Below are positions 1 through 64,000 of a stretch of DNA of 64,000 nt, one piece after another. The stretch lies in contig OY282441.1 of the NCBI GenBank assembly GCA_958296105.1, positions 186,001-250,000 on the forward strand, given 5' to 3'. The position numbers and the translations under genes are program-made. Below the pieces are notes generated by a model. The model was not told the origin of the DNA. It made no database searches and worked only from the letters and a program-made list of their open reading frames with translations. The stretch comes from an uncultured Dehalococcoidia bacterium (GTDB lineage: Bacteria; Chloroflexota; Dehalococcoidia; Lucifugimonadales; UBA1123). Each line of letters begins with the position of its first letter. The first letter of the stretch is position 1.

Positions 1-3
1 CCG

Positions 4-109
4 GTTCGATCCAGTCATTCCCGCGCAGGCGAGAACCCAGACATTATCGCAGACAACGGCTGTCCTCGTTCGATCCAGTCGTTCCCGCGCAGGCGAGAAC
101 CCAGACGTT
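4..109. repeat. Two copies of a 42-bp intergenic repeat
   Basis: Two copies, at 4-45 and 68-109, differ at only two positions and are separated by 22 bp. The core TTCCCGCGCAGGCGAGAAC is an imperfect palindrome, the usual look of a dispersed intergenic repeat. Two copies with one short gap are not enough to call a CRISPR array. The repeats lie downstream of the GIY-YIG gene and could form an RNA hairpin at the end of that operon. Confidence 0.7.
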
Positions 110-134
110 GGCATGTAACGGCAGTCGCCTTCTC

Positions 135-512
135 TCATCCCTGCCTGCTCACTCCGCGAGAGTTGCACTCCGGCCGCCACTCCTGTATCAGTGCCGCTTC
201 CAGCTCCCGCGCCGCCGAGCGCGCCAGCGCCACCGAGAACTCCGCCGCGCCGCCCTTGAACAGCCCGCGCCTGCCGATCTTGTCGTACAGACACGGGTTC
301 CTGCCCCTGTCCGAGTTGTTGAGATGTCCGAGCAGACGGCTGCGCACGCACGCCTCCGACATGCCCACGTATACAGCCTCGCCCAAGACCCATATGGCAT
401 ACACCCCGCTCATGCCTTTGGGCAGCTCCCTGACCGTCTCGGAGTCGAACGGGCGCAGGTCGCGCCGCATCGAGTACTGAAGACCGAAGTAAGAAGGCTC
501 GTATTCGCTCAT
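135..512 (-). CDS. GIY-YIG nuclease domain protein
   Basis: A 125-residue single-domain protein. The GIY-YIG signature reads GVY at residues 36-38 and YVG at 48-50, followed by a basic stretch with R57 and R59 (RSRLLGHL). A downstream Glu in ELEAALIQEW (about residue 105) is well placed to be the metal-binding residue. GIY-YIG domains cut DNA as part of homing, repair or restriction enzymes. The start codon overlaps the stop of the upstream methyltransferase gene by 4 bp (ATGA), so the two are probably translationally coupled. This context suggests a nuclease arm of the DUF499/DUF1156 cluster rather than a repair enzyme. The fold call is fairly secure; the defence role is inferred. Confidence 0.75.
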   Translation of the reverse strand: MSEYEPSYFGLQYSMRRDLRPFDSETVRELPKGMSGVYAIWVLGEAVYVGMSEACVRSRLLGHLNNSDRGRNPCLYDKIGRRGLFKGGAAEFSVALARSAARELEAALIQEWRPECNSRGVSRQG

Positions 513-3364
513 ACCCCCGTCATCCTACCCTGCTCGCCCTCGGGCGCCGGCCTGTTCTTCGCTATCGTTATCCTGTCCCACTCCGCGCCCAGCGTGTTGA
601 ACATCTGCGCGTTCCGAGCGTCTCCGCGCCTGTCGTAGTGGTTGTACAGCGCGTGTTCGAGCATCTTGACCGACTCGAACATTTCCCCGCTCATATCCCT
701 AGCCACCGCTCCCGCGCCCTCCGTGCCGTCCGCGCCGTCGCGGTTGCCCATGTGCCACGCCATGCGGAAGTACCCCTCCCACGCCGTGCGCGCTGCGCGC
801 TCCGACCCGTCCGCCGCGTACTCCTCCGGCGGCTTCAGCCGCACCGCGCCGCCCTGAGCCGACAGCAGACCGTGTTCGTCCCGCAGCGTCTCTATCGCCA
901 CGTTCTTCGACTGCGCCAGCAGCTCCGCCGTCCCGTACTCCCCATCGCGCCAGCCCAGCTGCTTCAGCCACGCCATGCAGAAGCGCGTCTCCGAGTCGAA
1001 ATTCCCCTCTCCGCGCTCCTCGTACTCCGCTATCTCGCTGTTGATCAGCGTCAGCGCGTCCCGCACCGTGACAGGCCTTCCGTCCAGCGTCTCGATGCTG
1101 CTGTAACGCGAGTATATCTCCATACCCGGCCCGATCGCCGCCTGCGCCAGATCCACAGGCGCAACGTGACCGCCCCGCGTCAGATCGTCCAGACGACGCG
1201 GCATCTCCTGCCTCATGGCAGCGATAAGCTGCCCCCGCGTCGCCCCCGGCGCGTCTTCCGCGCGCGGACGACATACCAAGACGACGGAGGAGGCGAGCGA
1301 ATTAGCGCTCAAAGCCGACGCCCTTGCGGATCGCTCCGTCCGCATAGGCCAGGTGCCGACTATGCAGAAGCCCGAGTCCACCAGCGCCGAAAGCATCGTC
1401 TCCCAGCCTGTGGACGTCTTGCCGTTGCGCGACTCCTCCTGTTGCTTGTAAGCGTAGAATATGGACGATGGAAACTCCGGGCTGGAACGCTGCCGTATCA
1501 GCCGCAGCGTCTCGTTCAGCAATTCCTCGAATCTCTCTCGCGGGCTCTCGAACCTGAATGGTGTAGCTATCATCTCCTCTAACTTGGGAGTTGCGATACC
1601 TGCGAAAAGATTGGGATGTATATTGCGCAGCGCGTGACGCAGCCACACATAGAAGAAATCGGAGAGGTCGGCGTAACCGATATTGTCGTAGTAGGGCGGA
1701 TCGGTGACGATAACCGGGCCATCGTCCGCGTAGATCGTGGTCGACGCGTCGGCTTGGTGCGCCTGTCCAGGGTTGACTTGTGCAGGAATACGATTAACCG
1801 TTCTGGTAACCCATTCGACTTGCCCCATCCAATTTTGAGTCGACGCGGAAAAAAAATTCGCTTCCGCAAAATCCCAAACCATCGGAATTGCTTGAAGCGC
1901 GAAAACTCCGGCGACAAAGTCGCCGGAGTTTTGCCATCGTGCATAGCTACATCCACTGTCAGCGGATTTCCCGACGGCGATCGCAAGGTAAGTGCAGACA
2001 GCATCCGCATATTGCGCTGACGCGCCCTGTTCCAGAATCGAATTGCGAACCTGTGGTATCAGATCGACGAAGGTCGTCAGCGCGGTCAGTTGGCGTTCCG
2101 TGAAAAGATCATGCCATTCTGTAAATCCATATCCCTGAACCCTGAATCCCAGAGCCTGCTTCGGCAACCTGCCGCTTGGCCTCCAGCGCGGTTTCGCCGC
2201 CATAGCCGCCTCGACATGCTCCCCCGTAGGCGACAGGAACAGCCGCTTCCTATCCCCCTCCGCAACAATGGCAGTCATCCGCTCGCCCATCCTGCCAGCC
2301 CTCGACTGCGCGCGCACGTAGTCGAGCTTCGCCGCGCCTCCGCAGGCTATGCACGTAACGCCGTTACGGTTCACCGTCCCGCCTTCCGGAACGCCCTCGG
2401 CGTGATCTTGCGCCTCGAACACGATCTCGTTCGAGTCCCGATCCAGCGATGGCTTTATCCAGTGGCGGTTGTTGGCTTTTCTGGACAGCTGAAACGTCGT
2501 TTTGAGCGGCATCTGTACGGCGCAAGCCGGGTTGGGGCAGGGGACTGTTCGCGCCCACAGCCACGCGATTACGGTTGCCTCGCCGCCGTCGGGCAGCCCC
2601 ACTTTGGGATACAGACGCCCTATCTTCTCGAACGCCCTCTCGCGCATCCAGCGCCCGTACCATCGGATGTCGTCCGCCAGCCCCGCCGCCCCGCGCCATG
2701 GGACTTGCACCGGCTTCCTGTCTTTCCCCCTGCCCCTGAACTTGCCCGTGTTCATGCCCATCGGGTCGGCATCCGGGTTCACCGGCGGCTGGTTGGCGAA
2801 CTTCGGCGGAATTTCGATGAGAGCCTTGTTGATGAGAACCGCCACCGGGTTCAGGTCCGAAGCCACCGCCTTCAGCCCCAGCCGCTGAGCTTCCAGCGGT
2901 ATCGAGCCGCCCCCCGCGAACGGGTCGTATATCGGCAGCGACTTCTCGTTCAGATAGGCGAGGACTGCGATGTGGTCGTTCCTGTCCGGCGCGGCTTCGT
3001 TTCGTGACCGAGCCACCGAGCGCGCTATCTCGTACCGCGCTTCGTTCAGCAGATCCCGCGCTTCGGGCTTGCGCTCGTCCGTGTTCTCCCATATGACCAG
3101 TTGCCGGATGATCTCGTGTAGCCGCTCCCGCTCCTCGATCTGTTCGCGCATGGTTGGAAACTCGTCCGCGCAGGACGAGGGATCGTCTACCATGCTTGCG
3201 AATATGACGGCGCGACACGCTGCCAGCGGCTTTCGAGACCACCACAGATGCAGCGTAGAGGGGTGACCGTGCCTGATCGACTTCTCCCGCGCAGACTCGC
3301 GGTTTATCTCGTCCAGCGGCAGATCGACTTCGATCAGCTTGCGGCGGGTATTGGATTGATTCAC
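509..3364 (-). CDS. DUF1156 domain DNA methyltransferase
   Basis: A 951-residue protein of the COG1743 type. The N-terminus carries the DUF1156 hallmark (INRESAREKSIRHGHPSTLH, then LWWSRKPLAACRA, residues 20-52). SAM-binding motif I is DPFAGGGS at 147-154 and the catalytic motif is DPPYYD near residue 556, as in N4/N6 amino methyltransferases. Cys pairs in the middle (CPNPAC, CIAC) could form a zinc ribbon. Translation starts at GTG after a good GGAGAGG site, 31 bp downstream of the last Uma2 gene. DUF1156 methylases are known neighbours of DUF499 ATPases in defence islands and probably mark self DNA. Here the partner ATPase is the first gene of the same-strand cluster and the usual helicase is absent. 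Confidence 0.88.
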   Translation of the reverse strand: MNQSNTRRKLIEVDLPLDEINRESAREKSIRHGHPSTLHLWWSRKPLAACRAVIFASMVDDPSSCADEFPTMREQIEERERLHEIIRQLVIWENTDERKPEARDLLNEARYEIARSVARSRNEAAPDRNDHIAVLAYLNEKSLPIYDPFAGGGSIPLEAQRLGLKAVASDLNPVAVLINKALIEIPPKFANQPPVNPDADPMGMNTGKFRGRGKDRKPVQVPWRGAAGLADDIRWYGRWMRERAFEKIGRLYPKVGLPDGGEATVIAWLWARTVPCPNPACAVQMPLKTTFQLSRKANNRHWIKPSLDRDSNEIVFEAQDHAEGVPEGGTVNRNGVTCIACGGAAKLDYVRAQSRAGRMGERMTAIVAEGDRKRLFLSPTGEHVEAAMAAKPRWRPSGRLPKQALGFRVQGYGFTEWHDLFTERQLTALTTFVDLIPQVRNSILEQGASAQYADAVCTYLAIAVGKSADSGCSYARWQNSGDFVAGVFALQAIPMVWDFAEANFFSASTQNWMGQVEWVTRTVNRIPAQVNPGQAHQADASTTIYADDGPVIVTDPPYYDNIGYADLSDFFYVWLRHALRNIHPNLFAGIATPKLEEMIATPFRFESPRERFEELLNETLRLIRQRSSPEFPSSIFYAYKQQEESRNGKTSTGWETMLSALVDSGFCIVGTWPMRTERSARASALSANSLASSVVLVCRPRAEDAPGATRGQLIAAMRQEMPRRLDDLTRGGHVAPVDLAQAAIGPGMEIYSRYSSIETLDGRPVTVRDALTLINSEIAEYEERGEGNFDSETRFCMAWLKQLGWRDGEYGTAELLAQSKNVAIETLRDEHGLLSAQGGAVRLKPPEEYAADGSERAARTAWEGYFRMAWHMGNRDGADGTEGAGAVARDMSGEMFESVKMLEHALYNHYDRRGDARNAQMFNTLGAEWDRITIAKNRPAPEGEQGRMTGV

Positions 3365-3395
3365 GGTGAGCCTCTCCGCGTAGATGCGTGTCTTG

Positions 3396-4241
3396 CTAGG
3401 GTCGGCCTTGTCGCATTCGGCGCAGCTGCTCCCGCAGCCGCTCCACTTCGGCCTCTGCCTCGATTCGTCTCTGACGCTCTTCGCCGCGCCCCCTCTCCGC
3501 CTCGATTCGTCTCTGACGCTCAGCGGTGCGCGCCCTCTCCGCCTCGATTCGCGTCCTCTCTGCCTCCATTCGTCTCTGACGCTCTTCGCCGCGCTCCCTC
3601 TCCGCTTCTGCGCGCCCGATGTTGTCTTCCCTGTGTGTGGGCAGGTAGCTCTCGGTCACAGGGTCCCACCAGCGAAGACTGCCGTACTCCCAGCACAGGT
3701 AGAGTCCCAGCACCTCGCTGCGTCCCATGAGTCTGTTCTCGTCCACGCGCTCGATGGGAATGGGACGGTACGCCCCATCCGCCAGACTGTCCCCAGACAG
3801 CGGGGAGAGGTGATACCGCCCGCCGCTGGAGTCGAACAGCCAGTGTTCCGGCACCCCGAAGTCGGCGTACCCCGCGCGCTTGTCTGTGTAGTCGCGCCGC
3901 CCCGTGCTTGGCGATGCGACTTCCAGCACGAAGTCCGGCGGCTTGCCGTGTTCGTCTATGGAGTATCCCCTCTGACTGATTATGACATCAGGGTTCACGT
4001 CGAAGGCGATCATCAGGTCCGGAATGAGTATGCCCGCGCGACTTCCGCTCGGACGCCATCCGATGGGCGTCTCGCTGAGGACGAACGTGGTTGGAGACGA
4101 GCCGAAGTGGATGTCGAGAGCCGTGATGAATCCTAGTCGGTAGAGATGAAGAGGGTTCTGCATGTCGTCTCTGGGCGGGAAGTCGGGGAAGCGCTCGATC
4201 GTGGGAGCGTCCGCCGCGGAAGCGGCGTATCTGGCAGTCAT
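3396..4241 (-). CDS. Uma2 family endonuclease, copy A
   Basis: A 281-residue protein of the Uma2 (DUF820, PD-(D/E)XK-like) family. The core has the typical signatures PDLMIAFDV, FVLEVASPST with a following RRDYTDKRAGY, and GVPEHWLFD. The C-terminal 75 residues are a charged coiled coil built from ERQRRIEAER-type repeats. An in-frame ATG lies 18 bp further upstream, but an AGAGGTG ribosome site precedes the ATG at 4241, and the equivalent upstream codon is lost or blocked in copies B and C, so 4241 is chosen. This is the copy closest to the methyltransferase gene and has the longest tail. Uma2 proteins are common in cyanobacteria and Chloroflexi and their biological role is unsettled. Confidence 0.85.
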   Translation of the reverse strand: MTARYAASAADAPTIERFPDFPPRDDMQNPLHLYRLGFITALDIHFGSSPTTFVLSETPIGWRPSGSRAGILIPDLMIAFDVNPDVIISQRGYSIDEHGKPPDFVLEVASPSTGRRDYTDKRAGYADFGVPEHWLFDSSGGRYHLSPLSGDSLADGAYRPIPIERVDENRLMGRSEVLGLYLCWEYGSLRWWDPVTESYLPTHREDNIGRAEAERERGEERQRRMEAERTRIEAERARTAERQRRIEAERGRGEERQRRIEAEAEVERLREQLRRMRQGRP

Positions 4242-4304
4242 TTCGCACCTCTTGGACATGGGCGACAGTATGCCGAGATGGTATCACAGCGCGTCTTGTT
4301 GGAG

Positions 4305-5123
4305 TCAGCCTTGCTGCATTCGGCGCAGCTGCTCCCGCAGCCGCTCCACTTCAGCCTCCGCCTCCATTCGCCGCTGTCGCTCTGCGACGCGCCCCCTCTC
4401 CGCCGCGATTCGCCCCCTCTCCGCCGCGATTCGCCCCCTCTCCGCCGCGATTCGTCCCCTCTCCGCCGCGATTCGTCCCTGACGCTCTGCGACGCGCCCG
4501 ACGTTGTCTTCCCTGTGTGTTGGCAGGTAGCTCTCGGACACGGGGTCCCACCAGCGAAGACTGCCGTACTCCCAGCACAGGTCGAGTCCCAGTACTTCAC
4601 TGCGTCCCCTGAGCCTGTTCTCGTCCACGCGCTCGATGGGAATGGCACGGTACGCCCCATCCGCCAGACTGTCCCCGGACAGCGGGGAGAGGTGATACTG
4701 CCCGCCGCTGGAGTCGAACAGCCAGTGTTCCGGCACTCCGAAGTCCGCGTACCCCGCGCGCTTGTCTGTGTAGTCGCGCCGCCCCGTGCTTGGCGAGGCG
4801 ACTTCCAGCACGAAGTCCGGCGGCTTGCCGTGTTCGTCTATGGAGTATCCCCTCTGGCTGATTATGACATCCGGGTCCACGTCGAAGGCGATCATCAGGT
4901 CTGGAATGAGTATGCCCGCTCGACTTCCGCTCGGACGCCAGCCAATGGGCGTCTCGCTGAGGACGAACGTGGTTGGAGACGAGCCGAAGTGGATGTCGAG
5001 CGCCGTGATGAATCCTGGTCGGTAGAGGTGTAGAGGGTTCTGCATATCGTCTCTGGGCGGGAAGTCAGGGAAGCGCTCGATCGTGGGAGCGTCCGCCGCG
5101 GAAGCGGCGTATCTGGCAGTCAT
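4305..5123 (-). CDS. Uma2 family endonuclease, copy B
   Basis: A 272-residue Uma2 protein, almost identical to its neighbours through the nuclease core (PDLMIAFDVDPD, FVLEVASPST, GVPEHWLFD). The tail differs: it contains consecutive seven-residue units (RIAAERG type) encoded by a 21-bp tandem repeat, then a leucine-rich helix. The upstream ATG seen in copy A is ATA here, which supports the start at 5123 behind AGAGGTG. The gap to copy A is about 60 bp and carries the shared leader. Near-identity of four copies implies recent duplication or ongoing gene conversion. Confidence 0.85.
   Translation of the reverse strand: MTARYAASAADAPTIERFPDFPPRDDMQNPLHLYRPGFITALDIHFGSSPTTFVLSETPIGWRPSGSRAGILIPDLMIAFDVDPDVIISQRGYSIDEHGKPPDFVLEVASPSTGRRDYTDKRAGYADFGVPEHWLFDSSGGQYHLSPLSGDSLADGAYRAIPIERVDENRLRGRSEVLGLDLCWEYGSLRWWDPVSESYLPTHREDNVGRVAERQGRIAAERGRIAAERGRIAAERGRIAAERGRVAERQRRMEAEAEVERLREQLRRMQQG
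4390..4473 (-). repeat. 21-bp tandem repeat (4 units) in Uma2 copy B
   Basis: Four head-to-tail 21-bp units at 4390-4410, 4411-4431, 4432-4452 and 4453-4473, differing by a single C/T change. Each codes for one seven-residue coiled-coil heptad (RIAAERG or a close variant). Adding or losing units would lengthen or shorten the coiled coil by exact heptads without a frameshift. The sibling genes carry more diverged units at the same place. Confidence 0.9.
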
Positions 5124-5180
5124 TTCGCACCTCTTGGATATGGGCGACAGTATGCCGAGATGGTATCACAGGGTGGCTTG

Positions 5181-6005
5181 CTAGGGCCGGCCTTGTCGCA
5201 TTCGGCGCAGCTGCTCCCGCAGCCGCTCCACTTCGGCCTCCGCCGCAATGCGCCCCTGTCGCTCTGCGACGCGCTCCCTCTCCGCCTCGATTCGCCCCTG
5301 TCGCTCTGCGACGCGCTCCCCCTCCGCCGCGATTCGTCCCTGTCGCTCTGTGGCGCGCTCCCTCTCCGCTACGGCGCGCCCGATGTTGTCTTCCCTGTGT
5401 GTTGGCAGGTAGCTCTCGGTCACGGGGTCCCACCAGCGAAGACTGCCGTACTCCCAGCACAGGTCGAGTCCCAGTACCTCGCTGCGTCCCCTGAGCCTGT
5501 TCTCGTCCACGCGCTCGATGGGAATGGCACGGTACGCCCCATCCGCCAGACTGTCCCCGGACAGCGGGGAGAGGTGATACTGCCCGCCGCTGGAGTCGAA
5601 CAGCCAGTGTTCCGGCACCCCGAAGTCCGCGTACCCCGATCGCTTGTCTGTGTAGTCGCGCCGCCCCGTGCTTGGCGAGGCGACTTCCAGCACGAAGTCC
5701 GGCGGCTTGCCGTGTTCGTCTATGGAGTAACCCCTCTGGCTGATTATGACATCAGGGTCCACGTCGAAGGCGATCATCAGGTCTGGAATGAGTATGCCCG
5801 CGCGACTTCCGCTCGGACGCCAGCCAATGGGCGTCTCGCTGAGGACGAACGTGGTTGGAGACGAGCCGAAGTGGATGTCGAGCGCCGTGATGAATCCTGG
5901 TCGGTAGAGGTGTAGGGGGTTCTGCATGTCGTCTCTGGGCGGGAAGTCGGGGAAGCGCTCGATTGTGGGAGCGTCCGCCGCGGAAGCGGCGTATCTGGCA
6001 GTCAT
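5181..6005 (-). CDS. Uma2 family endonuclease, copy C
   Basis: A 274-residue Uma2 protein with the same core motifs as its siblings. One visible core change is KRSGYADF in place of KRAGYADF. The frame just upstream of the start contains a TAG stop where copies A and D read AAG, so translation must begin at the ATG at 6005 after AGAGGTG. This fixes the start for all four copies. The tail has ATERQGRIAAEGER-like repeats and ends in a leucine-rich helix (LREQLRRMRQ). It shares the conserved leader and sits 58 bp from copy B. Confidence 0.86.
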   Translation of the reverse strand: MTARYAASAADAPTIERFPDFPPRDDMQNPLHLYRPGFITALDIHFGSSPTTFVLSETPIGWRPSGSRAGILIPDLMIAFDVDPDVIISQRGYSIDEHGKPPDFVLEVASPSTGRRDYTDKRSGYADFGVPEHWLFDSSGGQYHLSPLSGDSLADGAYRAIPIERVDENRLRGRSEVLGLDLCWEYGSLRWWDPVTESYLPTHREDNIGRAVAERERATERQGRIAAEGERVAERQGRIEAERERVAERQGRIAAEAEVERLREQLRRMRQGRP

Positions 6006-6061
6006 TTCGCACCTCTAGGACATGGGCGTCAGTATGCCGAAATGGTATCACAGGAGGTTTG

Positions 6062-6865
6062 CTAGGACCGGTCTTGCTGCATTCGGCGCAGTTGCTCCCG
6101 CAGCCGCTCCGCTTCGGCCTCCGCCGAGATGCGTCCCTGACGCTCTTCGGCGCGCTCCCTCTCCGCCTCGATTCGCCCTTGACGCTCTACGACGCGCTCC
6201 CTCTCCGCCGCGATTCGCCCCTGTCGCTCTTCTGCGCGCCCGATGTTGTCCTCCCTGTGTGTTGGCAGGTAGCTCTCGGACACGGGGTCCCACCAGCGAA
6301 GGCTGCCGTACTCCCAGCACAGGTCGAGTCCCAGCACTTCGCTGCGCCCCCTGAGCCTGTTCTCGTCCACGCGCTCGATGGGAATGGGACGGTACGCCCC
6401 ATCCGCCAGACTGTCCCCGGACAGCGGGGAGAGGTGATACCGCCCTCCGCTGGAGTCGAACAGCCAGTGTTCGGGCACCCCGAAGTCCGCGTACCCCGCG
6501 CGCTTGTCTGTGTAGTCACGCCGCCCCGTACTTGGCGAGGCGACTTCCAGCACGAAGTCAGGCGGCTTGCCGTGTTCGTCTATGGAGTATCCTCTCTGGC
6601 TGATTATGACATCCGGGTCCACGTCGAAGGCGATCATCAGGTCCGGAATGAGTATGCCCGCCCGACTTCCGCTCGGTCGCCATCCAATGGGCGTCTCGCT
6701 GAGGACGAACGTGGTTGGAGACGAGCCGAAGTGGATGTCGAGCGCCGTGATGAATCCTGGTCGGTAGAGATGTAGGGGGTTCTGCATGTCGTCTCTGGGC
6801 GGGAAGTCGGGGAAGCGCTCGATCGTGGGAGCGTCCGCCGCGGAAGCGGCGTATCTGGCAGTCAT
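6062..6865 (-). CDS. Uma2 family endonuclease, copy D
   Basis: A 267-residue Uma2 protein, the first of the four copies in transcription order, lying 94 bp downstream of the DUF499 gene. Core motifs are as in the other copies and the tail is the shortest. An in-frame ATG exists at 6883, but the ribosome site AGAGGTG and the comparison with copy C favour 6865. Uma2 domains have the restriction-endonuclease fold; whether this protein cuts DNA is not shown by sequence alone. Its place between an ATPase and a methyltransferase gene is suggestive of a nuclease module. Confidence 0.85.
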   Translation of the reverse strand: MTARYAASAADAPTIERFPDFPPRDDMQNPLHLYRPGFITALDIHFGSSPTTFVLSETPIGWRPSGSRAGILIPDLMIAFDVDPDVIISQRGYSIDEHGKPPDFVLEVASPSTGRRDYTDKRAGYADFGVPEHWLFDSSGGRYHLSPLSGDSLADGAYRPIPIERVDENRLRGRSEVLGLDLCWEYGSLRWWDPVSESYLPTHREDNIGRAEERQGRIAAERERVVERQGRIEAERERAEERQGRISAEAEAERLREQLRRMQQDRS

Positions 6866-6959
6866 TTCGCACCTCTTGGACATGGGCGACAGTATGCCGA
6901 GATGGTATCACAGAGCTTTTCCAATTTTCCGTAGGAGCGTGACAGGAGACGCGCCCGGC

Positions 6960-9900
6960 TCAGCCGCCAGACGCTGGCCCATCGTCCCCGTACTTCATGC
7001 CGAGATGACCACTGTTGTCACGCGCCGAGCGCAGCGTCCCTTCCGAGAACCCGTCCGATTTGCGAGCGACCACCTCCACCGAAACGATCACGTCCTCGCC
7101 GTCCTGAAACAGGTTTCGGACTATCTCTTCCCCCATCGTGGCAAGCTCTGCGTGGAAGCCGCGCGCGCTCAGCGTCTTTCTGACCGTGACCGAGCGGGTG
7201 GAGGGCGGGGCGTATACCGTCTCCTGCCATTCTCCGCCGTCGCCCGCGTCGTGCTTGGCGGCAGGTTCGACGTTAGCGCCCTCCTGCTTTTCGTACTTGG
7301 GCCCGTCTTCGCCGCGCCGCTCCTCGATGACTATTTCCGCCATATCCTTGCGGACGAGAACGCCGCCGCCCCCGGCCTCGCGCGTCTCCAGCGCGCCCGG
7401 TTCGCCGAGTTTCACGTCGGGATATGGGTTGCCGGATTCGTCTTCCACCACTCCCGCATATCCGAACACTCCATCCTGAACGCCCTTCTCTATGCACTCG
7501 TTCAGGACGGAGCGCTCGCGCAGTCGCAGGCGAACGTGGACATTCGACGTCAACACCCGCCACAACTCATCCGCGCCGATGTGGTATTCGCTCTCTTTCC
7601 ATACGGGGCCGTCTATCACCCTCATAAGCCCCTCGGGCGCTAGGCGGTCGAGAAGCAGCTCCTCCTCGGCGAGCTTGCTCAGCGCCGCGCTGATTATCTC
7701 CCCGCCGCCGGGATTGACGCTGTGTTCTATCAGGTCGTACTCGGATCTCTGTCCGTCCGGCTGTTCGGGCGCGAGGATGTGACGGTAGGCGTTGGCTAGC
7801 GCGTTGTCCATATCCTCTTTGGCTTCGTCTAGGTTCGCCCCCGCCTCCCTCCTTCGCTCGCCCGTCAGGTTCAGCGTCTGCACGGCAGGGTTGACGATGG
7901 AGTCCCACGCCATGAACACCCTCGTCCTGTCGGCGAGCGTTCTCACGTCGTCCCGCCTTGCGGCGAGGAACACCAGCGTGTTCCTGTGAACCCTGTTGAC
8001 GCCCGGAGCGCTGTGCATGAGAACGCCGCGCGCCGCCTTGTGCGCGTCCCTGTAGTCCCCGCTCTCCGACTCGCGGCTGGGTATGGAGCGCGTCGGCGGC
8101 AGGACTATCAGGCGCGCCCTGTCGATGTCCGCCACGTGGAGCGTGTCCGCATCGCACACCACCACGCCGCCGTCTCTTCGCCTGTCCGACGGTACGGCTC
8201 GCCTGAGCAGGTCGACTATCTTGGCGTATGCCTGAGCGTCGCTGACACCGTTCACGCGGTCCGCCGCGAGGCTGTTCAGATTCTGCTCGTTGTGGAAGAA
8301 GTAGCGCCCTCCCTCCTGATACATGTAGTACAGCTTGCCCGTCATTCTGCCCAGCGCGTCCCTGTACGTTGCCGCGCCGTCGCCGGGCTGGACTACCCCG
8401 ATGTTGATCTCCTGAACGTCGATGCCCCTGACGGCTCTGTCGGGCATACTGGCGAGGAACACCGCTCGCGCTATCCTGCGCGCCGCGCCGCCCACGTCCC
8501 GAAATCGTCTCACCGAGCCGTCTATCTCATCGAGCTTGCCGTTGTCGCTGTCCACTTCGTCCCGCACGGGGTCCCAGTTGACGCCGAGCAGATTGAAGAA
8601 ACGGTCGGAGAACGCCGTGTCGCCCACGGGCAGGCTGCCCGGCATTATCAGAGGCGAACTGTCCCCGCGCGTGTTCAGACGAGACACCGCAGCCGCCATC
8701 ACGCGCAAGACGCCGCGAGTGCGCTGGAAGCCGGGTCGAGCCGACCAGTCCCCGAATATCCTGTCGAATATCTGAGGATGGATGGGGTAACACTCCTTGA
8801 GCCGTTCGAGGTATCGTGGCTCGCGCGCCGCTGTCGGATAGTCGCCCGTGTTCTGACGGTACATACGCGCAAACGCCTCGCAGGTGCGGTCGCGCTCCGC
8901 CTCGTCTATCTCGTCTCCGAACAGCCTCCGCCGTATCACCTCGAAGGTCTCTTGCGTCTCCAGCGGATGCCACGTCGCCTCGATGCGCGCGGTGATGTGT
9001 TCGAGAGACTGGAGCCGCTGAAGCCGTTCGAGCGCGTCCCGTCCGGCCTCGCTGCCGGCTTCCATCTCGTGTTCGGGAAGAGTCATCACCAGCGCGGCGG
9101 AGTCGCACTGCCGAACCGCCTCGGTCAGATACTGCACGAACGAGAAGAACACGCCCAGCATCCGGTCGTCCGCAATATTGCGCGCGTACGCCACCAGCTC
9201 GTCTATCAGTATGACGCAGGGCCCCACATGCTCGAACAGCGAGCGCAGCTCCGCCGTGCCGGGCGAAGTCCATCGCCGGCACGCATCCCCTATGATGTCG
9301 TAGGCTTCCTGTCCGCCCAGCTGATAGGCTATCACCCCCCACAGCGTGTTCAGCGGGTCGCCGTCCGGGGTGGTTTCGTTGGTGGTCACGGTGATTTCAT
9401 TGCAGTCTATGACCGCGACCCTGCCCGGGATTCCCCCTACGGGGTCGAGACCCGCCTCGAGCATCATCCCGCGTATCTCTTCGCTCACACGCCGTTCCGA
9501 GGCATCCGCGTTCGCTCCCGGGTTGATGAGCGCGTCGCCGCTGTTCACCATGTGATACAGCGCGATGAGGCTGTGCGTCTTGCCGCCGCCGAACACCGTT
9601 CGCGCCTGTATCACAGGCTCGCCGCCTGTTCCACCCAGACGTTTCAGCGTGTTGACCAGCAGCGTCTCGATGCCGTCGGTGATGTAGGTGTGTCGGAAGA
9701 ACGCGAACGGATCGACGTACTCGAGGTCCGCTCTTTGGCTGTAAACGTTGGACAGACTGGCTGCGAACTCCGACTGCCGCGCCTGTCCGCTTGCCACGTC
9801 GTATCTTGGCGGCATCACCTCGCGCCACGGCTTCAGTCTGGCCCTGCGCTCGGTGGCGCGCCCAGCCGGCCGCTCGCTCTCGACCGGGTACGACGCCTGA

Positions 9901-10403
9901 ACCGGAACCTCCGCCTGAAGCGCGGCGGACGGCGCAGCCGTAAGCCTGTCGTAGATAGCCTGAACCCGCTCCATGTCCGAGGACGCGCCGATCCGCCCGA
10001 GAACGTCCGACATGTCGTACAAACGCGCCGCCGCCCATCTCCTGTCGAGGTCCCGACTGTAAGACGGGTGGCTCGCGTCTGCGCGGATGGAGCCTATCTG
10101 TCTCAGCGCGCTCAGGACCGACCTGTCTCCGCGGAACGTCTCCGCGAACGCCTGATCCCAGCTGTTGTTGATCAGGAAGTAGAAATTGCCCACGTCGAAC
10201 ATGTCGTGCGGCGGCCCGCCTCGGGCGCGAACCGTCGCCGCGTGGCTGTGCGCGTCGCCCCTCAGAGCGCCCATGATCAGATCTTCCACACGCTGCCCGC
10301 GCACCGTCCGCAGCCTGCGAACTATGAGCTCGCGCATCGAATCCCTGTATATGTCCAGAGCGCTTACCAGCTCGTCCTTGACCGGTCTGCCGCCTGTCGT
10401 CAT
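6960..10403 (-). CDS. DUF499 ATPase with N-terminal HEPN-like domain
   Basis: A 1147-residue protein of the COG1483/DUF499 type. Residues 1-150 resemble the Swt1-like HEPN domain found at the N-terminus of this family. The P-loop is FGGGKTHS at about 271-278 and Walker B is CVILIDELVAYAR at about 396-408. A long AAA-type and helical region follows. DUF499 proteins co-occur with DUF1156 methylases and PLD-SNF2 helicases in the defence arrangement called Hma (helicase-methylase-ATPase). In this window it leads a same-strand cluster with four Uma2 genes, the DUF1156 methylase and a GIY-YIG nuclease, without a linked helicase. The HEPN region might give RNase or structural function; I do not see a clear RxxxxH motif in it. 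Confidence 0.87.
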   Translation of the reverse strand: MTTGGRPVKDELVSALDIYRDSMRELIVRRLRTVRGQRVEDLIMGALRGDAHSHAATVRARGGPPHDMFDVGNFYFLINNSWDQAFAETFRGDRSVLSALRQIGSIRADASHPSYSRDLDRRWAAARLYDMSDVLGRIGASSDMERVQAIYDRLTAAPSAALQAEVPVQASYPVESERPAGRATERRARLKPWREVMPPRYDVASGQARQSEFAASLSNVYSQRADLEYVDPFAFFRHTYITDGIETLLVNTLKRLGGTGGEPVIQARTVFGGGKTHSLIALYHMVNSGDALINPGANADASERRVSEEIRGMMLEAGLDPVGGIPGRVAVIDCNEITVTTNETTPDGDPLNTLWGVIAYQLGGQEAYDIIGDACRRWTSPGTAELRSLFEHVGPCVILIDELVAYARNIADDRMLGVFFSFVQYLTEAVRQCDSAALVMTLPEHEMEAGSEAGRDALERLQRLQSLEHITARIEATWHPLETQETFEVIRRRLFGDEIDEAERDRTCEAFARMYRQNTGDYPTAAREPRYLERLKECYPIHPQIFDRIFGDWSARPGFQRTRGVLRVMAAAVSRLNTRGDSSPLIMPGSLPVGDTAFSDRFFNLLGVNWDPVRDEVDSDNGKLDEIDGSVRRFRDVGGAARRIARAVFLASMPDRAVRGIDVQEINIGVVQPGDGAATYRDALGRMTGKLYYMYQEGGRYFFHNEQNLNSLAADRVNGVSDAQAYAKIVDLLRRAVPSDRRRDGGVVVCDADTLHVADIDRARLIVLPPTRSIPSRESESGDYRDAHKAARGVLMHSAPGVNRVHRNTLVFLAARRDDVRTLADRTRVFMAWDSIVNPAVQTLNLTGERRREAGANLDEAKEDMDNALANAYRHILAPEQPDGQRSEYDLIEHSVNPGGGEIISAALSKLAEEELLLDRLAPEGLMRVIDGPVWKESEYHIGADELWRVLTSNVHVRLRLRERSVLNECIEKGVQDGVFGYAGVVEDESGNPYPDVKLGEPGALETREAGGGGVLVRKDMAEIVIEERRGEDGPKYEKQEGANVEPAAKHDAGDGGEWQETVYAPPSTRSVTVRKTLSARGFHAELATMGEEIVRNLFQDGEDVIVSVEVVARKSDGFSEGTLRSARDNSGHLGMKYGDDGPASGG

Positions 10404-10507
10404 GCCAGCAGCCTCACTGTCGAGAATACACGCATCCTATCCCACCCGCGCCGCCCTTGAAAGCGACCGAAGACACTCGAAATCCCCCGCGCGCGATGCG
10501 ATACGCC

Positions 10508-12394
10508 TCACCGCGCCACCCACCACAGGATGGCCAGAGCCACCGCCCCAGCCGCCATTGCCATTCCGTAGTTGTACAGCCGGCCCGTCTGGATGAACTT
10601 CATGTAGAAGCCCGAGCTTTTCACCGCCTCCGCCGAGCCGTCCACCGCCGTGTCGTTCACCACCACCCTGTCGAACACCGCCACCAGCCGCGCGAGCGCC
10701 AAGACCACGCGGTCTATCGTCCACTGGTACAGCTCGTCGAAGTACAGCTTGGCGACCAGCGCGCGGTGAAGGGTAGGGAACCTGTCCGTGAACGCCGTCG
10801 GCGAGACGCGCCCCGAAACGTATGCCGCCCACCCGACCCATATTCCGCCGCCAGCCAGAAGCAGCGAAGCCGCCGTCAGCCACGGCTCCAGCCTGAAGCC
10901 GCCGTGTCCCTCTATGAACCACGCGAAGCCGTGATACGCCCCGCCTGCCACCGGCAGATCGAACGCCAGCGCGCCCACGCCCACCGCCGGAGCTGCCAGC
11001 AAGATCAGCGGCAGCGTCATAACCAGCGGAGACTCGCGCACGCCGCGCTGATCCGACCTCGCCCCGCCCAGGAACGTGGCGAACGCCACCCGCGCCATGT
11101 ACAGCGCGCTAAGCGCCACCCCCGCCAGCGCGACCGCGATGAACACCGGGTGGAGATGCTCCAGCACGTGAAGCAGCACTTCGTCCTTGCTGAAGAACCC
11201 AGCCAGCGGCGCGACCCCCGCCAGAGACGCCGCCCCGATGAGGAACGTCCAGCCCGTCAGCGGCATCCTGCGAATCAGCCCGCCCATCTTTCGCATGTCC
11301 GTCTCATCGTCCATCGCGTGCATCACGCTGCCCGCGCCCAAGAACAGCATCGCCTTGGCCACGCCGTGCGCTGTCAGGTGGAACAGCGCCGCCCCCACTC
11401 CACCCGCGCCGAGCGAGAGCATCATCAGCCCCAGGTGGCTGATCGTAGAGTAGGCAAGCGCGCGCTTTATGTCCGTGACCACCAGCGCAATCGCCCCCGC
11501 GAACACGAACGTGAACAGCCCCACCGACGCCACCACTGCCAGAACCAGCGGCGCAAGCTCGAACATCGGCATCAGCCGCGCCACCAGATACACCCCCGCC
11601 GCCACCATCGTAGCCGCGTGTATGAGCGCGCTCACCGGCGTAGGCCCCTCCATGGCGTCCGGCAGCCAGACGTGGAACGGAACCTGAGCCGACTTTCCCA
11701 TCGCCCCCAGGAAGATCAGGAACATGGCCACGCTCAGCGTCCAGTCGTCTATCCCGCCGTTCTGCGCCACGTGGATGATGGTCGAGATGTCGAACGTCCC
11801 CGTCGCCCTGAACAGCATGATGACGCCGATCAGCAGCCCCACGTCCCCGATCCGCGTCGTGACGAACGCCTTCTTCGCCGCCTCCGCCGCCGAGCGCCGC
11901 TCGTACCAGAAGCCGATCAGCAGATACGACCCAAGCCCGACCAGCTCCCAGGCGATGTAGAGGAACAGCAGGTTGTCCGCCAGAACGAGCGCGAGCATCG
12001 CCGCCACGAACAGCGAGTGAAAGGCGTAGTACCGCCCCAGACCCGGATCGTAGCGCCCGTGATGCCGCATGTATCCGAGCGAATACACCTGCACCAGCAG
12101 CGCCACGAACGTCACTAGGCCGAGCATCGTCACCGATATCTCGTCCACCTCGAAGCCCCAGCTCAGCGTCGTCTCGCCCACGCTGAGCCAGCGCAGACTC
12201 ACGCCCCCCGGCCCGGCGGCGAGCATGTCCACAAGAACGATCCAGAACAGCGCGAACCCCGCCAAGATCGCCCCAATCGAGATCGGCGCGCCCTGAATCG
12301 GCAGACGCCGCCTGAACGGAAGCACCACGAAGAACGCCGCCGCGCTGAGCGCCGGTATGAGCCATGCCCAGTCTGTCCCGATGCTCGCGCTCAA
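10508..12394 (-). CDS. nuoL: NADH-quinone oxidoreductase subunit L
   Basis: A 628-residue, highly hydrophobic antiporter-like subunit of respiratory complex I, with many membrane segments and the family signatures MGKSAQVPFHVWLPDAMEGP and SALIHAATMVAAGVYLVAR. It pumps protons in the membrane arm. The length is normal for NuoL. The likely start is TTG, one base after the nuoK stop; no ATG suits. It is the last nuo gene here: the next gene downstream is the DUF499 ATPase after a 104-bp gap, so nuoM and nuoN, which normally follow, are elsewhere or missing. Confidence 0.95.
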   Translation of the reverse strand: MSASIGTDWAWLIPALSAAAFFVVLPFRRRLPIQGAPISIGAILAGFALFWIVLVDMLAAGPGGVSLRWLSVGETTLSWGFEVDEISVTMLGLVTFVALLVQVYSLGYMRHHGRYDPGLGRYYAFHSLFVAAMLALVLADNLLFLYIAWELVGLGSYLLIGFWYERRSAAEAAKKAFVTTRIGDVGLLIGVIMLFRATGTFDISTIIHVAQNGGIDDWTLSVAMFLIFLGAMGKSAQVPFHVWLPDAMEGPTPVSALIHAATMVAAGVYLVARLMPMFELAPLVLAVVASVGLFTFVFAGAIALVVTDIKRALAYSTISHLGLMMLSLGAGGVGAALFHLTAHGVAKAMLFLGAGSVMHAMDDETDMRKMGGLIRRMPLTGWTFLIGAASLAGVAPLAGFFSKDEVLLHVLEHLHPVFIAVALAGVALSALYMARVAFATFLGGARSDQRGVRESPLVMTLPLILLAAPAVGVGALAFDLPVAGGAYHGFAWFIEGHGGFRLEPWLTAASLLLAGGGIWVGWAAYVSGRVSPTAFTDRFPTLHRALVAKLYFDELYQWTIDRVVLALARLVAVFDRVVVNDTAVDGSAEAVKSSGFYMKFIQTGRLYNYGMAMAAGAVALAILWWVAR

Positions 12395-12395
12395 C

Positions 12396-12713
12396 TCACC
12401 ACTTCAGCGAATCCATCCCGTCCACGTTCACCGAGCTGCGGTTCCTGTACAGTCTCAGGATGATCGCTATTGCCAGCGCAAGCTCCGCCGCCGCGATCGT
12501 GATGACGAAGATAATCAGTATCTGGCCCAGCGCCCTCTGCGCCTCATCGAAGTCCATGAACGCCGCGAACCCGATCAGGTTGATGTTCACCGCGTTCAGC
12601 ATCAGCTCTATGGACATCAGTATCAGAACCGCGCTCCGACGCGCCATGACACCGTACAGCCCTATCGAAAAGAGCGCGGCTGCCAGAATCTGAAGGTGCG
12701 CCAGCTCGATCAA
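12396..12713 (-). CDS. nuoK: NADH-quinone oxidoreductase subunit K
   Basis: A 105-residue protein with three membrane helices and the conserved glutamate-bearing segments ILMSIELMLNAVNINLI and AAAELALAIAIILRLYR. It belongs to the proton channel region of complex I. The start is TTG at 12713, overlapping the nuoJ stop codon (TTGA) with GGAG upstream; longer open frames in the same phase only run through nuoJ sequence. Length and spacing (1 bp to nuoL) are typical of the operon. Confidence 0.93.
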   Translation of the reverse strand: MIELAHLQILAAALFSIGLYGVMARRSAVLILMSIELMLNAVNINLIGFAAFMDFDEAQRALGQILIIFVITIAAAELALAIAIILRLYRNRSSVNVDGMDSLKW

Positions 12714-13207
12714 TCGCCGTCTCCGCCCGTCCTCACCAGCACGATAGAGCCTATCAGCGCAACCAGAAGCACCAGCGAAGCCACCTCGAACGGCACCGCC
12801 CATCTGGTGAACAGACTCTCTCCCAGCTCGAAGAACCCCACACCCTGCCGCTCCACCGTCCGCGCCCCTGTGGTCAGCGCCGCCGCGACCAGCAGACAGA
12901 AGACCACAGCGGCAGTCACCGCCGCCAGCGGCCACTGGCTGTGATCCGTCAGACGCACGAAGTCCTGTATCCTCGTCAGCATCAGCGAGAACAGCACCAC
13001 GATGACCACCGCGCCCCCGTAGATCAGCACCTGCACCAGCGCCAAGAACTCCGCGAACATCAGCAGAAACACCCCTGCCACGCCCAGCATCGCCGCGAGC
13101 AGCGCGAACGCCGCATATACGATATTCCGCGTCAGCGCCACCCCAAGCGCGCCGCCCAAGACCAGCGCAGCGGCGATGTAGAACAGGATTAGGGAAGGGG
13201 AGGCCAT
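12710..13207 (-). CDS. nuoJ: NADH-quinone oxidoreductase subunit J
   Basis: A 165-residue five-helix membrane subunit of complex I. The conserved segment LALVQVLIYGGAVVIVVLFS is clear at about residues 55-75. It lies 3 bp after nuoI and overlaps nuoK, matching the standard order H-I-J-K-L. Confidence 0.93.
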   Translation of the reverse strand: MASPSLILFYIAAALVLGGALGVALTRNIVYAAFALLAAMLGVAGVFLLMFAEFLALVQVLIYGGAVVIVVLFSLMLTRIQDFVRLTDHSQWPLAAVTAAVVFCLLVAAALTTGARTVERQGVGFFELGESLFTRWAVPFEVASLVLLVALIGSIVLVRTGGDGD

Positions 13208-13210
13208 CGG

Positions 13211-13777
13211 TCAGCTTGGCGCGTCCGACCCGACGGCAGAGCCTGCGCCCGCCCGGCGCGGCGCAGCCCGTCGGCTGCCCTTTGCCACCGGAACCCCGCT
13301 GTTCTTGGCGGGATTCGACGGACTCCAGCCCGTATCGCCCTGAAACTTCCGCCCCATGTCCATCAGCTGCCCCAGATCGACCCGATTTCCGTTGCGCTCG
13401 TACTTGCTCAGCTCGTGTTCGTGGCTCATCTCTATGGCGTCGAAGTTGCACACGTCCACGCATATGCCGCACAGGATGCACCGCCCCAGATTTATCTCGA
13501 AGCTCTCTATGATCTTGCGCCTTCGGCTCTGTTCGTCCGCGTACTTCGGGTTGTCCGTCATCTGCGCGCTCATGCACTGAGTCGGACACGCGCGCACGCA
13601 CACCATGCACCCCGTACAGTATGGCTCCGGCACGTCGTAATCCCACAGCAGCGCCGGAAAGCCCATATAGCGCGGCTCGACCTGACGTCGCTTCTCCGGC
13701 TCCGGGTACTCGTCAGTAACCGGCTTGCGAAGCGCCGTCTTCAGAGTGACGACCAGCCCTTCGATGAATCCAATCAT
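13211..13777 (-). CDS. nuoI: NADH-quinone oxidoreductase subunit I
   Basis: A 188-residue iron-sulfur subunit that connects the peripheral arm of complex I to the quinone site. Two complete 4Fe-4S motifs are visible: CTGCMVCVRACP (about residues 55-66) and CILCGICVDVC (about 98-108), each with the CxxCxxCxxxC(P) pattern. The C-terminal tail is Arg/Ala-rich and not conserved in the family. Start ATG at 13777. Confidence 0.94.
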   Translation of the reverse strand: MIGFIEGLVVTLKTALRKPVTDEYPEPEKRRQVEPRYMGFPALLWDYDVPEPYCTGCMVCVRACPTQCMSAQMTDNPKYADEQSRRRKIIESFEINLGRCILCGICVDVCNFDAIEMSHEHELSKYERNGNRVDLGQLMDMGRKFQGDTGWSPSNPAKNSGVPVAKGSRRAAPRRAGAGSAVGSDAPS

Positions 13778-13866
13778 GGCTCGATAATCCGCAGCATGAA
13801 TCCCCCCGCAAACGCCCCAATCCGATCATGTCGACTGTTGGTTGACGGTTCTCGCGCGCCGCCCAT

Positions 13867-13919
13867 ACGCTCGGTCATCCGCTCGCCCATCCGCCCGGTC
13901 ATCCGCCCGCTCATCCGAT
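13867..13919. repeat. Short degenerate tandem repeat between nuoH and nuoI
   Basis: The 154-bp gap between nuoH and nuoI holds several imperfect copies of a CATCCGCCCG-like decamer. Similar short repeats occur near 37.3 kb with a different unit. No gene, promoter or terminator is evident in the gap. Confidence 0.6.
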
Positions 13920-13931
13920 AGACGCGGAGCT

Positions 13932-15056
13932 TCACGCCGCATCCCGCCGCAGCTCACTCGCCGGAACCACCCTTACCGTGTCGCGCTCCATATCCGTCCC
14001 CGGGTTCTTGAAGACGATGTACGCCGTTCCCGCCAATAATACCAGAGAGACAGCCGTAAGAGTCCACAGCGGCAAGCCGTAGAACAGGACCACCCCCGTA
14101 GCCACGATGTTCAGGAACGAGAGCGGCACCAGCAGCTTCCACCCGAAAGACATCAGCTGATCTATGCGAAGGCGGGGGAACGTCCCGCGTATCCAGAAGA
14201 TGAGCCACACCACCGCCGCCGCCTTCGCCAGCAGCCACGCCGCCGACAGCGCCGAGTGCGCCATCCCGTCCAGCGGCATAGTCGGCCAGCCCCATCCGCC
14301 CAGGAACAGAAGCGCCGTCAGAGCCGCCACCGTGAACGTGTTCAGATACTCTGCCAAGAAGAACGCCGCCCAGTGCGCGCCGCTGTACTCCACGAACGGC
14401 CCGCCCACCACCTCCGATTCCGCGTGATGAATGTCGAACGGCGTGCGCCCAAGCTCCGCCAGCCCCGCCGTCAGGAACAGGAACAGCCCCGCCGGCTGAA
14501 CCAGCGCGTAGCCGTAGCTCGCCTGCCCGTCCACGACCACCCTCAGATCGAGCGACTGCGCCAGCATCGCCACGCCCAGAATAGCCATGATGAACGGTAT
14601 CTCGTAGCTCACCAGCTGCCCCGCCGCTCGCAGCCCGCCCAGCATCGCGTACTTGTTCGCCGACCCCCAGCCCGCCATGATGAGTCCCATCACCGACAGC
14701 ACGGATACAGCCGTGATGTAGAACAGGCCCATGTCCAGGTTTCGCAGAACCAGATCGCGCGCCAGCGGAAGCGTCACCCACAGCAGGAGCGACGGCACGA
14801 ACACCGCCACCGGCGCAAGCCAGTAGACGCGGCGGTCCGCCCACGAGGGCAGGATGTCCTCCTTCGTGAACAGCTTTATGCCGTCCGCGATTGGCTGGAG
14901 CGCGCCGTGAAAGCCAACGCGCATTGGCCCCATGCGCATCTGGATTCTCGCCAGCGCCTTGCGCTCCGCCCACGTCAGGACCAGCACCACCAGCGACAGG
15001 AACCCCAGCAGCGCCGCCGCGCCCAGCGCGTAGAAGACCGCCTGAGACAGCGTCAT
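13932..15056 (-). CDS. nuoH: NADH-quinone oxidoreductase subunit H
   Basis: A membrane subunit of complex I that forms part of the quinone chamber. Recognisable segments are TWAERKALARIQMRMGP near the N-terminus, EVVGGPFVEYSG, and FFLAEYLNTFTVAALTA. Two starts are possible: ATG at 15056 (374 residues) or TTG at 15083 (383 residues). I prefer the ATG because the extra residues MRPAWRGRQ look like translated leader. It is followed by nuoI after a repeat-containing gap. Confidence 0.93.
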   Translation of the reverse strand: MTLSQAVFYALGAAALLGFLSLVVLVLTWAERKALARIQMRMGPMRVGFHGALQPIADGIKLFTKEDILPSWADRRVYWLAPVAVFVPSLLLWVTLPLARDLVLRNLDMGLFYITAVSVLSVMGLIMAGWGSANKYAMLGGLRAAGQLVSYEIPFIMAILGVAMLAQSLDLRVVVDGQASYGYALVQPAGLFLFLTAGLAELGRTPFDIHHAESEVVGGPFVEYSGAHWAAFFLAEYLNTFTVAALTALLFLGGWGWPTMPLDGMAHSALSAAWLLAKAAAVVWLIFWIRGTFPRLRIDQLMSFGWKLLVPLSFLNIVATGVVLFYGLPLWTLTAVSLVLLAGTAYIVFKNPGTDMERDTVRVVPASELRRDAA

Positions 15057-15135
15057 CTGCCGACCACGCCACGCCGGCCGCAATCCACCGGTTGGGGCAG
15101 GGGCATCTCGCCCCTCGCGCCTGTATCTTCACTCA

Positions 15136-16257
15136 TCACCTGTCGACCTCGCCCAAGATGATGTCTATTGACCCCAGGATTATCACCGCGTCCGCCACGT
15201 ATGCGTCTCTCAGCATCGCCTGAAGCGCCTGAAGATTGCAGAACGAGGGCGCGCGCACCTTCACCCGATAGGGTTTGTCGCTGCCGTCGCTCACGAGGAA
15301 CACCCCGAAGTCTCCGCGCGGAGACTCCGTTCGCAGATAGACCTCGCCCTTCGGCGGCCTAGCTATCCGCCTCACGCTGGCTGCGATTTCTCCTTCGGGA
15401 AGCTGCGCCACAGCCTGCCTGACGATGCCGAGAGACTGCCGCATCTCCTCGATACGCACGTAGTACCGGTCCCAGCAGTCCCCATACGTTCCGACGGGTA
15501 CCCCGAAGTCGAACCTGTCGTAGATCGAGTATGGCTCGGACGTTCGCACGTCTTCCGCAACCCCGCACGCCCTCAGCGCCGGCCCCGTCACCCCGAGGTC
15601 TATCGCCTCCTCGGCAGAGATCGCGCCGATCCCCTTGGTGCGCGCCAGGAACATTTCGTTCTGGCTCAGCAGCTCGTCGCACTCCTCCACGCCGCGTTCG
15701 AGCTGATCCAGCAGCGTATTCATGCGCGCGCCGAAGTCGTCCGGAATGTCCTCGTTCACCCCGCCTACCCGAATATAGTTGTGCATCATCCGAGCCCCGG
15801 TCACCGACTCGAACAGCGCCTGAACGCGCTCTCGCTCCCTGAATCCATAGAGAATCGGCGTCATCGCCCCCGCGTCCAGCCCATACACCCCGTAGAACAG
15901 CATGTGGCTGGCGATGCGGTTCAGCTCGCACAGGATTACCCTGATGTACTCCGCCCTCTCCGGCGGCTGCACGCCCATCAGCTTCTCGACCGCCATGCAG
16001 ATAGCAAGCTCGCAGTTCAGGTTCGCCACGTAGTCCAGCCTGTCGAACAGCGTGATTATCTGGCTGTACTGCTCCCCCTCGCACAGCTTCTCCGAGCCGC
16101 GATGCAGGTAGCCTATGTGCGGCTCCGACCTTACGATCTTCTCGCCGTCCACCCAGATCACCAGCCGGAACACCCCGTGCGTAGAGGGATGCTGAGGCCC
16201 CATGTTGATCATCAGGTCGATAGAGTCCGCTTGCTGTGTCTGCTGCTGTATCTGCAT
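15136..16257 (-). CDS. nuoD: NADH-quinone oxidoreductase subunit D
   Basis: A 373-residue quinone-site subunit of complex I, related to hydrogenase large subunits. Family motifs include MGPQHPSTHGVFRLVIWVDG near the start, IGYLHRGSEKL, and SPRGDFGVFLVSDGS. Its neighbour upstream should be nuoC, but a toxin-antitoxin block of about 1.2 kb intervenes, so nuoD may need read-through or a promoter of its own. Confidence 0.95.
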   Translation of the reverse strand: MQIQQQTQQADSIDLMINMGPQHPSTHGVFRLVIWVDGEKIVRSEPHIGYLHRGSEKLCEGEQYSQIITLFDRLDYVANLNCELAICMAVEKLMGVQPPERAEYIRVILCELNRIASHMLFYGVYGLDAGAMTPILYGFRERERVQALFESVTGARMMHNYIRVGGVNEDIPDDFGARMNTLLDQLERGVEECDELLSQNEMFLARTKGIGAISAEEAIDLGVTGPALRACGVAEDVRTSEPYSIYDRFDFGVPVGTYGDCWDRYYVRIEEMRQSLGIVRQAVAQLPEGEIAASVRRIARPPKGEVYLRTESPRGDFGVFLVSDGSDKPYRVKVRAPSFCNLQALQAMLRDAYVADAVIILGSIDIILGEVDR

Positions 16258-16276
16258 GGAAGTGAAGTATGCGCGC

Positions 16277-16696
16277 TTAGCCGTCCGCGTTCAGATACGC
16301 GGCTATCTCGTCGCGAACCGCGCGCACGCTGGGCTGAGCGCAGGCGAGCGCCCCGCCGCTCTCGTGCTTGTGGTCCAGCGAATCACCGTCTCCTTGAAAA
16401 TGCCGGCTGTTGTCGTATCGAAATATGGTACTGTCATCACCATTCATAAAGTGCATCGAATATCTGCGTAAAATCACTCTGTCATTGCAAAGTCCGACTC
16501 GCATATGCACGCTCAGGCGATTGCCTCCTGAGAATCCCATGTCCACACTCAGTTTCGTTTGGTTATGGCTGGATTTTTCGAGTATTAGCTCATCTAACCA
16601 TTCGGCTCCAGCGGATATTAGGACATCTACGACTCCGTTTAGATAATCCGTAATCAGCTGATCCAAGGGCTGCTCCGTTGTCATATTACTATCCAT
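16277..16696 (-). CDS. TumE-like (DUF6516) toxin
   Basis: A 139-residue protein. The central part MHFMNGDDSTIFRYDNSRHF followed by LDHKHE resembles the family core in which a duplex-binding segment reads FRYDNxxHH...HKH, as in TumE/DUF6516 toxins. The C-terminal helix AVRDEIAAYL also fits. It follows a small acidic gene that matches the usual antitoxin partner. Base composition is lower in GC than the flanking nuo genes, consistent with acquisition. It ends 20 bp before nuoD. The toxin's target is not evident from sequence. Confidence 0.7.
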   Translation of the reverse strand: MDSNMTTEQPLDQLITDYLNGVVDVLISAGAEWLDELILEKSSHNQTKLSVDMGFSGGNRLSVHMRVGLCNDRVILRRYSMHFMNGDDSTIFRYDNSRHFQGDGDSLDHKHESGGALACAQPSVRAVRDEIAAYLNADG

Positions 16697-16793
16697 TATC
16701 CAAGCTCCTTACTAGCAGTGGCGTATGCGACCCATCGCGTGCATGGGCGCAAGTTGTTATCTCCTTACACTTACACATTACCCCACACCCTTT

Positions 16794-17045
16794 CTATATC
16801 TTCAGTTCTTTCGCGCCCTGATTGATGATCCTGAGATCATCGTCCCCGCAATCGCTCGCCGCGGCCTCGCAGTAAAACTCCCAGTCGAAGTAGTCCATGA
16901 TGGCGCAGTCCAGTTCGCCCCCATTCCACTTCTTGGCGAACTCTCTCGACGTCATCCCGTACTTGGCTTCGAGCTCGGCAAGTTTTCGATTCACGTCCGC
17001 CCCGGATAACTGCTTTACGGTCATTGTGTACACTATCTTTTTCAT
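16794..17045 (-). CDS. Antitoxin partner of the TumE-like toxin
   Basis: An 83-residue acidic protein. The stretch LEAKYGMTSREFAKKWNGGE with a downstream DYFDWEF matches the short antitoxins found beside DUF6516/TumE toxins (KYGM-S-EF followed by D-F-EW). It lies 97 bp upstream of the toxin gene in the same direction. Together they look like a complete toxin-antitoxin pair placed inside the nuo cluster. Confidence 0.65.
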   Translation of the reverse strand: MKKIVYTMTVKQLSGADVNRKLAELEAKYGMTSREFAKKWNGGELDCAIMDYFDWEFYCEAAASDCGDDDLRIINQGAKELKI

Positions 17046-17114
17046 AGTTGTCCTCTTGCGTTCACAGCCGTGTGACTTTGGCGCGCCCCACTCTCGTATC
17101 TCGCCTCTCGAAAG

Positions 17115-17182
17115 ATTCTACCACTCGTCATAATCATGGAACGGAAAGCTCTTGCGCCCCGGGAAGCCCTCGTACAGCAGCA
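17115..17182. repeat. Duplicated 3' end of nuoC (distal copy)
   Basis: A 58-bp exact copy (17115-17172) of the last codons and stop of nuoC, which is at 17496-17553. After a 9-bp deletion relative to nuoC, homology continues for 10 bp (17173-17182). The two copies are direct repeats flanking the HicB-like gene, as expected for an insertion that regenerated the gene end or for a local duplication. The distal copy is not part of a gene. Confidence 0.92.
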
Positions 17183-17214
17183 ATGAACAGGTACTATGCG
17201 CCTTCTCGATGAAC

Positions 17215-17481
17215 TCACAGCACACTGGCAGTTTGACTTTCAATTATACGCTCACGCAACTTCCACGTATCACCTTTCCTCACGAATCCAGACTCCTCCA
17301 GAACTTCATTCAGAGTTCCCATGCGCCTGCACTCCTCGAAGAAAGCATCCATAGCTTCTTCGAGCGAACCTTTGGCATCGTCTGGCGTATCTCCGAAGCT
17401 CGATACGTTTAGCTCGGGGCATATGCCAACGTAGCAGCCATCCTCTGCGAATATCTCCGTCCTAAACACAATCTTCGCCAC
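17215..17481 (-). CDS. HicB-like antitoxin family protein
   Basis: An 88-residue protein with a HicB-type N-terminal fold: FRTEIFAEDGCYVGICPELN followed by VSSFGDTPDDAKGSLEEAMD, the pattern of the partial RNase-H-like antitoxin domain. No HicA toxin is adjacent. I chose GTG at 17481, preceded by GGAG and GAGG; the frame could extend to GTG at 17505, overlapping the nuoC stop. The gene lies exactly between the two direct copies of the nuoC 3' end, so it probably arrived with that rearrangement. Confidence 0.7.
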   Translation of the reverse strand: MAKIVFRTEIFAEDGCYVGICPELNVSSFGDTPDDAKGSLEEAMDAFFEECRRMGTLNEVLEESGFVRKGDTWKLRERIIESQTASVL

Positions 17482-17495
17482 GTCAGCCTCACTCC

Positions 17496-17572
17496 ATTCT
17501 ACCACTCGTCATAATCATGGAACGGAAAGCTCTTGCGCCCCGGGAAGCCCTCGAACCCCTCGTACAGCAGCA
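17496..17572. repeat. Duplicated 3' end of nuoC (copy inside nuoC)
   Basis: The gene copy of the direct repeat described at 17115-17182. It covers the nuoC stop codon and its last 24 codons. The extra 9 bp here (between 17554 and 17562) lie between two CCCTCG words, so the difference could be a simple slippage deletion in the other copy. Confidence 0.92.
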
Positions 17573-18026
17573 GGGGAGAGGGGTTTGGGTGGCCCTCGAA
17601 CACCACCCCAAACAGATCGTGGCACTCTCGCTCGTACCAGTTCGCGCCCGCCCAGACGCCCGTGACGGTAGGCGCGACAGGCTCCCCCTCCGCCACCCGC
17701 GCCTTCACCACCATCTTGTGCCGCCTGTCCAGCGAGTACAGATGATAGTTCATCTCCAGCTCGCCGGACGCCTCCACGTAGTCCACCACGCACAGACAGC
17801 GCAGGTAGTCGAAGTCCAGTCTGGGGTCGTTCTTACATTCGGCGCACACCTTCGCCACGTCTTCCGCCCCCACCGTGAGCGTCACCTCGTCCACCGCCGC
17901 CCCTATCAGCACGCCCGCCCGCCCGCCGAACATCTCCGTCAGCAGCGCAGAGAGCGCTTCGCCCTTCGCGTCCAGCGCGGGCGGCGCTACGGGAATAGTC
18001 GGCTCTCGCCTAGCGCGCCGCGCCAC
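17499..18026 (-). CDS. nuoC: NADH-quinone oxidoreductase subunit C
   Basis: A 175-residue 30-kDa subunit of complex I. Family features are the C-terminal [20 protein letters not shown] motif and the final FPFHDYDEW. It starts with GTG at 18026 and overlaps the end of nuoB by 17 bp. Its 3' end is duplicated downstream and the normal next gene nuoD is displaced by about 1.2 kb. Confidence 0.94.
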
Positions 18027-18549
18027 TCTGTCCAGCGTCCTTCTGGATCTTCTCCTGAAGCTGCATGATCCCGTGCATCAGCGCCTCCGGTCGCGGCGGA
18101 CAGCCCGCCACGTACACGTCCACCGGAATAAGATGATCCACCCCCATCACCACCGAGTAAGACCTGTAATACGGACCGCCGTTCGTGGCGCAGCTGCCCA
18201 TGGCGATTACCCACTTCGGATCCGGCATCTGCTCGTACAGCAGCTTTATCGGATCCGCCATCTTCTTCACCACCGTTCCCGCCACGATCATCACGTCCGC
18301 CTGACGCGGAGACGGCCACGTCACCACCCCGAAGCGGTCCAGATCGTGGTGCGACATGTGCGCGCTGATCATCTCGATGGCGCAGCACGCCAGCCCGAAC
18401 GACAGCGTCCACAGCGAATTCTTGCGCGCCAGCGCGAAAAGCTCGTCCGACTTCGCCGTCAGCGCGTTCGGCAGCGCGCGGTTGAACACACTCTCCGCCG
18501 GCGTGTTGCCCCTGCCGGGCTCGTAGCCCTCTCCAAGCCTCATCTCCAT
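18010..18549 (-). CDS. nuoB: NADH-quinone oxidoreductase subunit B
   Basis: A 179-residue subunit holding iron-sulfur cluster N2, the last electron carrier before quinone. The ligand region LACCAIEM gives the tandem cysteines, with further Cys in [17 protein letters not shown] and [14 protein letters not shown]. Two ATG codons are possible, 18549 or 18543; the second gives a 4-bp ATGA overlap with the nuoA stop. The longer frame further upstream is only nuoA in another phase. Confidence 0.95.
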
Positions 18550-18908
18550 TGGAGAACCCCCTTCCGCCAGCCGTAGATCACCCCGAAGAACAGAATGCCT
18601 ATGAAGATCAGCATTTCGTAGAACACCGCCGGAATAGTCTTGAGAAACACCACCGCCCACGGAAACAGGAACACCGCCTCCACGTCGAATATCAGAAACA
18701 GAATGGCGAACACGTAGTACCGAATATGTATCTGCGACCACGTGAACGGAGCCGGCGGTATGCCGCACTCGTAGGGGATGTTCTTCGCCTCCGAAGGCCG
18801 CTTCGGAGCCAAGATCCAGGATGCCGCGAACAGCGCGGCAAGCGCGGCCATCCCGACCGCCGCCACCAGCAGCACCACCATCCAGTTGATGTCGTAGCCT
18901 TCGGGCAT
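18540..18908 (-). CDS. nuoA: NADH-quinone oxidoreductase subunit A
   Basis: A small three-helix membrane subunit of complex I with the signatures [31 protein letters not shown] and GVIYGWRKG. The ATG at 18908 is preferred over GTG at 18911 because it gives a 6-bp spacing to GGGAG. It is the first gene of the nuo cluster. The promoter should lie in 18909-19092, where I see no clear consensus. Confidence 0.94.
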
Positions 18909-18995
18909 CACGAACTCCCAAACGGTTCATCGGAGGCTTGCCCTCAGTGTAGCAACGCCCCCGAAAAGGTGTCAATCGAAGGCAGTAGGGAAATC

Positions 18996-19018
18996 CCCTC
19001 TCCCTCGACGGGAGAGGG
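18996..19018. repeat. Dispersed hairpin repeat (9-bp stem)
   Basis: A perfect CCCTCTCCC / GGGAGAGGG stem with a 5-base loop, followed by GGGTGA-like sequence. The same hairpin occurs at 49016-49037 and 49185-49207, so it is a dispersed repeat family. Here it lies in the divergent gap between nuoA and the hydantoinase gene. Confidence 0.8.
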
Positions 19019-19092
19019 TTAGGGTGATACCATTGCCACAGTAGAGAAGCCCCGCCAGCAAACTACTCGCCAACAGTGATAGACTGACCCAA

Positions 19093-20865
19093 ATGAACCC
19101 CGTCACACTCGAAATCATACGCGGCGCCGTCGCATCCACCATCCGCCAGATGGAGGCGCTCATCGAGCGCACAGCCATGTCTCCCGTCATCAAGGAGAAG
19201 ATGGACTACTTCGTCGCCATCTACGACCTAGAAGGCCGCATCGTAGACGGCTTCCTGTCCACGTCCGGCCCCCGCATCGTCGACCCCGTCCTCGAAGCCT
19301 ACCCCATAGAGGACATGCGCCCCGGCGATCTCTACTGGTACAACGACCCCCACCGCTCCAGGGGCGCGATCCAGCACACCGGCGACATGTGCTTCACCTC
19401 CCCCGTCTTTCATCAGGATACCCTCGTCGCCTTCGCCGTCAGCTACGGCCACTTCTGGGACATCGGCGGAAGCGTAGCCGGCAGCCTCTCCCCCCGCGCC
19501 TCCGAGATATTCCATGAGGGAACCCTAGTTCCCCCCATCAGAATCATGCGCGCCGGAGAGATCAACCGCGAGGCATACGCCATAATACTCAACAACAGCC
19601 GCTTCCCGGACATGCTCGAAGGCGACACCCGCGCGCTCATGGCAGCCTGCCGCCTAGCGGAAGAGCGCCTCGCCGAGCTGATGGACCGATACGGACAGCC
19701 CACCGTGCTGACGGCTTTCGATCACATCGTCAGCCGCAGCGTGGCAGCTTACAGAAAATTCGCGCGCGAAGTCATCCCAGAGGGCGAGAGCCACTTCTTC
19801 GACTACGTCGACCGCGACCCTGTGGACGGACAGCCCCGCCGCGTGGATGTCAAGCTGCTGCGCCAAGACGGCCGCATCGTGGCAGACCTCAGCGCAAGCG
19901 GCCCGCAGGCTAGGGGCCCCGTCAACTTCATCACCAGCCCCGGCGCGTTCAACCTCATCCTCGCGCGCCACCTGAGCTACATGGACCCAGACCTGCCGCT
20001 GAACGAGGGCGCCGTATCGTTCCTGGACGAGGTCAGGACGCGCCCCGGCACCATCACCCATCCCAACTTCCCCGCCCCCGTCGGCCTTCGCAGCCACACC
20101 GTCATAAGACTCATGGACATCATGGGCGGCATACTCGCGCAGGTCGCAGACGGCGCAGGCCCAGCCGCCTCGCCCGTCTACGTCATCTACAACCTGCGCA
20201 GCGTGGACGACAAGGGCCGATACCTCTACTTCAGCGAGGGCATAGGCTCCGGACAGGGCGCGCGCCCAACCGCAGACGGGCTCAACGTCATCTACTTCCG
20301 CGACCAGCGAAACTACCCCATAGAGTTCGAGGAGGGCGAATTCCCGCTCAGAATCGAGAGATACGCCATACGCCCAGACTCCGGCGGCCCCGGCCTCCAC
20401 CGAGGAGGATGCGGAGTCGTCCGCGATGTCCGCGTGCTGGTCGACTGCACACTCAGCACGCGCATGGACAACGCGCGCTTCCCGTGCTTCGGACTCAACG
20501 GCGGTCGCGCCGGACAGCCCGGGCGCATCGTCATAAACCCCGACTCCCCGAACGAAAACCGCGTCTCGCCCGCCGGCGAGAACATCCCGCTCAGCGCAGG
20601 CGACCTGCTCCGCGCCGAAACGCCCGGCGGCGGAGGCTGGGGACACCCATACGACAGAGACCCCCGCGCCGTCCTCGAGGACGTCCGCGAAGGCTTCGTC
20701 ACCATCCAGTCCGCCCGCGAAGACTACGGCGTCTCCCTGACCGCAGACCTCGCCATAGAGCCAGACGAGACCGCCACCCTACGCGCCCACAGCCGCCCCC
20801 GAATACCCCAAGTAGACCGAGGCCCCCAGGCCGCCCACTGGCTGCGCCGCCTCGCCGCCCAGTAG
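19093..20865 (+). CDS. Hydantoinase B / oxoprolinase family protein
   Basis: A 590-residue protein of the HyuB family, usual length 520-600. Typical segments are NPVTLEIIRGAVASTIRQME at the start, YNDPHRSRGAIQHTGDM, FAVSYGHFWDIGG, and the glycine-rich TPGGGGWGHPYDRDP at the C-terminus. HyuB works with HyuA to open hydantoin or oxoproline-type rings using ATP. No hyuA is adjacent, so the partner or exact substrate is unknown. Confidence 0.9.
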   Translation: MNPVTLEIIRGAVASTIRQMEALIERTAMSPVIKEKMDYFVAIYDLEGRIVDGFLSTSGPRIVDPVLEAYPIEDMRPGDLYWYNDPHRSRGAIQHTGDMCFTSPVFHQDTLVAFAVSYGHFWDIGGSVAGSLSPRASEIFHEGTLVPPIRIMRAGEINREAYAIILNNSRFPDMLEGDTRALMAACRLAEERLAELMDRYGQPTVLTAFDHIVSRSVAAYRKFAREVIPEGESHFFDYVDRDPVDGQPRRVDVKLLRQDGRIVADLSASGPQARGPVNFITSPGAFNLILARHLSYMDPDLPLNEGAVSFLDEVRTRPGTITHPNFPAPVGLRSHTVIRLMDIMGGILAQVADGAGPAASPVYVIYNLRSVDDKGRYLYFSEGIGSGQGARPTADGLNVIYFRDQRNYPIEFEEGEFPLRIERYAIRPDSGGPGLHRGGCGVVRDVRVLVDCTLSTRMDNARFPCFGLNGGRAGQPGRIVINPDSPNENRVSPAGENIPLSAGDLLRAETPGGGGWGHPYDRDPRAVLEDVREGFVTIQSAREDYGVSLTADLAIEPDETATLRAHSRPRIPQVDRGPQAAHWLRRLAAQ

Positions 20866-21036
20866 AAAGCGAATCTCCCATCCCCCCAATGCGCGAGGGC
20901 TGGAGCGAGGGCCGGAGCGAGGACGAAAAGCCCATACGCCGCCCCGCGCCCCAATTCCCAGTTGACACCGCGCCCCTTCGCTCATACCATTGGAACAGTT
21001 TGAGAGCTTGCCCCGTCTCTTGGTTGTGTCGCCGCC

Positions 21037-21912
21037 ATGCAGTCCAGCCACACCATACTGCCGCAGACCACTGCGACCAGATATGAGGTCGCGGAGTTTC
21101 GAGACGTCTCCTACCGCACCTATCGCGCGGAGCTGAGAATCCTGCGCCTTCAGTTGCTGCTGCTTCAGGAGTGGGTCGTGGAGCAAGGCAGGCGCGTAGC
21201 CATCGTCCTAGAAGGCAGAGACGCCGCCGGAAAAGGCTCCACCGCCTCCGGCATCACCCACTACCTAGATCCCAAGTCCGCCAGCATAGTAGTGCAGGGG
21301 ATACCCTCCCCCAAGAAGATGCGAAACTGGCTCGGATCCCACTACAATTCACTGCCAGAACCCGGCAGCATAACCGTGTTCGATAGGTCATGGTACTCTC
21401 GCGCCCTCATACAGCCCGTAATGGGCTACTGCTCCATGAGGCAGTACGGCTACTTCCTGAGCCGCGTCAACGACTGGGAGCGCGAGATCGTAGACGAAGG
21501 CGTAGACCTGCTCAAGATATACCTGTCCGTCTCCCGCGAGGCGCAGAGCCTCAGATTCCGCCTTCGCCAGAACAGCGAGCTTCAATACTGGAAATACTCC
21601 GCCACCGACCGCAGGGCAGCCGAGCGATGGCACATGCTCACCTACTTCAAGGAGCGCATGTTCGCCGTCACCTCCACAGACTACGCCCCGTGGATCGTCA
21701 TAGAGTCGGACAACAAGCATCAGGCGCGCCTCAACGTCATCCATTACATCCTCAGCCGCTTCGAGTACGAGGGAAAAGACCTCAGCCTCGAATCCCTACA
21801 GCCAGAGACAGACTCCGACAAGCTCACCAGCGTGATCGTCGACGGCGTTCTGTTCAAGGACATGGATGCCGACCAAGTGGAAGTGCTGGAACGGATTCTA
21901 ATGCATGAATAG
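21037..21912 (+). CDS. Polyphosphate kinase 2 family protein
   Basis: A 291-residue PPK2-type P-loop kinase. Walker A is EGRDAAGKGS at about residues 58-67, the second acidic motif is TVFDRSWYSRA, and SDNKHQARLNVIHYIL lies near the end. These enzymes transfer phosphate between polyphosphate and nucleotides. The gene overlaps the following Nudix gene by 8 bp, so they are likely co-expressed. A second PPK2 of different sequence is at 37.8 kb. Confidence 0.92.
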   Translation: MQSSHTILPQTTATRYEVAEFRDVSYRTYRAELRILRLQLLLLQEWVVEQGRRVAIVLEGRDAAGKGSTASGITHYLDPKSASIVVQGIPSPKKMRNWLGSHYNSLPEPGSITVFDRSWYSRALIQPVMGYCSMRQYGYFLSRVNDWEREIVDEGVDLLKIYLSVSREAQSLRFRLRQNSELQYWKYSATDRRAAERWHMLTYFKERMFAVTSTDYAPWIVIESDNKHQARLNVIHYILSRFEYEGKDLSLESLQPETDSDKLTSVIVDGVLFKDMDADQVEVLERILMHE

Positions 21913-22348
21913 AGAAGCCCTCCCGCGTATGGCAGCCGCCGGAGGACTTGCGCTCTGCGGCGGCCATGTACTGCTCATCAGAAAACATGGACTGTGGGAC
22001 ATCCCCAAGGGCAAGCGCAAGAAGAGCGAAGACCCCAGACGCTGCGCCATTCGGGAGATCGCCGAAGAGACCGGCCTAGACCCCGAACGCCTCTTCGTAA
22101 GAAGACTCCTCTTCCAGTCCAGCTACATCTCGTACTACTCCGGCAGTCCGTTCGACAAGACCGTGGACTGGTTCCTGCTCGACTATCGCGGCAGACTCAC
22201 CGACCCCCTCTACCCAGACCTCTCTGAAGACATCGACCGTTGCCGCTGGATCGCCGTTGACGATCTCATACAGACCCTCGATACAGCCCGCCCGTATCTC
22301 CGCAGCGTTCGCGCCCGAATAGAGCAGACCATCCACCTGATCCAATAG
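21905..22348 (+). CDS. Nudix hydrolase
   Basis: A 147-residue protein with a perfect Nudix box (GX5EX7REUXEEXGU): the box begins at the G of PKGKRKKSE and ends with REIAEETGL. The fold hydrolyses nucleoside diphosphates linked to another group. Coupling with PPK2 suggests a task in polyphosphate or nucleotide metabolism, for example diphosphoinositol- or Ap4A-like substrates, but sequence alone does not decide. Confidence 0.92.
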   Translation: MNREALPRMAAAGGLALCGGHVLLIRKHGLWDIPKGKRKKSEDPRRCAIREIAEETGLDPERLFVRRLLFQSSYISYYSGSPFDKTVDWFLLDYRGRLTDPLYPDLSEDIDRCRWIAVDDLIQTLDTARPYLRSVRARIEQTIHLIQ

Positions 22349-22354
22349 AACGGC

Positions 22355-22688
22355 GCGGCGTATGACCGCCCCGCAGACGCCGCAAACCCCACGCGGCATA
22401 TGACCGCCCCGCAGACTCCAAAATCCGCCTCGGCTCCTCCGCCGCGCGTCGCACGCCTGCCCTCACGACGTGGAATTCCAACGCCGTCTCTGCCATACTT
22501 GCTCCATGGACACGCCACCCTGAACGGAGGCACGCTCACGGCGCGGCGTATGACCGCCCCGCAGACTCCAAAAATCCGCCTCGCCTCCTCCGCCGCGCGC
22601 CGCACGCCTGCCCTCACGACGTGGAATTCCAACGCCGTCTCTGCCATACTTGCTCCATGGACACGCCACCCTGAACGGAGGCACGCTC
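22355..22688. repeat. 150-bp direct repeat forming a duplicated gene leader
   Basis: Two copies of a ~146-bp sequence, 22393-22537 and 22543-22688, offset by 150-151 bp and differing by a few bases; a short partial third copy of the front part is at 22355-22378. Each copy ends in GGAGGCACGCTC, the ribosome site of the next gene. In the second copy the start codon GTG follows; in the first copy the equivalent codon is ACG, so it is a leader without a gene. No other gene is seen in this 340-bp gap. Confidence 0.9.
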
Positions 22689-23171
22689 GTGGAACGCTAC
22701 TGGCTCATCGGCGGCGGCGCGCTCTTGGCTGTTCTGCTGGTTGCGAGCGTCGCCCTCGCGCTGGGCAGGGGAGAGGACACCCTCGCCCCGAACTCCCCCG
22801 AGTACGCCGTCCAGTCGTTCCTGCGCGCCATTGAGAGCCGCGACTTCGCCGCCGCCGACTCTCTGCGCTCATCCGAGCTTCTGCGCGCTTGCCCTCCGAG
22901 CCGCTACCCCACGCTGGACATGCGAGGAAGCCTCGACGAGCTGGACGATTCGCGGATTACTCTGAGCGGCGTAGAGACCATGGACGAGATCTCCGTAGTA
23001 ACCGTTATCCAGACCGTGCGCGGCGGCGGCGTGTTCAGCAGCTACGAGTGGGACGACGAACACCGCTACGCCCTTCGGCGCGAGGACGGCGCATGGAGAA
23101 TAGACGCCTATGTATGGCCCTACGACGAATGCGTATGGGAGCGCTTCGAATCCTCGGACACCCTGCGCTGA
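22689..23171 (+). CDS. Small membrane-anchored protein, module 1
   Basis: A 160-residue protein beginning with GTG, 8 bp after GGAGG; the frame runs on upstream but into the repeated leader. It has one N-terminal membrane helix (about residues 5-25, WLIGGGALLAVLLVASVALA) and a soluble domain starting with NSPEYAVQSFLRAIESRDFA. That domain looks like the tetratrico/NTF2-type extracytoplasmic domain of many anchored proteins (segment EYAVQSFLRAIESRD, then a terminal WRIDAYVWPYDEC), but I assign no family. A paralogue with the same layout is at 25128. Confidence 0.75.
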   Translation: MERYWLIGGGALLAVLLVASVALALGRGEDTLAPNSPEYAVQSFLRAIESRDFAAADSLRSSELLRACPPSRYPTLDMRGSLDELDDSRITLSGVETMDEISVVTVIQTVRGGGVFSSYEWDDEHRYALRREDGAWRIDAYVWPYDECVWERFESSDTLR

Positions 23172-23204
23172 GCCGCTTGGCTCCAGCTTGGTAAGGACTA
23201 CGCC

Positions 23205-25013
23205 ATGGACATCTTCGCCATCGCCTTACTCCAGATAGCGCTGATCCCGCTCGTAATCATCGGCGGAATCGCCTACGCGATCTACGTATGGAGACGACGC
23301 GCCAGCGATTCGGACGCGCCCGACGGGGGGCTGGGAACCCCGCGCCGATTCTACTTCTACTCCATCTCGTTCATCGCCCTGATGATGCTCGCCGGCGGCG
23401 TCATGACAGTCTTGTCGAGCCTCTTGGTCGAGCTTTTCGGCGATCCCGTCCTGCGAAATTCCACCGTCAGGCTGGCGACCGGCCTCGCGCTCACCATAGT
23501 CGGCGCGCCCCTGTGGGCGCTCCACTGGCGCTTCGTCCAGCTCCGATCCTCCGACACGCCCGCAGAGAGCCGATCCGTCATCAGAAAGCTCCACCTCTAC
23601 GTCACGCTCGGAGTCGCGCTCGCCTTCCTCGCCTACAACGGATCACGCCTGATCGCCTCTCTGCTTGGCGGCGAATACGCTTGGACGTCCTCACTGTCCG
23701 CCCTCGCCGTCTGGACGCTCGTATGGGCGTACCACTGGCGCGCAGCAGCCGCCGAGCATCCCGAAACGACTCTCGAGACACGCGGAATCAGACGCCTCTA
23801 CCTCTACCTCGCCTCCGCGCTCGGCATCTCCATGCTCGCATCCGGACTCGGCTGGCTCGTCCACATAGCCTTGGACGAGGGCCGCATCGCTCTCTTCGCC
23901 GTCACCGTGATCGACGCCGGCGACACCGGACTTCTGCGCTCCGCCGCCAGAGTGTCCCTGTCCGTCGCCATCGTTGGCGCCGCCATATGGTGGCCACACT
24001 GGTTCCGATTCGCCGCGCGCGAGCCGAACTCCCTGCTGAGGCGGCTGTACCTGTTCGCCGTCTCCGTTGGCGGCGCTTTCGTCATGCTGATCGGACTCGG
24101 ACTCCTGCTGAACTCGGCCCTCTGGTGGCTGCTCGGAGCGGCGGACGATCCGCCAGCCGTCCACTTCGAGACGATCCCACCAGCCACAGCCACCGCCGCC
24201 GTTGGAATCGCCCTGTGGCTGGCGTTCAGACGCCGCCTGTTCGCGGAGGCTTCCGGCAGCGATTCGATACCCGTCTCGCGGATATACGACCTGCTGCTGT
24301 CCGCCCTCGGACTAGCCGCCCTCGCCGCCGCCGCGTTCACCATCTTGGACGCCGCCATCCGCCTGATAGCTGGAACGTCCCCCGTCATGGTGGAAGACCA
24401 GTCTCGGCTGATGTCTCGAATCGCAGACACCCTGACCCTGCTGATACTTGGCATACCCACTTGGGGCATCCACTGGCGCAGACTCCAGACAGCCGCCCAC
24501 GCCGACCCCGAATCCGAGCGACCCGCCCTTCCGCGCAAGCTGTACGTACTTGGCGTCCTGTGTCTGGGCGTGCTGGCGCTCGTGGGCGGCCTCAGCGCCA
24601 GCCTGTTCATGTTCCTGCGCGACCTTCTCGCCGCCGATCTGTCTTCCGAAACACTGCGCGACCTCTCCGCCGCCCTCTCCACGACCTTCACCGCCCTGTT
24701 CGCCCTGTCCTACCACTGGACTGTCTACCGCCACGACAGACAGTTCGAGCCGGACGAGCCGACCCCCGAGCCTGCCCGAAAGCGCGTGACCCTGATCGCC
24801 GCCCCCCAGTCCGCCGCCGTCCTCGCCGCCGCTTTGGAGTCCGCCATCGGATACCCCGTGACCACCCTGCGCTGGTCGGACGCCCAAGCCTTCGCCCCCG
24901 CCCTCGACGCTCGCGCGCTGGAAGAGACTTCCCGCGCCATCGCCTCGTCCCCTGGAAGCCGCGTACTCCTCATCCCCGAGCCCCACGGCCTCCGCGTAAT
25001 CTCCCACGAGTGA
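23205..25013 (+). CDS. DUF5671-type multi-pass membrane protein, module 1
   Basis: A 602-residue protein made of repeated two-helix units, each beginning with a RRLYLY-like motif (RRFYFYSISFIALMM, RKLHLYVTLGVALAF, RRLYLYLASALGISM, RRLYLFAVSVGGAF, RKLYVLGVLCLGVL). This repeated pattern is that of DUF5671 domains. A cytosolic C-terminal domain of about 90 residues (VTLIAAPQSAAVLAAALESA onward, ending LLIPEPHGLRVISHE) follows. SD AAGGA precedes ATG by 8 bp. It sits 33 bp after the small anchored gene, and both are duplicated downstream, so they probably act together. Function unknown. Confidence 0.8.
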   Translation: MDIFAIALLQIALIPLVIIGGIAYAIYVWRRRASDSDAPDGGLGTPRRFYFYSISFIALMMLAGGVMTVLSSLLVELFGDPVLRNSTVRLATGLALTIVGAPLWALHWRFVQLRSSDTPAESRSVIRKLHLYVTLGVALAFLAYNGSRLIASLLGGEYAWTSSLSALAVWTLVWAYHWRAAAAEHPETTLETRGIRRLYLYLASALGISMLASGLGWLVHIALDEGRIALFAVTVIDAGDTGLLRSAARVSLSVAIVGAAIWWPHWFRFAAREPNSLLRRLYLFAVSVGGAFVMLIGLGLLLNSALWWLLGAADDPPAVHFETIPPATATAAVGIALWLAFRRRLFAEASGSDSIPVSRIYDLLLSALGLAALAAAAFTILDAAIRLIAGTSPVMVEDQSRLMSRIADTLTLLILGIPTWGIHWRRLQTAAHADPESERPALPRKLYVLGVLCLGVLALVGGLSASLFMFLRDLLAADLSSETLRDLSAALSTTFTALFALSYHWTVYRHDRQFEPDEPTPEPARKRVTLIAAPQSAAVLAAALESAIGYPVTTLRWSDAQAFAPALDARALEETSRAIASSPGSRVLLIPEPHGLRVISHE

Positions 25014-25127
25014 CCATTAGCCCCTGCCCCCATTCTCACCAGCTGCCAAATCGGGCATGTGACAGCCAGCCTCGTATGCGATACTGTGCTTCGATTCAGC
25101 ACACACTCCCAGCAGGCGGGGCGATTC

Positions 25128-25643
25128 ATGGAACGGCATTGGCTCATCGTCGCGGGAGCGATTCTCGGAGTACTGCTGATCTCCACCCTCGCCGCGCTTC
25201 TGACGAGAGGAGAAGCCGAGTTCGCCGCCGGCTCCCCCGAGTATGCCTTTCAGCAGTACGTAAAGCTCCTCGTTCGAGAGGACTACGACTCCGCCAAAGC
25301 CATGTGGTCCGTCGGGCTGCGCGAGCAGTGTTCCTTCGATGAGTTCCTGCCCGTTGCTGGGCGCGAGGTAGGCGAATATCGGGAAGGGCGGGTGAGAGTC
25401 TTGCTGGAAGACGTGGATCCGCCGCCCGAACGCTATATGGAAAACGATGGCACATCTCTGATCACCCTGCGCGTGACCCGTGTCAACAGACCTTTCGGAT
25501 TCTGGCCGTACAGCAGCCGTGACCGCCTCCATCTGTTTCGCGTAGTCTCTGACGGCGGCAGGTGGCTGGTAGATGGACACACTTGGCCTCCATACGACAG
25601 CTGCATGTACCATTACGCCGGACTCCAATCCGGCTACGACTGA
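25128..25643 (+). CDS. Small membrane-anchored protein, module 2
   Basis: A 171-residue paralogue of the gene at 22689. It starts MERHWLIVAGAILGVLLIST, with a single membrane helix, then GSPEYAFQQYVKLLVREDYD, a conserved element shared with module 1, and ends DGHTWPPYDSCMY. Start chosen at ATG 25128 because it aligns with the GTG start of module 1. A 36-bp segment inside it is repeated exactly in the following gene. Confidence 0.75.
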   Translation: MERHWLIVAGAILGVLLISTLAALLTRGEAEFAAGSPEYAFQQYVKLLVREDYDSAKAMWSVGLREQCSFDEFLPVAGREVGEYREGRVRVLLEDVDPPPERYMENDGTSLITLRVTRVNRPFGFWPYSSRDRLHLFRVVSDGGRWLVDGHTWPPYDSCMYHYAGLQSGYD

Positions 25644-26186
25644 AGCGCGCCGCAATTTCGGACAGCCTTCTTCGGGAGCAGACCCATATGGAAATCTTGA
25701 TTGCGTTCATAATCTGGCCCATCTTCTTGTTCGCCGGTATGAGCGGAGTCATCTGCGGCGCATACTTCCTGCGCGGAGGCAGGCTGAACGCCGTGTCCGA
25801 TGCCGGCATCGGAACGCCGCGCCGCATCTATTTCTACTTCATGTCGTTCGTTGCGCTGATGATGCTGGCGAGCGGCGTCATAACCGTTCTCGTTGCGCTG
25901 ATGGACAGGCTGTTCTATGCGAGATTCGTCATCGACTCCTCCACCGTCACCCTGTCCATAGGCTTAGCGCTGTCCATCGTAGGGCTTCCCCTATGGCTGT
26001 TCCACTGGCGGTTCGTCCAGCGCGCCGCCGCCGATATGCCGTTCGAGCAGAGGTCCATTGTCCGAAAGCTGTATCTGTACGCCGCGCCCGCCGTCGCGCT
26101 GAGCTTCATCGCCTTCAGCGGATACAGAGTATTGGAGTACCTGCTGGGCGTCGCCGCGCTTCTGACGAGAGGAGAAGCCGAGTTCG
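25189..26186 (+). repeat. 36-bp exact repeat shared by two adjacent genes
   Basis: Positions 25189-25224 and 26151-26186 are identical over 36 bp and are in the same reading frame in two unrelated proteins, giving the peptide AALLTRGEAEF in both. In the small anchored protein it lies after the membrane helix; in the DUF5671 protein it lies between membrane repeats and has no counterpart in the module 1 paralogue. This suggests a short copy or conversion event. Confidence 0.9.
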
Positions 26187-27625
26187 GCGAGGCTGCGAAT
26201 CTGCTGCGCGTCGGGAACGACTTCTTCTCATTTGGGTGGGCTGCGCTTGCTGTGTGGGGTGTGGTGTGGGGGTATCACTGGCGCGCGGCGTTTGCCGAAA
26301 GCCATGCCACGCCCGAAACTCGCGCCGTCCGTCGGCTGTACCTGTATCTCGCGTCGAGCTTGGGGCTGGCGATGTTCGCCGCAGGCTTCGGCTGGCTGGC
26401 GTACATCGCCATACTGAACGGATACCACATCGCATTCGGCATCCCTCTCATCGGCGCGTGGAGCGCGAACGCGCAGACTTCGCTCTCCGTCGGTTTGGTC
26501 GGATTCGTCATTTGGTACATGCACTGGTTCAGGTTCGCCGCAGACGCCGCAGACGCCGCGGACGCCGCAGATGACAGAAGCTCGGAGCTTCGGTGGGCAT
26601 ACATGTTTCTGGCTGCTGTGGGCGTCGGCGTGATTGCGACGTGCGTCGGCTCGTCCATAGTTTTGGAGTCGCTGCTGACGTGGATTCTGGGATTCGCAGA
26701 CGAACCCGCGATCGACCATTTCAGACCCCTGCCGGGCGCGCTCGCAACGCTGGCAGTCGGCATCGCTCTCTGGACGTACTTCAGACTCCGCATGAGCAGA
26801 GAAGCCGTTGGAGTAGAGGTCAGACACGTATCGAGGATATACGACCTGCTGCTTGCCGCGTTCGGTCTGATGGCGCTCGGCTTGGCTTTGGGTATGGCGG
26901 TGGAAACGCTGCTGCGCGCGGTCGCTGAAATCTCTCCGTCCGTCGTTGGCGACGGCGGCGTTCAGTGGCAGGGCAGGGCGACGACGATCCTCGCCCTGCT
27001 GGCAATAGGAGCGCCGCTCTGGTGGATGCACTGGCGCATAATCCAGTCCGCCGCGTCTGCCGAGCCGGGAACCGAGCGAACCGCCCTTGCCCGCAGGATA
27101 TACATATTGGGATCGCTGTGCATCGGAGCGCTGGCGCTGGCGTCAGGCGTCAGTTCCACGCTGTTCGTACTGCTGCGCGACCTTTTCGACGTCAGCATAT
27201 CCGCGAACACCCTGCGCGACCTCGCGTTTCCGTTGTCCATCGCCTTGCCGCCCGCCCTCGTCCTGCCGTACCACTGGACGATCTATCGCCAAGACAGACA
27301 GTTCGAGCCGGACGAGACCGCCCCCGAGCCTGTCTCTGCGCGTGAACAGCCCGCCGACCTTGCGCCGCCCCCGCAGCCTGCGCCCGACGCCCGAAGGCGA
27401 ATCACACTGCTGACTCCCCCGGACGGTCACGACTTGGCAGCCCGGATCGAAGCCGCGCTTGGGTACCCGCTGACCGTCGCCGACTGGCGCAACCCCGACG
27501 CCTTCGCGCCAGCCCTCGACTCCGAGCGGCTCGACCGCCTGCTGGGACAGATCGAAGCCGCGCCCGGCCCCAACATCATCCTGATACCCGATGGACACGA
27601 TCTGAAAGTAGTCTCCCACGCCTGA
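25688..27625 (+). CDS. DUF5671-type multi-pass membrane protein, module 2
   Basis: A 645-residue paralogue of the gene at 23205, with the same repeated units (RRIYFYFMSFVALMMLASGV, RKLYLYAAPAVALSF, RRLYLYLASSLGLAMF, RRIYILGSLCIGALAL) and the same C-terminal cytosolic domain (RITLLTPPDGHDLAARIEAA, ending LIPDGHDLKVVSHA). Compared with module 1 it has an insertion containing the 36-bp repeat and a DAADAADAADD tract. I chose ATG 25688 (GGGAG upstream), which aligns with the paralogue; an upstream frame extension is unlikely. Confidence 0.8.
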   Translation: MEILIAFIIWPIFLFAGMSGVICGAYFLRGGRLNAVSDAGIGTPRRIYFYFMSFVALMMLASGVITVLVALMDRLFYARFVIDSSTVTLSIGLALSIVGLPLWLFHWRFVQRAAADMPFEQRSIVRKLYLYAAPAVALSFIAFSGYRVLEYLLGVAALLTRGEAEFGEAANLLRVGNDFFSFGWAALAVWGVVWGYHWRAAFAESHATPETRAVRRLYLYLASSLGLAMFAAGFGWLAYIAILNGYHIAFGIPLIGAWSANAQTSLSVGLVGFVIWYMHWFRFAADAADAADAADDRSSELRWAYMFLAAVGVGVIATCVGSSIVLESLLTWILGFADEPAIDHFRPLPGALATLAVGIALWTYFRLRMSREAVGVEVRHVSRIYDLLLAAFGLMALGLALGMAVETLLRAVAEISPSVVGDGGVQWQGRATTILALLAIGAPLWWMHWRIIQSAASAEPGTERTALARRIYILGSLCIGALALASGVSSTLFVLLRDLFDVSISANTLRDLAFPLSIALPPALVLPYHWTIYRQDRQFEPDETAPEPVSAREQPADLAPPPQPAPDARRRITLLTPPDGHDLAARIEAALGYPLTVADWRNPDAFAPALDSERLDRLLGQIEAAPGPNIILIPDGHDLKVVSHA

Positions 27626-27688
27626 GAATCCCACGCCTGATCATCAGCCCATCAGCCCCTGCCGTGATTCGCGTTTCCGTGGTCGCTG

Positions 27689-28489
27689 TCAAACCCGTGT
27701 CACCCTCGCCATGAAGCTGTTTGCATCCGGCTCGATGAGTCTAGCCGCATCGACCACGCTGGCGAGTACCCACCCCGCCGCGCTCGGCGTCCACTCTGGC
27801 ATCGTGACGAACACCCCCATATCCGATTTGGGAGCGACAGGGTAGAACGGCGTCTCGGCTGGGACGTTGACCGCGTTCCGCTCGGACACAGCCACAGCCG
27901 TTCTGAATTCGAATGGATAGGTGTCCTTGTGCTGAAGTGTGGCGACCAGCTCGGAAACGTCATGGCATCCGAGCAGGTCTTGATCGAAGGCTACTATCGC
28001 CTCGGCTCCCGCCTTCGAGTCCGTATTGAACCAGTTGAGCGCAGACACCAGGTACCAGCGACAGGATCGCGTACCGGTCTCCAGTTCACTCGCCGTCACT
28101 TGGAGACCGGACAACTCGACTGCTCCAAACCGGCCGAGAGCGTCACTGAAACATTGAACCAGTGCCGCCAGCGCAGTGACCGGCTCGCCGCTTCTCCGGC
28201 GTATCGGCAGCCCCGCCCAGCCTGGGACCGGGTCCGTCGGAATACTGAACGCCTCGAAGGGTCCAACCCCCAACCCGACCTGTACCCATCCGATACGGTA
28301 CGGGTCAGTATCTGCGGTTATCTCCGCTTCCTCCATCGACCACAGCAGCGGACTTTCATCGGACGTCGCAGCCCAGCCCATCAGCTCGGCCCGCGCCCTG
28401 AATACGCTGTGGAGGTCTTCTTCTTGGGCATCTATGACTGCCGGGCCGGATAGCTGCCCGAAAGCCTCGATGAAGAGCGTTGTCGACAT
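27689..28489 (-). CDS. Hypothetical protein
   Basis: A 266-residue soluble protein that I do not recognise. It has no membrane segment, signal peptide or obvious catalytic motif; the sequence is balanced, with conserved-looking blocks (VQVGLGVGPFEAFSIPTDPV, YLVSALNWFNTDSKAG, GVFVTMPEWTPSAAGWVLAS). It lies 23 bp downstream of the enolase-superfamily gene in the same direction, so the two may be co-transcribed. Confidence 0.65.
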   Translation of the reverse strand: MSTTLFIEAFGQLSGPAVIDAQEEDLHSVFRARAELMGWAATSDESPLLWSMEEAEITADTDPYRIGWVQVGLGVGPFEAFSIPTDPVPGWAGLPIRRRSGEPVTALAALVQCFSDALGRFGAVELSGLQVTASELETGTRSCRWYLVSALNWFNTDSKAGAEAIVAFDQDLLGCHDVSELVATLQHKDTYPFEFRTAVAVSERNAVNVPAETPFYPVAPKSDMGVFVTMPEWTPSAAGWVLASVVDAARLIEPDANSFMARVTRV

Positions 28490-28512
28490 GACGATAGCGC
28501 TCCCTTACGCCC

Positions 28513-29700
28513 TTACCAGTTCGTCAGCGCCCCGTCGTTCCTCACCAGCTGCGGCGGCCAGCCGTTGAGCGCAGCCGGATTAGCCTTCGCCGCCTCCTCG
28601 TCGAAATCCACACCCAGCCCCGGCCTGTCCGCAGGCGTCCATGCGTAGCCGTCCGCCCACTCTATCTGAACAGGGAACAGGTCCGTTGCGAAGCTGCCCG
28701 GACGGCGCGGCATCTCCTGCACGCCCACGTTCGTAGAAGCCATGCACAGGTTCACACACGCCGCCGCGCTCACCGGCCCAAGCGGATTGTGCGGCACGAT
28801 GTTTATGTAGTGCGTCTCCGCCCAGTGCGTTATCTTGAGCGCCTCCGTCAGCCCGCCCACTATGCACAGGTCGATTCGCGCGTAGCTGATCAGCTCCTCC
28901 TCGATCACCTGTCGGAACGACCACTTGGAAGCCCACTGCTCGCCCGCCGCTATCGGCAGCGAGACGTGCCTAGCCAGCGTGCGGTAGCTCGCCGGATTCT
29001 CCGACCTCAGCGGATCCTCGATGAAGAACGGCTTGTACGGCTCCAGCGCGCGGCACATCGTGACCACGTGCGCCGTATCCAGCCGCGTATGGGAGTCGAA
29101 GCACAGCTGGATATCCGGCCCCACCGCCTCCCGCATCATCGCCATCTGCTCCTCCGCCATGCGGATCGACTCCACCGGCTCCAGGATTCCCGGCTGGCCG
29201 AGCGGGTCCGAAGCGCTGCGATACTCTAGCACGCCCCCCGTCTCGGGCTGACCCCAGCGAACGAACTTCCAGCCCTCCGAGACCGCGCGCTTCGAGTTTT
29301 CGATCAGCTCCTCGTTCGTACTGCCCTGCGTGTGCGGATAGCACACCACCTTGTCCCGAACCGGCCCGCCCAGCAGCTTGTAGACCGGCATCCCGACCGA
29401 CTTGCCCTTGATGTCCCACAGCGCTATGTCGATCGCGCTGATAGCGCAGCAGTAGACCTTGTCCGCCGGAAAGAACCCCCCGCGGAACATCTGCTGCCAC
29501 AGCCGTTCCGTACTCCACGGATCCTGACCGATCACCACCTGAGACAGATGCTCTATCGCCTGCGTTATCGCGCCTCCCCAGTTCCGAATCCCGATCTCGC
29601 CGAGTCCGTAGATGCCCTCGTCCGTCTCCACCTTCACTATGTAATACGCCCCCCCGTCTTCACTGCGAACCGAATAGGGCTTGATTGCGCTGACTTTCAT
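28513..29700 (-). CDS. Enolase superfamily dehydratase (mandelate racemase/MLE type)
   Basis: A 395-residue protein with both enolase-superfamily halves: the N-terminal capping domain (KVETDEGIYGLGEIG, SAIDIALWDIKGK) and the TIM barrel. Metal ligands are expected in LCFDSHTR, FFIEDPLR and IAAGEQWAS, and the histidine of NIVPHNPLGPVS matches the catalytic His of mannonate/gluconate dehydratase-like members. It probably dehydrates a sugar acid. Families of such enzymes are numerous in SAR202-type Chloroflexota. Substrate not determinable here. Confidence 0.9.
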   Translation of the reverse strand: MKVSAIKPYSVRSEDGGAYYIVKVETDEGIYGLGEIGIRNWGGAITQAIEHLSQVVIGQDPWSTERLWQQMFRGGFFPADKVYCCAISAIDIALWDIKGKSVGMPVYKLLGGPVRDKVVCYPHTQGSTNEELIENSKRAVSEGWKFVRWGQPETGGVLEYRSASDPLGQPGILEPVESIRMAEEQMAMMREAVGPDIQLCFDSHTRLDTAHVVTMCRALEPYKPFFIEDPLRSENPASYRTLARHVSLPIAAGEQWASKWSFRQVIEEELISYARIDLCIVGGLTEALKITHWAETHYINIVPHNPLGPVSAAACVNLCMASTNVGVQEMPRRPGSFATDLFPVQIEWADGYAWTPADRPGLGVDFDEEAAKANPAALNGWPPQLVRNDGALTNW

Positions 29701-29849
29701 GTTTCCCCCCGTTTCACGTGTCGCCAGATACGATATGCCCCCGCCGCCATCAGGTCAAGCCACCGTCCGGCGCGGAAAGGCATCGAGTGACCTTTACCCC
29801 CGTCGACCTCCCGATGACGCCTCGCCTCCCGAACGTACTCGATCCCCCT

Positions 29850-30833
29850 TCAGGGCGCGCCGGACAGAGACGCGCACGCGATCCCGTCCCCGTCCCTGTC
29901 CAGTCGGTGCGGGTCTTCTGCCGGTCCGCCCTCTGCCTCGAAGAACGCCTGCGCCTGCGCCCACGAATCGAAGTCCGAGCAGTCGAGATCCACGAACGGC
30001 GCGGAAGTCGCCGTTGGGTTCGGCGTCCTCGCCGCCGGCGCGCTCGCGTCGGACGCGCCCCCAGCCGTGGGCGTGGCTGTCGGCTGACCATCCGCCCCCA
30101 GCCGTCGCGCTGGCGGCTCCTCGCGGCGCGTCTGTATGAACACGTTGGCATCGCACGTATCCGCCATCTCCCGCAGAGCCTCCGCCTCGTCCTCCGTCAC
30201 ACTCAGCCCCCACTCGCGCTTTATCGCCATCCAGTCCAGCGCGTACTGGCACCAGTACCCCGAATCCGGCGGACGCCACCCCTCCGGCCCGTTCGCGCCC
30301 TTAGCGCGGTTCGCCCGCGCCGTCGCAGCTGTCAGATGCCCCCCGTAATCTAGGTAGTTTGCGTACTCCTCTTTCCGCTCCCTAGTCCACGAGTGGCCGC
30401 CCGACCTGTGCGCGTTCGCCAGCGGCACCATGTGATCTATGTCCAGCGCGCCCGGATCCCTCACCACCGTTCCCGTGTACGGCCCCACCCAGCGCCCGGA
30501 CTCCACCCGACATCGCCGAGACCCCTCGAACGTCACCGGCGCGGTCGATTCCGCTATCAGCGTCTCCTGTCGCGCGTCTTGACAGTCGCCGTCCGCGTCC
30601 GTCCAGTGCTTCCAGTCCGACCTTCTGTACTTCGGCATCTGCGGATCGTGAGCGGCAACCCTCAGCTCCAGCGTCAGCGAGGCGGCGCGCGCCGCCTCGG
30701 GCGTGGCAGCCTGCGCCATCCGAGTCGGGACGACGCGCGGAGTCGCCCGCTCGACGACCGAGCCGCGCGAGCTTGCGCACGCCCAGACCAGAACGCAGAC
30801 CAGACAGATAACCAGCAGCAGCGCGCGCGCCAT
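29850..30833 (-). CDS. Secreted HNH nuclease with Excalibur domain
   Basis: A 327-residue protein. It starts with a hydrophobic signal (LLLVICLVCVLVWACASS), and the WAC could be a lipobox. A DUF1524-like HNH region follows (ALDIDHMVPLANAHRSGG, then a downstream NYLDYGGHLTA and Asn-rich AARANRAKG-like segment). Near the C-terminus is an Excalibur calcium-binding domain with DRDGDGIACASL. The combination gives an exported or cell-surface DNase. It is divergent from the plus-strand peptidase at 31016. Confidence 0.82.
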   Translation of the reverse strand: MARALLLVICLVCVLVWACASSRGSVVERATPRVVPTRMAQAATPEAARAASLTLELRVAAHDPQMPKYRRSDWKHWTDADGDCQDARQETLIAESTAPVTFEGSRRCRVESGRWVGPYTGTVVRDPGALDIDHMVPLANAHRSGGHSWTRERKEEYANYLDYGGHLTAATARANRAKGANGPEGWRPPDSGYWCQYALDWMAIKREWGLSVTEDEAEALREMADTCDANVFIQTRREEPPARRLGADGQPTATPTAGGASDASAPAARTPNPTATSAPFVDLDCSDFDSWAQAQAFFEAEGGPAEDPHRLDRDGDGIACASLSGAP

Positions 30834-31015
30834 ATCGACACCTCGAACAGTGGATCACCCGATTCGGGCAGTCCGAAGATGATATCCAAGCCGCCCGCGC
30901 TCCTTCGCCATAGATCCGTTCACGTATTCGCCCAAAATTCCCCCCAAGCAGACCGGCGCGCCCGTCAGCTGCCACTTAAAACCCCACGCGCCGATTTGCT
31001 AAACTCATACTGATC

Positions 31016-31381
31016 ATGGATAGAAGACGATTCGAGCAACTTGTAAGAAGAGCCATTGAAGACCTTCCGCCTGCGTTCCTAGAGCGCATGGACAACGTGG
31101 ACGTGGTCGTCGGCGATTGGGCGTCGCGCGAGCAGCTCATCGGCTCGGGCCTGAGCGAAGACGATCTCCTGCTCGGCCTCTACGAAGGCATCCCGCTGCC
31201 CGACCGCTACGACTACAACCTCGTTCTCCCAGACAAGATCACCCTGTTCCAGAGGGCAATCGAGAGCATCTGCGACACCGAAGACGAAGTCGTCTACGAA
31301 GTGCGCGCAACCGTCATCCACGAAGTCGCCCACCACTTCGGAATCGACGACCAAGCCCTTCACGACATGGGGATAGACTGA
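31016..31381 (+). CDS. Zincin-like metallopeptidase (DUF1025)
   Basis: A 121-residue protein with the zinc motif HEVAHHFGID (HExxH) near its C-terminus and FERMDNVDVVV-like segment near the front (here FLERMDNVDVVVGDWA). This matches the small zincin-like family often found near mfd or DNA metabolism genes in actinobacteria and Chloroflexi. Substrate unknown. Start ATG 31016. Confidence 0.88.
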   Translation: MDRRRFEQLVRRAIEDLPPAFLERMDNVDVVVGDWASREQLIGSGLSEDDLLLGLYEGIPLPDRYDYNLVLPDKITLFQRAIESICDTEDEVVYEVRATVIHEVAHHFGIDDQALHDMGID

Positions 31382-31671
31382 AGAATCGCTCCCGAAGGCG
31401 CTGGCGGACGCTGCCGCTCGTTCACGCTGCCGCAAGCCCCACGGCTTGCCGAGCGGCGGTCGTTCACGGCTCGCGTTCACGGCTCGACGGGTCTCTGGCG
31501 AGCCTTCCCTATGGCTCGCCGCGAACGACCTTCCAGCCCTTCGGACGCTTTCGGCGGCTGTGAAGACATACCCCGACATTCCAATCCAATCCGCAGTCTA
31601 AAAGACGGATTCATCGAGGCGAGCGCCCCCGCGCCCGCCCTTTCGTCGCTCTCTTTAGGAGGCAATGCAGA
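31382..31671. other. Gap with short repeats upstream of mfd
   Basis: No gene on either strand. It contains short repeats such as TTCACGGCTCG (twice) and the inverted word GGCTTGC/GCAAGCC. The mfd ribosome site AGGAGG is at its right end, 31657-31662. Confidence 0.6.
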
Positions 31672-34600
31672 TTGACGACCACCACCGCGCCAACCGAAAC
31701 GCCCGTTAGCGGCGCGGCGCAGACCGGCCCGAACCTCGCCGCGCTGGCCCCCTTGCTGAAATCCGCCCCCCAGTACGAAGCCCTGCTCCAGTCGCTCAGG
31801 AGCGGCAGGCGTAGATCGAGGGCGCAGACACCGGCTGAAGCCGTCCCCCTCATCCTGTCCACTCTGGCGCGCGACCTGCGCGTCCCGGTGGTCGCGCTCG
31901 TCCCCAGACCCGAGGAGGCGCGACGCCTGCGCGAAAGGCTCAGCGCGTGGACGCCCGAGCCCGAGCGCGTCCACCACTTCCCCGAAACCGAGACACTCCC
32001 TTTCGAGCGTCTCGTTACGGACATCGACACCATCCACACGCGAATCAGGACGCTGGAAGCGCTCGTCGCCCCCGCGTCGCGCCCCCCCCTCGTGGTCGCC
32101 TCCGCCATGTCCGCAGCCCAGCGCACCATGAGCCGCGATGACTTCGAGAACAGCCGCCACACCCTGAGCGTGGGCGACCTGATAGACGTCCAAGACCTGC
32201 TCGAAAGCTGGCGGCGCATGGGGTACAAGTTCGAGTCCGCCGTCTACTCACCCGGGTTCGTCAGCAGAAGGGGAGGGATAATCGACATCTTCCCCGTGGG
32301 CGCGGACTATCCCGCCCGAATAGAGCTTTGGGGCAGCGACGTCGACAGCATCCGCCTGTTCGACCCCTCCACACAGCGCTCTGTCGAGATCGTCGACTCC
32401 ATAGACTTGATCCCCGCCAGCGAAACCCTGCCCGCCATGATCGAGAGGGAGCGTCTCGATCGTCAGATGTCGCGCATAGACGTATCCAACTGCTCCGCGG
32501 ACCACCGAGACCGCATCAGAGAAGAGTTCTCCCAGCTCTTGGACGGCCACGAAGTCGAAGACCTCAACATGTACGCAGGCTTCTTCAACCACGGCGCGCT
32601 GGCAGACTACATCCCGCAAGACGCGCTCGTCGTCCATCTGCGCCCCAGCGACATAGCCGCCGCCGCGTGGGAGAACGAGGATCGCATCCACGCCCTGCGC
32701 GCCGCCAAAGAGCGGCGGGGCGAGCTTCCCATGAGCTTCCCATCGTTTCATGCCGACTGGGACGAAGTCCACTCCAGCCTGTCCGCTCGCGGCGTCCAGC
32801 TGGACCTTCTGCAATGGGGAGCCGAAGACCTCGTACACCAAGATGTACACCTCATGCCCTTCGACTCCGCGCCCACATTCCTGGGAAACGTGGACTCGTT
32901 CGTACAGGATGCGTCCGAGCTGACAGAGCAGGGCGGCAGCGTACTAGCCATCACCTCGCACTCGCGCCGTCTCGATGAGATTCTCAGCGAGGCGGGCGTA
33001 TCCGCCACACTCGCCCCGTACCTGTCGTCCGTCCCCGCGCCCGGCTCCCTCACGCTGGTTCAGTCCGCAGGCCCCAGCTTCGGAGATGGCTTCGTCCTGT
33101 CCGCGCCCGACCGCAGGCTGATCGTTCTCGGAGACACCGAGATATTCGGCGTCTCCAAGCAGCGCAGAACGACCAGACGCCAGCCGCGCCGCAGCTGGGA
33201 CGCCTTCCTGTCCGAGATATCGCCCGGAGATTACGTCGTCCACGTCGAACACGGAGTCGCCAGATTCGTGGGCATTGGCAAGCCGTCCGAAAACTCCGAT
33301 TCACCCGCCGAATATCTCACGCTCGAATACGCCAACCGCGATAAGCTGTACGTCCCGCTCGAACACCTAGACCGCGTCACCCCCTACATCGCCCCCAGCG
33401 ACGCGCCCCCGCACCTCACGAGGCTGGGCACGCAGGAGTGGAGCCGCGCCAAGGCGCGCGCCGAACGCTCCACGCGCGAGATGGCAGCCGAGCTGATCGC
33501 GCTCTACGCATCCCGCGAGCTTCTCAGCGGACACGCCTTCGGCCCAGACTCCACTTGGCAGCAGGAGCTGGAAGAGTCCTTCCCATTCGAAGAGACCCCA
33601 GACCAGATAGCCACACTCGCAGACGTCAAAACCGACATGGAGAGCCGCCAGCCGATGGATCGCCTCGTCTGCGGAGACGTCGGATACGGCAAGACCGAGA
33701 TCGCCCTGCGCGCGGCATTCAAGGCAGTCATGGACGGCAAGCAGGTCGGAGTCCTCGTCCCCACCACCGTTCTGGCGCAGCAGCACTACGCCACCTTCTC
33801 ACAGCGCCTGAGCGCGTACCCCGTAGCCGTAGAGGTACTCAGCAGATTCAGGAGCGGCAGAGAGCAGCGCCAAGTCGTCAAGAAACTCTCGGATGGCGAG
33901 GTGGACATCTGCATCGGCACACACCGCCTCATCCAGAAAGACGTCCGCTTCAAGGATCTCGGCCTCGTCATCGTGGACGAGGAGCAGCGCTTCGGCGTCA
34001 GCCACAAAGAGCGCCTCAAGCAGATGCGCCAAGAAGTGGACGTCCTCACACTCACCGCCACGCCCATACCCAGAACCCTGCACATGTCCCTGGCCGGCGT
34101 TCGAGACATGAGCACCATCGAGACCCCGCCCGAAGAGCGCCTGCCCATCAAGACATACGTCTCCGAGTTCAGCGACGAGCTGATACGAGAGGCAATACTG
34201 CGCGAGCTGGACAGGCAGGGGCAGGTCTACTTCCTCCACAACCGCGTCTACAACATAGACTACATGGCTAACTATATAGAGAAGATAGTACCCGAAGCCG
34301 CCGTCGGAATCGCGCACGGCCAGATGGGAGAGGGCGAGCTGGAGCGCGCCATGGACGACTTCGCATCCGGCAAGTTCGACGTCCTCGTATGCACAACGAT
34401 AATCGAGTCCGGCCTCGACATCCCCAACGTCAACAGCCTGATAATCAACCGCGCCGACTCGTTCGGCTTGGCGCAGCTCTACCAGCTTCGGGGCAGGGTG
34501 GGGCGCAGCAGCCGCCGCGCCTACGCCTACCTGATGATCCCGCAGGCGCGCTCCCTCTCCGAGACCGCCGAGCGCAGGCTGCGCGCCATGCTCGCCGCCA

Positions 34601-35319
34601 CCGAGCTGGGCGCCGGATTCCGCATCGCCATGAAAGACCTCGAGATACGCGGCGCCGGAAACATCCTCGGCGCTGAGCAGAGCGGACACATCCACGCCGT
34701 CGGATTCGAGCTGTACACACGGCTTCTGTCCCTCGCCGTCGATGATCTGCGCGCCCGCCGAGAGTCTGGCGCGCTCGACGGACTCACCCCAGAGGAGATC
34801 GCCGAGTCCATGCGCGGCGAGACGGGAGAATCCATCTCCGACAGCCTCGCGCCCGACCCCGGCGTCGCCCTCGACATTGGCATCCCCGCCGGCCTGCCCT
34901 CCGACTACATCCCAGACCTTCGCGCGCGGCTCGGCGTCTACCAGAGGCTGATCGAGCTGCAAGACCCCGCCCAGATCGAATCCATGGAAGACGAGCTGCG
35001 CGACAGGTTCGGCCCCCTCCCATGGCAGGCGCGCGCCCTGCTCTACACCGTGCGCCTCAGTCTCGCCTCCCGCGAAGCCGGCATCGAATCCATAACCCGC
35101 GAGAGCGGCAGAATAGTCATCAGAATGGATTACGACGTCGGCGGCGCGCGCCGCGCCCTCCAGCGCAGACTGCCCGCAGCGGCGGAAGTGGGCAACTCCC
35201 AGATACGCCTGGAACTCGGACAGATGGAGAGCGGATGGGAAGAACCCCTGCTCGACGTCGTCCGCCAGCTAGCCGAATTCAGAAGCCAAATGACCCGCCA
35301 GCTACTGGAGTCCCGCTGA
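31672..35319 (+). CDS. mfd: Transcription-repair coupling factor
   Basis: A 1215-residue Mfd that removes RNA polymerase stalled at DNA damage and recruits UvrA. In order: a UvrB-like N-terminal region, the RNA-polymerase-binding CarD-like region (SPGDYVVHVEHGVARFVGI, about residue 520), helicase motifs with Walker A GDVGYGKTEIA (about 668) and DEEQ in VDEEQRFGV (about 768), RAGRVGRS-type motif VI (LRGRVGRSSRRAYAY), and the TRCF C-terminal domain. It starts with TTG, 9 bp after a strong AGGAGG; the nearby ATG is out of frame. It overlaps the convergent HAD gene by 18 bp. Confidence 0.96.
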   Translation: MTTTTAPTETPVSGAAQTGPNLAALAPLLKSAPQYEALLQSLRSGRRRSRAQTPAEAVPLILSTLARDLRVPVVALVPRPEEARRLRERLSAWTPEPERVHHFPETETLPFERLVTDIDTIHTRIRTLEALVAPASRPPLVVASAMSAAQRTMSRDDFENSRHTLSVGDLIDVQDLLESWRRMGYKFESAVYSPGFVSRRGGIIDIFPVGADYPARIELWGSDVDSIRLFDPSTQRSVEIVDSIDLIPASETLPAMIERERLDRQMSRIDVSNCSADHRDRIREEFSQLLDGHEVEDLNMYAGFFNHGALADYIPQDALVVHLRPSDIAAAAWENEDRIHALRAAKERRGELPMSFPSFHADWDEVHSSLSARGVQLDLLQWGAEDLVHQDVHLMPFDSAPTFLGNVDSFVQDASELTEQGGSVLAITSHSRRLDEILSEAGVSATLAPYLSSVPAPGSLTLVQSAGPSFGDGFVLSAPDRRLIVLGDTEIFGVSKQRRTTRRQPRRSWDAFLSEISPGDYVVHVEHGVARFVGIGKPSENSDSPAEYLTLEYANRDKLYVPLEHLDRVTPYIAPSDAPPHLTRLGTQEWSRAKARAERSTREMAAELIALYASRELLSGHAFGPDSTWQQELEESFPFEETPDQIATLADVKTDMESRQPMDRLVCGDVGYGKTEIALRAAFKAVMDGKQVGVLVPTTVLAQQHYATFSQRLSAYPVAVEVLSRFRSGREQRQVVKKLSDGEVDICIGTHRLIQKDVRFKDLGLVIVDEEQRFGVSHKERLKQMRQEVDVLTLTATPIPRTLHMSLAGVRDMSTIETPPEERLPIKTYVSEFSDELIREAILRELDRQGQVYFLHNRVYNIDYMANYIEKIVPEAAVGIAHGQMGEGELERAMDDFASGKFDVLVCTTIIESGLDIPNVNSLIINRADSFGLAQLYQLRGRVGRSSRRAYAYLMIPQARSLSETAERRLRAMLAATELGAGFRIAMKDLEIRGAGNILGAEQSGHIHAVGFELYTRLLSLAVDDLRARRESGALDGLTPEEIAESMRGETGESISDSLAPDPGVALDIGIPAGLPSDYIPDLRARLGVYQRLIELQDPAQIESMEDELRDRFGPLPWQARALLYTVRLSLASREAGIESITRESGRIVIRMDYDVGGARRALQRRLPAAAEVGNSQIRLELGQMESGWEEPLLDVVRQLAEFRSQMTRQLLESR

Positions 35320-36012
35320 AACCACCCCCGGCAGCTCCATCAGCGACTCTATTCGAGGACACCTCGCAAACCCCGCGTGGTTGCCGTCCCGATCCAGCAG
35401 CACGGGGTTGATGCCCACGTTCGCCGCCCCCTCCACGTCCGAAGTGAGCTGATCGCCAACGTGGATCGCGTCCCCCGCCTCGACCCCAGCCCGTCGCAGC
35501 GCCTCGCGGAAGATCGGAGGGTGCGGCTTCTCCGAGCCGACCTCGCCAGACGTCACCACCGTATCCAGATACGGCGTCAGCCCCATACTGTCCGCAAGCT
35601 CATCACCGGGCATGTTCATGTTCGAGATCAGCCCCAGAATCAGCCCCTGCTGCTTCAGCAGGTCCATCGCCGGCAGCACGTCATCGAACCGCTCCATCCG
35701 GTAGGGAATCCGCCGCACTGCCGCCCATATTCGAGCCGCCTCGTCCTGCGACACGTCCACCCCGCATCCCCTCAGAACCCGCCTCTGGTACTCCGCGAAG
35801 AACTCGTCACTCGCCTTGGAATCCAGCAGCCGAACCGGCCGCGCCGCGTTCTGCTCCGCCATGAAAGCGTCCGCCAGAGCGTACCCGCGCAAGATACCCC
35901 GTCGCGTAACCGCGATCCCGAACCCAGCGCACGCCTGCGACTGTATCTGAAACCGGTCCGGCTGGAAACCGGCCAGCGTCCCGTATATATCGAAGAAAAT
36001 CACCTTTATCAT
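35302..36012 (-). CDS. HAD family hydrolase
   Basis: A 236-residue haloacid-dehalogenase-superfamily hydrolase. Motif I is FFDIYGTL: the nucleophile Asp is present, but the second Asp is Tyr, as in haloacid-dehalogenase-type members rather than classical phosphatases. Motif II (LISNMN), motif III Lys (GSEKPHPPIF) and motif IV (HVGDQLTSDVEGA) are all visible. The substrate cannot be called. It is convergent with mfd with an 18-bp overlap. Confidence 0.9.
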   Translation of the reverse strand: MIKVIFFDIYGTLAGFQPDRFQIQSQACAGFGIAVTRRGILRGYALADAFMAEQNAARPVRLLDSKASDEFFAEYQRRVLRGCGVDVSQDEAARIWAAVRRIPYRMERFDDVLPAMDLLKQQGLILGLISNMNMPGDELADSMGLTPYLDTVVTSGEVGSEKPHPPIFREALRRAGVEAGDAIHVGDQLTSDVEGAANVGINPVLLDRDGNHAGFARCPRIESLMELPGVVSAGLQ

Positions 36013-36187
36013 TGCACGGATATGATAGCATCGTCACAGCCAATTGTCAGATACACATTCCCCGACAGCCTCGACGATTCTGCCCCAGCGCGATGAACCT
36101 GCGCCCCAGCGCGATGAACGACACTGCAGCCCGCCCGCCAGCTCCCATCCCTTGCTTGGATGTGAGAGTTCTTATGCAAGAGTGAAG

Positions 36188-37207
36188 ATGAACGCAGGCA
36201 AACTCCCGCTCGAAACCCTCGGCCGACTGCTCCGACAAGTAGAATCCCCCGACCCCCGCGTCATTCTCGGCCCCGCGCCGGGTGAAGACGCCGCCCTAAT
36301 CGACTTCGGAGACCGCCTCCTAGTCGCCAAGACCGATCCCATCACCTTCGCCACCGACCTGATAGGCTGGTACATGGTCAACGTAAACGCCAACGACATC
36401 GCCGTCATGGGCGCGGCTCCCAGGTGGCTCATGGCGACCATCCTCCTGCCCGAAGGCGTTACCGAGCGGCGAGTATCCGAGATATTCGACCAGATTCGCC
36501 GCGCCTGCTCCGATCTGGACATCTCCCTAGTCGGCGGACACACAGAGATCACGCTCGGACTCGACAGACCCATCGCCGTCGGCGCCATGCTCGGCGAGGT
36601 CGACAAGGCGGACGCCGTGCTAAGCTCCGGCGTCCGCCCGGGCGACGCGCTCATCCTGAGCAAGGGCATCGCCATCGAGGGCGCATCCATACTCGCCAGA
36701 GAATCCGCCCGCCGCTTGGCAGACGCCGGAGTGAGCCGCGAGGTGATCGACAGAGCCGCGAGCTTCCTGTTCCGCCCCGGCATCAGCGTAATCCCGGATG
36801 CCCGCCTCGCGCTCCAGTACGGCCACGCCCACGCCATGCACGACCCCACCGAGGGCGGGCTGTCAGGCGGCTTGTACGAGCTGGCAGCCGCATCCGCGCT
36901 GGGATTCGACATAGACGCCGCTTCCATCCCAGTTCTGCCCGAATGCCGTATCATCTGCGACTCGCTCGGACTCGACCCCCTCGGACTCATAGCCTCCGGA
37001 TCCCTCCTCGCCGCCGTACCCCCGGACCGCGTCCGCCCCGTCACGCGCGCCCTGACCGCCGAGGGGATCCGCGGCTCGGTCATCGGCCACGCCACCGATC
37101 GCCACACGGACGTAAGGCTGATTGCCGACCACTCGACAATGCCATTCCCCACCTTCGCCCGCGACGAGCTGGCAAGATTCTTCGATCTGAGTCCCGCCCC
37201 CGACTAA
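36188..37207 (+). CDS. HypE-like AIR synthase-related protein
   Basis: A 339-residue protein of the AIR synthase/HypE/ThiL fold, which uses ATP. Visible signatures are GPAPGEDAALIDFGDRLLVA near the N-terminus, NANDIAVMGAAPRWL, MHDPTEGGLSGGLYELA, and a glycine-rich dimer loop. HypE makes the nickel-iron hydrogenase CN ligand; this paralogue lacks adjacent hyp genes, so its role is open. The start is at ATG 36188; upstream sequence contains two copies of CCCCAGCGCGATGAAC and is probably non-coding. Confidence 0.78.
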   Translation: MNAGKLPLETLGRLLRQVESPDPRVILGPAPGEDAALIDFGDRLLVAKTDPITFATDLIGWYMVNVNANDIAVMGAAPRWLMATILLPEGVTERRVSEIFDQIRRACSDLDISLVGGHTEITLGLDRPIAVGAMLGEVDKADAVLSSGVRPGDALILSKGIAIEGASILARESARRLADAGVSREVIDRAASFLFRPGISVIPDARLALQYGHAHAMHDPTEGGLSGGLYELAAASALGFDIDAASIPVLPECRIICDSLGLDPLGLIASGSLLAAVPPDRVRPVTRALTAEGIRGSVIGHATDRHTDVRLIADHSTMPFPTFARDELARFFDLSPAPD

Positions 37208-37514
37208 GACCCGTCCACCGCCACGCCATACCTTCCACCTCTGTATATAGATAGGCAGGGATAGGGCGACACCCACGCGAGCCGAGAGCCTGATTCGACC
37301 TTGCCCGTGAACGTCGCCCGTGACTCCGCCCGTGAACTCCGCCCGTGAGCGCCCCCCGTGAACATGAGCCTATTGCCGCCCCGCTGGATTCCCGCCTGAT
37401 TGGAGATGTCGAGGTCGAGGGCAGCGCCGCCCCCGCAGCCGCGCTGCCCCTGAAAAATCCATCGCCCTCCCCCCTTGCTTGTATCAGAAGCCCTGTGCTA
37501 CCATTATTCCTAGT
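37208..37514. other. Gap with GTGAAC-type tandem repeats
   Basis: No gene seen. At 37305-37362 there are four or more imperfect copies of CGCCCGTGAACT-like units. The tRNA-Pro follows at the right end. The repeats are of a different unit from those at 13.9 kb. Confidence 0.6.
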
Positions 37515-37591
37515 CGGGGAGTGGCGCAGTTTGGTAGCGCACCTGCATGGGGTGTAGGGGGTCGCTGGTTCAAGTCCAGTCTCCCCGACCA
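37515..37591 (+). tRNA. tRNA-Pro (anticodon GGG)
   Basis: A complete cloverleaf: 7-bp acceptor CGGGGAG / CTCCCCG, D arm, anticodon stem CCTGC / GTAGG with the loop ATGGGGT giving anticodon GGG (37549-37551 approximately), a 5-bp T arm around TTCAAGT, and an encoded CCA at 37589-37591 after discriminator A. GGG reads CCC/CCU proline codons. Confidence 0.95.
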
Positions 37592-37619
37592 CCGACCTCA
37601 TACGAACATCGAGGTCGGT
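37591..37619 (+). terminator. Hairpin after tRNA-Pro
   Basis: ACCGACCTC (37591-37599) and GAGGTCGGT (37611-37619) form a perfect 9-bp stem with an 11-base loop. It starts at the last base of the tRNA CCA end. Only two T follow, so it may act as a processing or weak termination signal. Confidence 0.6.
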
Positions 37620-37769
37620 TTCCAGGATCGAAGAGCCACACGGCAGCATTGGTCACAGCTTCTCTTTCGCGCGATGCGATCCGCAATTCTCCAACCCCAT
37701 TTGCCTTCTCGACACGCCGGTTGTACCATAACGCCGTTGCCATCATGGACACGAGGCTGGGGTGACTAG

Positions 37770-38717
37770 ATGAACAGAAACACGAACATAGGCGAAGACC
37801 TGCGCAGCGTCTCGGAGATAGCGGTCAATGGCGATGCGCCCGCCGTCGAGGAATCCATTCCCTACGCGCGCCCGCTACCCGACCCGACCCGCATCGGCTC
37901 GGAAAACCGCATCCGATACTTCAGGGAAAACCTCTTTCCATACGCCGAGCGGATGCGCAACAAGGAGTACAACGCCCAGAAGCTCCCCCTTCAGGTGGAG
38001 CTGGTCAAGCTCCAGAACTGGATCAGAGACGTGGGCGAGAGGCTCGTCATCCTGTTCGAGGGGCGAGACGCCGCGGGCAAGGGCGGCACCATCCGCCGCT
38101 TCATGGAGCATTGGAACCCGCGCGGAGCGCGAGTCATCGCCCTCGACAAACCCTCGGACGTCGAGAACGGCCAGTGGTACTTCCAGCGCTACATCAGCCA
38201 CTTTCCCACCTCCGGCGAGATAGTCCTGTTCGATCGCTCATGGTACAACCGCGCCGGAGTCGAGAGGGTCATGGGCTTCTCGGGCGAGAGAGACTACCGC
38301 CTGTTCATCCAGCAGGCGCCGGCGCTCGAACGGATGATAGTCGAAAGCGGCGTCCACCTTATCAAGCTGTACTTCTCGATCAGTCGCAGAGAGCAGCTGA
38401 GGCGCATAGAGTCACGCGCCGGCGATCCGCTCAAACAGTGGAAAGTCAGCCCAGTTGATAGACTGTCCATCGACAAGTGGGAGGAGTACACCGAAGCGAA
38501 GGAGGCGATGTTCCTGCTCACCCACAGCGACGCCGCCCCATGGACCATCATCAAGGCGGACGACAAGAAGCGAGCGCGCATCAACGCCATGCGCCACGTC
38601 CTGCACAGCATGGACTACGACGACAAAGACCTTTCCATAGCCCACGCGCCCGACCCGTCGATAGTCGCCTCCGCGGTGGAAATCTACCGCGCCGGCGCGC
38701 CCCCCATAGACCGCTGA
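37770..38717 (+). CDS. Polyphosphate kinase 2 family protein
   Basis: A 315-residue PPK2 with Walker A EGRDAAGKGG at about residue 97, IVLFDRSWYNRAGVE, and IIKADDKKRARINAMRHVL near the C-terminus. It is more similar to the classical PPK2 that moves phosphate between polyphosphate and GDP/ADP than to the 21-kb copy. It sits between the tRNA and the CRISPR effector genes with a separate start; no functional link to them is evident. Confidence 0.92.
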   Translation: MNRNTNIGEDLRSVSEIAVNGDAPAVEESIPYARPLPDPTRIGSENRIRYFRENLFPYAERMRNKEYNAQKLPLQVELVKLQNWIRDVGERLVILFEGRDAAGKGGTIRRFMEHWNPRGARVIALDKPSDVENGQWYFQRYISHFPTSGEIVLFDRSWYNRAGVERVMGFSGERDYRLFIQQAPALERMIVESGVHLIKLYFSISRREQLRRIESRAGDPLKQWKVSPVDRLSIDKWEEYTEAKEAMFLLTHSDAAPWTIIKADDKKRARINAMRHVLHSMDYDDKDLSIAHAPDPSIVASAVEIYRAGAPPIDR

Positions 38718-38755
38718 CCGCTGAGCGTATGTGACAACGCCACCGCGTCCCCATC

Positions 38756-40489
38756 GTGAAACAGCCCCAACCCAGCCACCTGATGCTGACCCTGCTCGGA
38801 CTTCGCCCCAGCGAGGCGCGGTATACCTTTCCGGGTAGTGACCCCGTCGAAGCCGCGCTCGCCCCTGTTGCGTTGCTTGATCTGCTGCCCGAAGAAGACC
38901 GCCCTGACACCGTGATCGCCCTGTGTACGCAGAAGGCGAAACAGGAAACTTGGCAGCTGCTCGCCGACGCGCTCAGCGGACGCTGCGCCGTCCAGCCCCT
39001 CGAAATTCCAGACGGCGGCGAACAGAACGATGTGAACATCTTCCTTGATGAAGTGTCCGACGCCGTCCCAGAAGGCGCGGACCTGACAGTGGACGTCACG
39101 CACGGCTTTCGCCACTTCTCGTTTCTCATGTACACCGCCGTTCTCTACCTGACCGCCCTGCGCTGCGTTCGGATTCGCGGCGCGTACTACGGCTTGCTCG
39201 GCGGAGGAGCGGACGCCACCAGCCCGTTCCTCGACCTCGAACCCCTGATCCAGCTGCCCCGCTGGATGCACGCAATCGAAGTTCTGCGCGAGACGGGCAG
39301 CGCGCTGCCGATCTCTGGTCTGCTCGAAAGCGGAGAGCAGAATCAAATAGCGCAAGACATCGCGCGCGACCTCCGCCACCTCTCCGAAGCGTACCTGTCG
39401 GGTCTGCCGCTGGAGACTGGCTCTCGAGCCGAGAAATCTCTCCGACATAGACGCCCACTGGGGAGACTGCTTCGGAACACTCATCGGATTCCGCTGTCTG
39501 ACCAGCTCACCGCCAGACTCGATAAAGCCCTAAAGCCGAAAGCTCTTTCGGAAGGCAGTTCTTCGGACGGATGGAAGGGCAGGGTAGCCCTGTCCCAAGA
39601 CGAGCTAAAACGGCAGGCGCGCATCATAGACGACCTCTTCGAGCGCGGACACGTCGCGACTGCCATACGTCTTGTGAACGAGTGGACGGTCTCTTGGGCA
39701 ATCTGGCGCGGCGGCGAGCGTGGCGGCTGGCTCGATTACGAAAGGGCGCGCAAACCCGCCGCCAACCTGCTCGCAGCCATAAGTAAGGTGAGCCAAGATT
39801 CGGAGCTTTGCTTCTCTCTGGACGAAAGCCAGCGCGAGCTTGGCTTCTTCTGGCGCGACCTCTCGGAGCTTCGCAACGGCTACGCCCACCACGGAATGAG
39901 GAAGCAGCTGATGGTCGATGACCGTCAGGTTGCGAAGAGACTCGACAGAGTTCGCGCCTACTGGAAAGAAACGTTGAAATGCCTCCCCGAAATCTCCCTC
40001 GAACTCGGAGACTCGCCGGCAGGCAGCATACTCGTAAGCCCCATCGGACACCGCCCCGGCGTGCTGTTCAGCGCCGTGAATGCGTGCCGAGCTGCTGGAG
40101 ATGAGCCTGCGACCTGCATCGTCATATCTTCGCCAGAGACCCAAAAACACATCTCCGAAGCGCTGTCCCATGCGGAATACGAAGGCAAGGTCGAAGAGCT
40201 TACTCTCCAAGACGCATTCAGTGGCGGAAAGGCCGAGATAGCCCGTCTGGTCGAACAGGCGAAAAGACATCTGATAGGCGCGGACGAGGTGTTCGTGAAC
40301 ATCACCGGCGGCACCACGCTCATGGGTCTGGCAGCCGAAGCGATTGCGTCCGAAGCGCGCCGCTTCGCCAGACCTGCGCGCCGCTTCGGACTGATCGACC
40401 GCCGAACCTCCCACCAGCAGCAAGCCGACCCATACCGCGCCGGAGAACCGTTCTGGCTGGACGAGCCGGAGCAGTCCAATTACAGTTAG
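38756..40489 (+). CDS. CARF-HEPN-CARF-like type III CRISPR effector
   Basis: A 577-residue protein that opens the type III-B locus. Residues 1-150 carry the Cas DxTHG signature DVTHGFRH (113-120), as in Csx1/Csx2-type CARF domains. A HEPN-type ribonuclease motif RNGYAH (R373 to H378, RxxxxH) follows. The last 160 residues contain VNITGGTTLM (514-523), a CARF-type ligand-loop motif, giving a second putative ligand-binding domain. I propose a cyclic-oligoadenylate-activated RNase. Start GTG 38756; ATG at 38783 is an alternative that would still keep the first beta strand (MLTLLGL). The tandem-sensor architecture is unusual. Confidence 0.8.
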   Translation: MKQPQPSHLMLTLLGLRPSEARYTFPGSDPVEAALAPVALLDLLPEEDRPDTVIALCTQKAKQETWQLLADALSGRCAVQPLEIPDGGEQNDVNIFLDEVSDAVPEGADLTVDVTHGFRHFSFLMYTAVLYLTALRCVRIRGAYYGLLGGGADATSPFLDLEPLIQLPRWMHAIEVLRETGSALPISGLLESGEQNQIAQDIARDLRHLSEAYLSGLPLETGSRAEKSLRHRRPLGRLLRNTHRIPLSDQLTARLDKALKPKALSEGSSSDGWKGRVALSQDELKRQARIIDDLFERGHVATAIRLVNEWTVSWAIWRGGERGGWLDYERARKPAANLLAAISKVSQDSELCFSLDESQRELGFFWRDLSELRNGYAHHGMRKQLMVDDRQVAKRLDRVRAYWKETLKCLPEISLELGDSPAGSILVSPIGHRPGVLFSAVNACRAAGDEPATCIVISSPETQKHISEALSHAEYEGKVEELTLQDAFSGGKAEIARLVEQAKRHLIGADEVFVNITGGTTLMGLAAEAIASEARRFARPARRFGLIDRRTSHQQQADPYRAGEPFWLDEPEQSNYS

Positions 40490-40547
40490 CGCAAGAACGA
40501 GCATAAGCATAATAGAAGTAGAAGCCACCTATCGGGTCACGACCCCC

Positions 40548-41693
40548 ATGTTCTGCGGCGGGGCATACCCCGCTCGCGCCGAGCTGCGCCTGCCCAGCTT
40601 CAAGGGCGCGCTGCGCTTCTGGTGGCGCGCCCTCGCGTGGACGCGACTCGAAGGCAGTCTCGACGAAATCCAGCGCGAAGAAGACGATCTGTTCGGCAGC
40701 GCGAACGGCGGACAGTCCCGCGTCTCGATGCGCCTTGCGAGCGCTCCCCCTGAGACTGTCGATCGCGACGAAATCCTGACCGTCTCGGCACAAGGCAGCA
40801 GAAGAGTCGTCGGCGATGGCGCGCGCTATCTCGGCTACGGAGTCATGGCGGCATTCGGAACAGACGCCGGAAAGCTAACGCGCTCGTGCCTCCGCGCCCC
40901 GTTCGATTTCACGGTGAAGATGCGCTGCCGCGCCTCGAAGAGCAGTCAGCTGGACTCTCTACAGCGTTCTCTGATCGCGCTCGGCGTATTCGGCGGCATG
41001 GGAGCGAAGAGCCGCAAGGGATACGGCTCTCTGGCGATGCAGTCCCTCCGAGTGGACGGCGCGGAAACATGGCAGCCCCCGCAGACCCTGGACGCTCTCC
41101 AATCCGCCATAGCGGATTTACTCCCTGTCAGCAGCTTTAATCGCAAGGCAGACTACACCGCGTTGACGAGCGAATCCAGGCACATTCTGGCAGCCTCCGA
41201 CTCGATGGACCAACCCTTGCATCTCCTCGACCTAATCGGGCGCGAGATGGTCAGGTATCGAAGCTGGGGACACAATGGCAAAATCCTCGACGGTCAGCCG
41301 TCCGAGCGAAACTTCGAGGACGACCACGACCTGATGAAGATGGCTCGGCGGGAACGCAAGACCCATCCCCGACGCATCGCCTTTGGACTTCCACACAACT
41401 ACGGGTCGAGTCCAGACAAACATGTCGGCCCCCGCGATCGCGCCTTCGACCGCCGCGCCAGCCCGCTGTTCATCCACGTCCACCAGTGCGCCCAGACCCC
41501 CGTCGCCGTTCTGTCACTCCTGCCGGCGCGCTTCCTCCCCAGTGGCAGGTCGAACATCTCGGTGGGCGGAAGCCGCGTCCGCCAAGAGCCGGAATCAGAG
41601 CTGTACCAGCCCATCCATGATTTCCTCGACCGCCTGCTGGATCCGAGCAGGCGCGCAGAGCCGTTCGACAGGGTGGAGGAGGTGAGCGCGTGA
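40548..41693 (+). CDS. cmr1: Type III-B effector RAMP protein Cmr1
   Basis: A RAMP-fold protein of the Cmr complex. The Cmr1 core is plain: TPMFCGGAYPARAELRLPSF-type opening, KGALRFWWRALAW, DLFGSANGG, and GGMGAKSRKGYGSLAMQ. From the conventional ATG (40548) it is 381 residues, but the same frame stays open upstream and encodes IIEVEATYRVTT, the conserved first beta strand of Cmr1, so translation should start earlier. No ATG, GTG, TTG or CTG exists there; ATA (40503) or ATT (40479) would be the only candidates. It overlaps cas10 by 4 bp. Confidence 0.85.
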   Translation: MFCGGAYPARAELRLPSFKGALRFWWRALAWTRLEGSLDEIQREEDDLFGSANGGQSRVSMRLASAPPETVDRDEILTVSAQGSRRVVGDGARYLGYGVMAAFGTDAGKLTRSCLRAPFDFTVKMRCRASKSSQLDSLQRSLIALGVFGGMGAKSRKGYGSLAMQSLRVDGAETWQPPQTLDALQSAIADLLPVSSFNRKADYTALTSESRHILAASDSMDQPLHLLDLIGREMVRYRSWGHNGKILDGQPSERNFEDDHDLMKMARRERKTHPRRIAFGLPHNYGSSPDKHVGPRDRAFDRRASPLFIHVHQCAQTPVAVLSLLPARFLPSGRSNISVGGSRVRQEPESELYQPIHDFLDRLLDPSRRAEPFDRVEEVSA

Positions 41694-43588
41694 CCGTGCG
41701 CGTCGACATATCCATCGGACCAGTGCAGGGCTTCGTCGCCCAGTCTAGGCGCACGCGCGACCTGTGGGGCAGCTCCTACCTTCTGGCGTTCCTGTCCGCC
41801 CACGCCATGCGCGGCGCGTCTGGAGCCGGCGGCGAGATCATCCAGCCCCTCGTGGACGAAGACCCGCTCTATCTGTGGGCAGGCGGCGAGGGTAGGGGAG
41901 AGCCGCCGTTCATAGGCAGCGTGCCGAACCACTTCGCAGTCGAGACGGACGCCGACCCCGCCGCAGTAGCCAACGCCGCCTGCGACTCTTTCCGCCAAGC
42001 GTGGAATAAGGTTTGCGCTGCCGTATGGGAGCGCTTCATCGCCCACGCCGCCCATCTCGGCGACGGAACCCGCGCCATATGGGATCGGCAGGTCTCGACC
42101 TTCTGGGACATCTCTTGGACGGCAGGCCCCCCCGATGAGCATGGCAGCCTGCTCGCAAGGCGCAAGCTGTGGCGCAGCCACCACCCACCGGACGAGCCGG
42201 GCGACAAGTGCGCCGTCATCGACGACCTGCAAGAGCTTTCCGGCTGCGTCAGAGCGCGGGACAGGGAGAGGCAGGATAGGTTCTGGAAGAGCGTGATCCG
42301 CAGAATAGGCCCGCTCGATCTCGATGAGGACAAAGAGCGGCTGTCCGCCATCGCGCTGGTGAAGCGCCTGTTTCCGAAAGTGTCGCAGGACGCGCTCGGA
42401 TGGGAAGTCGGCTCCACCCACTGGCCCTCCACCCTGTACGTCGCCGCCGTTCCCTGGATCCGCCGCGTCGTGAGCAGAGACCGAGCCTCCGCGCGCGAGT
42501 ACGCCGAAATGGTGAAGATAGCGGCGTCCGTCCCCTTCTCGACGCCACGACCGCCGCTCCAAGACCTGGCCCCAGAGTCCGCCGGAGACTTCCCAAAGCT
42601 GGACGCCAACTACTTTCACGAAGATTTCGTACTCGACCCAAAGCAGTGTCCGCTGAAAGAGGATGACGAGGACGCGCGCAACGAGCTGGCGAAAGCTCTG
42701 AACGAGATATGCGAGCATGACGGAATCGGCCGGCCGGCAAGGTTCTACGCGCTGCTGCTCGCGGACGGCGACAGGCTTGGCAAGCTGGTAGGCGAAGTCG
42801 GGGGCGAAGATGTGAGCCGCGCGCTGGCGAAGTTCACCGAAGCAGCCCCGAACGTGGTCGAGAAACACGACGGCGTGACCATCTACGCCGGCGGAGACGA
42901 CGTGATGGCGATGCTCCCAGTCGATGGCGCGCTCGCTTGCGCCGAAGACCTCTCCAACACGTACCGAGCCTCTTTCGACGGCACTTCGACCGAGAACGCC
43001 ACCCTGTCCGCCGCGCTCGCATTCGCCCAAATCAAGATGCCGCTCGGCTACGTTCTCCGCCAAGCCCATCGCCTGCTCGATGACGTGGCGAAAGACGGCA
43101 ACGGGCGAAACTCGCTCGCGGCTGCCGTGCTGAAGCCCGCAGGCATCAACTGCCAGTGGACAACGTCTTGGACTCGGCAAGACCAGAGCGGCGGCGCGTC
43201 CGCAGTGGCACTGATCGAGAAGCTGAAGTCGAGCCTGACCGTCGGCGGTTCGGAGATCGGCCTCTCGTCCTCGCTCGTCTACCGCATCCGCGGCACCCTC
43301 TCCACACTTTGCGGCTGGGATAGCTGGCATCCGGGCGAGTGGGGCTACGTCCCGCAGGGCATCGACCTCTCCCCATTCCTGCAAGCGGAGATACACCGCA
43401 GCATCGAATCCATCTCCGGAGCAGAGCAGGCGCGCCGCCGCTCCCCGGAGTTGACGGCGCAGGTGTCCGCCCTGCTCCGACAGGCGCGAAATCCACAGTC
43501 GGACGCCGCCCCTGCAAGAGTGGGCGTAGACGCGCTCCTGCTGGCGCGATTCCTTGCCGATCCCAGCGAAGGCGAGGACAGCAGATGA
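41690..43588 (+). CDS. cmr2: Cas10/Cmr2, type III-B large subunit
   Basis: A 632-residue Cas10. The N-terminus has the Cmr2 signature ISIGPVQGFVAQSRRTRDLW. The cyclase palm motif GGDD is intact at residues 401-404 (VTIYAGGDDVMAM), with LADGDRLGKL upstream, so the protein can be expected to make cyclic oligoadenylate on target RNA binding. No N-terminal HD nuclease domain precedes it, as in many Cmr2. The product fits the CARF effector encoded just upstream. Start GTG overlaps cmr1 (GTGA), and the stop overlaps cmr3. Confidence 0.94.
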   Translation: MTVRVDISIGPVQGFVAQSRRTRDLWGSSYLLAFLSAHAMRGASGAGGEIIQPLVDEDPLYLWAGGEGRGEPPFIGSVPNHFAVETDADPAAVANAACDSFRQAWNKVCAAVWERFIAHAAHLGDGTRAIWDRQVSTFWDISWTAGPPDEHGSLLARRKLWRSHHPPDEPGDKCAVIDDLQELSGCVRARDRERQDRFWKSVIRRIGPLDLDEDKERLSAIALVKRLFPKVSQDALGWEVGSTHWPSTLYVAAVPWIRRVVSRDRASAREYAEMVKIAASVPFSTPRPPLQDLAPESAGDFPKLDANYFHEDFVLDPKQCPLKEDDEDARNELAKALNEICEHDGIGRPARFYALLLADGDRLGKLVGEVGGEDVSRALAKFTEAAPNVVEKHDGVTIYAGGDDVMAMLPVDGALACAEDLSNTYRASFDGTSTENATLSAALAFAQIKMPLGYVLRQAHRLLDDVAKDGNGRNSLAAAVLKPAGINCQWTTSWTRQDQSGGASAVALIEKLKSSLTVGGSEIGLSSSLVYRIRGTLSTLCGWDSWHPGEWGYVPQGIDLSPFLQAEIHRSIESISGAEQARRRSPELTAQVSALLRQARNPQSDAAPARVGVDALLLARFLADPSEGEDSR

Positions 43589-44700
43589 TAGGCGTTCGCC
43601 TCCATCCGCTCGACACATGGTTCTTCCGGAATGGCGTTCCGTTCACCCGCGACAGCGCGCCGCAGGAGAACGTCGCCAGCCTGTTTCCGCCCCATCCGCC
43701 CACCGTAGTCGGAGCGCTCAGAGCAGCCATAGCCCGCGCCAACGGCTGGGACGGAATCGGCAGATGGCAGCGCGAGCTGGACGCCGTCCTAGGCAGCGGC
43801 CCCGACGATCTCGGCAAGATGTCGGTTGACGCCCCCTTCCTGATTCGCAGGGGACAGCCGATGTTCCGCGCTCCCCGCCACCTCGTGGGCGACACAGACG
43901 GCGGACGCTGGCGACCTCGCGCCTTTCTGCGCCCGGGCGACCCTCCGGTGCAGTCCGACCTCGGCTTCGCGCGCCTCCCCGAGTACGCTCGGCAACTCGA
44001 AGACGCTCATGCCTTCGAAGCGGGCAAAGACATATGGCTGACCGCGCCGGGCATGAGCGCCGCGCTGATGGGCAAGAGGCCCAAAAGTGGCCAGATCGTG
44101 CCGAGCGGCAGCCTCTGGACTCCCGAGCCGAGAATCGGCATCGAACGAGACCACCACACGCGCGCCGCCGTCGAGTCCATGCTGTACAGCGCGCAGCACG
44201 TCAGACCGAGCGCGGGCGTATCCTTGGGAGCGCGCATTCACGGCTTGCCCCAAGACTGGAATCAGCCGACCGACGGCATGATGCTCCCCTTGGGCGGCGA
44301 GAGTCGTCTGGCATCGCTCGACGACCGATGGGATGGAGACCTCAAGCTGTCCGACTCGTCGCGGCGCGTCAGGCGCATCAGAAGGGATGCAAAAGTCGCG
44401 CTAGTCGCGCTCTCGCCTCTGGACGTAGACGCGGAAACCCGCGCTGGGCATAAGCCGATAGACGGTCTCGGCGCTCGGATCGTATCCGCCTGCGTCGATC
44501 GTCCTCAGCGCATAGGCGGCTGGGACTCGCTAGATCGCGGTCCGCTGCCCATCAGGTCCGCGCTCCCGCCCGGCAGCGTGCTGTTCTGCGAGCTTTCCGA
44601 CCCTGAGCGGCTGGACGCTGCCAGAGGCGGACTGGCGCGCATCGGCGCAAGAACCGAGTGGGGCTTCGGACTCGTGGCGCTGGGCATTTGGCCCCGATAG
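43585..44700 (+). CDS. cmr3: Type III-B RAMP protein Cmr3
   Basis: A 371-residue Cmr3. It opens with LHPLDTWFFRNGVPF, followed by PPTVVGALRAAI and a C-terminal ARTEWGFGLVALG glycine-rich segment. Cmr3 caps the complex near the 5' handle of the guide RNA. Start ATG overlaps the cas10 stop (ATGA); a longer frame upstream is only cas10 in another phase. Confidence 0.92.
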   Translation: MIGVRLHPLDTWFFRNGVPFTRDSAPQENVASLFPPHPPTVVGALRAAIARANGWDGIGRWQRELDAVLGSGPDDLGKMSVDAPFLIRRGQPMFRAPRHLVGDTDGGRWRPRAFLRPGDPPVQSDLGFARLPEYARQLEDAHAFEAGKDIWLTAPGMSAALMGKRPKSGQIVPSGSLWTPEPRIGIERDHHTRAAVESMLYSAQHVRPSAGVSLGARIHGLPQDWNQPTDGMMLPLGGESRLASLDDRWDGDLKLSDSSRRVRRIRRDAKVALVALSPLDVDAETRAGHKPIDGLGARIVSACVDRPQRIGGWDSLDRGPLPIRSALPPGSVLFCELSDPERLDAARGGLARIGARTEWGFGLVALGIWPR

Positions 44701-44714
44701 TTAGGAGCTGTCCT

Positions 44715-45530
44715 ATGCAAACGGCAATTCTAGGCTTGCTGGCTGAAACTTCGATTCACCCCGGATCCGGGCGCGGAATGGGCGTGGTAGACCTCCCCGT
44801 GGCGCGCGAAGCAGCCACCGATTACCCCGTCATCGTCGGCTCCAGCCTCAAAGGCGCCCTCCTCGACAAGACCAAGACGACCGGACGCGCAGACGCGGAG
44901 AGACTCTTCGGAAAACAGGACAGGGCGGGCCACCTGCTCATCTCGGACGCGCGGCTGCTTCTCCTCCCCGTGCGAAGCCTGACCGGCTCCTATCGCTGGG
45001 CAACCTGCCCGCACGTCCTCGAGCGCTTCAGCCGAGACCTCGCCCGCGCCGGCCTGACAGCGCCTTCGAGAGCGCGGAGGATAAGACAGGGGCATACACT
45101 CACCAGCGGAAACGGCGACATATTCTTGGAAGAGCGCCAGTTCGCAATAGACGGCGAACCCGGCGGCGATCTGATAGCCGCCATCGAGCCGCTCATCCTG
45201 CATTGCGAGACCCGAAAGCGCTTGGCGGATCAGACAGCCATTCTCCACAATGACGATTTCGCTTGGTTCGCCCGCTACGGCCTCTCCATTCAGGCGCGAA
45301 ACGTGCTGGACAGTGAAACCAAGACGAGCAAGAACCTTTGGTACGAGGAGACGCTCCCGCCGGATACGCTCATGTACGCCCTCATAGCGGGACGCCGCGA
45401 CGGAGATCTGGACGCGCTGAACCAACTGTTCCCCCCTAAAGACCCGTATCTACAGGTTGGCGGCAACGAGACGGTGGGGCAGGGCTGGTTCGCCGTCGAA
45501 GTGATAGATCCCGCATCGGAGGGAGCATAA
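44715..45530 (+). CDS. cmr4: Type III-B backbone RAMP protein Cmr4
   Basis: A 271-residue backbone subunit, the RNA-cleaving Cas7-type subunit of the complex. The expected catalytic Asp is D26 within GVVDLPVAREAAT, followed by GSSLKGALL and a terminal VGGNETVGQGWFAVEV. An AGGAG site precedes ATG 44715. Several copies of this subunit line the guide and cut bound target RNA at regular spacing. Confidence 0.93.
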   Translation: MQTAILGLLAETSIHPGSGRGMGVVDLPVAREAATDYPVIVGSSLKGALLDKTKTTGRADAERLFGKQDRAGHLLISDARLLLLPVRSLTGSYRWATCPHVLERFSRDLARAGLTAPSRARRIRQGHTLTSGNGDIFLEERQFAIDGEPGGDLIAAIEPLILHCETRKRLADQTAILHNDDFAWFARYGLSIQARNVLDSETKTSKNLWYEETLPPDTLMYALIAGRRDGDLDALNQLFPPKDPYLQVGGNETVGQGWFAVEVIDPASEGA

Positions 45531-45916
45531 TGAAGACAATCGAACAGCGCCGCGCCTCCGACGCTCTCGAACGTGTAACCGAGTTGGAGTCACACCCTTC
45601 TGGTTTCAAGAGATCCTACCGCTCGTATGCCGACTCGCTCGGCCCTGCCATCCTGATGAACGGGCTTGGGCAGGCGCTCGCCTCGGAGAGATCCGCCAGC
45701 GGAAGCGAAGCTCACCGCGCCCTCTACTCCAACATCCAGCGCTGGCTCTGCCGCGAGGATGGCGTCTACCCTTCGCAGCCAGACATCCTGAAGGCGATAG
45801 TGGACAACGAAGAGTCCCTATACCTGCGCGCGCAGGCAGAAGCCCTTGCGTGGCTGGAGTGGCACAAGAAGTTCTGCCGCGCCTACCTGCCGGCCGAAGA
45901 CGAGAACGCCCAATGA
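45530..45916 (+). CDS. cmr5: Type III-B small subunit Cmr5
   Basis: A 128-residue helical protein with the family element SYADSLGPAILMNGLGQALA. It packs along the Cmr4 filament to bind target RNA. It overlaps cmr4 and cmr6 by single codons, so the operon is tightly coupled. Confidence 0.92.
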   Translation: MKTIEQRRASDALERVTELESHPSGFKRSYRSYADSLGPAILMNGLGQALASERSASGSEAHRALYSNIQRWLCREDGVYPSQPDILKAIVDNEESLYLRAQAEALAWLEWHKKFCRAYLPAEDENAQ

Positions 45917-47025
45917 CCCTGCCCCTCTACCGCGCCGCAAGCTGCAAGCCGCCAGGATCTGGACAGGGAGATTACGCGCACGCCGGCCTGTGGTTCGACA
46001 AGTTCTGCGATACGTGGACAGCTGAGTGGTCGATGTCCGGCGGCGGCGCGACCAACCCGAAGCTCGCTTGGATCGAAACCGTCTCCAAGCGCCCCGTTGG
46101 AAAGAGAGACCAGATCGAAGAGTTCGCCGCTCGCCACGCTCTGCTTGCGCAGCGGCTTGGCGGACGCGCCCTCGTGTTCACCGCCGAATCCCGATTCGTC
46201 ACAGGTCTGGGGCGCAGCCACCCCGTCGAAAACGGCTTCGCGTGGCATCCATCGCTTGGAGTTCCCTACCTGTCCGGCAGCTCCGTCAAGGGAATGGTTC
46301 GCGCTTGGGCAGAGCGCGAAGCCGACCCGCGCCCCGAAAGCTCCACAGTAGACACGCTGCTGGGCAAGCCTGATCGAGTCGGCTCGCTGTGCTTCATGGA
46401 CGCCGTCCCCATAGCCCCCGTCCATCTCGAAGCTGACGTGATGACCCCTCACTACGGCGGCTGGAACCCCGCAGATCCGCCCGGAGACTGGCGCTCGCCG
46501 AACCCGGTGCCGTTTCTCGTCACCCCCGCCGGTACATCGTTCCTGTTCGGGATCGCCCCGCTTCGCGCCGCCTCGAACGACCACTTGGAACTCATAGAAT
46601 CGTGGCTGTGCGATGCGCTGGAGTGGGCAGGAGCCGGCGCGAAGACCGCCGTCGGCTACGGACGCTTCTTCCGAGACGACGAACGCCTTGCCGACTTGGA
46701 GCGACAGCGAGAGGAGCGCCTGCGTCAGGAGCGAGAGAAGAGAGCGCGCGAGGAAAGACTGGCTTCGATGAGTCCCGTCGAGCGGGAGATTCAGGAGCAG
46801 CTCGACAACCGTCAGGACCCGGGTATGCCCTCCACCACCGTAATCTATCAGGCGATAGAGAGCGGACTCTGGTCAGGCGAACAGAAGCGAGAAGCCGCCC
46901 GCTGGCTCCAGGCCAAGATGAAGTCCGATGGCATCTGGAAAGAGTCCACCAAGGCCCGGAAACCGCAGAGAGACAAGAGCTATCGGCGCACGCTCCAAGT
47001 CATACGCTGGCTGAACGGCGAGTAG
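45913..47025 (+). CDS. cmr6: Type III-B RAMP protein Cmr6
   Basis: A 370-residue Cmr6. The RAMP core has TGLGRSHPVENGFAWHPS, GVPYLSGSSVKGMVRAWA and a terminal GAKTAVGYGRF glycine loop. Beyond the usual length a charged coiled coil (RQREERLRQEREKRAREERL) and a further ~80-residue helical domain follow. Start ATG 45913 overlaps cmr5 (ATGA). It ends the effector operon; no cas1, cas2, cas6 or repeat array follows. Confidence 0.92.
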   Translation: MTLPLYRAASCKPPGSGQGDYAHAGLWFDKFCDTWTAEWSMSGGGATNPKLAWIETVSKRPVGKRDQIEEFAARHALLAQRLGGRALVFTAESRFVTGLGRSHPVENGFAWHPSLGVPYLSGSSVKGMVRAWAEREADPRPESSTVDTLLGKPDRVGSLCFMDAVPIAPVHLEADVMTPHYGGWNPADPPGDWRSPNPVPFLVTPAGTSFLFGIAPLRAASNDHLELIESWLCDALEWAGAGAKTAVGYGRFFRDDERLADLERQREERLRQEREKRAREERLASMSPVEREIQEQLDNRQDPGMPSTTVIYQAIESGLWSGEQKREAARWLQAKMKSDGIWKESTKARKPQRDKSYRRTLQVIRWLNGE

Positions 47026-47055
47026 CCCCTTACGCCCCTTGAGCTCGAGCAGCCC

Positions 47056-47409
47056 CTAGCCCTCGCTGGCGAACCAGGACTTCTCCATCGCCTCGTGCGG
47101 CCACAGGAAATCGAACCCCGCCTTCAGCGCGTATCGCCTGTCCAGATCCTCCCTGTCGCCGATGTGAACGTATGCGTCCGCCTCGAACTTCGCCTTCACG
47201 TCCGCGAGCATGTGCTTGGGAATCACGAAGTCCACCGCGATTCCGTGCCGCTCCCAGATGGCGCGCTGCGCGCTCATGGGCCTGTCCGAGCAGCTGCCGA
47301 TCAAGAATCCCTTCGCCTTCGAGTTCCTGACCATGTCCATCGTCAGCGGCCCGGGCGGGTCGCCCACTTCCAAGGTGCCGTCTATGTCGTAGCTGATGAG
47401 TATAGCCAA
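47056..47409 (-). CDS. Small HAD-fold hydrolase-like protein
   Basis: A 117-residue protein with motif I YDIDGTL (DxDGT) at the N-terminus, IGSCSDRPMSAQ as motif II, a Lys-rich central segment and HIGDREDLDRRYA as motif IV. There is no cap domain, so it resembles minimal HAD phosphatases or polynucleotide-kinase-type phosphatase domains. It is convergent with cmr6 with a 30-bp gap. Confidence 0.78.
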   Translation of the reverse strand: MAILISYDIDGTLEVGDPPGPLTMDMVRNSKAKGFLIGSCSDRPMSAQRAIWERHGIAVDFVIPKHMLADVKAKFEADAYVHIGDREDLDRRYALKAGFDFLWPHEAMEKSWFASEG

Positions 47410-47536
47410 TCAGTCCCCTCTCTAGTCTCTAGTCGAAAGCGAGCTTGCGCCATCCTGTCCAGAGCGCATTGGCGGATTCGAGCCGCGATTCAGCATGTTC
47501 CTTCTGCGCCATTTTCGGCCGGGAGCGTAGCTGCCC

Positions 47537-48868
47537 CTAATCCGGCGTTGCGCTCCACACCGTGAAGTTGCCGCCCATCGGCATCGGACCGCCCGAAACG
47601 GTCACTTCCGGCTTGACGCCCGTGACCTGCCTCGCCCCAGCCCTCCCTTGCAGCTGCTGGATCGAGTCCGTGTGCATCCAGAAGCGGCTGCGACCGCTGC
47701 CGATGTTGCCGCCGCTCGGCAGAATCGGATTCGGCCCCTCTATGCTGATGTCTGTCTGGTAGAAGTCCAGCGCGTCCCCGAACCCCATCCCTCTGTAGCC
47801 CAGCCCCTCGATGTGGAACTGGTGGAACTGCGCGAAGCCGTCATACATGTTCTCGAACGACAGATCCTCCGCCGCAATGCCGGCCGACTCGTAGATCTTC
47901 CGCCCAGTGCTTGCCGTCTCCGCCTCCACCTCGTTCAGAGTCGGCGTAAGGCTTCTGGCAGTCCCCCTGCTCGATGCGTGGCCGAGAATGTAAACCGGCT
48001 TCTGCTTCATGTCCTGCGCCCGTTCCGCCGTGGTGAACAGGTACGCCGCGGAGCACATGATGGGAATGTCGTTGTCGAACAGGTTGGCGGGCTTGGCTAT
48101 CCAGCGCGAGGAGAGATAGTCTTCCGGCGGCAGCTCCTCCGGCCTGTGCTGCGCCCAGTAGCCTTCTGGGAACATCAGCCCGTTCCTGCGCGAATTCTCC
48201 ATGAACGGAGCCATCATGTCGTGGTTCTTGCCGTACTTTCGGCAGTATTCCGCGAACTGGAGCGCCGTTCCGTAGCAGCCCGGAGGCCCCCACAGCGTCC
48301 GTCCCGGCCCGATAGCCACGCTGCCCGACACCTCCTCGGCCGCGCTGAGACCGCCGTGATTGTAACGACCCTCGTAGTTGTGCCAGCCCTTGACCACTAG
48401 GCAGGTATTGGCGAGGCCGTCGCCTATTGCCTGCGCCGCCACCACGACAGCCGCCGACATGCAGCCCGGCGCGTGCATCTTGAGCTTGACGTTGGTCAGC
48501 TCCGGCATGTTCTTCTCGAGCCAGTCAGCGCTCAGCTTGCTGATGCCGTCCAGCGGGTCGTCCGTTGGGTTGAAAGCGTTCACGACGTCCATCGGAATCG
48601 GAACGCCTTCCTCCCAGTGCGCGCCCGTGGTCGTCACCGGCACGATAACGAGGCCGTCCACTTCCGACGGGTCTACGCCCGCGTCCTCCATCGCCTGCCG
48701 CATCGAGTGGATGCTGCCCGCGCCGACCGTCGTTTCGGGCTTGCCGTCCCACCGCCGCGCCGTTGGCGAGTGGCCGACGCCCACCGCCGCCACCTTCCCC
48801 CTATGCTCCCAAACACCCAGCCCCTCCGTTGATCTGTACATGGACTCCGGAGCGTCTATCGTCGCCAT
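47537..48868 (-). CDS. Thiolase-like acyl-CoA acetyltransferase
   Basis: A 443-residue thiolase-fold protein of the SCP-x/thiolase-like class. The nucleophile position is probably the Cys in MHAPGCMSAAVVVA; later motifs include FENMYDGFAQFHQFHIEGLG and GGNIGSGRSRFW. It is preceded in the same direction by a DUF35 Zn-ribbon/OB gene, a pairing commonly seen for such proteins in lipid or steroid side-chain degradation. The exact substrate is unknown. Confidence 0.82.
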   Translation of the reverse strand: MATIDAPESMYRSTEGLGVWEHRGKVAAVGVGHSPTARRWDGKPETTVGAGSIHSMRQAMEDAGVDPSEVDGLVIVPVTTTGAHWEEGVPIPMDVVNAFNPTDDPLDGISKLSADWLEKNMPELTNVKLKMHAPGCMSAAVVVAAQAIGDGLANTCLVVKGWHNYEGRYNHGGLSAAEEVSGSVAIGPGRTLWGPPGCYGTALQFAEYCRKYGKNHDMMAPFMENSRRNGLMFPEGYWAQHRPEELPPEDYLSSRWIAKPANLFDNDIPIMCSAAYLFTTAERAQDMKQKPVYILGHASSRGTARSLTPTLNEVEAETASTGRKIYESAGIAAEDLSFENMYDGFAQFHQFHIEGLGYRGMGFGDALDFYQTDISIEGPNPILPSGGNIGSGRSRFWMHTDSIQQLQGRAGARQVTGVKPEVTVSGGPMPMGGNFTVWSATPD

Positions 48869-48882
48869 TCTTCACTCCTTCA

Positions 48883-49290
48883 CTATTTCAGCAGTTGGCT
48901 ACCAAATCCCCCTCTCACCTGAGAGGTAGAGCGCCACCAAATCCCTCTTCTCTATCAGGGGTCTGACAAACTTGTTTCCCAACGCTCCATTGACAGGGAG
49001 AGAGCCACCAAATCCCCCTCTCCCTTGAGGGAGAGGGCTGGGGTGAGGGTGACCACTAAGCCACCCTCCACTCCGGCACCTTCTGACCGTTGGCAGTAGA
49101 CTCGAACACCACCACCTTCGCTATTTCAGTAGTCGGCTACCAAATCCCCCTCTCACCTGTGACAGGGAGAGAGCCACCAAATCCCCCTCTCCCTTGACGG
49201 GAGAGGGTTGGGGTGAGGGTGACCACTAAGCCACCCTCCACTCCGGCACCTTCTGACCGTTGGCGGTGGTCTCGAACACCACCTCCACGC
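48883..49290. repeat. Tandem duplication downstream of the DUF35 gene
   Basis: Unit 1 (48883-49120) and unit 2 (from 49121 to about 49290) both start CTATTTCAG, continue with CTACCAAATCCCCCTCTC, include the hairpin repeat (49016-49037; 49185-49207) and end in the last codons of the DUF35 gene. Unit 2 is the one joined to the intact gene. An internal ~60-bp stretch is missing from unit 2. No functional gene lies in this 357-bp gap. Confidence 0.88.
49056..49117 (-). pseudogene. Truncated copy of the DUF35 gene 3' end
   Basis: On the minus strand this reads VVVFESTANGQKVPEWRVA and a stop, matching the last 20 residues of the intact gene (VEVVFETTANGQKVPEWRVA) with one change. It has no start and no upstream coding frame, so it is a remnant created by the local duplication. 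Confidence 0.85.
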
Positions 49291-49630
49291 CTGCGCCAAC
49301 CGGCACATCATCCACAGGCGTTCCCGGCAGATGAGAGTACATCTGTATCCCCGGATCGTCTTCCAGCATGATCACCGCCAGATTGAACGGCTCGTCTTCC
49401 TGAAGCAGCGCAACGGGGCAGTCGTACACCACACAGTAGTTGTAGATCGTCCCCCGACCGCTCATCTGCTTCCATTCGAGATCGTCTCCCGATCCGCACT
49501 TTGAGCAGGCGGGCAGGGGAGGGTTCTGAAGCCGGTCGCAGGCGGCGCAGTTCTGGATGACCAGCCGCCCCTCGTTCGCCGCCTCCCAGAACGGTCTTGT
49601 AAGGTCGTCCGCTATCACACCTTGCTTCAC
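49226..49630 (-). CDS. DUF35 Zn-ribbon/OB-fold protein
   Basis: A 134-residue protein with a zinc ribbon (NCAACDRLQNPPLPACSKCG, CxxC...CxxC at about 27-46) followed by an OB-fold (GTIYNYCVVYDCP onward). These proteins accompany thiolase-like enzymes and are thought to bind acyl-CoA or assist channeling. It lies upstream of the thiolase-like gene, separated by the duplicated segment. Start ATG 49630. Confidence 0.87.
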   Translation of the reverse strand: MKQGVIADDLTRPFWEAANEGRLVIQNCAACDRLQNPPLPACSKCGSGDDLEWKQMSGRGTIYNYCVVYDCPVALLQEDEPFNLAVIMLEDDPGIQMYSHLPGTPVDDVPVGAGVEVVFETTANGQKVPEWRVA

Positions 49631-49997
49631 GATCTCTCCTCCATCACTGCGAATTCAGCGCGCGCCAGTCTGGTGATCCGAAAAGATGATAAAGCAAAGC
49701 CAAGCATATTCCAACCGTCACCGGGAAATTTGCAGACATCTTCCGGGAGCGCGAGCGTCTCGCCCACACCGGTTCCCTTTGCCTGCACGCAGGGAGCCGC
49801 AGCGTCAGGCGGCCCCCCTCTATGTATACGAGCTTGCAAAGAGTCTACTGTACTGCACTGCGAACTTTTCTCTGGGAGATTCCACTGTGAAGAAGTGTGC
49901 AAGGAGTTGCAGCCTTTTTGTTATGAAGAAGCTGCACGTTGCCGAAACCAGCTCAGCACCTGTCCGATGGTCTGAGAGTCACCTTCCATTGCCTCAT
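49631..49997. other. Gap without recognisable gene
   Basis: A 367-bp stretch of lower GC than the surroundings. Neither strand gives a frame with recognisable protein similarity or a good ribosome site. It ends at the IS5-type remnant, so it may be debris from the same insertion. Confidence 0.5.
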
Positions 49998-50258
49998 TCA
50001 AGACGTGCTGGACTTGCTCGATAGGCAGAGTACCTGCTCCAGGGCGCCGTCGTTCACCCATCCTTGGAAGCGGCGGCGGCAGGTCTGGTATGAGGAGTAT
50101 CGGTCAGGGATGTCACGCTGGCGCGCGCCTGTCCTGAGTATCCACAGAATACCGTTTAGCGCCTCTCGACTCGAACGCCAAGATCGGCCATGTCCGTCGC
50201 TATCTGGGGGCAGCTCGGGCAGGAGTGAGGACACCGCCAGCCACTGCTCATCCGTAAG
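49998..50258 (-). pseudogene. IS5-type transposase N-terminal fragment
   Basis: The frame reads LTDEQWLAVSSLLPELPPDS, then REALNGILWILRTGARQRDI and YQTCRRRFQGW, the typical N-terminal domain of IS5-family (DUF4096) transposases. It stops after about 87 residues with an unrelated tail (CLSSKSSTS) and lacks the DDE catalytic domain. No intact start or inverted repeats were found. It is a dead insertion-sequence fragment downstream of the DprA-like gene. Confidence 0.82.
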
Positions 50259-50318
50259 GTCATCCTCCGAACGAGATACTGCTGGATTATCACCCCCATG
50301 CTATTTATGAGATAGCTT

Positions 50319-50993
50319 CTACTCCGCCATCGCGCCGCCGCATCTTGAGGGTCGAGGCGTGTTCATCTCGATGATCCGCTCCGCCCCTACGACCTCCGCG
50401 CCCAGCCCCGCCAGATTCGCGCTGGCTGGGCTGTCCAGCGTCAGCATCGGCTTGCCGGAGGCGGCCAGCTTGCGGGCGAAGGCTTCCGTCTTGCCGCCGG
50501 GCGCGGCGTGGGCGATGAAAACCCGCTTAGCCAGAGCCGCTACGAGGTCGTTGCGCTGGGCTGCGATCTGCGCCGTCGGACGCCGGACAGTCATGGGGAA
50601 GGTCGACAGCACCAGCAGACGACCGTCATCGAGCGCAGATCGCCAGTCGTGAGGAATTCGCATGTTGTCGATGCCGCGCGCCGGGCAGACGACCACGGGC
50701 TGGCTGCCGCGGAGCAGCAGACGCAGACACTCCTTCTCCATCGGCGTTTGGAATCCGCCTATAACGGGCGTCCCCGCGTCGCGCATGGCTCTGGCGAGAT
50801 CGTAGGTCTTCAGGATCAGGTCGCCGGGGCAGCGGCTGGAGCAGAAGAGGGCGGTCAGATCGGATTCCAGGACTTCGCGGGATCCGATGGCGTGGAGATC
50901 AAGACCGACTCCTTCGGGCAGGAATTGGACCGCTAGGGCAGGGGCTGAGGTCGACTGTGTATCCAGTCTTCGCACGTGGAGCTTTGTCGTCAT
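50319..50993 (-). CDS. DprA-like (SLOG) protein
   Basis: A 224-residue protein of the DprA/Smf Rossmann type. Segments DLARAMRDAGTPVIGGFQTP and MEKECLRLLLRGSQPVVVCP are the nucleotide-binding loop of the family, and the C-terminal half VFIAHAAPGGKTEAFARKLA fits a sensor fold. It lacks the winged-helix and SAM-like parts of housekeeping DprA, so it looks like a stand-alone SLOG protein as found in defence islands. Its ATG overlaps the stop of the 61-residue gene upstream (ATGA). It is the last gene of the operon starting at 61.4 kb. Confidence 0.8.
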   Translation of the reverse strand: MTTKLHVRRLDTQSTSAPALAVQFLPEGVGLDLHAIGSREVLESDLTALFCSSRCPGDLILKTYDLARAMRDAGTPVIGGFQTPMEKECLRLLLRGSQPVVVCPARGIDNMRIPHDWRSALDDGRLLVLSTFPMTVRRPTAQIAAQRNDLVAALAKRVFIAHAAPGGKTEAFARKLAASGKPMLTLDSPASANLAGLGAEVVGAERIIEMNTPRPSRCGGAMAE

Positions 50994-51175
50994 GTCTGCG
51001 ACCGAAATATGGACTCGACAATTTTGATTGCTGCTGAGATCACAGGGAGCGCTTTGGCAAACTGCCATACGGCGGCCAATCCCCTCTTGGCATTTGCTCC
51101 CCAGCCTGCTTGATGAGCGGCGTCTAGCTCTCTTTCGATCATCTCGACTTCAGGCTCATCCACCCCCAGCTTCAT
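50990..51175 (-). CDS. Small helical protein upstream of dprA-like gene
   Basis: A 61-residue protein, mostly helical (VEMIERELDAAHQAGW, then GLAAVWQFAKALPVISAAIK). Its stop codon overlaps the DprA-like start by 4 bp and it begins 29 bp after the membrane-protein gene, which supports its reality. The C-terminal half is hydrophobic and may touch a membrane or a partner. No family assigned. Confidence 0.55.
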   Translation of the reverse strand: MKLGVDEPEVEMIERELDAAHQAGWGANAKRGLAAVWQFAKALPVISAAIKIVESIFRSQT

Positions 51176-51204
51176 GGTCCGGTCTCATGTTGCTTACTGC
51201 CATC

Positions 51205-51687
51205 TCAAGGCTTGACGATAATCTCTATGACTCGTTCAAGTATCCATACCATACGAGCCAATCTTACCACAGATAGACCAACAGACATGAAAAAGGGAAG
51301 GACAAGCCATGACACTGGGGCAGAGTCTCTATCCCCTATCAAGCAGAGCAATGCGATGACTGTCAGGTAGCCGAGATACCGTATTGTTTGGAAGCAGGTC
51401 TTCCAAAGGACTGGATAATGTTTACTGTTTCGGACTACTGAAAGCCGAGCAGATGATGAAAAGCCGAGCATAATTGATGTGGTAGTAACAGAAAAACCTA
51501 GCAGCGAACCTGCTATTGTCGCCATCGTCCCATAAATGTTAGCCCTGTTTCCCTGCATCAGCGCATTGACATGTGATTCTCCTTCATGAAAACAGAACCA
51601 AGCAACGAGAAGAAGCGTGAAGAGAACTACTGCCCCTGCTTCCATACCGAGGAAGTGCTTCTTCCTCCAATGAAGTATGGTGTTCAT
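51205..51687 (-). CDS. Hypothetical membrane protein
   Basis: A 160-residue protein with about four membrane helices (MEAGAVVLFTLLLVAWFCF; ATIAGSLLGFSVTTTSIMLG; TIRYLGYLTVIALLCLI; SWLVLPFFMSVGLSVV). Its ATG overlaps the stop of the preceding gene (51684-51687), so the two are co-translated. Small membrane proteins tied to cytosolic sensors are common as membrane-disrupting effectors in defence; here that is only an inference. Confidence 0.78.
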   Translation of the reverse strand: MNTILHWRKKHFLGMEAGAVVLFTLLLVAWFCFHEGESHVNALMQGNRANIYGTMATIAGSLLGFSVTTTSIMLGFSSSARLSVVRNSKHYPVLWKTCFQTIRYLGYLTVIALLCLIGDRDSAPVSWLVLPFFMSVGLSVVRLARMVWILERVIEIIVKP

Positions 51688-52622
51688 TCAGAGATGTCCG
51701 GCGCAGCATGGATGTCTTTCTCCAGTTCCTGATAGGCCTGATCTATTGTCTGAAAGGCGGATTCTGGATCAAGAGCGCGGCTTCGTTCGTTCATGCGAAC
51801 AATACGCTTTGTCGAGATCAAGCGATCCTTAAGCAGATCGATTGTTTCAACGCGATCTGTATCCACACATCTCCCACGAAGTTGAAGACGATCAGTGTTT
51901 TGTCGAAGTTTGTCTCCATCGAGCAATGTTCTGAGTGGACTGATAAATCTACCTAGTGCTCCTTGTCGTCCTTCTTTCTGAAGTTTAATGACCAATTGCA
52001 CGCTCTCTAGGCCATCAACCACTTGTGCGTTGGCATTGAATGCGTCTCCAAGAGACTCATCTGCCTGCCTTACCGTTTTGATAAAGTTTGGGCGGATGCT
52101 CATATCCAAAACGCGCACTTCACCAAGTCGTTCCAACTGCTTAGCTGCATCGCCTTGCAGGATAGGACGAAATATGGCCCTCGGTATGGCTTTGCCAGAC
52201 TTCTCATGTAGATAGTTGCCAAGTTTGGAAAGTCTAGGCCCAAAGTGGTTGTACTCAGAGCCAACAATGTTGTTGGGGAAAAACACCACATGCACAGCTT
52301 CCAGCAAACCGGTGTTGGCAGCGAGGTTGAGATTGGTGATGTTGCCCCTCCGCTCTATCTGAGGTAGTCCTGTCCGGCGAACTCTGCAGAATCGTATGGT
52401 TGGATTAGAGTTGCCGGGATGGTTTATAAGGCACAGCGCGTTCCCGTCAGCGTCAAACTCATACCGTCCTGCATCATCATCGGTGAAGCCCAGACTGCCA
52501 ATCTTGGCTAGCGCCGGCTTCGGGTCAAAATTGAGAGGACAGCCACCCTCGTCCGTTCCTATATAGGCGCGGTAGAAGTAAATCTTGCGCTCGAGGGTGT
52601 TATTTCCCATGCCAGAGACCAT
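51684..52622 (-). CDS. Conserved protein of unknown function in defence operon
   Basis: A 312-residue soluble protein opening MVSGMGNNTLERKIYFYRAY, with a strong AGGAG ribosome site 6 bp before ATG 52622; an upstream frame would only run into the methylase. Blocks such as LPQIERRGNITNLNL, GLLEAVHVVFFPNNIVGSEY and FGPRLSKLGNYLHEKSGK look conserved and resemble a family of uncharacterised proteins seen beside restriction genes; I do not name it. It follows the methyltransferase after 22 bp and overlaps the membrane-protein gene. Confidence 0.7.
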   Translation of the reverse strand: MVSGMGNNTLERKIYFYRAYIGTDEGGCPLNFDPKPALAKIGSLGFTDDDAGRYEFDADGNALCLINHPGNSNPTIRFCRVRRTGLPQIERRGNITNLNLAANTGLLEAVHVVFFPNNIVGSEYNHFGPRLSKLGNYLHEKSGKAIPRAIFRPILQGDAAKQLERLGEVRVLDMSIRPNFIKTVRQADESLGDAFNANAQVVDGLESVQLVIKLQKEGRQGALGRFISPLRTLLDGDKLRQNTDRLQLRGRCVDTDRVETIDLLKDRLISTKRIVRMNERSRALDPESAFQTIDQAYQELEKDIHAAPDISE

Positions 52623-52644
52623 TTTTGCTCCTTGATCAAGACTC

Positions 52645-55600
52645 TTAGCTGATTCCCATACGATACTTGATATCGTAGTTGATGATGAAGTCCAACTCCT
52701 CGTCTGTGAAGCCGTAGTGTTCGGCAAGCACGCGGTCGATTTCGTCTATGATGGGCTTTGACAGCTTCGGTCGAAACTCATCGTAGATGACCTTGCCGGT
52801 AGTCCTGTATCGGGTCTCTTTGCGCTGGCTGTTCTGTTTGAAGCTCTTCATTAGCTCCTGCGTAAGTTGCGCCAGTTGAATCTTGGTGTCTGCCGACATC
52901 CGTTCCAGTCCTATGGGGAAGCTCTCGATTTCTCGCAGATTCAAGTGTCTGCAATCGGACAGGAGCAGGAACCACCAGTAGAACAGCGAGCTGTTCAGGG
53001 CAGCGATCGTCGCTTCGGCATCCCGCTTGGATGCGAGCTTCAATGTCTTGACCTGAGTAGAAAGCTGTTCCCCGTCGCGCTCGTTCCAGAAGTAGGGCGC
53101 AAAGTCCATCGCCCGGACCCAATATCGAGGAGAGTTGTGATAGTAGATCACTTCCCCGTCCCTGCTGAGCAATTTTGTCAGCCGTGCCTTGGGCAACATT
53201 TTCTCCAACAGTCCAACTTCTGTCGGGCTCTGGGCCTTAGGCACGGTGTTAGGTAGCAACACCGTGTCTAAGGTTACGTATTCGACATCCTGTAGCAGGA
53301 ATGTCCGGGAGTTCTCGTGCCATCGGTGATAGCGGGACGAGAATATGCCGCTTGACGCTTTTCCGTCGAGCGACACGTAGATGCACAATCTTTGATCTAC
53401 TCCGCCAAACAATTTTGCGGGGCGGATGTCATAGGAGGAAACCCAAGTAGCGGCGGTGTTGAGCAGGATCTGCTGAACGCTCGCCATACGATCAGTACAG
53501 ATCGCGGAATGGGGTACGATCATACCGCTTCGTCCCTTGGTTCCGATAAGGCCAGCGTTGCGCTCCATCACGAAAGCGTACAGGTTGCCACACCGCTCCG
53601 TAGTGTAGCCGCGTACCGTGTATGACTTCTTGATGGTACGGTATTCCACATACGGCGGGTTCCCAATCACCACGTCGAACCCGCCCTTGTTCACTGTCCC
53701 GTAGAACTCGACGAACCAGTGAAAGGGCTGGTGGCTGGTCTGCCAGCGCTTGTAGGCGTTCAGGTCGTTGTGGTCGACTCCGTACTCGGTGGCTAGGTAG
53801 CGGTCCAATTCGGCTCTCAGTTCATCGAGCTGTTCTCGCAGATCGGTTTTCGCTGTGGCGAAGTCGCTTGCGGCCATGTCTTCGTCCGTCTGCATACGCT
53901 GGAACATACGAAACGCGCGCGCGGCGATTTCAGCTTCCTCTTCGATGCGGGCTAGGGTTGCGCGCTCTTGGTCGGAGATCGCCCGGTACTGGCCCTCGGG
54001 GGTGATTGTCATGGCTTGGCGCACGGCGTCGAGAGACGTAAACCCCACCAGCGTGTTGCCGGCGCGGATGTTGAAGTCTATGTCCGGCAGCGGCTCTATC
54101 TGGTCGTAGGTTTCGAGCTGGGCGACCAGCTTGAGGAACAGGCGCAGCTTGCAGATCTCCACCGCCTCTTCCATGATGTCCACGCCGTAGAGGTTGTCGA
54201 GGACGATGGACTTGAGGATGTAGTACCGCTCGCTGTGGTGTTTTTCGACCTGCGCCAGAACTTCCTTGAAGTCGCTTAGGGCATTGGGACTGAGCCGCCG
54301 CTCCGACCGCTCCAGATCGTCGAGGAAACCACGCATCCCCTCCATGCAGGCAGTGTAGAGCGGTTCGAGGATGTTCAGCGCGGCGAACAGGAACGCGCCG
54401 GAGCCGCACGTAGGATCCAGCGCCGACAGGTCGCGCATGGAGCGCCAGAAGGCGCGCAGCAGTTCGGGCCCCTCGCTCTGGGCGATTACGTCCTTGGCGA
54501 ACTGCTCGACGTCCAGATTCAGCGTAATGAGGCCGTTCACTTCCTGCACCTCGCCCGATTCGAGCTTGGCGCGGACATCGGCGTATCTCTGGCGGCGCGC
54601 CACCACTTCGCGCCATGTCTCGGTGGGCAGAGCGTACTCATCAGCCGCAGGCCGGTTCCAGCCGCCGCGCTTGGATACGTCGTCTATGCCGGCGGCGATC
54701 TCGTTGGGCAGCTCGAAAGGCGCGTCGAGGCGAACTGGGCCCTCGGCACGCCGCGCGTTCCAGGATATGCCGTGTCCGACGGCAGGGTAGATGTAGCGGT
54801 CGGGGTCGTCCCTCAGCAGACGCCATACGCCGCCATCCGGCCCGAAGGCAACAGGACACTTCTTCCTTGCGGCGTCGAACAGGAAGGGGATGACCGTGTT
54901 GCGGGATATGTAGCCGGTGATGTCCTCCTTGGTGTAGTAGGCGCCCATCTGCTTCTGGTTGACGTACTTCTCGAAGATGTAGCCGAGAACGTCCGGGTCG
55001 ATCTCGTTGTCCTCCCTGTAGGGCCGCTCGTCCAGGTGCCAGCGGTAGCCGTCGAAGAAATCGAATACCCGCTCGAACGCCTCGTCCGGGATGCCGATGT
55101 CCGGGTTGTTTCGTTCTAGGTCGTGAACGTCGAACAGCCCGCCGTTGAGGAAGGGAACTTGCCCGAGAAGCGCGGCTAGGTCTGACGACCTCTCATCTTC
55201 CTGCTGCCCAAGTCCCTCGTGGAACAGGCGCAGCAGGAAGATGCGGTAGAACTGCTGGAAGTGCCCGCTGCCTGCCTGCGAGCGCACTAGCTCTAGGCGG
55301 TTGCGGAGGTAGTCTAGGTCGCCGTCCAGGAAGCCCTGCTTCTGAACGAAGTAGACGAACATCATGCGGTTGAGCATCAGGGAGGCGTACCAGTCGCGGT
55401 CTCCCTGCGCGGTGATGCCGGCTATGAAGTTCCCGAAGGCGGTCAGCTCGTTCCTGAAGCGTTCGTAGAAGCGCTTCGTCACTCGCTCCGCGTCCAGAGC
55501 CTTGCGAACGCGGGATGTGACCTTCGAGATGTTGAGTTCCCGTTCCTCATCCAAGCTGAACGCGATCTGACGCAGGCGTTGGAGAAGGGGTTCACCGCCC

Positions 55601-55980
55601 TCACCGCCCTGGCCCCTGTGAAACTCCTGCTCGCGGCAGGCTGCGGGCTTGCCGCTCTCCCGCTTGACCCACTGCCAGACCTGCGCATTGCGCTCATCAT
55701 CGGCAAAGATGACCAGATGCTCGAAGGCGATCTCGGCAATCTGGCTCTCGATCTTGCGCCTGATCGGATACTGGGGAATGTTTCCGTCCTGCGCGGAGCT
55801 GCATTCGTACACTACGAATCCGGCCTTCTCTGCCACTGGCTCCAGAGAGTAGTCGAACTCGTCCGCCCGAACCCTTATCGGCTGGCTCTGGTGGTAGTTC
55901 CAGCCCAAGCCCTCCACGAAGAGACTCTGAAAGTCGAAGTCGCGCAGATAAGGTCGGAGTTGGTCGGTATCCACTTGCAT
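52645..55980 (-). CDS. Eco57I-type DNA methyltransferase
   Basis: A 1111-residue N6-adenine methyltransferase of the Eco57I/type IIG-like class. Motif I is LDPTCGSGAFLFAALNIL at about residue 520 and the catalytic motif is IGNPPYVEY at about 770. The N-terminal 170 residues (RRKIESQIAEIAFEHLVIFA) look like the extra N-terminal domain of type ISP and Eco57I relatives, but no clear PD-(D/E)XK nuclease motif is evident. It starts after AAGGA and lies 75 bp from the PLD-SNF2 helicase gene, a pair known in several restriction-like systems. The methylase probably marks host DNA. Confidence 0.88.
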   Translation of the reverse strand: MQVDTDQLRPYLRDFDFQSLFVEGLGWNYHQSQPIRVRADEFDYSLEPVAEKAGFVVYECSSAQDGNIPQYPIRRKIESQIAEIAFEHLVIFADDERNAQVWQWVKRESGKPAACREQEFHRGQGGEGGEPLLQRLRQIAFSLDEERELNISKVTSRVRKALDAERVTKRFYERFRNELTAFGNFIAGITAQGDRDWYASLMLNRMMFVYFVQKQGFLDGDLDYLRNRLELVRSQAGSGHFQQFYRIFLLRLFHEGLGQQEDERSSDLAALLGQVPFLNGGLFDVHDLERNNPDIGIPDEAFERVFDFFDGYRWHLDERPYREDNEIDPDVLGYIFEKYVNQKQMGAYYTKEDITGYISRNTVIPFLFDAARKKCPVAFGPDGGVWRLLRDDPDRYIYPAVGHGISWNARRAEGPVRLDAPFELPNEIAAGIDDVSKRGGWNRPAADEYALPTETWREVVARRQRYADVRAKLESGEVQEVNGLITLNLDVEQFAKDVIAQSEGPELLRAFWRSMRDLSALDPTCGSGAFLFAALNILEPLYTACMEGMRGFLDDLERSERRLSPNALSDFKEVLAQVEKHHSERYYILKSIVLDNLYGVDIMEEAVEICKLRLFLKLVAQLETYDQIEPLPDIDFNIRAGNTLVGFTSLDAVRQAMTITPEGQYRAISDQERATLARIEEEAEIAARAFRMFQRMQTDEDMAASDFATAKTDLREQLDELRAELDRYLATEYGVDHNDLNAYKRWQTSHQPFHWFVEFYGTVNKGGFDVVIGNPPYVEYRTIKKSYTVRGYTTERCGNLYAFVMERNAGLIGTKGRSGMIVPHSAICTDRMASVQQILLNTAATWVSSYDIRPAKLFGGVDQRLCIYVSLDGKASSGIFSSRYHRWHENSRTFLLQDVEYVTLDTVLLPNTVPKAQSPTEVGLLEKMLPKARLTKLLSRDGEVIYYHNSPRYWVRAMDFAPYFWNERDGEQLSTQVKTLKLASKRDAEATIAALNSSLFYWWFLLLSDCRHLNLREIESFPIGLERMSADTKIQLAQLTQELMKSFKQNSQRKETRYRTTGKVIYDEFRPKLSKPIIDEIDRVLAEHYGFTDEELDFIINYDIKYRMGIS

Positions 55981-55994
55981 CAGCGATCCTTGCT

Positions 55995-56090
55995 CGTCAT
56001 TATAAATCTCGTTCCTGCCTGTAGATCGGGTTTATTATGAACCCGCTAACTCGAGTCACCTACCATCGTCATTATAGATCTCGTTCCTGC
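55995..56090. repeat. 24-bp duplication of the helicase gene 3' end
   Basis: CGTCATTATAAATCTCGTTC and four further bases at 55995-56018 match 56067-56090 with a single change (A/G). The right copy is the last codons of the helicase gene; the left copy lies just downstream in the short gap before the methylase. It repeats the pattern seen at nuoC. Confidence 0.85.
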
Positions 56091-59000
56091 TCCATGACAT
56101 TTCGTGTCCAGTCCTAGCTGTCACTGTCCTAAGAGAGAGTGTATCCGAGTCTGGCGACATCCGTTCCGGAGCGTTGCTGCCATTCTCGAACAGCCCCAGA
56201 GAGCAGATGATCTGCGGCTCCTGGGACTCGGCAGCGTCCCCATTCGTCAGGCACAGCCGATCCTCCTCACGCAGGGAGATGACTATATCGGCCAGCTGCA
56301 TGTCGTCAACGCCGCTGCGCAGCTGCCTGTTCAGCGTATCGACCGCCGACTGGCGCAGAGGGTAGCGGTATACGTCGTCGATGGCTTTGTGGAGCGCGTC
56401 CACGTCGAACAGCTGGCCTCTGATATCATCCGCATACTTCTTGAGACGAGTGTAGGTGCGAAACCTTGCGCCGGATGGACGCCCGAGCTGCCCGCCAACC
56501 CGCTTCTCCTCCCGTACCACGTGGCGGACGCCCTCGGCGACGAGCCGGTGATGGCTTTCGTGGTGCGGCTGCGGCGGGGTGTCCGGCTTGCACTCGGCGG
56601 CGGAGAGAATTTCGAGCTGCGACTCCGTGATACTGCGACCTTCGCGGTCGACGTAGGCGAGGGCGTCGTTGCCGTCGGCGGTGCGCATGAACACCAGAAC
56701 GCCCTCTGGCCGCTGGGCGATGGGAGCGTGCCTGCGCGACGAGAACACGAAGTCGGGCAGGTCTGCGACGGCCTTCTCCAATCGCGGGTCCGCGCTGACG
56801 GCGTTCTTCCAAATCTGGTAGGCGTGGGATGCCAGATCGACCTCGCCGTCGGCGTCTCCGTCCAAGATACCCGCCCGCTCGTGGTAGAGGTTGACGATGG
56901 TCCGGTCGTCCTCCTCGTCCTCGAAGAACGACTCGTCCGCGCCCACGACCTCGGCGTTCTCCCTGAGCCGCGTTCGCACACGGTTGCGAAGGTTGATGAT
57001 GCGCTCCACGCCGTCGGCGGGCAGAAAGGAGTGGCACAGAATCTCCTCCGCCTTCTGCCCGATGCGATCCACCCGGCCCGCCCGCTGGATGAGGCGGATG
57101 ATGGCCCAGGGCAGATCGTAGTTCACGACGACGTGGCAGTCCTGAAGATTCTGGCCCTCGCTGAGAACGTCGGTGGCGACGAGAACGCGAAGCTCCTGCT
57201 CCTGCGTCGTTTGGCTCGGTCGCTGGTTGCTGTTGGGGCTGAACCGCCAAGCAAGCTGGGTGGGGTCGGCGGAGCTTCCTGTAACCCCAGCCATAGCCTT
57301 GACGCCCCTGGCCTTGAGCTGCGCTTCCAGATAGAGAACCGTGTCCGCGAACTGAGAGAAGACCAGCGCCTTCCGGTCTGCGAACGTCTCCGTCAGGAGC
57401 GTGTGGAGGGCGTCTAGCTTGGCGTCGTGGGCAGGGTCCCAGGCCCCGTAGGTCTGGAGCAGGCCCAAGATGGCGTCTGTGTCGGACTGTAGCTCCCTCT
57501 CTAGGGAAGCGCGGAAGAAGTCGGAGCGCAGCCACTTGAAGCGCCTCTTGTACCGCTCCTCGTACTCCGAGTATATCTCGGCGGCGCGCGCTTCGAGGTC
57601 TGCCCCCGTCCAGTTTGCGCCGTTCCATGACGTGATTCCCTCGTCTTCCGGCTCCTGCTCGTCGTCAGGATCGAAGAGCGCCCCCCTCGCCTCGTCCGCG
57701 TCCTCATCGGTGAATCGCGAGTCGAGCATCTCGGCGTCTTGAGTACCGAGCGGCAGGGGTAGACCCTTGCGAATGGCGTGGAGGAAGACGCAGTTGCGAA
57801 GAGCGTGCCGCTCCACGGATTGCAGGAAGGCAGCGCCGCTGCTCTCGAGACGCTTGAACAGGTTCGTTCGGCAGAAGCCCATCAGACGCTTCCCAGCGCG
57901 TGAGAGGTCGTCGATCTGGCGCTTCTCCGCAGCGGTGGGCGGCTTCCCGTAGTTGTCGGCGACGTAGTTGCCGAGACCGTATCTTGGCAGGTGCAGCCCG
58001 TTTATGGTATCGACCACCTTCTCCGAGTACAGCTTGGCGTACTGGTCGTTGGGGTCGGACTCGTCGATGGCGAACTTGACCGTCTTCGGAACGCGGGTAG
58101 GGAAGAACGACCTGCCCCCGCCCTCGTAGGTGAGGAACTTGCGCCCGGTCTCTTGGTCCGTCTCCGCGTAGTTGTGCTGGATGAAGCCGCGAGTGCGGCG
58201 CACTAGGTAGAGGCGCATCAGGTCGCGCCAGTCGTCGGCGTGGTCGCTGAAGTCGAAGGCCGCCAGAGTGCGCGGCGAGGCTTGATGGCGCCTGCTGAAC
58301 TCCACCTCGCCCAGCTCTCGCAGGAGTCGCTCGGGCCGGATGCCAAGGTCCTGGTCGTCCTCCACGAAGACGCGCAGCTGGTTGGACAGGTCGAGGTATG
58401 TCTTGTTGTAGGGCGTGGCAGACAGGAGGATGCACTTGCTGTCGTTGGCGCGGACGTACTCCTGAATAGCGCGGTAGCGCTTGCTCTCCCGATTGCGGAG
58501 ATTATGGCTCTCGTCGATGACGACCAGCCGATAGCGGCGCAGGCTGGGCAGCTCGGTGATCACTCGACTGAGCGACAGCACCTTGGCTCGAAGCTGGTAC
58601 TGGTGAGCGTAGTCTTCCCACATGGGAACGAGGTTCTTGGGGCAGACGATCAGCGTCTCCAGCCCGTAGTCGTCCTCGAAGATCCGGGCGATGGCGGTGG
58701 CCATGAGGGTCTTGCCCAAGCCCACCACGTCTCCGATGAGCGCCCCGTTGCGCTTGTTCAGGTGATGCGCCGCTATCTTGACCGCCGCCGCCTGAAAGTC
58801 GAACAGGCGGTCGCCGAAGACCTTGGGAATCCTGAACTCGGCGAGGCCGGCGCGGGCTTCGTGGGAGAGGTGGTATGCCATCTTCAGATAGACGTGGTAC
58901 GGTGGTATCAGAGCCTCTCGCGCCCAGCTCTCTTCTATAATCTCGATCAGCTCCTGCGTGATATCCACGCAGAACCTGTCGTTCCACCTGTCTTCGAACC

Positions 59001-59571
59001 ACCTCTCGAGCTTCAGAGCGGCGTCGTGGTCGAGTACGTCCACGTTCAGCTCGCCCTGTCCGGAGAGGCCGGCGAAGGTCAGGTTGCTGCTGCCCAGGTA
59101 GCCCACGATGGGGTTGACTGGATCGTCGCGGAACAGCAGGTAGAGCTTGGCGTGCAGCGAGTGCCGAAGGAAGAGCTTGACGACCACCTTCTTGGCGCGA
59201 AGCTGGGATGCAAGTTGGCGCAGGGTCTGTTCGTCCGTGTTGGTCGGCGCTCCGATGGTGAGCTGCTCGCGGAGCTGCTCGGCCAGCCGAACCCGGAGGC
59301 GGTGCGCCGTCTGATTGTCCACGCCGGAGGGTTTGTCGAGCAGGCTCAGGGCATCCCTGAGCTCCTCGTGGGGCAGACGCTGCATCCCGATGAGCACCCG
59401 GCACGGGCCGCCGCCCTGATCCCAGCCGTCCACGTAAGGCGCAAGCCCGCCCCAGCCGCGCAGGTTGAAGTAGCCCACACAGAAGTCCGCCCTCGAAGAG
59501 AGGGACAGGGTCTCCTGTAGAGCGGGCATGAGACTGGAAGCGGATTCGAGGTTGTCGAAGATACGCGGCAT
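56056..59571 (-). CDS. PLD-SNF2 helicase
   Basis: An 1171-residue fusion. The N-terminal 200 residues form a phospholipase-D-like nuclease domain with HxK in LHAKLYLL (H140) and the downstream SSNLTFAG. An SNF2 helicase follows with Walker A GDVVGLGKT (280-288), DESH motif VVIDESHN (about 353), and motif VI LIQRAGRVDRIGQ. Helicase-PLD fusions power DNA recognition or cleavage in Hma-, DISARM- and restriction-like systems. It is the third gene in its operon, next to the Eco57I-type methylase, and could also be the missing helicase for the DUF499/DUF1156 cluster 46 kb away; that is only an idea. Confidence 0.9.
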   Translation of the reverse strand: MPRIFDNLESASSLMPALQETLSLSSRADFCVGYFNLRGWGGLAPYVDGWDQGGGPCRVLIGMQRLPHEELRDALSLLDKPSGVDNQTAHRLRVRLAEQLREQLTIGAPTNTDEQTLRQLASQLRAKKVVVKLFLRHSLHAKLYLLFRDDPVNPIVGYLGSSNLTFAGLSGQGELNVDVLDHDAALKLERWFEDRWNDRFCVDITQELIEIIEESWAREALIPPYHVYLKMAYHLSHEARAGLAEFRIPKVFGDRLFDFQAAAVKIAAHHLNKRNGALIGDVVGLGKTLMATAIARIFEDDYGLETLIVCPKNLVPMWEDYAHQYQLRAKVLSLSRVITELPSLRRYRLVVIDESHNLRNRESKRYRAIQEYVRANDSKCILLSATPYNKTYLDLSNQLRVFVEDDQDLGIRPERLLRELGEVEFSRRHQASPRTLAAFDFSDHADDWRDLMRLYLVRRTRGFIQHNYAETDQETGRKFLTYEGGGRSFFPTRVPKTVKFAIDESDPNDQYAKLYSEKVVDTINGLHLPRYGLGNYVADNYGKPPTAAEKRQIDDLSRAGKRLMGFCRTNLFKRLESSGAAFLQSVERHALRNCVFLHAIRKGLPLPLGTQDAEMLDSRFTDEDADEARGALFDPDDEQEPEDEGITSWNGANWTGADLEARAAEIYSEYEERYKRRFKWLRSDFFRASLERELQSDTDAILGLLQTYGAWDPAHDAKLDALHTLLTETFADRKALVFSQFADTVLYLEAQLKARGVKAMAGVTGSSADPTQLAWRFSPNSNQRPSQTTQEQELRVLVATDVLSEGQNLQDCHVVVNYDLPWAIIRLIQRAGRVDRIGQKAEEILCHSFLPADGVERIINLRNRVRTRLRENAEVVGADESFFEDEEDDRTIVNLYHERAGILDGDADGEVDLASHAYQIWKNAVSADPRLEKAVADLPDFVFSSRRHAPIAQRPEGVLVFMRTADGNDALAYVDREGRSITESQLEILSAAECKPDTPPQPHHESHHRLVAEGVRHVVREEKRVGGQLGRPSGARFRTYTRLKKYADDIRGQLFDVDALHKAIDDVYRYPLRQSAVDTLNRQLRSGVDDMQLADIVISLREEDRLCLTNGDAAESQEPQIICSLGLFENGSNAPERMSPDSDTLSLRTVTARTGHEMSWSRNEIYNDDGR

Positions 59572-59671
59572 AGATGCTTTTACTCGCTACTCTTTCTGCT
59601 TTCGCCCATTCGCCTGCTTCTTACACATCCGAAGAAATATAGAGCGGCCTGCTCATCCAAGAGCAAGCCGC

Positions 59672-60736
59672 TTAGCGTTGCCGAATCTGCCCAGTAGGTA
59701 CGGGAAATGGCACGAGTCCCTGTAAGAGGGCATAAATCTCTTCAGGATAGACTTTGAGATCGCCGGCGGTCTGGCGCACATCTGCGGACCATTCGTATCG
59801 TGGATTGAACACCTTGTCAAGCACCTGTGATGTATCAGGAGTGGAAGGCTGAGGTTCATCCGTTCTGAATCCGCGTCGTGTCGCTTCGATCATCAATGTC
59901 CTGTAACGGAATTCCGACAGTATGCCTATCTTCGACATCCGAACAATGAGACCCGTCAGAGAAACATTCCAATTCCGTTTGGCTGCTATGAGTTCTGAGA
60001 TGCCAACTGCGCCCGATGGAGCGTGAGCGAGTATGCTCCCGCTAGGCATCAGAAACGCGGAAGCGAATTGCTGTGCCTCGTATTCGGCTCGGCGGCTCGG
60101 CGCAACTCCCCCCTGATCGTGTAGAACGAGGTGTCCTAGTTCGTGCGCGGCATCCATGCGAGTGCGTTCGGCGGATTTGCCGGTGTTGAGAAATACAAAG
60201 GGTGTATCGCCACTCCAGAACGAAAAGGCATCGATGGTTCTCATGTCTCCCGCAAGTGCGAAAACACGAACGCCTTGCAATTCAAGCAGAGCAATCATAT
60301 TCGGTATTGAGTATTCTCCCAGACCCCAAGCGGCGCGAACCGCCATTGACGCGGCTTCCACGTCGTCAATCGGGTATCTGGGAATATCTGGGTTGGGCAG
60401 ATCGAATGATGATTCAATCCAGTCTGACAGCAAAATCCCCAATGTACCCACGGCAACAGCCTGATTGCGCTGGCGGGCTGTTGCTCTGCTCAGGGCGCGA
60501 AAACTCGTCCCGCTCACTGATACGAAGTCGACGTCAGACTCGAAGAAAAAGTCCACAGGGAATCGCAACGATGAAGCAAGCCTGCTGACTATGGATTCGT
60601 CAGGCACTCTGCGCCCCGCGCAGTAGTTGTGGAGTGTTGTAGGCGTGATTGAAGTGATCCCCGCCAATGCCCGTTTAGTCATTCCGCGCCTGCGGAGAGC
60701 CAGTTCGAGCCGTTCTGGATTGAAGGTTCTCCTCAT
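59672..60736 (-). CDS. XRE regulator with ImmA/IrrE peptidase domain
   Basis: A 354-residue protein: an N-terminal helix-turn-helix (residues 8-60, RRRGMTKRALAGITSITPTT) and an ImmA/IrrE-type metallopeptidase with HELGH at 198-202 (DAAHELGHLVLHD). Such fusions are usually self-releasing repressors. It overlaps the gene before it by 4 bp (ATGA) and stands 100 bp upstream of the helicase. It is the likely regulator of this operon and may bind the inverted repeat at 61362-61407. Confidence 0.88.
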   Translation of the reverse strand: MRRTFNPERLELALRRRGMTKRALAGITSITPTTLHNYCAGRRVPDESIVSRLASSLRFPVDFFFESDVDFVSVSGTSFRALSRATARQRNQAVAVGTLGILLSDWIESSFDLPNPDIPRYPIDDVEAASMAVRAAWGLGEYSIPNMIALLELQGVRVFALAGDMRTIDAFSFWSGDTPFVFLNTGKSAERTRMDAAHELGHLVLHDQGGVAPSRRAEYEAQQFASAFLMPSGSILAHAPSGAVGISELIAAKRNWNVSLTGLIVRMSKIGILSEFRYRTLMIEATRRGFRTDEPQPSTPDTSQVLDKVFNPRYEWSADVRQTAGDLKVYPEEIYALLQGLVPFPVPTGQIRQR

Positions 60737-61371
60737 GCTATGCTTCTGCGTCGTACTGGCACATCGATGTCAGGTGTCCATATACTGTCCGACTTGGTGT
60801 AATCCGTCGCACCCGGATCCAAAATGATGATCCGCCATTCCCATACCCTAAACTCATCGCCTGCAAATTCTGAGGGCTTCGAGAGTTCCATTCGCATTTC
60901 CCCGTCTGGAGAGATGTATATGAGCAAAACGTAGAGGTTGGGTCCATTCATTCCCGCGAAGGATAGCGAGCTATCGTTGAAAAGGACCGCTTTACGTGTC
61001 TCAGGTCCTTTCGGCCATGCGTTTGACGGTGTGGCGTTGACCTGCCCCGTTTCTTTCGTGCCTATTGCCACCGCTATCTGATAGCGTCTGTCAGGATGTA
61101 GAACCGTGGCATAGTTCCGTTGAGTTGTATGAGGTTTGAACCCACTCAGAATCAGTTTGTCCCGCAGGGTACAGATAGCCACTCCTTGTATGTGTGGGTG
61201 GCTAATGGGCGGGTTGTTGGCTGTTAGCGTAGCCTTGAAGTCTCTCGATGCAAGTCCAGCCTCCCAGAGGTGCTGCCGTGTAAGATCAAGGGAGAGAAGC
61301 CTAGCATCTACCTCGGCTGACTCGCTCACCACTTGAGTCGGAGGATATGTTATTCGTTGGAGTGTTATCAT
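60733..61371 (-). CDS. Hypothetical first gene of the XRE-ImmA operon
   Basis: A 212-residue soluble protein, MITLQRITYPPTQVVSESAE at the start, which I do not recognise. The start is ATG 61371, preceded by GAGGTG; the frame can be read further upstream but that part lies in the operator. It may be the sensor or substrate of the ImmA peptidase, since in related two-gene units an uncharacterised protein precedes the XRE-ImmA gene. Its stop overlaps the next start (ATGA). Confidence 0.72.
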   Translation of the reverse strand: MITLQRITYPPTQVVSESAEVDARLLSLDLTRQHLWEAGLASRDFKATLTANNPPISHPHIQGVAICTLRDKLILSGFKPHTTQRNYATVLHPDRRYQIAVAIGTKETGQVNATPSNAWPKGPETRKAVLFNDSSLSFAGMNGPNLYVLLIYISPDGEMRMELSKPSEFAGDEFRVWEWRIIILDPGATDYTKSDSIWTPDIDVPVRRRSIA

Positions 61372-61407
61372 TTTGACACCTCGAATGATGTATAAAAATG
61401 ATAACAC
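61362..61407. promoter_or_regulatory. Perfect 13-bp inverted repeat (operator candidate)
   Basis: GTGTTATCATTTT at 61362-61374 and AAAATGATAACAC at 61395-61407 form a perfect 13-bp inverted repeat with 20 bp between. One arm includes the ATG of the first operon gene; the other overlaps the probable -10 element. A repressor bound here would block both transcription and translation. The XRE-ImmA protein is the natural binding candidate. Confidence 0.8.
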
Positions 61408-61426
61408 CCCTATCTGTATTACGCAA
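61398..61426 (-). promoter_or_regulatory. Sigma-70-like promoter for the eight-gene operon
   Basis: On the minus strand TTGCGT (61421-61426) and TATCAT (61398-61403) are separated by exactly 17 bp, reading toward the 61371 gene. The -10 is inside the upstream operator arm. Confidence 0.6.
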
Positions 61427-61446
61427 GCCAAAAGCCAAGTCACATC

Positions 61447-61626
61447 TTATTGGCCCAATTTGGCTATTGGTAGAACTATCGCCGCTGGGAAGATTCCCCT
61501 GATGCCGCCGCCGTCTATCGACAGGATTCTGAACAGCAGGTCATTTTCCCACCGCACCGGCTCACGGCGTTGCCTCAGGATGCCTTCCGTCCGGCGTCGG
61601 AGATTCTGTGGTTGCGCTGGGTCCAT
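61447..61626 (-). pseudogene. Patatin-like phospholipase N-terminal fragment
   Basis: On the minus strand the frame contains LLFRILSIDGGGIRGIFPAA, the oxyanion-hole motif (DGGGxRG) that begins patatin phospholipases such as the CBASS effector CapV. Only about 30 residues of the domain remain before a stop near the XRE operon promoter; the catalytic GxSxG is lost. The frame can extend upstream to 61716. It looks like a gene cut by the arrival or rearrangement of the XRE operon. Confidence 0.75.
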
Positions 61627-61669
61627 GCGCTGGATCCCCCACTGGTATAGAGGGTTGATTTCCAGCATT

Positions 61670-61930
61670 ATGGGGATATCCCATAAAGACATCAAGGTAG
61701 AAGATACACTTTCCACCTGTCGCGCGTGTGGTCTAGGCTATGGAAAGAGGCTGGGCGGTGCGATATACGAACCCATGCGAGAGGCCGCGTCGCGTGGCTT
61801 CTGGGTCGGCGCCTGCGCACCCTGCGGCTGCAAGGAGGTCTACGTGCAGGACGTGGCCAGGAAGCCCCCGAAGCTGGAGCCGCCAGCAGACGCGGCGGTC
61901 GAGCGCATCTCCGACACAGCCCCGCGCTGA
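61670..61930 (+). CDS. Possible small zinc-ribbon protein
   Basis: An 86-residue reading frame beginning ATG 61670, with CRACGLGYG and later CAPCGCKEVYV, giving two CxxC pairs. No strong ribosome site. The frame continues upstream through patatin-antisense sequence, which I exclude. It may be a real gene or a fragment in a degraded region; the low confidence reflects that. Confidence 0.35.
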   Translation: MGISHKDIKVEDTLSTCRACGLGYGKRLGGAIYEPMREAASRGFWVGACAPCGCKEVYVQDVARKPPKLEPPADAAVERISDTAPR

Positions 61931-62344
61931 ATGATCTCCTTGGATATCACCAAGACCCTGAACACAGAGGGCCGCCGAGGAGTCCAAGGCGCCCCTCTCG
62001 AAGCGCTGTTCTCCGGCTGCCAAAATCCGGCGGCGGAGCTGGAATACCTGCCCATCCAATAGTATAGTTGCCTGAACGACAAGTGCCGAATCGCCTGATA
62101 TTATCATCCCATAGGAGGGAGCAATGGCCGGCGGCGATCTTGGCCTGATGGCCCACCTGTTCAGGAGAGCAGTATAAGGACAAAGACTCCACGCCCAGCA
62201 AACCCGTCTTCGACCGCTCGGCGCTGCTGAGAGACACTTGGGCGCGAATCCGGCGTCGGGGTGGAGGGTGACACATACGGACGCTTCAGTGGGCAAGAAG
62301 AGCAGACAGCCATGGCCAGCGTCGCCGCGAAATTGGAGCTTTCT
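61931..62344. other. Degraded gap before the protease gene
   Basis: The 414-bp gap holds a 43-codon frame (61931-62062), the DUF1800-like stub and a stop-interrupted tail (about 62178-62270 with KPVFDRSALLRDTWARIRRR). I see no intact gene. Confidence 0.55.
62124..62177 (+). pseudogene. DUF1800-like gene stub
   Basis: A strong ribosome site (AGGAGGGAGCA) precedes ATG 62124, followed by MAGGDLGLMAHLFRRAV and a stop. The first sixteen residues match the N-terminus of DUF1800 proteins, which start with an AHLLRRAGFGA-like motif. The rest of the gene is missing, so this is a truncated or frameshifted remnant; the following KPVFDRS tail is not obviously the same protein. Confidence 0.5.
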
Positions 62345-63793
62345 ATGAATCGAACCGGACTGAGTTTGTCTCTAGGCGTCGTTGCTTGTTTTTCGTTCAT
62401 CGCGCTTGCATGTGGAACCTCACAGCCTGAGCCAACTCTGGCACAAGACATTCGCGCAACGGTGGTGGCCGAAATAACGGCAACTGCATTGGCGGCTCAT
62501 ACGACTGCCCCGCTCCCTGCTGACACAGCGGTCACACAGCCAGTTTCATCCGGATCGTTGATTCCGGCTGCGCCCGAGATTTCATCAGGCATCCGAGCAT
62601 CAGATCCCACCCAACCAGAGCCTACCCCCACCCCATCTCCAATATCCACGCCAGCCCCGATCGAGACCCCAACGCTGTCATCCATCGTGGAGGAGATTTC
62701 TCCCAGCGTGGTTCAGGTAGTCACCCCGTCGGGTACCGGTTCGGGATTCGTTATTGACGAGTACGGGCGCGTGCTCACAAGCGCTCATGTCGTGGGGAGA
62801 CTCGAGACGGTTATGGTGAAGTCATCTGGTGGACGGACATACACAGGTGAGGTGCTAGGCGTCGATGAGGTCGCAGATCTCGCACTCATCTACTTGGGGT
62901 ATTCAGCCGCCCTCGACCCCGTCACGCTGAGCAGCTCGGACGAGATCGAGGTTGGAGAGGAAGTCATAGTCATAGGTTTCCCATTGGTGGATACGTTGGG
63001 AGTATCTCCGACGATCACAAGGGGAATAGTCTCTGCCAAGCGATCTTCGGAATCTGAGATTGCGCTGCTCCAGACAGACGCGGCGATCAATCCTGGCAGC
63101 AGCGGCGGGCCCTTACTTGATCGCAGCGGACAGGTCATCGGCGTGAATACGTCCAAGTTGTTCGAATCGGACGACGGCAGACCTCTGGAGGGAATTGGGA
63201 TGGCAGTATCAGTCGATGAAGTGCGTACCCGACTGCAATCATTGAAGCGGCGCAAGAGCGTTCTTCTGGACACGCCCTCAGAATTTGGGACGAGGGAATT
63301 GGCGTCCGCTTTGGAAGACCTTCTTCCAAGGTCATTTGAGCAGCTGGACCCAAAGGCTGAAGGACTGACTATCGACGACTTCGGAATTGAAGACTTCGAC
63401 AGAAACTTGGTAGCTTACGCTTCAGCCGACCCATTTCATTTGATTATGGCGTCCACTAAAGAGTTGAGCGATCTCGATCGAATTGCGCTCGAACACGAAC
63501 TATTGGACCTTCATGCCTTCAAAGGGGCTTTTGAGGAACCAATCAAGGATGATCCAGACGCCAGCATCAACGATTTTGGTCTGTTGAGCATGGGGCGGAT
63601 TGGAGACAGTGCCATCGGCGCATTCGTAGACCTCTTTGACGAGGGAGAAGTAAGAGCCGAACTTGCTATGTTCATTCGAGACAATTACGTTGTACTATTG
63701 GCCATACTCTACTTTCCTGCAACAGAACCCTCCGTCTCCGTGGAGGATGTGGCGAGAGCGATAGATGTGGCCATGATAGATCACTTGGATTGA
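62345..63793 (+). CDS. HtrA-like lipoprotein serine protease
   Basis: A 482-residue trypsin-like protease. It has a lipoprotein signal ending in the lipobox ALAC, a long Pro/Thr-rich linker (TPTPSPISTPAPIETP), and the S1C domain with His in TSAHVV (about 146), Asp in VADLALIYL (about 178) and Ser in NPGSSGGPLL (about 252). A second, C-terminal domain of about 170 residues is not a PDZ and is not recognised. ATG 62345 is chosen because GGAG lies 7 bp upstream and the signal starts there. It should sit on the outer face of the membrane. Confidence 0.88.
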   Translation: MNRTGLSLSLGVVACFSFIALACGTSQPEPTLAQDIRATVVAEITATALAAHTTAPLPADTAVTQPVSSGSLIPAAPEISSGIRASDPTQPEPTPTPSPISTPAPIETPTLSSIVEEISPSVVQVVTPSGTGSGFVIDEYGRVLTSAHVVGRLETVMVKSSGGRTYTGEVLGVDEVADLALIYLGYSAALDPVTLSSSDEIEVGEEVIVIGFPLVDTLGVSPTITRGIVSAKRSSESEIALLQTDAAINPGSSGGPLLDRSGQVIGVNTSKLFESDDGRPLEGIGMAVSVDEVRTRLQSLKRRKSVLLDTPSEFGTRELASALEDLLPRSFEQLDPKAEGLTIDDFGIEDFDRNLVAYASADPFHLIMASTKELSDLDRIALEHELLDLHAFKGAFEEPIKDDPDASINDFGLLSMGRIGDSAIGAFVDLFDEGEVRAELAMFIRDNYVVLLAILYFPATEPSVSVEDVARAIDVAMIDHLD

Positions 63794-64000
63794 ATGGGAC
63801 TTTTGCAATCTTCCATCTATTCCCGTCACCGTCACCCCGCCGCGCGCACGAGAACCCACGCGCCTGCCCCATGTCCGGCATGGCTTCGGTGTCGCCGTGC
63901 CGTGTGCAGACCAGCGCTCCGCAGGAGTTGCCCAGCTCCAGCGCGCAGTGGACCTCGGGAAAGTCCGGATCCGGCAGGGCGCGACTTCGGACCACCATCT
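63794..64000. other. Right-edge gap; possible partial gene on minus strand
   Basis: A minus-strand frame continues beyond the window edge and reads PDPDFPEVHCALELGNSCGA and ALVCTRHGDTEAMPDM, which could be the 3' part of a gene; the lower half is not convincing. Nothing else is seen. Confidence 0.25.

Follow-up and report, generated by a model that had tools for sequence, protein, structure and literature searches.

A conserved gene pair in Chloroflexota: a small membrane-anchored, predicted NTF2-like protein beside a six-hairpin DUF5671 membrane protein

In many Chloroflexota the gene for a small membrane-anchored protein stands beside the gene for a large, internally repeated DUF5671 membrane protein, and because the two genes are found side by side in so many of these genomes, their products probably work as one membrane complex. 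The pair is kept across several classes of the phylum, which points to a conserved function that is named by no annotation or paper that we searched. The pair unites two orphan families, one of them DUF5671 and the other an unnamed family of membrane-anchored NTF2-like proteins, in one testable object, and it is present in a named species, Thermomicrobium roseum. The starting point was a window of 64,000 nucleotides (the whole stretch of DNA analysed here, bases 186001-250000 of its contig) from an uncultured Dehalococcoidia bacterium, in which the pair occurs twice.

The duplicated module and its two proteins

An earlier note on this DNA had described two tandem pairs of the same order and layout, each composed of a single-helix protein with a soluble domain followed by a large membrane protein of repeated units with a cytosolic tail. 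Both pairs are present as four intact frames, all on the forward strand and in the order small1-large1-small2-large2 (Table 1).

Table 1. Features of the duplicated module (positions within the window)
Feature	Position	Strand	Description	Basis
small1	22689-23171	+	160 aa; GTG start, GGAGG ahead; one N-terminal transmembrane helix and a predicted NTF2-like domain	ORF and AlphaFold2 model
large1	23205-25013	+	602 aa; DUF5671 protein; low-confidence N-terminal helix, then six hairpins of two helices and a cytosolic alpha/beta tail	PF18920 E 2.3e-56; model mean pLDDT 84
small2	25128-25643	+	171 aa; small1 paralogue, 30% identity	Profile match E 1.4e-41
large2	25688-27625	+	645 aa; large1 paralogue, about 49% identity	PF18920 E 1.3e-48
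duplicated leader	22420-22537 and 22571-22688	+	118 nt each, 116/118 identical	Repeat search and direct count

All DUF5671 matches in the 3.18 Mb single-contig genome fall in large1 and large2, which carry five PF18920 stretches apiece and belong to the family with scores of 189.7 and 164.7 bits, above the curated cut-off of 28.4. A Pfam search with small1 and small2 found no family at E ≤ 1 (the small2 query started at 25131, one codon late, and lacked only the Met). The identities between the paralogues indicate that the duplication is old. The second copy of the leader stops immediately before the start codon of small1; a genome search found no copies beyond these two, and a scan of 22300-27900 for sigma-70 promoters and terminators found none.

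Two longer insertions in large2 are missing from all 27 other rows of the alignment. One, of 19 residues, contains a 39-nt stretch (26151-26189) that recurs, 38/39 identical, in small2 (25189-25227), and this copy looks like a templated in-frame insertion. A dispersed element was considered and rejected, as the genome has no third full copy of the stretch and merely two 23-nt partial matches. The other insertion, at 26538-26569, consists of AAD repeats from GCAGACGCC units.

The AlphaFold2 model of the small protein (mean pLDDT 86) agrees with the layout proposed for it, with a helix at residues 3-27 and an NTF2-like fold behind. Searched against the PDB, the model matched 23 chains at E ≤ 0.001, most of which we take to be NTF2-like proteins (CaMKII hubs, ketosteroid-isomerase-like proteins); its PDB matches also include SnoaL-type proteins and the MecA_N domain of PBP2a. 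In fold comparison the Z score rose to 9.6 (112 residues), a little higher than the range that the tool treats as uninformative, and the small protein is accordingly assigned a predicted NTF2-like fold. Pfam matches among 22 small proteins are weak: DUF4864 in eight (best E 0.0072), DUF4440 in three (0.0013) and MecA_N in three (0.0055). Two cysteines are both found in 42 of 64 rows; across 120 rows, 39 have both, 63 neither and 18 one only (Fisher p 1e-15, not corrected for relatedness). Because these cysteines co-occur, and because one homologue (L055) has a lipobox, we suggest that the NTF2-like domain lies outside the cell. A second lipobox candidate, in L243, was not convincing.

The model of the large protein comprises an N-terminal helix of low confidence, twelve more helices and, at residues 527-601, a tail of mixed strands and helices. 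Its repeated character is borne out by profiles of the six two-helix units, which match one another in all 15 pairwise comparisons (E 1e-6 to 1e-21, as single comparisons); the tail does not match the unit profiles (E 0.2 to 0.61, six comparisons). Basic residues place that tail inside the cell, as had been claimed, with mean K+R counts of 1.4-5.2 at the six inner loops versus 0.6-1.8 at the six outer ones (flanks included). Conservation is likewise skewed towards the cytosol: the inner 12 residues of the helices score 0.62 and the outer 12 residues 0.535, and the 60 most conserved positions (22 sequences) are divided among inner thirds, inner loops or tail (33), the middle (19) and the outer side (8, including the start Met and one Arg in the window, R227). 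Columns more than 75% conserved among 120 sequences include R-R-x-Y-x-Y, G-x-P-x-W-x-x-H-W and acids in inner loops. On the helix map of the large1 model, the charged columns at this level of conservation lie at cytosolic helix ends or in inner loops, and none lies in mid-membrane, a distribution that would disfavour ion-coupled transport.

The small protein and the six-hairpin core are constant in pairs, and the cytosolic tail differs by lineage. Among 121 paired large proteins, the profile of the N-terminal helix was matched in 44 and that of the tail in 48; other tails are longer and alpha/beta-like with a final hydrophobic helix (32/38 in the group), or shorter, and two of the shorter ones read like coiled coils (L098, L100). 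The two alpha/beta-like tail groups align weakly (probability 35%, E 4e-4). One long tail, that of L247, matches DUF3842 (E 1.1e-6; 29.5 bits versus a cut-off of 28.5), a match that ties together two functionally uncharacterised families. A profile built from eight tails matched a 'circular tendon repeat protein' in the PDB at E 1.2e-8, and no stretch passes alone; neither this match nor a second one (E 0.2) was given weight. The large protein itself found no PDB match at E ≤ 0.001. In fold comparison, stretches of about 130-160 residues matched ABC transporter-type proteins with Z up to 9.0 over 137 residues, below the tool's informative level for helical bundles, and such matches over a four-helix stretch may reflect a common arrangement.

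Pairing across the order, the phylum and named genomes

The earlier note had allowed that the pairing might be a chance local duplication, if the small protein were absent beside DUF5671 proteins elsewhere. We searched other genomes for both families, and the surveys of the window's order, of the phylum and of named genomes all found them together, which rules that explanation out.

DUF5671 matches occur in 47 of the 98 genomes sampled from the window's order; judged by open frames, 35 of them (the window's own included) have the long protein or pieces of it at contig ends, and 12 have short forms only. The loci read comprised 34 long ones (the window's own left out) and six short ones. A small gene, called by a widened small-protein profile, is directly upstream in 32 of the 34 long loci. 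The remaining two are L066, which has just 78 nt ahead of the large gene, and L065 (genome G041), which has room upstream yet no small gene; a small-profile search of these two genomes found no match elsewhere at E ≤ 1. All six short loci looked at are without a small partner.

At the scale of the phylum, 99 of 301 sampled Chloroflexota genomes match the long-DUF5671 profile at E ≤ 1e-10, and the small gene is directly upstream in 80 of the 99 (78 by coordinates, plus G209 and G293 from reading the DNA); the count based on DNA is 79/98 loci, with G000 left out. Because the sampled genomes are related, these figures are counts of genomes, not of independent events; G000 and G021 are in both samples. 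The 19 unpaired genomes consist of 11 from family f76, two from f87, two from f78, and G129, G307, G144 and G295, so that 13 of them belong to two families. In G144 and G295 the locus is at a contig edge without room for the small gene (184 nt and 3 nt, respectively); at the edge in G144, 27 residues may be the end of a frame resembling the small gene, with an E of 0.6 only. That 19 of 99 genomes have a large protein without a detectable small gene indicates that the core can exist without the small partner. In all 11 f76 loci (L166-L176) the unpaired long DUF5671 gene is downstream of a same-strand gene, whose product we take to be a membrane-anchored trypsin-like protease.

A scan of named contigs gave 25 DUF5671 loci, 21 of them from Chloroflexota, and the small gene is upstream in 20 of these 21; in the last (L101) the large frame starts 44 bases from the contig edge. 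Several named records are the same genomes as ones in the other samples; 11 named loci chosen as additions to the order and phylum sets are all paired. Paired named loci include an Anaerolineales MAG (L099) and a Caldilineaceae MAG (L100), and the records nearest to the window's large proteins come from the SAR202 cluster and other Chloroflexota MAGs, which suggests that the window's genome is SAR202-like. In T. roseum the pair sits on a 918 kb plasmid, where the first gene is annotated as 'nuclear transport factor 2 family protein' and the second as 'DUF5671 domain-containing protein'; this plasmid was the single match in a plasmid collection.

The association also holds from the side of the small protein. 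Among the matches listed, the 74 strongest places for the small-protein profile (73 genomes, all stronger than E 2.7e-13) are all beside a long DUF5671 gene. Eight weaker loci, read in seven genomes, encode NTF2-like proteins with a membrane anchor, several of them carrying parts that are proline-rich or FHA-like, and none of the eight is beside a DUF5671 gene. No fusion of small and large proteins was found among the 121 pairs in loci with pairs. The tandem duplication of the pair is local and not a general feature: each of the two other sampled genomes from the window's genus has its DUF5671 matches in a single gene.

A candidate membrane complex and its alternatives

The proposal in the earlier note that the pairing reflects a complex gains support from the adjacency conserved across Chloroflexota, from which we infer physical contact; that the small and large proteins form one physical membrane complex is, in our judgement, likely. 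The genes are closely spaced, with a median gap of 22.5 nt (computable in 62/67 loci; the genes abut or overlap in 13, and the gap is ≤100 nt in 56), although start codons were chosen by rule and single values may be wrong. Covariation was calculated over 120 of 123 pairs. Averaged over the 20 highest inter-protein scores, the real pairs exceeded every one of 25 shuffles at either cluster threshold. The highest single score, however, was reached in 5 and in 7 of the 25 shuffles, and within-cluster shuffling removes relatedness only partly. Identities of the small and large proteins correlate at 0.877, a value obtained without a control and expected from vertical descent. An alternative is that the genes are together for expression reasons and that their products, co-regulated but separate, do not touch. 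The mixed covariation result leaves room for such separate proteins, as does the large protein found without a small gene in 17 of 99 genomes having room for one; the order of the pair, however, is kept across classes while other neighbours change, the trees (below) fit a joint duplication, and the strongest small homologues among the matches listed adjoin a long DUF5671 gene. We hold separate proteins to be improbable.

In the complex that we propose, the small protein would anchor by its one helix and keep its NTF2-like domain outside the cell, and this outer head would bind a ligand or an envelope component. The large protein would contribute a core of twelve helices, arranged as six repeated hairpins, and a C-terminal cytosolic module that varies by lineage. 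The hairpins carry versions of a single motif that faces the cytosol, in which R-x-x-Y-x-Y opens the first helix and G-x-P-x-W-x-x-H-W comes near the end of the second; the core would position the outer head, or relay to a cytosolic output or docking module. A head on a scaffold with cytosolic output is favoured because neither head nor core changes from pair to pair, the tail can be exchanged and the mid-membrane region is without conserved charge. We give roughly even chances to this picture of an external NTF2-like head, a six-hairpin scaffold and lineage-variable cytosolic tails in which sensing or scaffolding is likelier than ion-coupled transport; given a complex, a sensing or scaffolding role as such has at best an even chance. 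A bolder version, in which the pair would be an undescribed kind of widespread Chloroflexota membrane machine with a six-hairpin core bearing six similar cytosolic basic-aromatic sites, an external NTF2-like head coupled through the membrane and exchangeable cytosolic outputs, is tentative and on balance doubtful.

The main rival casts the twelve-helix core as a transporter or channel, with the NTF2-like protein as its accessory subunit. A core of twelve helices in repeats would suit such a role, and some neighbours point the same way: two of ten individually checked ones are from metal-transport families (CNNM/CorC at L195, VIT1 at L202), one is an MFS gene (L060), and upstream of the pair in T. 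roseum are Trk genes and a 'hemolysin family protein'. These transport neighbours, however, change from locus to locus. Two of 22 large proteins have weak Cation_ATPase_C matches (best E 0.013) and an MnhB/MrpB-type NCBIfam model matches large2 at E 0.086, far below its cut-off, but the 22 are without any significant Pfam transporter family, and both the PDB search and the cytosolic placement of the conserved charges described above argue against transport. Overall, we consider a transporter or channel unlikely, while giving it real weight. NTF2-like folds include enzymes, and the pair might instead be an integral-membrane enzyme whose substrates are lipids or lipid-linked molecules, with the NTF2-like domain taking part in binding or catalysis. 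The ketosteroid-isomerase-like and SnoaL-type proteins among the PDB matches of the small model are in line with this, as are the conserved His, Trp, Tyr and Arg residues near the cytosolic face of the core; yet the most conserved small-protein positions (W136, P37, L129, V104, C148 and F116) make no clear acid/base set, and the predicted topology would put the conserved core residues on the face opposite the NTF2-like domain. An enzyme seems to us very unlikely. A sensing or scaffolding complex is the reading that we prefer.

Duplication history, neighbours and related families

In trees of both proteins (20 rows), WIN1, WIN2 and the congener L036 group together (support 100/99 and 97/94), consistent with a joint duplication of the whole pair in the lineage of the genus. 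WIN2 joins L036 in the small-protein tree (94/83), and the duplication may thus be older than the divergence from L036; the large-protein tree leaves the trio unresolved.

Flanking genes are shared within the window's family; beyond it, no single neighbour is present at most loci, and none of the neighbours examined is a recurrent gene indicating a pathway beyond the lineage level. Among 62 same-strand neighbours scanned (222 listed), a metallo-beta-lactamase-fold gene recurs seven times and RNase PH five times, both in the window's order as far as traced. A neighbour gene of 672-673 aa recurs at L043, L044, L049, L083 and L084, with weak HemN_C and VWA matches in L043. No type IV secretion family is among the 25 listed of 68 families from the 62 scanned neighbours.

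Several known systems resemble parts of the module. PF18920 is matched by every one of the 22 large proteins in alignment A5, but here the DUF5671 unit is repeated to six hairpins and comes with an NTF2-like partner, whereas DUF5671 proteins of Patescibacteria (four loci) are short (145-168 aa), read as one hairpin and have no partner. Of 22 small proteins, 20 reach E ≤ 0.01 (best 3.8e-8) with the model for the Rv0361 family membrane protein (NF051431), with small1 (24.6-25.1 bits) and small2 (12.7 bits) both short of its cut-off of 37 bits; we know of no DUF5671 partner for Rv0361. The MecA_N domain of PBP2a-type penicillin-binding proteins matches in fold (4dki, Z 9.3, rmsd 3.0 over 108 residues) and weakly in sequence, but the small proteins stand alone, with 160-171 aa in the window and no transpeptidase part. 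In type IV secretion, VirB8-type subunits have a single membrane helix and, after it, an extracytoplasmic NTF2-like domain in the service of a larger membrane machine; here the partner is a DUF5671 protein instead. For a pairing of MmpS/MmpL type, no RND/MMPL permease is among the 11 Pfam families found for 22 large proteins at E ≤ 1. A phage or defence origin was rejected: PADLOC anti-phage defence models gave 0 families at E ≤ 0.1 for the four proteins, and large2 has one insignificant PHROGs match (E 0.029). A partial match of large2 to an NCBIfam family of type VI effectors (E 0.0012; 17.4 bits versus a cut-off of 150) was given no weight. In the open-access literature we found no paper naming DUF5671, PF18920 or DUF3842, most subscription papers being outside the search, and among the matches listed for SAR202, membrane protein and NTF2-like, none concerns the pair by title.

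A few genes around these loci are recorded as observations in their own right. At 19093-22348 of the window, three genes separate the module from the flanking gene that adjoins it in the congener G005; the three are one that we take to be hydantoinase-like, then a PPK2 and a NUDIX gene. In Patescibacteria, the short DUF5671 genes at L102 (3587-4090) and L103 (3683-4117) lie between what look like IscU and Nfu genes, and a likely cysteine desulfurase gene comes next. On the reverse strand of the window, 29850-30833 encodes a protein with GmrSD_C and Excalibur domains.
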